Part shown: one piece after another, positions 1 to 64,000 of the stretch
How positions within the stretch are numbered: position 1 is the stretch's first letter
How the letters are laid out: each line of letters begins with the position of its first letter
Assembly (NCBI RefSeq): GCF_000003815.2
Contig: NC_049979.1
Location: 9,198,267-9,262,266, forward strand
Origin: Branchiostoma floridae
Lineage: Eukaryota > Chordata > Leptocardii > Amphioxiformes > Branchiostomatidae
Reading direction: 5' to 3'
Length of the DNA: 64,000 bases
Notes under the pieces: generated by a model
Database searches by the model: none
Told to the model about the DNA's origin: nothing
What the model saw: only the letters and a program-made list of their open reading frames with translations
Program-made: the position numbers and the translations under genes

Positions 1-287
1 TATCCATCAACCATTATCATCTTGCAGGTGCCTAGATTTGTCATGGTCACCAGAGTAATAGAAAGAGTACTTGGTCAAGTAAGGTCGGTCAGTGAAACAT
101 GTAGGAAACAAGCAGAAGATCTTGTAGCAGGATTTATCTTCAGCAGTATCCTGTGCTGTCAACCTTCCCTCTACTGCCAAACCCCATAACCAATACATAT
201 TCCATGCTAAACAGGCTACCTTAGCTAGGCTGAATGTTAAAAGATCATTGGTGCATCACACTACTTCTGTCCATCTCTTAGTCTTAC

Positions 288-2671
288 CTGTAGAACATGT
301 CTTTGTCATGACTCCCAGGCATGGTGAACCTGTTGATGTAGTGGGAGAAGTTGCTAGAGAGAAAAAGAGGAACAATTTTAAAGTGGCAAAATCTGATTTT
401 CTGCGCTTTATACAACTACAAACTCACCTCAAACCAAATGCATTGTAATCAAAGCTACACAGCCCTAACAAGCCCCTTCTTTTGTACATCACTGCTTGGC
501 ATGACAAGACAGACGGTGTATTCATAAAATATTACCAATCACAGACGATGATCATACATCACAATTAAGTACAAACTCACTATGCAATCTCGTGGTTGCC
601 CACACATGTCATGTATGGGAGATAAGCAGCAATAGGCTGGATCAGTGACATGAAGGCATCCCCAACCTCTCCATCTTTCTGTAGATGTATTCAAGACAGA
701 GTTATCATACTGTATCTGCTAAATTAGGAGAGCAAACTACAGTAAACTGTATGCAACAAAAATGTGTATTTTATGAAAAATGACAAAAGATGTTCAGTTT
801 GGTAATTTTTTATCTATTCTAAGACAGTGTACTGATGCCTTTACTTGTAACATTACTGAATATCTTATTGTAGAATGTTTGACAGCAAGTTGAAAATGTG
901 TAAAAATTTTAATGGAATTGTGGTAAAGTAGGAGCATTTTACTTACATCATTCATGTCATAGGCAAAGTCACCTGAAAATAGGAAAAAAATGTATTGGAG
1001 GCACAGAACAATAGACAATATATTATTGGTAAAATAAGTAAATAACATAAGTTCTGTTGCCATAAAATGTTCATATTAGATATGTGCCCATATTCTAAAC
1101 TGACAATGTCTGCTGAATTTTGTTTGTTCATAAAATACTGTTAGTTACGTTGGAACGTCATAAAACTACTAGTAAACTAGTACTGAACCTCTCTGAACAT
1201 ATGATATATGACAATCAGTTCTAGCTTCCATAACACAGAAAATTTCTCACCAACATGAAGAATAGCATCATACATCCCCCTCTGCACCTCCTTGGTGAGC
1301 CTAGCGACAGACTGGGCATTCTCATAGCCCAGATCTCCATATACAGCAAATCTGGGGCTCCAGTTGGTGTCATCCTGGACTGCTGTAAAACTGTAGATGT
1401 CACTCCAGGACTCATCACTCCCCACACGGTAGACTGCATGATTAGGAAGAAAAGCATGAAGTATGGTAACATTAACCAGTGGTGTTGTATATATTATTAT
1501 CTGCCCTGTTTCTATGGTATTTACCATTTGGTTAACAAGTGCTCATTGTTGTACATGTAACAATATCTGGATTGGGTTTCAAAAGTATCACCTATCGACT
1601 TGGACATCATGTCTAAATCTTACAAAAAGATAAACCAAGGAGATTTCAATCTATTCTTCAAGCAGTGGCTAGTGTCGGAGGCTAGTAGTGGCTGCAATTT
1701 TTCTGGAGGGAAGCAGGCAAAAAAATTGTGTCCATTACTAACTTTAACTTATCAGATAAACTACTAGTACAAGTAAATTACATCATGCATGCATATTATG
1801 ACCAAAAATGTAACAGCTGACAATGAGTTTAAAACAAATATGGAAAAGGGAAAACAGAAAATCCAACATCCAAACAATCTTACTGTATCTGTATCCTGGT
1901 TTGAGTCCAGTCAAGACCACCCTGTGGATGTACTGGGCATTGTGCTTCTTCCCTCCATCCACAAATAAGGTGCTGATCCCAGAATTTCTCAAGTGGAAGT
2001 CTCCTTGCCCATATTCTACCACAGAGGCTGTGTTGTTGAGGGTACTCCATGTCACAACCATAGAGGTAGGGGAACCTAGTGGTCAAGATAAACTGCATTA
2101 TTACGAGAATGTTAAGCTATAATCACAGGATGACTATCAAATGCTTAAACTACAGTCTACAGGTATGTTGAAGTCGACCAGGTAAATGTCTATTGTGACA
2201 CTATTGTTAAGGCCTCATGGGCCCCCCCAGAAAGGGTCACCAAGGTAGCCCAGCCTGGTAGCCTAGCCTGATGATAGTGACAATAGACAGCCGGACGTTT
2301 CAGTGAGGTAAGACACTAACTACAAAACAAAGGGTAACGTTACACATTGGACGCTATCCATAAATCATAACGTTACACTGGATAGGAGAGAATGGCTGTG
2401 TTTGGCGCGCATTTAGCGCCAGCGGAATCATCGGCGAAGGCGAGAGAGATTTGCTTATTGGTGAAGGCATTAAACTATATAATGTTAACCTCCTTGTTCT
2501 GCTTTACAGTAGTCAGTACTTTGACGTTACTATACCTGTGTAGGATAGATGGATCTGGGTCGGTTCAGTGTTTGTGGCATTAGGACGATGTGGACGTGCT
2601 GAGCAGACTGTCCAGCAGCACCACAATGACAGCAGAACAACAATCCAAGCAGGATGGGCAGAGTCTGACAT
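288..2671 (-). CDS. ACP7: Purple acid phosphatase, ACP7-like, 5' part (six exons, partial)
   Basis: Metallophosphatase of the purple acid phosphatase family, expected to be secreted or lysosomal. Exons on the minus strand: 2671-2536, 2075-1884, 1433-1251, 972-947, 678-581, 353-288; all junctions are GT-AG and keep frame (701 nt, 233 codons plus 2 nt). Exon 1 encodes a short N-terminus with a hydrophobic signal-like core (WIVVLLSLWCCW), then QIHLSYTG, the usual start of the N-terminal fibronectin-like domain, continued as SPTSMVVTWS. Metal-binding motifs seen in order are GDLG (residues 142-145), GDFAY (171-175) and GNHE (206-209). Exon 4 is a 26-nt microexon. The last motifs with the remaining histidines are not in the window, and 1-287 reads as intron. 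The start is the first ATG before the signal-like core. Family call is firm; the ortholog name is less so. Confidence 0.85.
2188..2288. repeat. Short inverted-repeat (MITE-like) element in ACP7 intron 1
   Basis: About 100 bp bounded by GTCTATTGTGACACTAT on the left and the near-inverse ATAGTGACAATAGAC on the right. The middle is GC-rich and contains several GGTAGCC/AGCCTGG words. No coding content. Boundaries are approximate. Confidence 0.45.
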
Positions 2672-3060
2672 GTTTCAAACGGTAGCAGCAGAGGAAGGCG
2701 ATATAATATCTCGGCTGTCCAGCTCGACTGTCAAAACAACAGAAGAAGAGATCTGCCTCTGCCCCGAACCGGCACTTCTGCTTCCTGGTTAGACCCTACT
2801 TGCTCCTGGGTAAAGAACCGAAACCTGAAGGTTGAAATGAGGCGAAGGCTGTTTAATCCAGTAGACAAACGAACAGCGCGAATGAATAAAGGCTGATGAA
2901 ATATCCCGGAGGCGATGAAAGGCTGAACTGAACCTGACCCAGGGGGCCTGCTGGGGGCCTGACCCGTAACGCAAAACCACGTGATCAGATAAGGATCCCA
3001 ACTTACGAAAGCTACGGTGGTGTTCCTACTAATCTCCAAGCAGATCTTGCTGTGGCAAAT

Positions 3061-3160
3061 NNNNNNNNNNNNNNNNNNNNNNNNNNNNNNNNNNNNNNNN
3101 NNNNNNNNNNNNNNNNNNNNNNNNNNNNNNNNNNNNNNNNNNNNNNNNNNNNNNNNNNNN
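3061..3160. other. Assembly gap (100 N)
   Basis: Exactly 100 undetermined bases, the usual placeholder for a gap of unknown size. It lies between the ACP7-like 5' end and TMEM147, so nothing can be said about sequence lost here. Confidence 0.99.
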
Positions 3161-3976
3161 ACACAGGGACGTTTATAGATCTTTATATAAGATGCATTGG
3201 TATGAGGGCGTTTGGCGAGCATTTTCACCACCAACAAATACTAGTTTACTTAATACTATAAAACGATACACTTTTGAAAAGCTCGTTTTGTTTCCCTTTT
3301 TATAGTCACCGGAACGTAAAACACTATGACCCAGCATATTTGCTATGACCCAAAGTCCACCTGTTACATGACGTTTTACGTGCTACCGTCCTAGTACGCA
3401 TTGGAAACAAAGTCCATTGCTATGGCACTAGGCATGCATGTAGGAATCTATGAGGAAAACTTTAACAACAACAAAAATATTTAATGACCAAAGACATTGC
3501 AAATAGAGGTTTATAAAGGATCATAAAGATATGACGAGGAAAAAAAAAGTTCCAGAAATATGTCAGGGAATATGTAGTACAAAAGTCTTTAATAGGCAGA
3601 AAAATATATACCCCCCGTGTGATATTCCATTTGTTTGAAAAAATCATTTCAAATTTGTTAATTAACGCGTGAAACCTGAACAGTAAAAATAGAAATTTGG
3701 GACTGTGGCATCTATTGCTTATCGGCAACTCTACAATTGAAATTGTTGAAAAGGTTTGCATTTGTGACTGAATGCAACATGATAAGCATCTATCCAAGCT
3801 AATTTTGGAAATGAAATTAACTTCCATTTTAATTGATCGTACTGTGAATGAAAGAAAAAATAGTATCCATTTGGAAAATTCACTTCACAAATAACTACTT
3901 TTTTTACCAAAAGAGATAAGGTGAAGGTTACAAAGCTCATAATATCATGATACTAAGCATAAACTATGTAAGCAGT

Positions 3977-4033
3977 TTTTTGTCACATCTGGGTTGAGTG
4001 CTTAGTAAGCACTCAACCCAGATGTGACAAAAA
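3977..4033. repeat. Perfect 28-bp palindrome with 1-nt centre
   Basis: Arms 3977-4004 and 4006-4033 are exact reverse complements around the G at 4005; the right arm reads TAAGCACTCAACCCAGATG followed by TGACAAAAA. It is in the 1.5 kb between the gap and TMEM147, where I see no gene. Confidence 0.9.
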
Positions 4034-4642
4034 GGAGGAAACTATAAAAGAAAATACAGAATAGAGAAAACATTTATTTCTTGGAGAGGATTCAGTTATG
4101 TTTTCATAACGTTATACTGGAAGTTTCCTTGTTTTCGAGAAGTCGTCAAAAGACAAGACATGTTAATTCGGATCAGTATAAAAGTAACGAGTTTTACAAA
4201 TTTATCAAAAGATTTTTGCCTAACGCTATTGAAATATTATGTATCGGCTGATAGCAGGGATTTTATTTAAATTTTAACAAGGAGGTTAACGTCCTTGATT
4301 TTAAGGTGTTAATATAAAGTGCGTTAAGTGTCCATATAAAGTTCTATTTCTTTGCCATAGATCGATAACGAATTCATTGGATGTATTCTTTATTTTTGAT
4401 GCATTTATAGTCAGTTTCAAGCTATTACAGTATGTTTCTAAAGCATTGATACATTGTTTGAGTCCTTTTCAACAAAATAATCAAATCGAGGTCGTCTGCC
4501 CAAGATAGGCAATCAGCGTCCGTCTGTCGTGAAAACGAAGTGCCGTAAAACGGACTTGTACAGAGAACCCTTGTGATTGATTTTGTCGGCCGTCGTTTGT
4601 CTAAATTTTCTGCAATAATTCCACAGTATCTGATCAGGAAAT

Positions 4643-6830
4643 ATGACGTTATTTCACTTTGGGAACTGTGTAGCCCTTGCCTATGTTCCATACTTTCTCA
4701 CGTACAAGTTTTCAGGATTGTGAGTATAATTTATCGCTTGACACACGAGGGATGGGGAGGGGCAAATTTTCATGATTTTCTCATTGTATTTGTGAATGTA
4801 TAAAAATTATGCTGTGCGTGCCGACCATTGAAACATGGTCTTTTTGCTTGTTTGCTGAAGGTCAGAATACAGTGCCTTTTGGAAATGTGTGCAGGCAGGA
4901 GGAGCTTATCTGGCCACTCAGCTGTGCAAGGTAAGTTGTAGGTCAATCATGCATAATCAGTGCAGTAGTGGCTTTGTTTTGTCATTTGTGCAGAATCTGA
5001 TAATGATGTGATGTGTAGGCTTATACAGATTTCAATTATCAGTGAGGTTCAAACCTCTTTGTTATTGTGCTATTCATATAACCCATGTATGAGTGATCTG
5101 ATCTTTGTTGCAAGCCCACACAATATTTCAATCATGACCATGATGTTGCTATCCCTGCAGATGCTGATCCTTGCCACATTCTTCCCAGCATCAGAAACAG
5201 GAGGAGGTAATCTGGATGTGATTGGGGTAAGCTTTACAAGAAAAAAACCCCTCTAACTAATCTAAGTTTCAAATTATGTACATTCATTGTATAATTTGTG
5301 GAAATTTGCATGTGTATCGGAAGGCTAATCTTTCCTGTCCATTTTGCTGGGAATGTCCAAATTCATCACATTGAGGATTGAGCTGAATGATATTGATGAT
5401 GTGGAAGCTTAATGATGCTGTGCTTCCTCTTTGGCTGTGTTGTGGGCATTTAGAAATTGTTTATCTATTTGACTTGCCTGGAGAGAGTTGAATCAAGCAT
5501 GATTATATGACTAAAATGTTCAGTTTCTTCCACTACCTTTTCCTGTTTCTATTTGTGCCAAGCTCAACTGCCATGTTTTGTATCTTTAGGAATTTCTAAA
5601 GACATCAGTAGATTTTGGTGATCTGATCGGGATCCAGCTGATCATGAGCAGCATTCCGGGAAAGGGAGAGATCAAGATCATGACAGCAGCCATGGGCTGG
5701 GCCACGGCGGAACTGGTCATGACCCGCTTCATCCCCATGTGGGTGGGGGCTCGTGGAGTGGAGTTTGACTGGAAGTACATCCAGATGAGCTTAGAATCCA
5801 ACATCAACCTGGTGAGTGTTTTAAGTTTGAGGAATGTCTTTCAACAATGATATGCCCAGTTTTAGATTGTTACCAAACAAAACAATTTACCAGGTAAAAT
5901 TTATAGATCATCATCATCTTTATACTGCTTAGCACGCAATACAGGTTTTGACAATACAAGATGCAATACAACATAGAAAACCCGATTGAAACAAATAAAA
6001 AGAATGTTTAAAAAAAAATCCAGAGCCTAACCTCTGCTTGGAGAGTAGCAATACACAGTGGATTATATTTATAAGCATCTGTGCAGTGTTAGTAAGTGCA
6101 AACAAAGGGTAGGGATAGTGATGGATGTGGACATCTGCAAACAAAATTTAGTGATGTTTGTAGTACACATGTTTATCATGTTGTATTACAGTTAACTGTA
6201 CATGTATTTATTATGTCTATACATTTTCCCATACATTCTCAGGTCCAGCACATAGCAGCAGCAGTCCTAGTGTGGCTGTGGAGCAGACATGACTTTAACC
6301 GTAGTCTGTTACCTGTTGTTGGCACCCTCCTGGGGCTAAGTGTGTACAGACCTCTCATTGTAGAGTAAGTACATGTAGTACTACTCATTTCACTTCTCAT
6401 CTCATATCTAAACATGATTATTGCATTCCTATATTGATTTTTTGATGGCATGGCTTCTTTGAGTTTTTAAGCAATTTGCTCTCTTTATAAATGTGAACAA
6501 AATAAACAAATAAAAAATGCATCTTGTGTAATCTTGGCATATCTAAATCAGTCCTGTTACCTAATATCTTAGTTAACCAGTCTTTCTGTCTTGGATTTAT
6601 TTGAGAATTCTTCACAGAGTACTTATGAAAAATCTGTCCTTACCTGAGTCATTCATTTCTAAAGTCATCATTTCTGTGTGTTCCTTTCCAGAATCTTGAT
6701 CCATGCTGTTGGCCTTGGTTCCTGGACCCTCCTTCTGGCCAAAGCCTTGTTCACTGGAGCTGTTGGCTTAGTAACTCTTCAGCTGTATGTTGGACTGGTT
6801 CACAGTAACCCTAGCAACCACTACGACTGA
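4643..6830 (+). CDS. TMEM147: Transmembrane protein 147 (six exons, complete)
   Basis: Multi-pass ER membrane protein; family members act at the ER membrane with the translocon/Nicalin-NOMO machinery. Exons 4643-4719, 4861-4930, 5161-5226, 5590-5811, 6243-6364, 6692-6830; all GT-AG, total 696 nt, 231 aa, close to the 224 aa of the human protein. The N-terminus [18 protein letters not shown] and the internal blocks [20 protein letters not shown] and [17 protein letters not shown] are characteristic and easily aligned. The start is the ATG that gives this conserved N-terminus. Exon 1 is 77 nt and preceded by no long open frame. The 3' end lies 2 kb before RSPH4A in the same direction; no operon is implied. 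Very secure call. Confidence 0.95.
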
Positions 6831-7514
6831 TATAGTGATGGCAGGGGTAGATTGTATTGTGTAATCTGCACTGGAGCTATTATATACACCATAAGATTAC
6901 ATAATCAGTTTGCATTGACCAAACTTAATTGTTATTCTTTATCTGTAGTTTTATCCAATATCTAAAAAAAACTTGAATGAAAGTACTAGTACAAATGTAG
7001 TATGTCCTGTCTAGCCATAATTTGAGATTAAAGTAACTGTTGTCAAATAGGGCTGTAGAATGGAATTTTATTTCATTGATGATAATGTTTGTGTGGCCAA
7101 CATGAAAAAGTGTCATGTATTATGTACATGTAGTACAATGTACCATCTTATGCAATGTACCGGGCGTAAAGCAGTTTACTATGAAGTTGAGCATATGTTT
7201 GTTTTTTATTGCTGTAAATTGTATGAATGATTAACACCAACATTATGTGCCAGATATGTGAAATTTATTTCAAGTCTACCACTCAACTGTCATACTCTTT
7301 CTGGTCTGTTTATTGTTTCTAAATGCACAAAGTATTATAATTCTTGGCAATGTGACATAGGGAGCTTTGTACTGGTGATAATACTTCAAAGGCATAATTC
7401 ATGGTGTCAAATAAAGTTCAGAAGTAGGTCTGAATTGAAAATGCTTCTTGATGTTGTGTACATAGTGTTGGACTTGAGTTGGTATGTTGTATATTGGTGT
7501 TACATGCTTTTTTC

Positions 7515-7616
7515 TTACAAGCATTCTCCTACGCAGAGGGTCCAACGTGGTCACAAAATGCCCGTTGTCCCGTTTTACGACAACGTTGGACCCTCTGCAT
7601 TGGAGAATGTTTACAA
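7515..7616. repeat. Imperfect ~33-bp inverted repeat (hairpin)
   Basis: Left arm 7515-7547 and right arm 7584-7616 are near reverse complements sharing GCAGAGGGTCCAACG; the loop is about 36 nt and itself holds a smaller CGTTGTC/GACAACG pair. It could be a very short MITE or a hairpin in the TMEM147 3' UTR. Confidence 0.75.
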
Positions 7617-7798
7617 GAGAATTTTGACTAAATCTATGATTCACTCCCATTGACTCCCAGAACTTGCAAGAATGTCTTAACGCTTAGTTGAGAACCAATT
7701 ACGTTTGGTTTAACATTATTGGTACAGAGACTACCAGTAACCTTTTAGTAAGTACAGGCACATAATTTAGCAGCTGTAGCCACAAAATTCTCGCCATA

Positions 7799-8150
7799 AG
7801 GCCACACCAATTTAATTTCTTGGTTCACGGATTTTTTCATAAAAAATTTGGAGCGAGAGGGCGAAATAAAAATAAAAATTGTAAAATGGTTGGAGTAAAG
7901 GTAAGGGCTAATCCAAAACAAAGAATAAAAAGTTTTCAGCTTGAAAAAAGTACGAAAACACTTACTGTACAGTAACAGCACCTGTACCCACACTTTAAGG
8001 AGCTTATGATGTAAAGGCCAATTTGCTACACCAGAAAGTTAGTGAATGGTTTCATTAATGGTGAAAATTTGCTGAGTGGTACTTTTTTTTTTTTTCCAAA
8101 AAATTGGAGCGAGCGAATCCGTGAACCAAGAAATTAAATTGGTGTGGCCT
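7799..8150. mobile_element. Non-autonomous TIR element (MITE), ~350 bp
   Basis: Terminal inverted repeats of about 35 bp: the left end starts AGGCCACACCAATTTAATTT and the right end is its exact complement ending in GGTGTGGCCT. Both arms continue through CTTGGTTCACGGATT. The interior is AT-rich and non-coding. A lone end of similar sequence (GGTGTGGCCTAATTA) occurs near 49900. Confidence 0.8.
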
Positions 8151-8317
8151 AAAATGTACGTACTGCACATTTAAAGGTTGAGACTTTCTTTATCTGCCGT
8201 CAAGTACTGCATGTTTTTGACACATCACGTGCATTCCCCAATGAGGCTAATGTTAGTAATACTGTTTACACATGTACATCAACTGCATTGCAGATACCCA
8301 CCTCACGTTGGCGCGCA

Positions 8318-8621
8318 TGACGTCAGTTCAAAATGGCGCTATCTGATTGGATGCCAGAACAAACACATTTCATGACCGCATGTCCCAAAACATTTAAGTT
8401 ACAAAGTATATATCATACAAGTACAACATAAATTGGTATATCTATAGCATATCTATACTGAAATGGGTACTTCTTAGTCATTGCTTTGGATGTCACGTCA
8501 TTACAAAAATAGTGTGCACCTGACGGTGACGTCACGATAACACGGAATTGACCCCAGGTCGAACCCCGGTCGCCATGACGTCACGTTATTGTGCGTTGTT
8601 TACCAGCGGTTCCTAGCAACT
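8318..8621 (+). promoter_or_regulatory. RSPH4A promoter: three CRE sites and an X-box-like site
   Basis: Perfect TGACGTCA sites at 8318-8325, 8527-8534 and 8576-8583, an inverted CCAAT (ATTGG) at 8346-8350, and CGGTTCCTAGCAACT at 8607-8621. The last resembles the RFX X-box, with a perfect right half CCTAGCAAC. RFX factors drive motile-cilium genes, which fits a radial-spoke gene starting 200 bp downstream. Sites are seen; function is inferred. Confidence 0.55.
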
Positions 8622-8818
8622 AACAGATCGGTGTTGGGGAATCAGAGAGAGGCCGTTCCAGTGGAAACAGGTAGCCATTTTAGGCGTAAAACAAGGATTC
8701 CTACGACGCTTGTTCGTTTAGACGCGTCCAGATCGCTATTTTGGTTGGTATAGAGTACATACAGCGGCATTTTGTGTATATTTAGGGCACAGACACGCTA
8801 AAATAACGAGAGTTCACC

Positions 8819-11800
8819 ATGAGTACGAAGGGTTCCAAATCGGGAACTCCGGAGCCGCAGAACAATGCCAACCTTCAGAGAGAGATGGAGATCCAAAACG
8901 CCAAATCTTACATGCTCAAGGCTAGCACCAACACAGGACTCAATCTGTAAGTATACACTTCAATTTAGCGTTGATTTTTACCTATAAATGTCTATATGTA
9001 GGACGCGAGAATAATTTACAAGAGCAAGAACCCTATGACCTACTATTACTAGTGGCCCATGTCACAAAATACAGGTGGTTGTAACATATTTTGTACGATT
9101 AGTGTCCAAATAGACTCTAGAGCGGGCTAGAAAATTGTACAAATTGGTCCAACAGGGACGATTTTTGTGGCAGTAGATGTGAACTGGTGGACGCTTGTTC
9201 AAGAGAACCCTAGTGATGGAATGTTTATACATTTAGTTTTAATTTTTTGAGCACATGTAAGATTGATATTGTATTCTTGTACATGTACTACATTTGATAT
9301 TTTAGCTCAATCACCAGCTCCTTGGCTTCATGAAAACAACATGACTATCCTTGATAAATAAGATAAATTTTTAAAAAACTTTTGTCAGTTGCTGTACATA
9401 TTAAAATGTTATCTTCATTTATTCCAGATATGACCATCTCAGCAGAGTTCTCACAAAGGTTCTAGATGAGAGACCAGAAAATGTTGTTGGTGAGTCATTT
9501 TTGTCTGATTGATTAATATATAGAGATTTTCAACCCTAATCATTTGAAAACAAATATAATATAGATCACACAATGAAACCAGCTACTGCAACACAAGGGC
9601 AAATTGTTCAATCTGTGGGCTTTACTGTAGTTACAGCCTATGAGAATTCTCCAGTGTAATTGCATCCACGAGATCATGATACCAATGGTGGTTGCTTTGT
9701 ATGTGCATGCAGATATCATTGAAGACATCAGCAAAGAGGCAAAGAGGTCCAAGTTTGTGTACAAGGGAGACACAGTCAGAGATGAGTTTGACAAGACTAC
9801 AGAGGTGGCACTGGCAGAGACACACAAAATGCTGTTTGAGGTATGCATAATAATAATGATCCTTTTTGTCATTTTGCTGCAGCCCTCTTGCAAATCTTTA
9901 TGACTGTACCATCATAATAGGCACATTTAGTTCTTCCTGTAATAAAGTTGAAATATTTTTCCTGTTCATTCTTTCTATGAATTAAACTTGATTTTTTCAT
10001 TTCCATCTGTGTAAATCTACCTCGATACATGATTCTACTGTTAGTGAAGAAGAAAACACTGTAGAAATTCTGTACATATTGCCCTGGCATAACTAAAGAT
10101 AACCCGTCTGTCCGGCTTATTCAGAAAGGAGAAGGTGAAGGTGGTGAGCCCGAGGCAGAGGAAGAAGTGGAGACCCCCCTCCCCAACATCATGGAGCTTT
10201 CATATTACTTTGAACAGGCTGGGGTGAGTACTAGACTAAGTATGTCATTGGTGCTGCTGTTTTTTATCAGTCAAAATACTGTAAATGCATTTAAGTTCAT
10301 GGGGATTTAATTTCGCGGTAGCGGGAAAAAGGACTTTTCGCTGTGGATTTAAGTTCGCGGTAACACCATAGACTGCAATCTAGATAACATGATAGAAAAA
10401 TGTTCGCGGTGGATTTAAGTTCGCGGTGAAGTGGTCACCGCAAAAACCGCGAACATTAATCCACCGCGACCATTTCTGCATTTACAGTATTTGCACCATT
10501 TGCACTTTTTCCATAGTTTACAAAGCAAACTACATCTTGTCATCAATAAGCCATACTGAAATTTCCATCAGTTAACTTAGTATACTACTTGTCTTAGTAT
10601 GATATGTTGATCGTGAATATTCAAACAATGCAATATTACTTCACAGATTGGCCTGAGCAGGGAGGAGTGCTTCCGCATCTTCCTGGCCCTGAAGCAGCTG
10701 GTGGACACCCGCCCCCTGCAGACTGTCCGCTTCTGGGGCAAAGTGCTGGGCACAGAGATGAACTACATCATTGCAGAGGTGGAGTACCGGGAGGGCGAGG
10801 AGGAGGAGGAAGAAGAAGAGGAGGTAGGGTGTTTCTCCATAGCTGTATAGGCACTTGACACGAACTTTCCTCACCTCACTCAGGTGAAAAATGAGCACCT
10901 ACCTTTGGCTAGGGCTGTCCCTCGGATAGGACATTAAATGTAGGTCCCGTGTCTGGGGAGAGTCATACCCCAGGCATGTAAAAGAACCCACCGCACTTAT
11001 CAAAAAGAGTAGGGGACCTTCTTGGTGTGAGTGGATCAAACTATTCCGGCTAAATGGGGTAGGGAATTTCCCGAGCAGCCTTGTAACCCCTGCTTTGCCT
11101 ATTGAGTCAGTTTGTCAAACTAATGCTGAAGCTCGATGTTTCTGACTTAGGGAGAAGAGAGGCTGCCACAGTGAGCATAGTTCAGTACCTAGAAGTGGTC
11201 TATGGCCTTGAACTGAGAAAACTCGTTAAAAAAAGTATACAATGTGTTAACTTTGCTCTGTCATAATGTCTGATCATTTTAAGGGCATTCAACATATCAA
11301 ACTCACAAGTGATTCTTGTGTGTTTTCATAGGGAGAAGATAAGGATGAGGAGAAGGATGAAGAACCACAAGATGAGGAAGGTGAGGGTTTCACCATTACA
11401 TGTTACTCAGTATTTGACACTCAAAATAGATGCAAAAAGCAGCTAAGCACTGGAAATGCGTGTTGTAGAACCACAGAAACTATTCCAAAGTTCATATATC
11501 TTTGTATATGACTCAATACTTTGACCATAGTAAAATTACCCAAAGCATATGATTCTTTACATCTGTCAGCTTCACATTCATAAGTTCTGTGTGGTTCTTA
11601 ACCTCTGCTGTTCCTCCCCACAGAGGGTGAGGGAGAGGAGGATGACATCCCTAAGCCTGACTACAAGCCCCCACCCGTCATCCCTAAGGAGGAGAATAGG
11701 GCAGGAGCCAACAAGAAAGTCTACTTTGTCTGCAATGAAGGTCAGTTTCTGGCAAGGAGAGAAAACATTACAACATCATTCTTTATTTTCTTTGACATTC

Positions 11801-14142
11801 ACGTTAAATAGATGTAAATATATTTGAAGGATTTTGTTGTAAAATCAGTACCACAAGTTTTGTTCAAACAAGCTTTGGGTGAATGTATAACGTAATTGTA
11901 TTGATTAATCTCTGATAAAATAATTTCATAAATTATTCTTAAGTGTGGAAGGTACCCTAATGGTAAGGTTTTCAATACAAATTCATTTGCATGTATAAAA
12001 CGCTGCTTGTTATTTTCACAGCTGGGAAGGAATGGGTAAAGCTCCCCCCAGTCACACCAGCCCAGCTTGCTGTGGCCAGGAAGATCAAGAAGTTCCTGAC
12101 TGGCAGATTAGAAGCACCTGTAAGTGGTTAAGACTTTTTTCTTTTACTCATACATTGCCCTTCGATGGTATTATCTCACGTTAAGAAGTAATTCCCGAGA
12201 CTTTAGACAATGTAATTATAATGACTAGTTCAGGGAACTGGTAGAGGGCATGTCCAGTCTCAGGTCCATAATTCTTGCAGATCGTGATGATCACGTTTAT
12301 GGTCAGGTGCGGTCAGAGTGGCGTAGATTTTATCAATACAGAAAACCTCACTATAAGAGCCGTCTATAGCCTTGGCAAGCTCATGAATCTTTAAACACCA
12401 AAAAGCATGCCATCTGTCAGATGTAATCAATAGGTGATAGCATGTATTGTATTAGGTAGACTTTACTCTCTACAAAGCCTTAAAATGCAGTTCAATAAGT
12501 GATTTTAGGAGGTTTGATCCAATGTCTCAAGAGAAAGTAATTATGGGAGTCTAATTAGTTTTATCCTGCAATTTTCAGATCATCAGCTACCCGCCATTCC
12601 CAGGCAACGAGTCTAACTACCTGCGAGCACAGATCGCACGTATCTCAGCTGGTACCCAGGTCAGCCCCCTGGGCTTCTTCCAGTTTGATGAGGAAGAAGA
12701 GGAGCAGGAGGAGGGAGAGGAGGGTGAGTTGTAGCTCAGTACAGACTTTCACACTTATTTTCATTCAGGATGCCTATCACTGGCATAGTTTATTTGTGCT
12801 TGGGTTGAGGTTTGGGAACTGAATCCTTCATGTACTTCTTTTACCAAATCTCTGCTGTAGTTGTACACACTATAAACTACAAAGCAGAACATTTTTTTTG
12901 GTCAATTTTTTACCATGATGTCACAATTCTCAGACCTAAAAAGAGGTGGCAAATATGAACAAAGGACAGGGTATTTTATTACTTTCATTTGCAAAACTGC
13001 AAAACCTTGCAATTCAATACATGTGTACATGTATAAAGAAACTGTTTGCTAATGTGCCTAACAGAATGTCAGTTTCTTTCTTTGGAAGTAAAGTCATGTG
13101 TTGAATCCCCCCAGCCCGTGACACCTATGTGGAGAACCCTGACTTTGAGCCTGTGCCCGTGCGGGACCTGACAGACCCCTCCCTGGCCAACTGGGTGCAC
13201 CACGTGCAGCACATCCTGCCCCAGGGCCGCTGCACCTGGTTCAACCCCGTCCAGAAACAGGAGGATGAATTTGAAGATGAGGAGGATGAGGAGGAGAAGG
13301 AGGAGCCAGATGAGCCGGAGCCTGAAGTTGGACCACCTCTCCTCACACCTGTGTCTGAGGATGTTGGTGAGTGGTACTTTGCTGATGACAACATCCAGAT
13401 CTGTAGGAGATAGTTTCACATGTAGTAATTGTAGGAGTATCCAGTATTTGATTTTATCAGGCTAGAAAAACACTTTGTTTTGTTGATGACAGAAACTTAT
13501 TAGATGGGTTTCTTAAGTCCACTGACTTAATCATTTAATGAACTTGTTTTGACAGAAATCGACGGCATGCCGCCATGGACAGCCAAGGTCTCGTCTCACC
13601 TCGTGCCTCAGTATGCCATCGCTGTGGTGAGGTCCAACCTCTGGCCTGGATCGGTTGCTTTCTGCCATGGCAGGCAAGTATTTCCCCAATATTTTTTCAG
13701 TGGCAGTTAGGTCTCTAACAGTCTAAGCAATTTTAATCCTGTAGTGAAATATAAGGTACACTGGTATGGTATAAACCGATCTTGACATTGGGAGCATGAT
13801 TGCTGAGACTCGATTTCAACTCAGTATTAAACATACCAATGCCATGTATGATTTCAGTCATTTTAGGAATGCATACAAGATTTTCTAACATTGCCAAACC
13901 TTCCACCTTACAGGAGGTTTGAGAACATCTATGTCGGCTGGGGCCACAAGTACGCCAGCGAGAACTACAGCCCGCCACCACCTCCCCCAGTCCAGGAGGA
14001 GTTCCCCAGCGGACCGGAGATCACGGAGATCGATGACCCCACAGTGGAGGAGGAGGCGGCCCTGAAGGCAGCCAAGGAGGAGCATCTGGGAGAGGCTGAG
14101 GAGATGGAGGATGTAGAGGACGAGGATGAAGACGATGATTAG
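8819..14142 (+). CDS. RSPH4A: Radial spoke head protein 4/6 (12 exons, complete)
   Basis: Axonemal protein of the radial-spoke head in motile cilia and flagella. Exons: 8819-8946, 9428-9489, 9713-9840, 10125-10223, 10647-10823, 11332-11380, 11624-11740, 12022-12119, 12579-12723, 13115-13366, 13556-13673, 13914-14142; 1602 nt, 533 aa. Recognisable blocks are [71 protein letters not shown] and [12 protein letters not shown]. Acidic Glu-rich runs separate the blocks and close the protein. It is shorter than human RSPH4A/RSPH6A (about 717 aa) and nearer to single RSP4/6 genes of other animals. The intron after exon 11 begins GC, and only that GC-AG splice keeps frame. Whether it is RSPH4A, RSPH6A or the single ancestor cannot be decided here. 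Confidence 0.93.
10274..10492. mobile_element. TA-flanked MITE in RSPH4A intron 4
   Basis: Ends are exact inverted repeats: AAATACTGTAAATGCA and TGCATTTACAGTATTT. The inside has repeated TTCGCGGT/ACCGCGAA words in both orientations. TA at each end fits a TA target duplication, as in Tc1/mariner-type elements. It lies fully within the intron between 10223 and 10647. Confidence 0.8.
10880..11230. repeat. Interspersed repeat, probably retroelement 3' region
   Basis: GC-richer block in RSPH4A intron 5 with phrases such as GTAAAAGAACCCACCGCACT and TTCCCGAGCAGCC. A piece of it recurs at 44345-44425 (AATGGGGTAGG...TTGCCTATTGAGTCA). The recurrence is seen; the retroelement origin is inferred. Confidence 0.5.
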
Positions 14143-14633
14143 GGGACCATCTTAGATGGGGGGAGGGATAGATTCTGATCATATTTTATGGGTCAATGTT
14201 TTACCATGTATTCTAATTTTCACCTTGACTGTATAACTTAAGCATGTTGATTTGTCCTCCTCGGTAAACAGGCTAACAAATTCCAGTGCCTTTGATGAAT
14301 TCTAGACAAGGCCTTAAATAAGCAGATCGTTGTTTGAACTGCTACTCATCTCAAGCAATAGTCCAGTTTTATGTCTAATGTTAATTCGGCAAAGAAGCCA
14401 AAGTTTTATCAGGCTATGGCAAAGATGTAGATTTTGCTACTTTTATCAGCCTTGAAAATGTCCAGAAACAGCCAAGTTGAAAAGGTGGGATTTTGTGTAC
14501 ATATATCTAGGATTGTTGACTCACTGTTTTGTACATATAGAGGTATATTGTGGTTGTAATGAATTCTGATTCAGGAGATTCCCCACAAAATTTTCTGATC
14601 CTCCTAGAACACTGTTTTTGCATTTATTTCCTC

Positions 14634-14639
14634 AATAAA
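14634..14639 (+). terminator. Polyadenylation signal of RSPH4A
   Basis: AATAAA about 490 nt after the RSPH4A stop codon, followed by a GT-containing stretch. It is the first canonical signal in the 3' flank. Confidence 0.6.
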
Positions 14640-15097
14640 ATCTTGTGAAGTTATACGGTGTATTGTCCTGGTAGATAAGTGCATTTTGAACCCGACATTT
14701 TCCTCCAAAGTGCAGTGGAAGGAAAAGATGGACTATGCTTTCCATCAGTGTGCTGGGCACAGTCGATAACAACTGTCCCTTCAGCCTACAAAAGGCTGAT
14801 GATGACGATGATGAGACTACTCAGAATTAGTAGTCAAGCATTAGAGCTGGACAACCTATTCTATAGTTACCAGATTTCTCATTCCTAGTCACCCCTCCAT
14901 TCTGCATGTAAAAAAGCATGAAACCTTACTCAAATTTGAACAAGCATATAACCCACATGGTAGATAAGTGATACATGAATCTGTATGCCCATAATGCCCT
15001 GATAACCTATCTCTCCACCAGACATCACACAAAATTAAGAGCCTGGTTTTATTTACTAGAAGAAAGCATCAGCAGAAAACTTTTTTGACTGTTTGGT

Positions 15098-15103
15098 TTT
15101 ATT
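15098..15103 (-). terminator. Candidate polyadenylation signal of EIF4A3
   Basis: TTTATT on the plus strand, so AATAAA for the minus-strand gene, about 530 nt past the stop at 15632. A second candidate lies at 15048-15053. The 14640-15630 interval otherwise holds only the two converging 3' UTR regions. Confidence 0.45.
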
Positions 15104-15631
15104 CATAAAAGAAGACAAACATGTGCCTGCTGTACATTGATAACAGATGTTTGGGTTCCAGTGTTCCTACTTTGCACACCATATAGTTCGTTTGTACCTG
15201 ACTTATAACAATTACACACCTTTTTCGGAAATGAAAACAAGCTGTTTTAAAGTCTGAATATCTCAATGCTTCAGGGTTTCTACTCCGACTTTTCAAGGAA
15301 TTTTTTATCATATAAGTACTAAAAACACAAAAAGACACTAAAACAAATACACAAAAATTAACGCCATACTAAACTTAACCCTTCCGTGAATAAAAGTTAC
15401 TTCGCACTTTCAAGTGTTCAGAAAGATGGTCTCACAAGATGATGCCCAAAAGTCAAATACGTTACCACAAAAATGTTTCCTTGTATACAGCTGCTTATTT
15501 GTATCCACAGACATAATACATGAATTTATGCTATATATGTGCCCCCAGCCAAGTTACATCCTCCAATGTTTACTCCATGATCCTTGACATCTTTTAAAAG
15601 ATTTGGTCCAACTCTTCCAACTGGTGGCATC

Positions 15632-18600
15632 CTAGATAAGATCAGCGACTGTAAAGAAGATGGAAAGGCATTAATGTACATCATTCGAATATGATGATTT
15701 TCAAAAGTTAGTGAAAGGACTTAAGCTGGTAGCACTTGCTGTCCTGATACCAATACCTTGATAGTAAATAATCGATACATGGAACAGATTGATCTAACAG
15801 GGACGAATTGAATACTAGTAGTGAGCAGATAATATAATGCTTGAAACTGACCATTCATTGGCATCTCATCAATCTGTGTGCTGTAGTACTGCTCAATATC
15901 TCTCAGGATCCTGATGTCGTCACTCTTCACAAAGTTGATAGCCACACCCTTACGGCCAAAGCGACCTGAACGGCCAATTCTGGAATGACACAGAAAGGTT
16001 ACACAAATCTGTGATACATACTAGTATTTGGCTGCTTTTGCATACGAATAACTGGCATGAACATGGAGGGATGATAAAAGTTGGGGCTCAATAATCCACA
16101 CAGCATAAAAAGAACATGCTGATGTCTAATGGGTCCATAATTTTCACTTTTCAAATAGACATTTAATTTCAAAACACGTAGAATTTAATGCAGCATCTCC
16201 TCACCTGTGGATGTACAACTCACGGTTGTTGGGCAGGTCGTAGTTGATGATCAGGGACACCTGCGGCACATCAATACCGCGGGCCCACACGTCAGTTGTG
16301 ATCAGCACACGGCTGTGGGGTACAGTAGACACAACATCATTAAAACTACCGTTCACAGTCTGCTTGTCAAAGAATCGTTAAGTCTTAATACTTAAGGTAA
16401 AAAGCGATAACTAGCTTAGGCCAGTAGTGAACATTTCCTTCTTGAATCCCAGCTATTCATGTATTGATGCTTGCGTACCTGGCACCAGATCTGAACTCCT
16501 TCATGATGGCATCTCTCTCCTTCTGCGGCATGTCTCCGTGCATAGAAGACACAGTGAAGTTAGCCTCACGCATCTTCTCTGTCAACCAGTCAACCTGGAA
16601 ATGGATAAAATACAATAACATGATGGCATGGCTTTGAGATAAAGAACATAAAACAGAATTGATCACAAATATAGTGGAACGTATCTTTTTTTGGGGAGTT
16701 ATCTAAGATCTTCCTATAACACACAACAGCAAACATGTGGATGGAAGCTGCCGTACCTTGCGTTTGGTGTTGCAGAAGATGACTGCCTGTGTGATGGTTA
16801 GAGTGTCGTACAGGTCACACAGGGTGTCGAACTTCCACTCTTCTCGCTCAACAGCAACAAAGAACTGCTTAATGCCCTCCAGCGTCAACTCATCACTGCA
16901 GACAGAAAGTCATAGGTGTAAGGATACATATCCCTCAAAGATGGCAAGAGCTAAATCATCTAATTCAAAATATCATAAAAGCAACTTCAAGGGAAAAAGA
17001 CATAATGTCTAATAGCTTCCTCCTTCCTGTTTAATGAGGATAATCATAATAAATTTCAATTATAGGAAAAGGTGTAGACTTTCAGTTGAATTCTGTTGTA
17101 ATGACTGAATGTTAAGAGTTTGTCAAAGAAGTTCAGTAAGGGTTATGTTGTCAGCATCACTGTCAGCCCCGAAAGATGGTCAAACATCATCACTTCTTGT
17201 AAACAATACCTTCATTAGACTTCTTAATGATTAAAATGATCATATTAGTATTAATTACTGAAAATGGTGCAGAAAAACATGTCTACATATTTACTGTCAC
17301 AGTAGCAGGTTGTAACGTACCGCTTGACCAGAATGCGGATGGGGTCTGTCATGAACTTTGTTGTCATCTCCAGGATCTCATGAGGCAGGGTGGCACTCAG
17401 CAGGACCACCTGGGTGGCTGGAGGCAGGTAACGGTACACGTCGTAGATCTGCTCCTTGAAACCTGAACAAAAAGAAGATGTCAATGTCTGAAGAAGAAAA
17501 AGTATGCCACCCAGTAAGGGGCGGTATAACCCCAACGGTGCTGTAATACACCGTATGACTATGACTTGACTTGAATGTCTGTCAATACTTTTTAAGTTAT
17601 ATCACATGTTATATGACCACTTTGTCCCTGTGAACGAAACATACAGTCTCCAAAAACTACAACAATCATACTTTGAGGTGATTACATTGCAATGGCATTG
17701 ATGTAATGACTGAATGTTGAGAGCTTGCCACAGAAGTTCAGTAAATTTATGTTGTCACCAGCTGGGTCTGCCCCGAAAGATGGTAAAACATCATCACTTC
17801 TCGGCAACACCACTCCAAAGTTAGCAACATCAGATACGCAACAGTGAATGTCTCACCTTTGTTTAGCATCTCATCTGCCTCATCAAGCACCAGCATCTTG
17901 ATGGAGCGAGTACGCAGGTTCCGTCTTCGGATCATGTCTTAAGCACATGGTTAAGGACTATCAACACACATTAACTATTACATGTCTGCAGATAACCATT
18001 ACATAATATCACATCAAATTGCCACATTTCTTAGATAATCACATATAAATCACTGCATACTGAATATTTGTTGTTTGGTCTGTCATGAACTGTCAAATAG
18101 TTTGCCAGAGAAGTTCAGTAAGGGTTATGTTGTCACCAGCAGGGTCAGCCCCGAAAGATGGTCAAACATCATCACTTCTTGGCAATTCCTTTACATGTAT
18201 ATGCTCAGCTGTATCAATCACTTGTGTGGTAAATATTATTTTCACGCTTAAAAGGATACCAAATACTCTGCCTGGTGTCCCAGACACAACATGCTGCCCA
18301 TAGTCCAGCTTCCGGATGTCTTCTCCAACATTGGTGCCACCAATACAGGAATGGCACTGGACACTCATGTAGTCACCCAGAGCTAAAATCACCTGCAGAA
18401 ATCAAAGTAAACCAATGTTATGAAACAAGGCTAGTTAATAGTAGCAGAAAAACAAGGGACCACTAACATCAACAGCACGAAAAATAAGTCCCATTAGTGA
18501 TCTCTCCTTTCTACTATTTTAAAGGACAAAGCTGCACAGGCTTCTGTCATAATTGCTTCTGCACTGCATATCAGTTGACCAACAATCAAGATGGTCTCAT

Positions 18601-20114
18601 GGTGTCAATTACCTTTTGAATCTGTGTTGCCAGCTCTCTGGTCGGGGACAGGACCAAGGCCTGGACTTCTCGCATCTACAAAAAGAGGACAGCAAGGTGT
18701 CAATCTGCATTGATGCAACAGAGTAATACTAATAGCACCAAGTGTAACTATTCCAATTTAGAGTTTCAAGAACTCATTTATCAAAATAACAAAACTAACC
18801 TGAATATCTAGACACTGGAGGATGGAAATGGAGAATGTGGCTGTTTTCCCCACACCAGACTGGGCCCTGAAAAATAACAATTAGAATGTTGCGTGACTGG
18901 ACCATGACAAACTTTCACAAAGGAAATTCTTCATACCCACTTCTGAATGCCACAGAAGTTCAGTAAGGGTTATGTTGTCACCAGCAGGGTCAGCCCCGAA
19001 AGATGGTCAAACATCACCACTTCTTGGCAATTAATTTAATATGATAACCTATTTTTCTGTAGCCTTATTGATTGATGTTCTCTAATCTAAGTATACCCAT
19101 ATGGGCAAGAACATGCAAATAAAGATCATTGTCATTGTCATAATATTCATGGGCCATCCATACAGTAGTTACTATTCCTAAAGCAATGATTTACCCTAAT
19201 CTAAAAAGTATCCCCACACAATTTAACCCTTGGCTGCGAGTCTACAAATTCTAACATTTTTTAGAATTAGAGTCATACAAACCATCACAATATTTATTAA
19301 ATAGGTTACCTGGTTACCAGGTATCAGATGCATACTTTGACGTGGATAGCAGAATTGTGTAAATGGTATACTTGCAACTTGCCAAACTGTTTCTGCCTTT
19401 ATTTGGACATGTGTGTTAGTGATACCAATGATTATGATAGTACTTACTGTGCAATGACATCTCTTCCCTTCACGATAGGCTTGATCGCTCTCTGCTGGAT
19501 TGCTGACGGTTTCTCAAAGCCTGGAAAAAATAAATAGGCGTAAGAATATAAAAGCTAAGTATACACAAGTATAATGGCAACGCAAACATGTTCTGAAGCT
19601 TGACTCAAATATTTTGTCATATAATGTACCTTTTTGAGCAAGTATTGAGCCTTCAAGTTTCCTTATTTTTACCAAAAATTATACTCAAATAGGTCAGTTT
19701 TTGGACGAAACTTCGTAGTAAAATCATACATTTTTTACTCCAAACCCAAACAGAGGTAGCAACTTAACAAAACAGGCAAAGCACCCGCATCCGTAATAAC
19801 GCCTTTTAGATCTTCTCTAGAAGTCACCAAATTGGCTACACGAGAATGGTATTATTTGTTGGGGGATGCGAATTTAATTTTTGGATCAGACAAAGCGTGA
19901 CCACGCCATCGTGTTTTCTACAAGCACATGTCCGCATTTTCAAAGTACCGGTGTGGGGCTTATACATACCGTAGGCGTAAATGCCACGCAGGAGATCTTC
20001 CCTAAGGCCCATAGAGTCGAAGGTTGGTGTAACTTCGACATCTTCGCTTGTTTCGAACTCGATAGTGCTGGTATCCACTCCCTCAGTCACCACAGTGCGT
20101 CGTCGACCCGCCAT
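15632..20114 (-). CDS. EIF4A3: eIF4A-III, DEAD-box RNA helicase of the exon junction complex (12 exons, complete)
   Basis: ATP-dependent RNA clamp that anchors the exon junction complex on spliced mRNA. Exons on the minus strand: 20114-19970, 19520-19448, 18866-18800, 18675-18613, 18392-18260, 17937-17857, 17462-17321, 16895-16757, 16594-16479, 16312-16205, 15979-15852, 15648-15632; 1212 nt, 403 aa (human 411). Motifs: Q motif around 50-58, Walker A AQSGVGKT 74-81, PTREL 106-110, TPGR 155-158, DEAD 179-182, SAT 210-212, ARGID 330-334, HRIGRSGR 355-362, C-terminus NVADLI. Walker A has V where eIF4A proteins normally have T. The start ATG sits in AAAATGGCGG, a YY1-like context common in housekeeping genes. 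Four introns carry box C/D snoRNA-like sequences in sense. The NVADLI end and [20 protein letters not shown] favour eIF4A3 over eIF4A1/2. Confidence 0.96.
17118..17204 (-). ncRNA. Box C/D snoRNA-like, copy A (EIF4A3 intron 7)
   Basis: Read on the minus strand: terminal AAGAAG/CTTCTT stem, C box GTGATGA, antisense element ACCATCTTTCGGGG, D' box CTGA, a weaker C' region (GCTGACAA), then D box CTGA. It is in sense with the host gene, and its 3' end is about 222 nt before the next exon at 16895. The outer stem is weaker than in copies C-E. Expression cannot be judged from sequence. Confidence 0.75.
17725..17808 (-). ncRNA. Box C/D snoRNA-like, copy B (EIF4A3 intron 6)
   Basis: Minus strand: stem GTTGCCGAGAAG / CTTCTGTGGCAA, C box GTGATGA, the same antisense element ACCATCTTTCGGGG, D' variant CAGA, C' GTGACAA, D box CTGA. 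The stretch before the D box is altered (CATAAATTTA, against CATAACCCTTA in the other copies), so its second guide has diverged. The next exon begins about 262 nt downstream. Confidence 0.75.
18102..18185 (-). ncRNA. Box C/D snoRNA-like, copy C (EIF4A3 intron 5)
   Basis: Minus strand: stem TTGCCAAGAAG / CTTCTCTGGCAA, C box GTGATGA, antisense element ACCATCTTTCGGGG, D' CTGA, C' GTGACAA, second element ACATAACCCTTA, D box CTGA. All boxes match consensus closely. It sits about 164 nt before the 3' splice site. Confidence 0.82.
18948..19030 (-). ncRNA. Box C/D snoRNA-like, copy D (EIF4A3 intron 2)
   Basis: Minus strand, nearly identical to copy C, with stem TTGCCAAGAAG / CTTCTGTGGCA. The C box is GTGGTGA instead of GTGATGA (plus strand reads TCACCAC), a one-base departure. 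The 3' end is about 81 nt before the exon at 18866, near the 70-80 nt spacing usual for intronic box C/D snoRNAs in animals. Confidence 0.78.
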
Positions 20115-20434
20115 TTTGTCGGATGCGTGCAAGCGATGCTTAGTAAATTTGTGAAATACCCTGTGATTGGTCAAAGGCCTAAGCAGTCCTAGTTATCAAC
20201 CAATAGAATATTTCGACACATAGCAGGGCTTCGTACTGTACTATGGGTAGATCCTGATTATGAAACGATTTCATAACAACAGGTTTTGACGCAATATATG
20301 AGAAACTATATGTCAAGAATCTAACTTAAAAACAAAAAAAGATCAGTTTTTGTACAGTAATCGGTGAAAAAATCTTCTACAGCGTTGAGCCTTGGAATTA
20401 GGTCAAAGGTCATATTTCCTCGAGCTGGACTGAG
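20115..20434. promoter_or_regulatory. Putative divergent promoter between EIF4A3 and WDR53
   Basis: Only about 300 bp separate the EIF4A3 start codon from a possible plus-strand 5' UTR exon ending at a GTGAGG donor near 20434. CCAAT boxes occur in both orientations: ATTGG at 20166-20170 (towards EIF4A3) and CCAAT at 20200-20204 (towards WDR53). Sites are seen; shared promoter function and the UTR exon are inference. Confidence 0.4.
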
Positions 20435-20639
20435 GTGAGGTTCTTTAATACATTTGCAAGAGTGTGCTGGTATTTTACCAGTTGCTCATTTTATCACCAG
20501 AAGATGGTTATAAGACTGGACTGTAAATGTACTGCAAGCCAGGGAACGTAGTGGTTTTCGTCTGACTAATTTCTTTACTGTGTAAGGTGCGAAATTATGT
20601 TGGTGAAGTGAGTATACATTTCCCCGCATGTGCAAGCAC

Positions 20640-20860
20640 CACGTGGCGTGGGTACCATAATTTATTTTTGGTGCAGAAGTTCATGGAAGTTGGACACCTC
20701 AATTCAAACTACTCTGTTGAAAGTATGTTCAGTGTAATATAACCAGCTGCTGCTGCACCGCGTGCCTGCGAAGCTGGTGCGTTACGCCGAAGGGCGGTTA
20801 TACCGGCTATATAGATACAGATAGAGATACAGATGTTTATGACTTTAGATTAGAATTTGG
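20640..20860. repeat. Interspersed repeat fragment upstream of WDR53
   Basis: GC-rich TGCGTTACGCCGAAGGGCGG followed by GGTTATACCGGCTATATAG and a short AGATACAGATAGAGATACAG run. A related phrase (GGGGCGGTATAACCCC) occurs at 17518-17534 in an EIF4A3 intron. Class not determined. Confidence 0.4.
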
Positions 20861-20903
20861 GTAGTGGGTGAATGAATGAAGACTAACTGAGCAGCTCAGG
20901 AAA

Positions 20904-20983
20904 GCCAAGAAGTGATGATGTTTGACCATCTTTCGGGGCAGACCCAGCTGGTGACAACATAACCCTTACTGAACTTCTCTGGC
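20904..20983 (+). ncRNA. Box C/D snoRNA-like, copy E (upstream intron of WDR53)
   Basis: Plus strand: stem GCCAAGAAG / CTTCTCTGGC, C box GTGATGA at 20912-20918, antisense element ACCATCTTTCGGGG, D' variant CAGA, C' GTGACAA, D box CTGA at 20969-20972. It is in sense with WDR53, and its 3' end is about 80 nt before the acceptor at 21065, the usual spacing for intronic box C/D snoRNAs. It is the same family as the four EIF4A3 intronic copies. Confidence 0.8.
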
Positions 20984-21300
20984 AAACATTGCTTGTAAGA
21001 TTATGTTTAGTTTAGATTTAACTAGGCAGTTGTTTTAATACACATGCATGATTGTGTTGGTACAGGAGCAAGCCATGACACAAGAGTCCAGGTTCACAGG
21101 CGGACACCAGGACAGCGTGCTGTGCCTGGCCTGCAGCACAGACGGTGTGCTGGCCAGCGGTGGGGAGAGTGGAGAACTCTGCCTCTGGTCTGTGGAGAAG
21201 CCCAGTCTCCTGCATCAAGTCTCAGGGCTCCCAGATGCTGATGTCACCTCGGTCTGCTTCTCTGTGAAGCATCCGACATTGCTGTGTGCAGCTGTGGGAG

Positions 21301-24210
21301 ACGACCTGGAATGTACAAACCCTTCTTCGAACAGGCTATGCAACACTTCTGTCGCACGAACTCACCAAATATGACCTCAGTCTGGCGGGCATCTGCGAAG
21401 TCAGATGGCCCGGCTCAGGAGAGACCATTGTTGGAGACCACACCTTCATATGGAGCGGCCCTGAGGACAGAACCGGCCTCTACGGTGTAGCCCTAGCAAT
21501 TCCCTCACGGCTGAGAGGCTCACTCATCAGCTGGAAACCCATCTCTGACAGACTGCTCACAGCCCGTCTCCTTCACACACATGGAAAGATGACTGTCATT
21601 GTCGCCTACGCGCCAACAGAGGTAGCCGAGGACACTGACAAGGATGCGTTCTATGACCAGCTGCAGGAAGCTGTCCAAGATGCTCCACCGCATGACATCA
21701 CCCTTGTTCTTACCGATGCTAATGCCACCCTTTCAGCTAACACCCGCCCCTCTGCCCAGCAGGATGCGATGGGCCCCATATCTGTGGACACAACTACTAA
21801 CGACAACGGAAACCGCCTACTGGAACTCTGCAGAGCTACTAACCTCTGCATCGCTGACACCTGGTTTCCACGCAAGAGGATCCATCACTGGACCTGGTAC
21901 AGCCCTGACGGAAGAACCAGAAAAGCCATCGACCACATCCTCATCTCTGGCCGCTGGAAGTCTTTCATCACCAACTGCCGAGTCTACAGAGGTGCCCAGC
22001 TCGGCAACACAGACCACAGGCTGCTGATGGCCCACATGCGACTCAAGCTTAAAGCCGACCCTTCCTCCAAAAAGCAAGTACGAGTTGACTCCTCACGGCT
22101 CAAGGATCCCTTAATCCAAGAGGCCTTCAGCTGTGCCATCTCCAACAGGTACAACGCCCTAGCAATGGATGCCACGACGGACTGGGAGCTCTTTAAAGAA
22201 GAGGTCCTTAAAGCGACTGAGGAAACAGTTGGCAAGAGCAGACCCTCACCCAAGCAACCCTGGATCTCTCCTGAGACTCTCGACATCATTGACTCACGCC
22301 GTGCTGCACGCTTACGTGGAGATCTGACGGAGTATCGCCGACTCAATGGAATCCGCAACATAGCTATTCGCCAGGACCGTGAGAAGTACTGGACGGATCA
22401 AGCTGCTAAGCTCGAAGCCGCAGCAGAGCGGAATGACCAGCGACAAGTCTACAGGCTCCTACGTCAAGCCAAGGCTGGCCCACGACAACGCAGTTTCCTC
22501 ATCAAAGACAGCGTCGGCAACATCATCTCTACAGAGTCCGACTGTATCCACAGATGGAAGGAACATTTCAGCCAGCTGCTTAACCACCCTCCAGTACCAG
22601 AGGACCCTACACTCTCCGAAGCAGCCAGTGCGACTGATGCCATAAACGCTGACTGTCCCGTAACTCCTGTTACTCCGGACGAGGTGAAGGCCGCCCTGGG
22701 TAAACTGAAGAATGGTAAAGCCCCTGGGATCTGCAACATAACGGCTGAGATGCTGAAGGCAGGAGGGGATCACATGATTCAGTGGCTTACTCAGATAGTG
22801 AACCATGTGTGGGTCCTGGAGACACTCCCTGATGACTGGAGGCGAGGGATCATCCTGCCTTTCTGGAAAAGGAAGGGAGACCAGCTGGTGTGCAGCAACC
22901 ACAGAGGCATCACCTTACTCTCCATTCCAGGCAAGCTGTTCACCCGTATCCTCCTCACCAGAGCCATCCCTGCCATCAGGAGCAGGCGGCGCCCACAACA
23001 GGCAGGTTTCATGCCAAACCGCTCTACCACGGACCATATCTCCGCTCTCCGTCTGGCCATTGAGAAGGCCAGGGAGTTCAGAAAGGACCGTCACCTTTAC
23101 ATTGCCTTCATAGACCTCAGAGCTGCCTTTGACACAGTAGACCATACCTCCCTCTGGAAAATCCTGAGACTGCTTGGAGCCCCTCAGAAGATAGTCTCCC
23201 TTTTCCAGCAGCTGTACAACTCCGCGGAGAGCTGCGTCAGAGTAAACGGGAAAGAGTCAGAGTGGTTCACCATCAACAGTGGGGTCAGACAGGGTTGTGT
23301 GGCTGCCCCCGACCTCTTCAACTGTGTTATTGACTACCTGATGACGAAGGTCTGCGAACGAGTCCCCGGGGTGTCCTTTGGACAGTACAACCTGGCCGAC
23401 CTCGAGTACGCCGACGACACCTCCCTGCTTGTCGATGATCTGGACCAACTGGCAGAAGCCCTCACGGTCTACGATGAGGAGGCCAAGAAGCTTGGTCTCA
23501 GCATCAATTGGAGCAAGACAGAGCTCATGCACATCGGAGACGGCCCGGACCCTGAGCCCCTCATCTTCAATCAGTGCATCGTGAACTTTGTCTCTTCATT
23601 CAAGTACCTTGGCTCAATACTCTCCAAGACAGGTGACCTGAAACCCGAGGTCAACCAACGACGCGCCCAGGCCTCAGCTGTCCTACAGTCCCTATGGAAA
23701 CCACTCTGGCGACATCGTCATATCTCCCTGCAGACCAAACAACGAGTCTACAACTCCTCGGTTATTTCAGTTCTCCTGTACGGCTCGGAAACCTGGGCAC
23801 TGAACAACACTCTGGCAGCCCGGCTCGACGGATTCGACTCTAGAGCTCTGAGGAGGATCACTGGCACCCGTTGGCACGAGCATGTGCGCAACAGTGAACT
23901 CAGGGAGCTGACCGGACAACCTCCCGCCTCCTCCCTTGCAGCCATGAGAAGGGTTCGATGGTACGGGCACGTCCTCCGGCTCCCTCCAGAGCACCCCACC
24001 AGAGCCCTGCTCAACTTCGACCCAAAGCAGGCAGGATGGCGTCGCCCACGGGGGAAGCCCCGCACCCGCTGGATGGACGTGGTGTCCCGAGATCTGCGCA
24101 CCATTAACATCACCCCCCACCAGGCGCAGCTTGCAGCGACAAACAGAGGATGGTGGAGGTCCCTAGTGAATTCAGTCGGCTCTACGCACCACGTGCAAGA
24201 GGACGAGTGA
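21301..24210 (+). CDS. LINE endonuclease/reverse transcriptase ORF (open, 5' truncated)
   Basis: A single uninterrupted frame of about 970 codons to TGA 24208-24210, in a frame different from WDR53. It starts inside the AP-endonuclease-like domain (TWNVQTLL, then GICEVRW, and the NTDHRLL end of that domain near 22003-22023). Next comes a reverse transcriptase: GKLKNGKAPG, FMPNRSTTDHI, AFIDLRAAFDTVDH, VRQGCVAAPDLFN, and the catalytic LEYADD near 23401. A C-terminal block RRVRWYGHVLRL ... PRGKPRTRWMDVV follows, as in RTE-like and related LINE clades. There is no ATG at the start of the frame; the first in-frame ATG is near 21590, so the 5' end is missing. Clade is uncertain. Confidence 0.9.
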   Translation, partial: TTWNVQTLLRTGYATLLSHELTKYDLSLAGICEVRWPGSGETIVGDHTFIWSGPEDRTGLYGVALAIPSRLRGSLISWKPISDRLLTARLLHTHGKMTVIVAYAPTEVAEDTDKDAFYDQLQEAVQDAPPHDITLVLTDANATLSANTRPSAQQDAMGPISVDTTTNDNGNRLLELCRATNLCIADTWFPRKRIHHWTWYSPDGRTRKAIDHILISGRWKSFITNCRVYRGAQLGNTDHRLLMAHMRLKLKADPSSKKQVRVDSSRLKDPLIQEAFSCAISNRYNALAMDATTDWELFKEEVLKATEETVGKSRPSPKQPWISPETLDIIDSRRAARLRGDLTEYRRLNGIRNIAIRQDREKYWTDQAAKLEAAAERNDQRQVYRLLRQAKAGPRQRSFLIKDSVGNIISTESDCIHRWKEHFSQLLNHPPVPEDPTLSEAASATDAINADCPVTPVTPDEVKAALGKLKNGKAPGICNITAEMLKAGGDHMIQWLTQIVNHVWVLETLPDDWRRGIILPFWKRKGDQLVCSNHRGITLLSIPGKLFTRILLTRAIPAIRSRRRPQQAGFMPNRSTTDHISALRLAIEKAREFRKDRHLYIAFIDLRAAFDTVDHTSLWKILRLLGAPQKIVSLFQQLYNSAESCVRVNGKESEWFTINSGVRQGCVAAPDLFNCVIDYLMTKVCERVPGVSFGQYNLADLEYADDTSLLVDDLDQLAEALTVYDEEAKKLGLSINWSKTELMHIGDGPDPEPLIFNQCIVNFVSSFKYLGSILSKTGDLKPEVNQRRAQASAVLQSLWKPLWRHRHISLQTKQRVYNSSVISVLLYGSETWALNNTLAARLDGFDSRALRRITGTRWHEHVRNSELRELTGQPPASSLAAMRRVRWYGHVLRLPPEHPTRALLNFDPKQAGWRRPRGKPRTRWMDVVSRDLRTINITPHQAQLAATNRGWWRSLVNSVGSTHHVQEDE

Positions 24211-24221
24211 GTGAGTGAGTG
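21302..24221 (+). mobile_element. Non-LTR retrotransposon inserted in WDR53
   Basis: The insertion is flanked by a 12-bp direct repeat, AGCTGTGGGAGA, at 21290-21301 and 24222-24233, which is the target-site duplication. The 3' end is a short (GTGA)n run of about five units just before the right copy; the 5' end is truncated. The frame is intact over 2.9 kb, which argues for a recent insertion. Confidence 0.92.
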
Positions 24222-25076
24222 AGCTGTGGGAGAGTCTGTACACCTGTACGACTCCAGGGACATGGCAAAGCCAGTTCACCAGTTCAACTTCAACTCAGAG
24301 GAAATCAACGAAGTTACCTTTAACGAGAAAGAGAACTTTCTGGCAGCCTGTGATGATTCTGGTGAAATCAAGATTATAGACTTTGAAGGGAGAAAGTTGT
24401 TCAAGACATTACGTGGGCATGAAAACATCTGCTCAAGTGCAAAATTTTGCCCCAAGAAAACATGGGGGATGGTGTCAGGGGGACTGGATCAGAATGTTAT
24501 ACTGTGGGACTTTTCAAGGGGAAAGAAGTTAAAGATCAGTAATGTGCAAGACTTTGCCTCAGAAGATGCATCAGTTAGTGCTTACATGTGCAATCCTCCC
24601 TTAGTTCACTCTGTTGATGTGTCAGGACAGACGTTTGCATGTGGCCTGGGGAACTCTGTTATTCAGATGTTCAAACTTGAGGGAAAAGAAGTCGTTTCGG
24701 CACACAGGGACTCTTGAGGGACATTCACAAGGAGTTTCTCAAGTTCACTTCCCACAATATCAGGTAGACGATAAACTAGTATCTGCAGGCAATGATGGAA
24801 AAATAATTGTATGGGATCTGGCTAGCAACCAGCAATCACATGCAGCAGGTTCTAGTAAGGAGGCAGTGAAAGACAAAGGGGCTGCTGGGACTTTAAAAAG
24901 TCAAGTTGCACAGAGCATAGACCATGGGTCAAAAATCAACTGGTTGACTTCAGGTTGTGTTAAAGGGAAGAAGCTATTGTTCGTTGCAGATGTTTCACCT
25001 GTAGTTACATCATACTCGCTCCATGTAGATGATGGAAAGGGTGATGTTTGAAGTACTTAGTCATCAATCAGTGATG

Positions 25077-26650
25077 ACAGTATGCACCAGATTTTTTTGA
25101 GGAAAGTTTTATGGCTAAATATAAACCCAAATATGATGTTAAGAGACTGTCTAGTGTATTGCTGCTACTGGATTGGGTCATCACAACGAAGGATATCTGC
25201 GCTATAATCCTATTGGAAGTGAACCAAGGTTGGTCCTTTAGAATGTACTTTAAAGCAAGGTTGTGTGTGCCGGTTTGTGCACAGCAGTGAAAATCTAAGG
25301 TGCAAGCAACCTTACATTTTTATGAAACTAGCATCTTGTATGTTTAAAAACTTGTGTGACTGATGAGCATATGCTATAGTTGCAATAAACTTTCAGGATT
25401 TTTTTATGGATTGACTCACCTACAAATAGACAATGTTGTTGCTTTATGTAGTAAGAGTGTGAGCAATATTGAGGAGTAATGATGAGAAGTGCATACATAC
25501 TGGCACCACGAACCACTGGTGAACCATGCATGTACCACTATCTGAGCTTTCAGTCAAGCTGTGACTCCCATTTTCAAATCTAGTTGCCAAGAAGTACTAG
25601 GTAGTAGTCTGTTTCTAGTCTGCATTTGAAAACTGTATTTACTTTCTTTATTCCACCCCTCCAGTCCTAGAACTACACCAACAACATGGAAGAAAAAGAT
25701 ATGACAACTGATGCAATGGTGAATCATTTGCCTTACATAATTTCAGAATGTTGTAGAAGATAAATGACATATTATGTTTACTAATTTTGCTATCAACTAG
25801 TAAAGACAGTATATATATGCACCATATCTTTTTGTCTAATTTTGAGGAAAGTGTTATGGCTAACTCTAAACCCAAATACAATGTATAATGTTGATTGTTG
25901 ATAGACTGTCCAGTGTAAATTGCTACTGCTGGATTGGGTCCTCACAACCAAGAATGTCTGTGCTGATGAAAGTAAACCAAGGTTAAAGCATGGTTGTGTA
26001 TGCCCATTTATGCAGAGCAGTGAAAATATGCGGTGCAAACAATGTTACATTTTTATGAAACAAGTATCTTGTATACATTTGTGCAGTTTAGTATGTAGGA
26101 TGTAGTTATATCAGTCCTTACTGCTGGATATATTAGAAGTTTCAAACAACATCCACTGTTTTTCATCAGTTTTCAATACTGATGAAAAACAGTGGATGTT
26201 GTTTGAAACGTCTAATAAATTATATACATGTACTAGGAGGTATTTATATCCAGCAGTAAGGACTGATTTAACTACATGTTTTAAGCATCTTGTATGTTTA
26301 AAAAGGTTGTGCACCTGATGAACATATGCTACAGTTGCAATACATGTTTAGGATTTCTTATGGTTTGACTTGCCTACAAATAGACAATGTTGCTTTATTC
26401 TAGCAATATTGAGGAGCAATGATAAGAAGTGCACACATACTGGCACCATGTACCACTGGTGAACCATGCATGTACCACTATCTGACTACCATTTTCAAGT
26501 CTAATTGCCAAGAAGTATTCTGTTTGTTGTCTGTATGTGGAAACTCAATGTATTAACTTTTCTCTATTCCTCCCCTCCCAGAAGTACACATACTTTCAAC
26601 ACAGAAGAAAGAAGACTTGACAGCTGATGCAATTGATGAATGTTGTCCTG
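25077..26650. repeat. Diverged tandem duplication (two ~0.7-kb units)
   Basis: Unit 1 is about 25077-25790 and unit 2 about 25800-26650. Shared blocks in the same order include GAGGAAAG.GTTATGGCTAA, TGCTGGATTGGGTC / TACTGGATTGGGTC, CCTACAAATAGACAATGTTG, GGTGAACCATGCATGTACCA and GATATGACAACTGATGCAAT against GACTTGACAGCTGATGCAAT. Unit 2 carries an extra hairpin insertion at 26110-26267. It lies just past the WDR53 stop and probably includes its 3' UTR. Confidence 0.8.
26110..26267. mobile_element. Hairpin/MITE insertion inside duplication unit 2
   Basis: Near-complete inverted repeat. The outer arms are TCAGTCCTTACTGCTGGATA and its complement TATCCAGCAGTAAGGACTGA; the inner arms pair CAACATCCACTGTTTTTCAT with ATGAAAAACAGTGGATGTTG around a short loop. 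Unit 1 of the duplication lacks it, so it inserted after the duplication. Confidence 0.85.
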
Positions 26651-26819
26651 CATTGTTACAGACTGGTATGGAAAATTGATGTACCCTACCTTTGGGTCAA
26701 GCTGGAAGTCAGTGCACTGTGTTGTGTGAAACAATATGGCTTCAGTAGGATTGTGGTAACTATAAAATGTCATTATGACTTGTTTATGTCATTGCTAACA
26801 GTTGAAGGTACATAAGGCT

Positions 26820-29017
26820 CACCATCTGCTGACAGTGATGATGTAGTAGTCTGAGACAGCTCAGCTGTTGTGCAGAGAACATGTCCCTCTAATCTGATGT
26901 CAGCAGTTCATATGCTAAATGCAAAGTTCAAACATTCTTATAAGCCGTAATTACTAGTGTAAGCTTTTTTGTTTGCAAACATTTAACTACATGAAAATAA
27001 ATTAATTTGCTTTTGTTTATACCTCATAGCTTTGCCGTTAATTTGCAAGTACATGTACATGTAGTTGTTTTCTGAATTTCTAACTTTTTTGTGTACTTAC
27101 AAAGTTTTCAGATGCAAAACAGGAACCACAGATGATAGACAACAACCTGTATCCTGTTTCCAGTAGCTTCTGACAAAGCCACCTCAACTCATGAACCATC
27201 TGCCTGGATGTCAGGTACATGACCCATCTGCTATCCTGTTGTGTTTTTGGACTGTGGACTTTGTTTTCTGTGGCGATGAGGATAATGTTTGAAAAGACCT
27301 ACAACATATGGTTTTCTTCATCCGCTATACTGAGCCACAGGCATGATTGTTGAATGTTGTCAAAAGTGCCACCTAACCATTTTGATGTGAACTGTAGTTA
27401 CATTGTAAATATATATAAATGAGCTGTTATTCTTCAAGCTCTCTTAGGAGACTCAGTAGTGACTTCAAGAGTTTACATAGTTGATACATGTACTACCATC
27501 AGTTATTACCTGCTTTTCAACAAATGATGTAAGCCTAGCTATTAAAATCTAATAATTTTGTACAGGTGAAGACGGCCTCCACATGCACATGGAAAGCGTG
27601 CAAATCCACGTACAAGATTCAAGGCCTGATGCTCCAACTTGAAGGTGACAAACATGTCAAAGATATGATCATAACACTGAAAATTAAATCTTTACTAACA
27701 AACAGCCTTGTAGTCTCTTGTTAATGAGTCCTTGAATATGGAGAAAGCATCTACTGTCGGAAGTAGACCACATCTGATGATGTTAATGGTTTCCAATCTC
27801 CAAGCAGATGAATGGATTCGGCTCACTCTCTGTGTTGCCTGTTTCTGCAACATTGGTAATTTACACCTGCAGATCCTTAAATGTTGTAGGAGACAAACTG
27901 TTAAAACTTGAGTGCTAGAGTTGAAACATTTCCAGCCACCAACACGTGTACTGTGTATAATATTGATAGTAGACTGGGTCTTTCCATGGGTATCTTAATA
28001 ATAATAGCCATTGTAAAATCTACCTGTATGATTGAATCTTCATTGAAGTCAAATCCTACCTTGGTCCCTAATAGCTCTGCTCAGCTCCAACAGTAATGTC
28101 CCTCCAGATATTGATTAAAATCGCCCACCCAACGGTCGACAGTTGGGTACATGTTCTGTGTAATGCAGGCTAGTGAGGCTACTATGTACTTCTGTACATA
28201 CATGTTACCTAGGAGGAAGCAGTGGCACAGTAATAGTGCTACACTATCTGTAGTATTATCATAGACTAAATGAGACAATAAAAGACAACAAAGTCAAACT
28301 TTGAACCAAACAATTTTATGAACTTGCACATTTTCCACAGATTTACAAAACATCAAAAAGTGTAGAAACAATTCCTAAGCTATGACAGTACACATAGTCT
28401 TTACTGTCAGTCATATGGTGAATTTGTAGTTGTCCTACTGCTCTACTATATCCTATTCTCATGACTGTGATTGGACCATGACCACATCTATCCATGTATC
28501 ATATATTTGGCTTTTTTTTTTGTTAATTGGTGCAAGATTTCTGCACAGCGGAACTTAGAAGCAAAAAAGGATTATCAAGTTATACTGTTCTGATTGCCAC
28601 AATGGCTGTTTTCACCTGAACTTGATTTTGTTTAATCATTTATGTATTATGAAGTAAGTTCACCAGGAACTTACACACTTATGAAAAAGGCATATGTATG
28701 GTTATGGTTGAACCACAGACATTATGGAATATCAAGTTTTTTTCTCTTTTGTGAGAAGAATTGTTTACAACTTTTGCCATTATATATAATGGGTTTCACT
28801 GTTCAATACTGGTTGTGCATGTGATCATTTACATCATTGGCAGTATACACAGTATATCTCATATACATGTTTTAATGAAGTGGTAAAATAGTACAGCATT
28901 CTGATGAACTGAACATTGTAGGCTCTTAGACCGCAAGTTCCTTGACACATGCAGCACAAGTGTAGAAAAAAAAACATAATTATAACTAGAGTTCAACGAA
29001 CCCATCTCTTCGCCAAA
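26820..29017. other. Intergenic DNA without a supported gene
   Basis: AT-rich sequence with many TACATGTA words. Short open stretches with splice-like edges (for example after an acceptor at 27565) do not resemble any family, and I do not call them exons. No RNA gene recognised. Confidence 0.5.
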
Positions 29018-30429
29018 TACTGTAATTCTTGATTTTATTGCGGTAACTTAATTTTAGCGTTTTTAGCGCCCACTAGTCGAGCGCTAAATTTTCATTACGC
29101 GACTTTTTCATTACGCGAATTCACCACCGCCCCCCACCCTCTAATGTCGCGGCGCCGATTTCTGGTTTTGTTACTTAGTATATACGGTCACGATCTAACT
29201 CTTATCCTTTACAAAAACGTGCACACATTACCCTAGTTATTCACACAGGAACAAGAAGTTCGTCGTTCTTCAAGAAATAAAACATATATTTAAATGGAAA
29301 GTGTGTCGTCATTTCTTTTACAAAATGCAGTGAAAGCATGCTGACGCAAACAACACAAATTCGTTACGAGCTGAGCTGCATATTTACCAATTGCGTATTT
29401 ATCAATATTATTCTACGCTACGATTTAGAAGTTTGTCCATAAATAATTTTGTGAGATCCATGCGGCGCACGGTCGGCGCCATTTTGAAACTTGATTGTTG
29501 TTGTTTGTACGCTTGGGTGGCGGCGGATTCTTGTAATGACGGTTTGATTCCGAATTGTTCGTAGCTCACAAAAAAACACGCCTTACATATTGGGCTTTGA
29601 CGCTATGAATTTGACTGTATTTCTGCCTAGAAATTCGTAGATTTACACCAAATATTCCGTAGTGGCTTTGTATTTTTTCTGCGACGCCATTTTTGCTGTT
29701 GTTGTCTGCACGCTAAGATGACGCGGACATTTTCTAAGTCTTGTGTAACATCGTAGCACAACGTGAACTTCGGAACTGTTTTGTATATTTTCTGCGGCGC
29801 CGCATCGAGGTCGACAACCTTCAAGTCTGGCGATGTTTTTTGTGTGTGAAAAGTTTGCGATCTTGTTCGTTCCATGGCGGGCGACTTCTTCCAGAAACGT
29901 CTTTTTGATCGAATGCGTGGCCGATTCGAGATTCGCTGACGTCCCTCACAAGTTTTCGCTACCAAATTTCGCAATCTTGGTCCTGCTTCCGGAGTATGGT
30001 GGTGGTTCCCGCTACGTTTTTTCTCGCTGTTCGCCGCCTGTATGGCTTTCTCGGCTTCCTTATTCACGACAGCAGTATCAAGTGGGCTGTTGTCGTCCTT
30101 GGGTAGGCTATGTCCGCCAAAATTTAGCGGGCCGCCGGCCGGCCAGAGTCGGCGGCCGTCAAGCGCGTTTTGAAATCACCGCGTCCGTAAGTTGTTTATT
30201 ATTCAGAACCACACGCACCGCCGGCGTGTATGTTATTTCTAGTCATGTATTTTTCGGACTTTAGGCATGTAAACTACCGAGGGTTTTGGTAATATTCATG
30301 CTATTTTTTCACACATCCGACTGAAAATTTAGCGCCTCCTTCACAACGCTAAAATTAAGTGACGCGAGTTACTCCATTTTCCCCAAAACGCTATAATTTC
30401 CAGACGCGAGAATTTCAAGAATTACAGTA
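29018..30429. mobile_element. Non-autonomous TA-flanked DNA element, ~1.4 kb
   Basis: Exact 15-bp terminal inverted repeats, TACTGTAATTCTTGA at 29018-29032 and its complement at 30415-30429. Subterminal regions repeat AAAATTTAGCG / CGCTAAATTTT-type words and GACGCGAG. The interior is CpG-rich. The longest open frames (29833-30264 plus, 29627-30067 minus) overlap each other and match no transposase motif I know. The end sequence resembles the 10274-10492 element. Confidence 0.8.
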
Positions 30430-30430
30430 A

Positions 30431-30537
30431 TCATGCCTTTATTCAAGACTTTAAGGTCTTATTCATGTACATTGTGTGTATTACTAAATCATGCCTTTAT
30501 TTAAGACTTTAAGGTCTTATTCATCTATTACTAAATA
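30431..30537. repeat. Two-copy 58-bp tandem repeat
   Basis: TCATGCCTTTATT(C/T)AAGACTTTAAGGTC...TATTACTAAA occurs twice with a 58-nt period, directly next to the end of the 29018-30429 element. Each unit contains the near-palindrome AAGACTTTAAGGTCTT. Confidence 0.75.
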
Positions 30538-30839
30538 GTACCTACCCCCAAACCCCACAAATGCTACCAAAACAAGACCTGATTGTACAAGATGACCTGA
30601 TAGCACCCCTGGTCAATCAGAATTTCAAGCTTTTCAGTGTCCAGCTCACGGCTTGTCAGTGTTTCCTCCAGCAAAAACATCTGTCAAACAGATGTGTCCA
30701 TAGATATAGGTCAAGTGAGATACATGTATATACAAAACAGTTTATTTCTGTTAATTGGCCACTGATTACAATTAAATGCATCTTTCCATGTAGATTATTA
30801 TTTTAAGTACTCATTCTATCTACATACCAAAAAATCCTG

Positions 30840-31434
30840 ATGATCCGTCAACACGTTCTCGAGTTATTCTCGTTCAAAGTTTGAAAGGAAATCGGTGCCT
30901 GCAGTTCCCAAAAAGCCGCTAGGGGGTCCAAACTCACAGCACTTACTCTCTGCCCCAAGGGCTATCTACCACTCAAAAATCATGACCACAGCATATCCAA
31001 AACACGAAGTGTCAAAAATAAAAGTTTTGCTGCAGTACCTTAGGCAGTCACTAGGGGGCCCATTATCGAACTTGACCTTCGTTTTCTTGACCCCCACCCA
31101 CCTACCAAATATCATCAGGATCCATTCAAGGGTTCTCGAGTTATCTTGCTTACAGACAAACGCACTTACATACAAATCCCGCTACAGCGCCGTAGGTAAG
31201 AGCCAGGTAAACCATTTTCGCACTTGACCTTCCTCTCCAAAACCGCTACACACCTACCAAGTTTCTTGAAAATCGCCCAGCTAGATTTTGACTTATGCTG
31301 CCCAAAACAAACTGCAAAAAACATACCAAGCTCGCTGCAGTACCGTAGGAAAACGCCAGGTAAACCGTTTTCGAACTTGGCATTCCTTTCGACAACCGCT
31401 ACACACCTACCAAAAATCACAAAGTTCCATCTAC
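30840..31434. repeat. Diverged repeat units outside the long inverted repeat
   Basis: Repeated phrases include GCAGTTCCCAAAAAGCCGCTA, CTGCAGTACCTTAGG, CGCTACACACCTACCAA (twice) and GTTCTCGAGTTAT (twice). The units match, at lower identity, those of the right arm at 36230-36990, in the same orientation. Non-coding in appearance. Confidence 0.6.
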
Positions 31435-32499
31435 TAGTGGGGCAGATAACTGAAAAAATCTTTCACTTTGTGATACAAGCACCAAACTTGGTACAGATAC
31501 TCATTAGACTTTACTGTTTTGAAAAAGTACGCGGGCCATTTGATTTGACTTTTGGCGCCCCCTAGCGGCGCGTTTTGGTACTGCAGCAGACCTTCCGGGC
31601 TTTGTATCTCCTGTTCTAAACATGCTACAGTCATGATTTTTATGTGGTAGAAAGCTGGTAGGGTAAGGAACAAGTGACGTAAGTTTGGTTTCCTTAGCGG
31701 CTTGCGTTGGAACTACAGAGGCATTTTTTTGCCGCTGCCGAATTGCCCTAGGGGCGCTTTTTGGTACTGCAGCAGACCTTCCGGACTTTGTATCTCCTGT
31801 TCTAGACATGCTACAGTCATAATTTTTATGTGGTAGAAAGCTGTTGTAGTAAGGATGAAGTGACGTAAGTTTTGTCTCCCTAGCAGCTTGCGTTGGAACT
31901 GCAGGGGCGTTTTTTTTGCCGCTGCCGAATTTGAAGCGGAACAACTCTGAATGTTTAAAATGTCTAAAGGTATGGGACAGCTAAATGTTCAACTACAATT
32001 GTGATACAAGCACCAAACTTAGTACAGATACTCATTAGACTTTACTGTTTTGAAAAAGTACGCGGGCCACTTTATTTGACTTTTGGTGCCCCCTAGCGGC
32101 GCCTTTTGGTACTGCAGCAGACCTTCCGGGCTTTGTATCTCCTGTTCTAAACATGCTACAGTCATGATTGTTCTGTGGTAGAAAGCTGGTAGGGTAAGGA
32201 AGAAGTGACGTAAGTTTGGTTTCCCTAGCTGCTTGCGTTGGAACTACAGCAGCGTTTTTTTTGCCGCTGCCGAATTGCCCTAGGGGCGCTTTTTGGTACT
32301 GCAGTAGACTTTTCGGGCTTTGTATCTCCTGTTTGAAACAAGCTAGTCATGATTTTTATGTGGTATAAAGCTGTTAGCGTAAGGACGAAGTGATGTAAGT
32401 TTGGTTTCCCTAGCAGCTTGCGTTGGAACTGCAGTGGCGTTTTTTGCCGCTGCCAAATTGCTCCTAATGGCGCTTTTTACCTGCATGTATGCAGGTATG

Positions 32500-33125
32500 G
32501 TTTTCACGGGCGTGGGAAAATTTGGAAGCTGGGGATTTAGGGCGCTGTATCTCGAGAAAGGATGGTGCGAGCACGACGATTTTTGGTACGTGGGTTGGGG
32601 GTGGTGGCCTGACACTCAGGTTTGATTTTGGGCCTCCTGGCGCTTGAACTTGACATTGCAGGTGGCATTTTTGGTGTTTTGGGGGCACTTTTGGCGCTGT
32701 GTGTCCGGAACGATACGCACCATTGCGACGATTTTTGGTGCATGGGTGGGAAGTTGTTGCCTGTTGCCTAGGATTGACTTTGGGCCTTGTCGCGTTTGAA
32801 CTTGACGCGGCAGGTCGAATTTTGTGTCCGGGAGGGGTATTTCCGGAGTTATATCTTCTGAACGGTTGGTGCGGGCGCGATGATATTTGGCACATGTGTC
32901 GGCGGTGGCTGAATAATTCTCAATTTTGATTTTGGCGCCCTTGGTGCTTGAACTTGACATTTTAGGTTACCTTTTGTGCGGGCACGGGGCGTGCGCTGTA
33001 TCTCCGGAACGCAAGGTGCCATTGTGTTGCTATTTGGTACGTGAGTTGTTGGTGGTGTCCTGGTGGTGAGGTTTGATTTTGGGCCTCCTAGTGCTTGAAC
33101 TTGATACTGTATAGGTTGACCCTGT
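32500..33125. repeat. GT-rich tandem repeat, about four ~155-bp units
   Basis: Four diverged units, each with TTTGGGCCT..T.GCGCTTGAACTTGAC, a GTATCTC.GGAACG-like core and ATTTTTGGTACGTG. It directly follows the left arm of the long inverted repeat. Long open frames on both strands here are a by-product of base composition. Confidence 0.7.
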
Positions 33126-34655
33126 TTTGGTGTGGTTGGGGCATCCTCCCAATATCTGCTTGGTTCTGAAAACAGATTACGGTTGGGTGTAGAACCATCA
33201 TCTGGCCTGGGGCAACCTTCAATGTATCAGGTTACTTTGTATCCCCTGTCTTATGGTGTGCCAGATGACGGGAGTGTACCAGATGATATATCTGTTGGTC
33301 AGGTATAATTGGAGTTTGCTTATTACTCTTTGTGGTGTTTCTAGAGCTGTATAGTACTGAGTTTAAAGTTCTGGTACAAGTTCATTTACCCTGTTGGCAA
33401 TCATGGTTGAACTTGAACTTAAACAGAAGAAGATGCAATTTTCTAATGTGGAGGAGAACTGTATAGAGCGTGGGCATAAGAGAAAGGTATGTGTATGATT
33501 TGTCCTGTGTTTCTTTTTGTTTCTTTGGTAATGCCATTTCCAATTCCATACTGTATACAGGTAATTTGTAGTTTTGGGCTAGTCATATTCGCTTGGTTTT
33601 TAGGCCTGCTTAATCTATAGTACAGGCAGGGTTAAGTGGTGGAGGCTTAGCTTGGTTCTGTTTTAAATTCAGTATCGTTTGTTGCATTTTGTCGCGGCAA
33701 ATATATGATGAAATTCCCCTTCTAAGCAACTGCTCATTGGTTTGGGGGGATGTTTGCTGGGTGTTGCTCTGACTACAACAGCTTCTGAAGTTTTCAAAGC
33801 TTCCATTGCCAGCAGCTTGCCATCTATAAATGGGATTGACAAGGACATTTTTCATAATAAACTAGAGTTCGGGGACCTCATACCTCCATGAAATATTTAT
33901 TGCTTTTTTGTGGATGGTATGTATGTTTATAGTCGGTTGTATTTGAGAGTTATGGTTATAAATGTTATGGGAAAGTAGTGGTGTATTTATTTAATGACAC
34001 AGAGGATGTCCATCTGATTAGTAATTATTAAAATGTGACACTTAATTGTGCGTTTAAGAGGTCGACGGCATATGGTAGCGTGGTGTTCCTTAAGCTTGAT
34101 GTTTGGCATTTAAACTGTCTAAGGTTGTCAGCATTATTGAGGTTCGACTATGTGCCTCAGAGCGGTGTGGTGGGAGGAAGTTGGGAAACTCAGAAAGAAG
34201 AAGGGATGTGGCCAACTTTAGTCAGATGCTGATTTGATTTTCCAACAATATGTCATAACATCAGCTGTTCACACGGTACAAAAACGAGATGCACACTTTC
34301 CTCTGACAGCCCTACACCAACTGTAAGATGAATACTTGGCGCCAACCGCGTCTGCTAAAAAACAAGTACCATTGGCTAGAAAGAGACAACTAACAACTGT
34401 CCCTTATCGTAACAAAATCAGAACATCTGTATCGCCCATAAAACTTCTGAAACCCAACCCAGATGAGAGGACCTAATGGCATTTTAATCACCATGTCACT
34501 CAAATCAGCAGTACAGTATGTGAGACATCCATACCTGTTATGCATTACCGTTAAATGTACCTCAACTTCTTACAATTATACTTATGCTATGCTTCACATC
34601 TCCATGATATCCTAAGCAGACATAAATAAAACTAATTATCATCTTCAAAAAACCT

Positions 34656-35284
34656 CGGGGTTCCCCAAACATTACAAATGTTTCCCTCATACAAATCACC
34701 TCACCATCTGCTTGGAGCCCATTAACAAACACTTAAAGCACGATGCCTGTTCCAATATATCGCAGATATAGGGGTGATTTCTGATATTATTACATCGATT
34801 ATAACGACAGATACGGCGCCCAAAATCTCATCGATTCGAGATTTCATCACACCCCACCAACACAACAAGTATGAAACCAATCCATACAGCCGTTCTTGAG
34901 TAATCATCTACACAGACAGAGACACATAACAGAAAATATAACCTCCATTCCATGACATTTCATGGAGGTAACTAATGGGGGTTCCCCATACAGCTGTCAT
35001 GAAATCACCTCACTATCTGCTTGCAGCTAAGCCCATTAACAAACACATAAAGCAGGATGCCTGTACCAATATATCTCAAATATAGGGGTGATTTCTGATA
35101 TTATTACATCGATTATAACGACAGATACGGCTCCCAAAATCTCATCGATTCAAGCTTTCATCACACCCCACCAACACAACAAGTATGAAACCAATCCATC
35201 CAGCCGTTCTTGAGTAATCGTCTACACAGACAGAGACACATAACAGAAAATATAACCTCTATTCCATGACATTTCATGGAGGTA
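34656..35284. repeat. Tandem duplication of a ~310-bp unit
   Basis: Units 34656-34976 and 34977-35284 are highly similar, sharing ATATAGGGGTGATTTCTGAT, ACACCCCACCAACACAACAA, and CAGCCGTTCTTGAGTAATC near the end. Each ends in TTTCATGGAGGTAA, whose complement (ACCTCCATGAAAT) occurs at 33882-33894, so the 33.9-35.3 kb segment may be one nested element. Confidence 0.85.
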
Positions 35285-37009
35285 ATTATGCTGTTAAATT
35301 TGGCTTAGGTACTACAGGAGATTTAGATTTGGGTTGGATGGATTGAATGAAAATATCATACCACCCTGGGGACTAACTGTTGCTGCTGCATCATGGGGGC
35401 CAGCACTATTCATATTGTCTAATGTCTATGGAACTACTATAAAAGTATCATTGGTCAAATTATGCAAGTAACCTTCCGATGTCAAGTGAATAACACCCCA
35501 GAAATAAATCTTTAATGAATATCATTGGAAGAACACAAACCAAGGAGATTTAGCAGCTGCATTAGGTCAGTACATTGAAATAGGAAGATATTAGTACTGA
35601 ATATATCATGTGACAGAGTAACTACATGTACATGGGCCATCTGAGACAAAAAAAAGGTTGCGTCTCAACAACTTCAAGGTACTGTGGTTGGTTACATACT
35701 TAAGAAATCCAAAATAAGTAATGTTCATCCATGTCCAAACTTACAAATTCAGAAAATGGAATTTCAGACTTTTGCATGGTGCACAACCAACAGGGTAAAA
35801 AGCTCATTTTTCCAACCACGTACCACAGACAAAAAGGCAAAAATACACAATAGGTCTACAGAAACCCAATACATTTCATGCAGGCCTGAGGTCTACGAAC
35901 TCTTGTTGGTACTGCAGAAGACCTTCCGGGCTTTGTATCTCCTGTTCGAAACATGCTACAGTCATGACTTTTATGTGGTGGAAAGCTGTTGGTGCAAGGA
36001 AGAAGTGACGTAAGTTTGGTCTCCCTAGGAACTTGCGTTGGAACTACAGGGGCGTTTTTGCCGCTGCCGAATTCGAAGCGGAACAACTTCGGACGTTTAA
36101 AATGTCTAAAAGTGGGTTTTTGACTATGGGAAAGCTAAATGGTCACCTCTCAACCTTCTAAGGAGCTTTTTTTAAATACTTTTGTGAGCAACAGATGGTG
36201 AGAATTATAGACAAACTAGGACATATTGTGACGAAATATTTTATCATGACTGTAGCATGTTTAAAACAGGAGATACAAAGCCCGGAAGGTCTGCTGCAGT
36301 ACCAAAAAGCGCCCCTAGGGGGCGCCAAAAGTCAAATCAAGTGGCCCGCATACTTTTTCAAAAGAGTAGTATCACATGAGTATTTGTACTAAGTTTGGCG
36401 CTTGTATCACAATTAGAGTTGAACATTTAGCTTTCCCATAGTCAAGAACCTACTTTTGGACATTTCAAACGTCCGGAGTTGTTCCGCTTCACATTCGTCA
36501 GCGGCAAAAAAACGTTGCTGCAGTTCCAACGCAAGCTGCTAGGGAGACCAAACTTACATCACTTCGTCCTTACTCCAACAGCTTCCTACCACATAAAAAT
36601 CATGACTGTAGCATGTCTAGAACAGGAGATACAAAGTCCGGAAGGTCTGCTGCAGTACCAAAAAGCGCCCCTAGGGCAATTCGGCAGCGGCAAAAAAACG
36701 CCGCTGTAGTTCCAACACAAGCCGCTAGGGAAACCAAACTTACGTCACTTGTTCCTTACCCTACCAGCTTTCTACCACATAAAAATCATGACTGTAGCAT
36801 GTTTAGAACAGGAGATACAAAGCCCGGAAGGTCTGCTGCAGTACCAAAACGCGCCGCTAGGGGGCGCCGAAAGTCAAATCAAGTGGCCCGCGTACTTTTT
36901 CAAAACAGTAGTATCACATGAGTATCTGTACCAAGTTTGGTGCTTGTATCACAAAGTGAAAGATTCCTCCAAAATTTGATGTTATCTGCCCCACTATACA
37001 ATTTCTCGA

Positions 37010-39086
37010 GTTATATGCTGTTGACCTACATACAGACCCAAGTCGACAAAAACATACTCTATCGCCATTGGCGAAGAGAACAACACTTCACATTCAAACT
37101 AAGGCATTTTTCTCGGGCAAAATAACATCTATAAGTCTGGAGTAAATAATGTTTACACAAAGTTAGGACTTAGGGACAATGCAATATTGTCTGTTTCTGT
37201 CTATGGTACATTCACCGAAGTGTAGTTACAGTATGTCATTTTTCACATAGTCATAGCTATTCTTATCTAATACATCTCCTCTGTTTTTGTTACACATGTA
37301 TCAGATAAACTGTTCTTGATAAGGTGCTCCTTCCTTATTTTCAATCCTTTCCAAGCGACCAACAGGGATGGATTAATTTGAGCCTCAGAAACCAGTCTCA
37401 CAACACTGTCTTTCTATTTAGTCATTTATTTGAACCCAGACTGCAAGATTTGAATTTGACTGGCACATACATGTACTTCATCCTAGTGACCCCCTAATCA
37501 TCAGTCTGCTATTTGGGGCCTGGACAGCATGGATTTGTACTGTGCTAGCAAAAAGTGGTCATCTTCATATATAGCATAAACTCCAATGAATACTAGACAC
37601 CAATCTTTCTCTTAAAACTCTGGTTAGTACTCTTTACCTACAACCTATTTACAGAAATACAATCCTCTTCAGATCATACTTTATATAGCACTAACACCTA
37701 TCTTGGCACTCTGGAGGCCACTGACAAAGTGAACAGTTCTAGGGGTGCAGCTTCACACTGTTCAGCCTCTCGCCCATATGCAACAGTTAAATAGCTCCAT
37801 ACTATCCCAGTATACATGCAATATTTACATGTTTTATACATCTACATCGTAGTTCCGTATTGTTCTTTCTTAATCTCCATATTACATTCACTATAACTTC
37901 CCTACATGTGCTTAAAGAACCCTTACACTTCGCAACATTTCAGTAGCATCTACTTTCTAGTTACCAGACCTTACAAAAGCTGTCTTTCCAAGTGTATTAC
38001 ATCATATTGCATACATAGCTGCACTGCGTTTACTGCTGTTTTTGTTGTTGTGTGTAGAAGATGTATGGCAATAGGTATGTTCACATTGTGGCTGATGGCA
38101 CAATCAAATGTCTGGTTCTAATATTAGCACCGTTGAACACTTTTTTGATAATGGATGTTCCCCACAGGCAAGTACACTTTGGTGAACATGACATTTTTGC
38201 AGGGCTGCAAACTTGTATGCAGAGGAGGTGTTGGTAGAGCATGTGGTCCATCAGAGAAAATTGCTTGTGGGTTTGGCACAATCTTCCTTTTTTTACGGTT
38301 CTGCAATTTCATGGCCTTTTTACCTGTAGATCTTTCTTTTATTGATCAACCTTCTCCTCTTGAGCCTAAAATGTCACCTCCACCTGGTGGGGATGTATAT
38401 CAAGTTACACATGGAATCCCATTTGTTACTGATGGCAAATCAGCACCATGGACACAATCCCTTCAATATCAAACATTGTGATAGGATAGGAGATGCAACC
38501 TACATCGTACATGACTGGCTGCATTATACATGACTGGTACCATAACTGAGAAAACTATATACTTGGTACAACTGGTATACCTGACAAAACTGTATTCTAG
38601 GTACCATACCTGACAAAACTCATATTTCTTAAAGAATTAAAATTACAGACAACTTAACCATCAACAAAACACCTATATCAGTAGTGCAAAGTATTAAATT
38701 AAAACTTAATTCTACTAGTGTAGAATTTGTCTCAGTACTTGCTGAAGTGCAACATCCAAAGACAGCTTGATAAAGAACCACATCATAACTGAGATTATAT
38801 ACTAAAAGTTCCTTAAACACTTTTCAGGTACTCACATTTTCTTGAAAAGATGAATACCGGTAACGTTAAATTGATCATCCAATGTTTTGTTGGGTCACAT
38901 GAATATCTCCTAAATGCAAGCACACAGAAATCTTGTTTATTGTAGAAGATAACGCCGAAAACCCCAGACTGGTTGTTAACTTGGAACACTAGATCAACCT
39001 GAGTAACCAGTGCAGACAGTAGTTGTTAGAAAGTGTTAAATGTGTTTTAGAGAAGTCCATGGCAGTGACAACCGATGCTTCAGCAG
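37010..39086. other. 3' flank of the TRIM9-like gene
   Basis: AT-rich DNA with no gene in either direction. The part next to 39086 is probably the TRIM9-like 3' UTR. A plus-strand open frame at 38155-38481 lacks any family resemblance or codon bias and is left uncalled. Confidence 0.45.
38936..38941 (-). terminator. Candidate polyadenylation signal of TRIM9-like gene
   Basis: TTTATT on the plus strand (AATAAA on the gene strand) about 146 nt after the stop codon. More distant candidates exist, so the UTR may be longer. Confidence 0.35.
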
Positions 39087-51855
<12,769 letters not shown>

Positions 51856-53389
51856 CTGTGGGGAAGAACAGGAACAGCACTTTTAGAGTACGTTGAGAGC
51901 CATATCTCCTTATCTATTTGCAATGTTAGACCTGACAAAAAGGTGATAGGACATGTCATCACCGATACAACACACATAGAACAAGATACAACAATATTGT
52001 ATGCTTGACTAGAAGAGGAGATGATGATCTATCCATACTATTAGGCAAATGTTGCACATTGAAAGCAAGGTATAACCAGGACACTCAAGCCCTGTTAAGA
52101 GAAGGCAATATCATCTTGCTACATAACCTCTTAAACCCTGTGGCCTTCAACTTCCATTAAATAAAAGCTTGCCAAATTGTTACATAGTTTTCCTGTAACA
52201 ACAACATTGCAGACGTTGATATATCACATAGATGCAATCTCTATCAATATCAAAGCAGCAGCAGGAGACAAAGAAAATACCCATAAGATCCTGCAGTTTA
52301 TTCCTCCTGCCAGCAAGAGCACATAAACCGCTGAAAATCCGCCATGTGATGACAAGGCACATTTGTTGGGGAGTACATCTACTCAGTACCACCTAGACTG
52401 TAACAGTGTAAAATCTGTCTGTCCCATTGGTTCACAGATGACTGACTGTTGCATCATTTTACGATTACCTGAGTGACAGGTGCAGGGAATTGGTTATCAG
52501 GCTCAGGAAGGCCGGGAAATTTTGGTGTGTCAAACGCGATGGTCACAGAATGGGAATGGTCGTTTCCAGTCTATATATTACCCCTTATTACTCAGTCTAC
52601 GCTGGAAAAGCAGCTGGAGGCTATGTCTGGGTACTGTAAATTTCTTTTCGTAAGTTGTAGAGGTCTTCGTTTCGTGGTAGGGGGTAGAAGGAGGCATGTG
52701 CAGTTATCACGCAAGCGAGCAATGCTGACAGAAAATCTTTTTTTTTTTGCAGTGAAGAAGACAGTGAAAACATAAAACCATTTAAATATTTCAAGACTTA
52801 CAGTATGGGGATTGGCATATTATAGCAATCTATGACAGTAATTGCTGATTCAGCTGTCAGCTCATTGCTCCAGGGTATGAACACAATAGTAACTGTGGGT
52901 GGTATACAGGAGGCAAACTCACACTTCACCTTACTTTACTTTTGAGAGATATTAATAGACTTGTTAACACCAAATATCATACAGTGTAATTCCACTGGAT
53001 GCCATAATACCACCACATGAGAAGAAATACATGAATTTAATGGGATCTAAAGAAATGTGCCAATGCAAAATCAGAAATGCTGAGGTATGGACACTTCAGA
53101 TATTTAGCTGTTCAAGACAAGAGAAGAAATGAACCAGTAGACCTGATGATGCACACAACGACATACTCCATCCCTAGGATAACTAATTATTATAATTAAG
53201 CTGTAGCAACTACCTATTACTTCAACACCTATGCTTTATCTACTCTAACCTCCAGCAGGTCAACAGGTACATTTCATGGGATTGTAACAACACCTGTATA
53301 AACATCCTCTGGTTCAGTAAACTCGGCAAATGCAGGATGGAATGTTCAAATGAGGTACTATCATGTGTACATATTTATTGGTTTGGCTG

Positions 53390-53740
53390 CACCGAACACA
53401 CAGCCAGGGCTGCCCAACTAGCCTATGGCTATTACAAAGGGCTAGCCCTGCTGACAAACACATAAACAATACAAATTTAAAAAAAGAACATTTGTATGTA
53501 CATGGTGTAGGATAACTTACATTTCATCTAAAATGGAGTATATAACATCATATCATCGACAACAATATTTGCAATGAGAGGTCAGGGTCTGTATATACAC
53601 GTGTATGGCTATACGTAAGGGTCACCTAGGCATTCCCACAGTTTTCTTTTGAAGGAAGCAGTAGAGGTGGCTGTGCGAGTAGCAGTAGGGAGAGTGTTCC
53701 AGAGTGCTGTTGCTCTGTAGATGAATGTTTACATGTACAT
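53390..53740. repeat. Interspersed-repeat-like block
   Basis: It begins TTTATTGG..TGGCTGCACCGAACA and ends AGGGAGAGTGTTCCAGAGTG then TTGCTCTGTAGATGAATG. The form resembles the 3' region of a retroelement in reverse orientation. A single copy in the window, so this is a weak call. Confidence 0.35.
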
Positions 53741-56700
53741 ATATCAGATGTTATTTAGAAAAGGTTTTAGAATAGGTTTCAATGGTTTTAGAATAGGTTT
53801 CAATGTCAATTACACCTGTACTGTAAGGTAAGCAATATTTATCATGCCATGATCTCACACCCGTCCCTGTATCTACTCCCACATCAGACTCCTCACATCC
53901 GTGGAGTTATCCAATCTCTACAATGGCATACTTGAAACAGGGAAGAAACAGTAACACTTTGCAGGTTAAAAATAACAAGCCACCTGCCATAACAGCTGTG
54001 TCTGCTCAAGCAGAGATGAAGGGATCAGTGAGGATTTGGCTCCCACAAAGCAAGGAAACAACACAGCAAGGGAACTCAACGATTCTCTCAATCCATTTAG
54101 TACTACCGCCTAGGAAGCATACAACTCCACGCCGTTGGTGTTTCTCTGACATTTAAGGCTCTTATGTAGCTTTGAGGATTTTGTGAAACCATCGTTCAAG
54201 AAGAATATGAGCATAGCATTTCAATAGATTTTTAAAATCAATCCTACTTTTCTACGAATTAGTCTCGATGGGACCTTATAGCAAATCCTTTCTGTATGTG
54301 CGTGATATTTCCTGGATCAGTCATGGAAAAGTACTGCCTTTTTCACGCATAATGATGAAGGATCAAATTTTTCCCTTCTTCATCTGTAACTTTCAGGCTC
54401 CGTCATGACTGTATGAAGGTCGACTTGTGGAATAATTGCATTCCGAGGACCCCCTGGAGGCTGAACAAACTTAAATCAATTTCTTCTAGGCTTAAGGCAT
54501 AAATACCATATCTTAATTCATTTGCTACTGCTTGACTGTATGAAACACATACATGTGCATGTAGCTAGCCTTTAGCCGCATGACATGCAAGCAAGATGCA
54601 TGTAATGTGATGCAGTGATGACATGTACTGAGAAAGACCTGAATATAGAAATAGATTGGGCAGTTTTTGTTTTCTTTTACTGGAAATATCTTTAACACTT
54701 AAAGATTTAACATTGCTTCATTATACCTGTATATCCCATTGACAGGTCTCGCTGCTACATGTATCCGTTGCCAAGGAAACATGATTTTCCATTTAATTAA
54801 ATCCTGGTTGTCACCAGCTATCATAACAAAGTTTGACATCTATTTATTTCATACTATGATGATTTAAATGAGTATTTTTCTCCTTAAATACCTCTCTACA
54901 GCTTCTGTTACAAATAACATTTACACTGTGTTTTGGCAGCTTTGACACAGAACCAATTGTTAAGATAGGCACCCCCAAACCCTTTGCATTATTACCTCAC
55001 CTGTTATTTACCTTAACCTGATGGAGACTGTTAGCAACAGAACAGTAAATCATCCCTTTCACAGCCAAAGGTCACGACTGATTAAGGAGAGTGCCGTCAT
55101 CACAGAAGAGGCAGAAATGAATAAGAAAGCTTGCTGTAATGGCTGCCCTCATGGTATGTCTCCAAGTCTCCCAACTCATCATAAAACATGAATGTCAAAT
55201 TTGAAAGTCAACATCAGAATCACCTGAGTGGGATGAAGGCAAGGCCATCATAAAAGGCACGTATGTATAAACTATAACCATATGGTTGAAAACCTGCCTT
55301 CAAGTTCAAATATAAAGGATATCCATAACTCATAAGAGACATGGACAAGACTTGCATACAATCTTGTGATATTTCATAATCAAAAGAAGCATGGCATATA
55401 CGATCAATCCAATTAGTGCTGTTGTTGATTTTTCATTTGGACCAGGTAAATAAAAGCTCCTTGGTTTAATGAGCATTACGATTCATCAAACCGTTCCTCA
55501 GCACAAATTGTAGCTGATACATACTCACAGTATCTGTCAATACCTTTTTGCCCTAAATTCTGTTACAATGACAAATCAATACAAAGATTTTGACGATGAT
55601 ATTACAATAGATTTGTCCACATATGGCTCACTTAGCCTCTTGCACAAAATGTGCAAGGTACTTGTGATTTTGCAAACCAGAAATATGCCATGCTTTAATC
55701 AAGGAGCTTTTATCAGTTCCTTGCTTTAATCAATTATTTCTGATGGAAAAGAGAAAAGATGTATATTTTGAAAATATAGCAGGTGACTTGATTCACATAG
55801 AAAATACTAGTACAAGTGGGAAGATAATATATAGAGCAAGACAACAGGAGATCCATGAAATAATCAATACTACTGTATATCACTGCAAACATTCTCATCT
55901 ATGCTACCTGGGCGGGGCTTATCCTACTCCTTCATAGGCAAAGGTTGCACACTTGGGTTCTGCCCAATGACATTCAACTTCAGCCAAATATTGAATTTTC
56001 AGCATTTCCCATCTCAGCACCTGAATTTAAGTGCCTATTCAGCAAGCCAAATGGAGCATGCCGGTACTGTTACAAATCATAATCACCGACTCTTCCATAT
56101 GGTTATTTCATATTCACAAATCAAGCTGAAATTGCCCACAAATATTCAGCTAACTTGACTTTCAAAGTCGTAAAGAATAAATGAGATCCTCCATGATTTC
56201 CCATAACACTACCAAACCTTGTATAGCTGCACCACAGCAGCAAGGACACTGAAAATGAGTCTGAGTTATGATTCTCCTAACCTGACATTATGTCACTGAG
56301 GAGAAATGATATTGGTTTATTGCTCCATGAATATGCTATCATAAGAACAGTAATCTGCAGTTTATGTGTTAAGCAGAAAGCTATCCAGGGAAATAGGGTG
56401 TGGCAATGGCCAATTTTATGCATACTGTCCAACATTTGCTACAAACGAAATACAAACCTGAATACCCGAGATGGCAAGAGATTTTTTTTAATATTACAGA
56501 ATAGATTCTGTGATTTAGATGCCTCCACATTATGCCACTGTATCAATCTTCTGTTGGCAAAAACAATTTACAAAAATGTAAGATTTACTCGTGAAAAATG
56601 GACTCAGCTTCATAACAAAGCCTAATAAAAATTTTAATCAATCTTGAATTAACTTGGTAATACGTCAACATTCCAATCAGTTTATATGCTTTCAAAATAC

Positions 56701-57607
56701 ATTTGTATATACATGTATTACATTTTATCTATGACTAGGTACCCCCATAGGACATTTACATTCAAACTAAACAACTTGGAAGCTGGGTGGGAGTGGTTTT
56801 GAGCAACACACATGTCCTACTGATTACTGAAAAGCTACATGTTTTCACTGTGAAAAGCAAGGGACGCCCAAATTAAAATGTTTTTTTTTTTAATTTCCAT
56901 CGACTATGCTTTTTATACAAATGCAGACTGCTTTGTATATACAGTTCTAAATCTGCATCTACTAATGTGCAAATATCACACAGGAGTCATTAAGATCTGT
57001 CAAATTGTTATGATGAATAATGAGCAATTATCAACCATTGAAATCTTTGTAAACAAAAGCCCAAACTAGAATTTATGGCAATTGTTTGTACATTGTTTTC
57101 ATTGCCACACCTCAAAACACAACAACAATAAAAAGCAATTCTGTTTGTAATGATCATGTATGAATACATAATGTTCTTAACCTTACCTTAATGCCTTGAA
57201 ACCTTCATTAAATGTTATGATGTAAAAGAATTTAAGACTAAAAACACATACAGTTTGGCTTTTGACATGGCTCATCCTTAACACACTATTTTTCATGTAC
57301 TTTTAATGAAATGGTACAACTTACATTTAATATTATGGTTGTTGTTATTCTTTTAACAATGGCCAGGAGATTTAAGATTGATCCAGTAATGAAATTAGAT
57401 TTGTATTATATTATATAATTTATATACCACAGAATTTCTCAGATAAGCACTGACTCTACAGTCGACAGCCAGCAGAAAAAAAAATGATAAAACAATTTCA
57501 AAATATGCCTCCAAACCATATTTTGCCTATAGGGAGGAATTTCGAATTAGAAATGAGACTGTAAGCCTGTTTAACTGAACGAAACTTAATCGCAAGTGTA
57601 TCCTTAA

Positions 57608-58551
57608 CCCTATTCAGACCGGGCTTTTTTGGTCATCCCTGGACCGGGGGGGGGCTTTTGAGGCCCTCCACTTCTAAGTCCTATAACTCTAAAACGACGT
57701 GCCGTAGGGCCACCAAATTTTCAGGACATGATTTCGACATAATATCTGACAAGTATTTGACGTTTGACGTTACGTTGACGTAAGATGACGTAATTATGAC
57801 GTCATCAATTTGATTACATTGGCCAAACCCATGAAAAATGGGTATTCTCAGAAAACTTCAAGTTATGCTGCAAAAATGTAACAACAAGTGCAGATAACAG
57901 AATAATAATGTTCATTACGACTTGCGTTGCCAATAGCAACATCAATGACGTCAATATGACGTCATAAAATGACGTCATGCACATCTAAGATACGAGTTGG
58001 GCTCCGCCATATTATATCCACCACCTTGAATTTTTAAAAATACTTTTTTTGCAACAAATAATCACAAAGGGCAATGGAAATAGACTAAATTCATTCATTT
58101 AGATGGTTTTTGATGAAAAAATACCAGGTAGTTGCAAATTTTAAGGGATAATTAGCTTGTTTTTCTTGATCTGGCCATTCCGTCCGCCATCTTGGATTTT
58201 GGGCTGATGACGTCATCAAATTAGCATAATTTATGCATATATAATTATGAAAGATATGCTGAATAATACAAGATTTTATTTATGTAACAAAATCACAGTA
58301 ATATAGCAAATAAATTTGAAAAATACATTGTTAGAACCAAAAATAGTGATTTTTGGCAAAACTGCCTGTCAACAAACGGTTGCCATGGCAACAAGAAATA
58401 ATGGAAAATTTTTCAAACTTCGTAGAATTGTTGCCAACAATATTTTAGGAAAACTCACTAAATTTGGTGGCTCTAGCATAAGCCATTCTGGCGTTATAGG
58501 ACATCGAAGTTAGCGCGGGCCTCAAAAGCCCCCCCCCCGGTCTGAATAGGG
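57608..58551. mobile_element. piggyBac-like non-autonomous element, ~0.94 kb
   Basis: Flanked on both sides by TTAA (57604-57607 and 58552-58555). Inverted ends begin CCCTATTCAGACCGGG; the right end is CCGGTCTGAATAGGG. Subterminal sequences are also inverted (GGCTTTTGAGGCCC / GGGCCTCAAAAGCC, and ACCAAATTTTCAG against CTAAATTTGGTGG). The interior has many TGACGTCA-like words and no transposase. TTAA plus CCC...GGG termini are the hallmark of piggyBac-type elements. Confidence 0.85.
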
Positions 58552-61500
58552 TTAAGGCATGAGAAAATTAATGGCGTGTTTCCAGTAAGCCAAATGCAAT
58601 GGTAGGTAAGGATTATCTCTTTTTTCTTCAATTTCAGCAGAAAATACATATCGGGACAATCATATTTTCAACATCATCTTTCAATCATTACTCTAAACAT
58701 CATGCACAAGCAAATTTTCTATTGTAACAAAAATGAAGAGAACATGTTGGAAAATGATTCTACAATGCATTCATCACTCAGATGTCAGATTGAATTTTTA
58801 TGCATGTCCCTTGCCAGTGGTTGACCCACAAAGGCCAGGTTTTGGAACTGGAAACGTAACTAGAAAGACATTTTTTCCTATTCCTAAGCATATTTTTACA
58901 TATTCCTTGTCATTCCCTGTTGCCTTTTGCATTGTTTATTGCATTATGTAAAATAGTCGACATTTTAGATCCCACCATCCATCTATCTCCTTAGGAACAC
59001 TCCTAATTTAGTATCTAATCAATAGTGATAAAATACAGAACATAACCTCCAATAAAAATGGATGATTCTTATTTCAAGCTGTTCATAGAACAATTGGAAG
59101 TAAACCTGTTCATGCCTGTGCAAAAAAGGACAAACTTTTTAAGTATCTGATTTTTTTTGTACAGTCAGATGTCTACTAGCATTATCAGAAGTGTACCAAG
59201 CTAGGTTCGCTGTTAATTGGATATTGAATCTTAATTCAGGCTGTTCACAGCACCAATTGGGAGAAAACCTGTTTATATCAGTGCACAAAACAGAAAACTA
59301 CTTTATTCTATTCCATTAGATGCATAGATTTTACCAGCACGTAACCTCGAAAGCTGCGCTCACTCTTCATCTGATATTTATTGTCGGACCATTATGCCTG
59401 TTTTATGTTTGTACTGTTGATGCACTCCGGAATAATTAAATATCCCCTGGCTCCTACCACCTGAGTACCCGAGTGCATTAAAAAGGTGGGTCAGCTTCAA
59501 AAGGGCTGTAACGTTACCTTAATTTCTTTTGCCTCAGAAGTCTTATATAACACAAGAAGTCTATCAAATGTTTTTAAAAGAATGAAAGAAATCTGTTAGT
59601 GTTACAGCTGTTTTAGAAAGAATTTTCTATAAGAATGCTAAATCACAGTCATATAATGTTAAACATTGATATCACAAATTTAAAATTCTCAAAAACTAAA
59701 AAAAAATCACATAGAACCACATGCTTGCTGACAATCTGATGAAAAAAGACCTGAATCTACAAATCATGGAAATGCATATCTTTTGCAGCCTGCTCTCTCC
59801 CAATGCTGATTGCTATCATTGGGTATCATAAATCAGTTATTGGAACAGTCAGCTGAGATAACTACACATCTGCAGCCTCCGGTGAAAAGTGGTTTATCAA
59901 ATTTATTCAGTTTATCACTGGCGCACTAAACTAACCTACTTGCAAATTGCAGGGAAAGTGGAGAAGAGAAGAAAGCTCTACGCCTGCAGTCCGTTGCCAT
60001 TGGTAACCATTACTACTGCAGGAATCAAAGAGGAAAAGCAGGAAGCGGCTTTGTTTGATCTTCCAGTCTTCCACCATAAGACTTCTAATTACCGGTGTAT
60101 TGAAGAAAAAATCTGGTTCAGAATCAGAACAGCTTTCATGGCTCAAAATAGCAGAACTGTGGCAGGTGCGCAGATGGGACCTTTATGTAACCATGAAACC
60201 CTTCATGCTTTTAATCATATGTCAGCTTCAATTTGCAACTGCATATGCAATATCACATTGCCCACTCATAACTGCTGTTAACATGCCAAAGGTGGTACAG
60301 AATAAAGCCTACATTCTGCTCATAAAACAGCGGTAGACGATATAGACTCGCTATAGAATGTAAAATTTTCAGTAAACATTTTCAATTTTGACATAAAATT
60401 GGACATGTTCTGTTTCTTGGAATTTCACATCTCAATCCTACGCTTATTATCATCCTTCATCTAATTTTGAATCTTAGATTCATCGACACCTTACCTGTCA
60501 GATATGCTCAGCCTATAAAATTTGCCAGTATATCTGTTCACAATGCCTCAAATGTGCATTTATCTTCATCAAGAACTATTGCCTTACATGACAAGTGATA
60601 TTTAATGCAATGAAGAAAAACAGTGCAATGGAGATGAGAACCCTTCACAGTTCCCACACGCAGAGGCACACTTTATCTTGTCTGGAATACTGTCAGTAAT
60701 CATTAGCTGTAGAAAACCTGGATAAGTCCGGACCTAATCAAGTTGTATCTTACTCCAGGCTGTATAGCAACCCCAAGGATTTTCTGCATGGGAACTTGCA
60801 GAACTCATATGCCTATAAAACCTCCATGGACTGCAAGGGTTATTTTCCCATCACCTTGATTCACTGCTTCCAGTTGGTTTGTACACAGAGGCCAAATTAC
60901 AAGGCAGTCCCTGTGGGAGGACTTCAACAGGAATGTAATTCAGATGCCATTTTTTCTCCCAACCCTTCAGCAACTCCAATGACTCTGAGAGAGATGGAAC
61001 ACCTCTCGGGAGAGGACTACTGGAAGCTATAATTAAAGCCTGCTGCTTCCTTTTGTGAAAAGACAGAAGATGTACAACAAGCCTGCATATTACTGGAATG
61101 GACATCCTTCCCACATCAGCACTTTGTGTGATAATTTTTCTGACTGGCTGCCAGATGTTTCATAATAAATCAGTTCAGGTTGGCCTTTCAAGCTGACTTG
61201 AGTGGCCTGCTAAAATAGCTCTTCATCTACTTTTGGCAACATAAATAAATATTTTGCAGAGCAAAAATTTCTAACACTATCCAGGAATGCTGTCGTTTTG
61301 ACATTTTACAACAATCAACCCCAGCGTAAAGACAACCTTGTTACTCCACCATTGATCTGGTTATCAGGCACTCCTGTCAACACCATATGAAAAATGACAA
61401 ACTTGATTTACCACTCTGACCTCACTTGTCACATGACATGAAGTAAAAATTTTAATGAAAAGAAGTCCATGCGTAACATTACATAGGCATCCAGGAGAAT

Positions 61501-62013
61501 GAAGGAGAATGCAGCAGAATGAATTTTAGGCTGTGTTCACAAGTAGTGTACATGTATATGGATGGCTAGCTGCTGAACAACTCGATTGCTGGCAGCCTGT
61601 CTGAGCTGGTAAACTGAAGAATATAGGGCTGTTCCAGATGGTTTCCTTGCAGTAATCAAAGGTGAAAGGACAGAAATACCTGTATGTGGGAACAGTGTGA
61701 ACAGACCACAGACATTCAAACCTGAATATGCCTCTGGACATGTTCAGAAAAGTCTTGTTCAGAACATTAACACTGGGCACCTTCAGAAAAAAGCAAGCTG
61801 CCATGCCCATTCAGTTTAATCAGATTAACTCAAGGTTAACCCCCAGCAACATGCCCATATTCTACACTGCAGGACAGAAGGCTGCATGTTGGGACAAATC
61901 ACAATGCACCACTAGTGACCAACCATATGATCTACTGTGGAACTGACAAGTTGCCAGAAGTGATAGACGGCCAACAAGTTCCAAAGTGGCTCTCAGGAGT
62001 TATTGTCCTCCAG

Positions 62014-62035
62014 GACAGACAGACAGACAGACAGA
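62014..62035. repeat. (GACA)n microsatellite
   Basis: Five and a half GACA units. A shorter run of the same unit is at 40017-40030 in the pyrimidine tract before a TRIM9-like exon. Confidence 0.9.
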
Positions 62036-63140
62036 CTTGTCTGCATTACTCCTACAAAATTGGCTTAGAGTCAACTTGGACATGCTATTTCTTTCTAGAG
62101 AATGGCAATTGATTGGATTTAACCATCTTCACATATCAGTTAACTTGCTGACAATGTTATATAATGTTCCAAAATTTAAAGACTGTACTTGAAAAGACTA
62201 AATTGAGCATTGACTATGACTTGAACTTTTGACAGTGAAAAGCTCGTTATCAAAATTCATGTTTATAGACAAGTTATTCCTTTGGGACATTACGCAAGGT
62301 TATGCCAAGTTTTAAGGCTCCACAGGCAAATAACCTATTGCTTACCCAAAGACGTCTTCTATGTTATTTCAAATCAATGTGATGTTATGTGTCCACATGA
62401 TTATAAAACTTTGACAAATTATCACAATAGCCATTAGAAGTGATGGCTATAACATTTTCAGGAATCATAATAACAGTATGGATGTTGCCTTTAAAACCAT
62501 TTAGATTTAGATTTATTGAAATTGCAGACAATGCAAACCCAGGCAGCTTAACTGATAGTTCACACTGAGACCCCATAAGAGCGCTATGTTAGGCAGATCA
62601 CAATCCATGGCAGTAGACTGAGTTTAAAAGTCGAATAAGGCTCTAGGCAAGATGGCAGGTATCATCTCCCTAGCCACCTTGTCTGGCCCTGAGAAAGTAA
62701 ATCTTCTGGCCTTACTCCCATGTTCAATTCTGCAGCTCTGCATGTAATCTGTCTCCCCCAAGATGAAAGTCATTTGGAGGCAGTAATGGAAGTGGCCTGT
62801 TCGCTGCAGCAAGGGTAGACAGGACAACTCCCCTGCGCACCTGAGCCAGCAGCAAGGAGCAAAGATTACACAAATGTTGGTTTTTATGGTCTAAGTGCAA
62901 TATTTCCATGGCATGATTTATAACCCTCATGTCCACAATACACAGGGTTAAAATATAAAGTACATTTGTACCTTTTACTCAATGAGGGAGAAAAGCATAC
63001 TTCTCTTTTGAAAAATCTTTATAGAATTCTAGAAGACCATAATCTGGTTGGCAGTGTGAGTTATTTCTTTCCCAGCAGTTGCTAGCCTTGAGCTCCTCTT
63101 TAAAATGTCATGATTGTGTAGTAAAAAGTAAGAGACTTAT

Positions 63141-63237
63141 CCTGGGTGACAGCCTTTTCAGCCTTAGTCCGCTCTCTACGCAAGTTGTCCCGTGGATATG
63201 TGACCTGTGGAATTAACCTTTAAGGCTTTCACCCAGG
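63141..63237. mobile_element. Very short TIR element, ~97 bp
   Basis: CCTGGGTGACAGCC at the left and GGCTTTCACCCAGG at the right pair with one mismatch. The interior is non-coding. Probably a small MITE or a solo hairpin. Confidence 0.55.
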
Positions 63238-64000
63238 CTAATAAAGACTATATCAAATGGTACATATATCTTATAACTTGGTATGTAATTTTGTCAGGAC
63301 ACTCTTCATCACTGTACAGAATCTGATGTGACAGACTACCTTTAAACACAGTTTTGTATAAGGTATGCCCAGGCCACCACAGGAAATCCCCCATTTCAGC
63401 AGTCATCAGGGAGAGGAAATCTATCTTTATTTACAAACTGTCTGGGAGAGTCTATAAACTAGAACATCAACACAGAAACACATTTTTTTGTGTATCAAAC
63501 CGTTTTCCTGACCCCAGCACATGGGGGTAGCTCCAAAACACTTTAGAAACAATTATCCTCCCCATCTCTCCGGAGACTAAACCATGAACAACCATGATGA
63601 AAACTGGCCTGCATGATGAGCTCCCCAAGGATGATTAAGCCAGGAGATGACAGGTCTGAACCACTAGGTCATGGCTGTGACATCAGCGCCCTGATGTTGA
63701 CCAGACCGTGCCCTGTGGCATGGGCCTCCCCAAACTCTGGCATCAGTAATCACACAGTGCTGTCCACATCACCTCTGGGATAGGACAAGGTGTGTTCCCT
63801 ATGGGAACAAACCAAACAAGGATACAGCTGTCCCCTTTGGTAGCACTATCTCAAGTACATTAACTTAAAGTGCAGCTAACTAAAGAAGCATTTTCCCTAA
63901 TGATACATTACGTTCTCAGACAGTGGCAAGCAGCAGTCCATTTCATATGTTTAAAACCCAATTTTCACTGTTGGTGTTAGCCAATGTAGCTATAATATAG

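Follow-up and report, generated by a model that had tools for sequence, protein, structure and literature searches.

We find five copies of the box C/D small nucleolar RNA SNORD2 at the EIF4A3 locus, four of them in introns of EIF4A3 itself and one in the space between EIF4A3 and a divergent WD40-repeat gene. We consider it very likely that these are members of the SNORD2 family, four carried by spliced EIF4A3 introns and one probably by the first intron of the WD40 gene, and that they arose by local duplication. Judged by its sequence, the locus is probably functional and would represent an ordinary guide snoRNA that has been multiplied locally and is hosted by a different eIF4A paralogue. 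All coordinates refer to the window, which is the whole 64-kb stretch of DNA that was analysed. The features are as follows.

15632..20114, minus strand: EIF4A3 host gene (joined gene model, 12 coding exons, 403 aa; start codon at 20114)
17116..17204, minus strand: SNORD2 copy in EIF4A3 intron 7 (17320-16896); D' box CUGA; acceptor site 220 nt downstream
17718..17810, minus strand: SNORD2 copy in EIF4A3 intron 6 (17856-17463); D' box CAGA; acceptor site 255 nt downstream
18098..18187, minus strand: SNORD2 copy in EIF4A3 intron 5 (18259-17938); D' box CUGA; acceptor site 160 nt downstream
18942..19032, minus strand: SNORD2 copy in EIF4A3 intron 2 (19447-18867); D' box CUGA; acceptor site 75 nt downstream
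20900..20990, plus strand: fifth SNORD2 copy, upstream of the WD40 ATG (21075); D' box CAGA
21075..25051, plus strand: divergent WD40-repeat gene, head-to-head with EIF4A3; its open pieces match WD40 repeats

Host genes and placement of the copies

The host was identified as EIF4A3 by its top PDB match, human eIF4A-III/DDX48, at 821.7 bits compared with 609.9 bits for eIF4A-I. In the gene model joined from the window, introns 1-11 are all of the GT...AG type. The first-pass annotation, made from the letters of the sequence, had described a ~85-bp repeat in introns 2, 5, 6 and 7, always in sense with the gene. The repeat finder and the gene model bear this out: there are four ~90-nt copies, all on the minus (gene) strand. 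The further idea that such repeats come one per intron fails as a rule, given that 7 of the 11 EIF4A3 introns have no SNORD2 copy in the relaxed-threshold Rfam listing of positions 14000-24000. The common orientation, which had been offered as an argument against chance, is real but is also what local duplication of intron DNA would be expected to produce. That the repeats are not accidental can be seen from other evidence: the window has five occurrences of the core string CCCGAAAGATGG and 100 shuffles have none, and the units match a curated RNA family. The suggestion that EIF4A3 is a notable host on account of its own deposition by splicing finds no support in the present analysis.

New relative to the earlier description are the fifth copy (20904-20987, plus strand), the rRNA target and the name of the family. 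The fifth copy is located between the EIF4A3 start codon (20114) and the ATG of the divergent WD40 gene (21075), and is in sense with this adjoining gene just as the other four are in sense with EIF4A3. A plausible acceptor site, TTGGTACAG, ends at 21065, 75 nt downstream of the copy, and several candidate donor sites, none of them proved, lie upstream. The fifth copy is thus probably intronic, within the first intron of the WD40 gene. A LINE (open frame 21268-24210) interrupts this gene, which we take to be WDR53-like, and the reading frame changes between 24605 and 24717.

Intronic snoRNAs are usually best placed ~50 nt before the branch point (PMC8162545). Measured to the acceptor site, two copies (75 nt in both cases) fit this usual optimum and three (160, 220 and 255 nt) lie farther off. 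A poor position within an intron can be offset by a long terminal stem.

Family identity, boxes and guide

The reading of the repeats as box C/D snoRNAs came with the suggestion of a covariance search. We ran this search with the curated Rfam cut-offs on the 64-kb window and with a relaxed threshold on positions 14000-24000. At the curated cut-offs there are three matches in the window, all to SNORD2 (RF01299) and all on the gene strand, which supports the snoRNA reading and supplies the family name. The curated SNORD2 cut-off of 37 bits is passed by the copies of intron 7 (41.1 bits, 17197-17127), intron 5 (42.1 bits, 18179-18109) and intron 2 (40.1 bits, 19024-18954), and is narrowly missed by the intron 6 copy (36.9 bits, 17801-17732) and by the fifth copy (35.1 bits, 20908-20978). 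All five are matched over the full length of the model. A weak score alone would mean little, because the model also produced sub-cut-off matches (E up to 1) in 6 of 14 prokaryote control genomes. The two weak-scoring copies are near-copies of the three strong ones, and we assign all five to SNORD2 with high confidence.

The terminal stem, C box, D' box, C' box and D box that had been noticed at the outset are present on the gene strand of every copy, together with a guide. The C box is RUGAUGU and the D box CUGA in all five. The textbook C box, RUGAUGA, ends in A; the copies depart from it at this last base, as does the Rfam SNORD2 consensus (AUGAUGG). The only change within the C box is found in the intron 2 copy, an A to G at the R position. 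The D' box is CUGA in three copies and CAGA in the other two (intron 6 and the fifth copy). When the five are aligned, the guide (0 of 13 columns varying), the D box (0 of 4) and the arms of the 6-bp stem (0 of 12) are invariant. Single columns vary in the C box (1 of 7), D' box (1 of 4) and C' box (1 of 7), and variation extends to 4 of 7 columns in the spacer between D' and C' and, ahead of D, to 3 of 12 spacer columns.

The terminal stem comprises 6 bp in all five copies, beyond which an outer part continues unbroken in some copies and is interrupted in others. At the stem position 91.7% of 60 cells are paired, compared with 33-47% when the arms are slid by 1-3 columns. Against shuffled arms, pairing gave p values of 0.22 (intron 7), 0.106 (intron 6), 0.022 (intron 5), 0.010 (intron 2) and 0.150 (fifth copy), so that only two of the five fall below 0.05. 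No compensatory change was found in the stem pairs among the five copies, outer stem included. On both counts shared descent alone could explain the stem; the complementary arms invoked by the first-pass annotation do pair, but their pairing does not carry the argument that was built on it. Folding of the whole unit differs from copy to copy, with z scores of 0.01 (intron 7), -1.67 (intron 6), -3.32 (intron 5), -2.55 (intron 2) and -1.79 (fifth copy); out of 200 shuffles, 97, 13, 2, 3 and 10, respectively, folded at least as well. The intron 7 copy therefore folds no better than its shuffles.

This unevenness raises the question of whether only one or two of the copies are working snoRNA genes and the others are decaying duplicates. 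The folding of the intron 7 copy would fit such decay, as would the two copies that fall just under the Rfam cut-off and have CAGA instead of CUGA at D', and the three copies whose distance to the acceptor site is well beyond the usual optimum. Unless the copies are very young, however, free decay would not have left the guide, D box and stem untouched, and in these elements 0 of 29 columns vary. We regard decay of most copies as possible but somewhat unlikely, and hold with moderate confidence, from the sequence features described here, that all five copies are produced.

The 13-nt guide before D' is identical in all five copies and is the complement of CCCGAAAGAUGGU of eukaryotic 28S rRNA. 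It pairs at 13 of 13 positions with the LSU rRNA in all four contigs that Rfam scored as eukaryotic LSU. Because the target was part of the pattern used to retrieve these contigs, they show where the target lies and are not an independent test of its degree of conservation. The intron 6 copy has a longer duplex of 16 nt that includes one G-U. The base methylated by a box C/D snoRNA is the one opposite the fifth nucleotide upstream of D' (PMC8162545), and in these copies that nucleotide is a C pairing with the G of CCCG. The predicted 2'-O-methylation site is the G of CCCG*AAAGAUGGU (CCCG*AAAG) in 28S rRNA, which would lie within CCCGAAAG / CCCGAAAGAUGG of this animal's 28S rRNA. For chicken, snR39B is given as the guide for 28S-G1457, through an element on its D' side, and A1459 is assigned to another guide (PMC2653536). 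In CCCGAA an A likewise stands two bases after the G, which fits the spacing of these two sites. The exact target pattern had no match in this animal's assembly, where the rRNA genes may be absent or may differ.

Further rRNA pairings of 11-13 nt among those listed, such as one in L011 that spans 13 nt and includes one G-U, overlap the D' box and so are not in guide position. We also considered a second guide at the D box. Among the best three LSU and two SSU matches per copy and sequence, a 9-nt match, AACATAACC, ends four bases before D; it is found in four of the five copies and in one of the four LSU contigs (L015). Some of the remaining D-side matches among those listed overlap the D box. 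The intron 6 copy has changes in the spacer that precedes D. These matches lend no support to a second guide.

Copy number and duplication

The four intronic copies were recovered as one repeat family (D1; 17121-17211, 17725-17815, 18103-18193 and 18948-19038). Relative to 18103-18193 as reference, their ungapped identities are 82% (17121-17211), 71% (17725-17815) and 96% (18948-19038). The fifth copy, 20904-20987, appears in the inverted repeats I1-I5 and shares 98% identity with the intron 5 copy across 84 nt. A search of the whole 513-Mb genome with a 96-base copy returned at least five places, all at the EIF4A3 locus. The SNORD2 model, at E up to 1, returned at least five places as well, the same five as the 96-base query, with 61 of 120,057 first-look candidates scored. 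These counts are lower bounds; very common words are skipped in such searches.

Repeated sequence in several introns could also come from a dispersed repeat or a short transposon that resembles a snoRNA by accident. We consider this extremely improbable: a genome of this size yields five matches (a lower bound) and all are at the EIF4A3 locus, and the unit matches both a curated snoRNA family and rRNA sequence.

Evidence on how the copies multiplied comes from their surroundings. The intron 6 and intron 7 copies have in common a 46-nt repeat at 89% identity (D3), about half of which is outside the snoRNA unit. Flanks of 60 nt were compared in all 10 pairings of the copies, and most are about as similar as their shuffles. 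The upward exceptions are the downstream flanks of the intron 6 and 7 copies (0.70 compared with 0.60 +- 0.04 for shuffles) and the upstream flanks of the intron 7 and fifth copies (0.62 compared with 0.56 +- 0.03). The downstream excess for introns 6 and 7 agrees with the D3 repeat and thus points to DNA duplication for this pair; local duplication would be the probable source of the whole series.

We propose that the EIF4A3 introns (for four copies) and the probable first intron of the WD40 gene (for the fifth) are spliced out and then debranched, and that exonucleases would trim each intron until only the snoRNP is left, held by the C/D kink-turn together with the terminal stem. Next, the 13-nt guide upstream of D' would pair with 28S rRNA, and fibrillarin would 2'-O-methylate the predicted G opposite the fifth nucleotide upstream of D'. 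The extra copies, having arisen by local duplication, would mainly raise or buffer the dosage of one guide.

SNORD2 hosts and related systems

Human SNORD2 is in intron 3 of EIF4A2, where it can hide the branch point and alter splicing of its host (PMC10324135). As EIF4A2 is a paralogue of EIF4A3, the copies described here might likewise regulate EIF4A3 splicing in cis, besides guiding rRNA methylation. We compared the duplex energy between each snoRNA and its downstream intron with that of 200 shuffles per copy. For the core of the intron 6 copy, pairing with the intron sequence downstream slightly exceeds that of shuffles (p = 0.055), but the other four copies have no excess of such pairing (p = 0.235, 0.86, 0.74 and 0.54). 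With pairing not above shuffles in four copies and borderline in one, the human mechanism is not supported here, and we judge an additional role in cis to be improbable.

SNORD2 in this animal was found at EIF4A3 and not in the eIF4A1/2-type gene. The latter is represented by L039, the closest EIF4A3 relative found elsewhere in the genome, two exons of which score 148.1 and 83.3 bits to eIF4A-I compared with 128.1 and 65.2 bits to eIF4A-III. At E up to 1 there is no SNORD2 match in the stretch around L039 or in that around L040, a second and more diverged relative. The L039 stretch has two SNORA21-like matches, in sense and between exons, at 43.8 and 38.3 bits (cut-off 80).

A bolder reading is that SNORD2 moved between eIF4A paralogues because carriage by eIF4A genes is favoured, and that the broken WD40 gene is on its way to serving as a snoRNA host alone. 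If this were true, hosting in the eIF4A family would link rRNA methylation to the supply of a helicase of translation or of the exon junction, and the fifth copy would have kept the WD40 host region in use after its protein frame broke. We give this little credence. Both duplication of snoRNAs in cis within one host and their movement to new hosts have already been described (PMC2653536, PMC3511168, PMC3412847). A search of open-access titles and abstract openings found no prior description of SNORD2 in EIF4A3.

The preferred reading of an ordinary, locally multiplied guide adds a multi-copy SNORD2 locus, and places the same guide in different members of the helicase family across different animals. 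It offers a testable case of whether the choice of snoRNA host reflects drift among well-expressed genes or some preference; a view of constrained drift has been put forward (PMC3511168). It also provides a natural comparison for the splicing switch of human SNORD2 and EIF4A2.

The locus resembles human SNORD2 and chicken snR39B, the latter also in EIF4A2 intron 3 (PMC2653536), in its family, in the guide on the D' side, in the G target in 28S rRNA, and in its placement in an intron of an eIF4A-family gene. It differs in that its hosts are EIF4A3 and probably a WD40 gene instead of EIF4A2, and in having five copies where one is listed in chicken; unlike the human switch, it has no clear sign of branch-point masking. 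In alignments, the nematode snoRNA ceN70 (RF01652) has the same guide element and layout as the five copies, and its model matches all of them (E 5.9e-06 to 0.00035), as does that of ceN109 (RF01613; E 0.001 to 0.028). Membership in these two families was rejected, since the scores of 25.4-38.8 bits stay below both cut-offs (65 and 52). Snorna paralogues duplicated in cis offer a parallel in arrangement, an example being the chicken U18 copies in RPL4 introns 2, 5 and 6, where one guide likewise occupies several introns of one host (PMC2653536), although the series described here also crosses to the opposite strand, beside a second, head-to-head gene.

A LINE inside the neighbouring WD40 gene

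The WD40 gene that lies head-to-head with EIF4A3 contains a long open frame, and its own reading frame changes in its downstream half.

21268-24210 (+), LINE open frame of 980 aa, RVT_1
24605-24717 (+), reading-frame change in the WD40 gene

The open frame encodes a reverse transcriptase domain (RVT_1, 1.2e-30), and its element ends in a GAGT-rich tail and is flanked on both sides by a 12-bp repeat, AGCTGTGGGAGA. The element is a LINE that looks recently inserted, and the repeat is its target-site duplication. Because of the downstream frame change, the gene looks broken twice in this assembly. In a genome search, a full-identity match to the gene was found at this locus only. What looks like a broken gene may reflect one allele, a fault in the assembly or a gene in decay.

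Candidates at the eIF4A1/2-type gene

A stretch elsewhere in the genome (L039, its own coordinates) carries an eIF4A1/2-type gene and three candidate features.

573-647 (+), long hairpin, below-cut-off matches to two microRNA-precursor models
4040-4179 (+), SNORA21-like H/ACA candidate, 43.8 bits (cut-off 80)
5866-6005 (+), SNORA21-like H/ACA candidate, 38.3 bits (cut-off 80)

Both SNORA21-like candidates lie in sense orientation between exons of the gene. The hairpin may be just a simple palindrome, or else the end of a transposon.

Likeness of the intron 6 copy to ceN70

The SNORD2 copy in EIF4A3 intron 6 matches ceN70, a nematode snoRNA (RF01652), below that model's cut-off of 65 bits.

17732-17801 (-), intron 6 copy, 38.8 bits to ceN70

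These shared features might represent the older form: as in the nematode consensus, UUUACC opens the guide of the intron 6 copy, and D' begins with CA.
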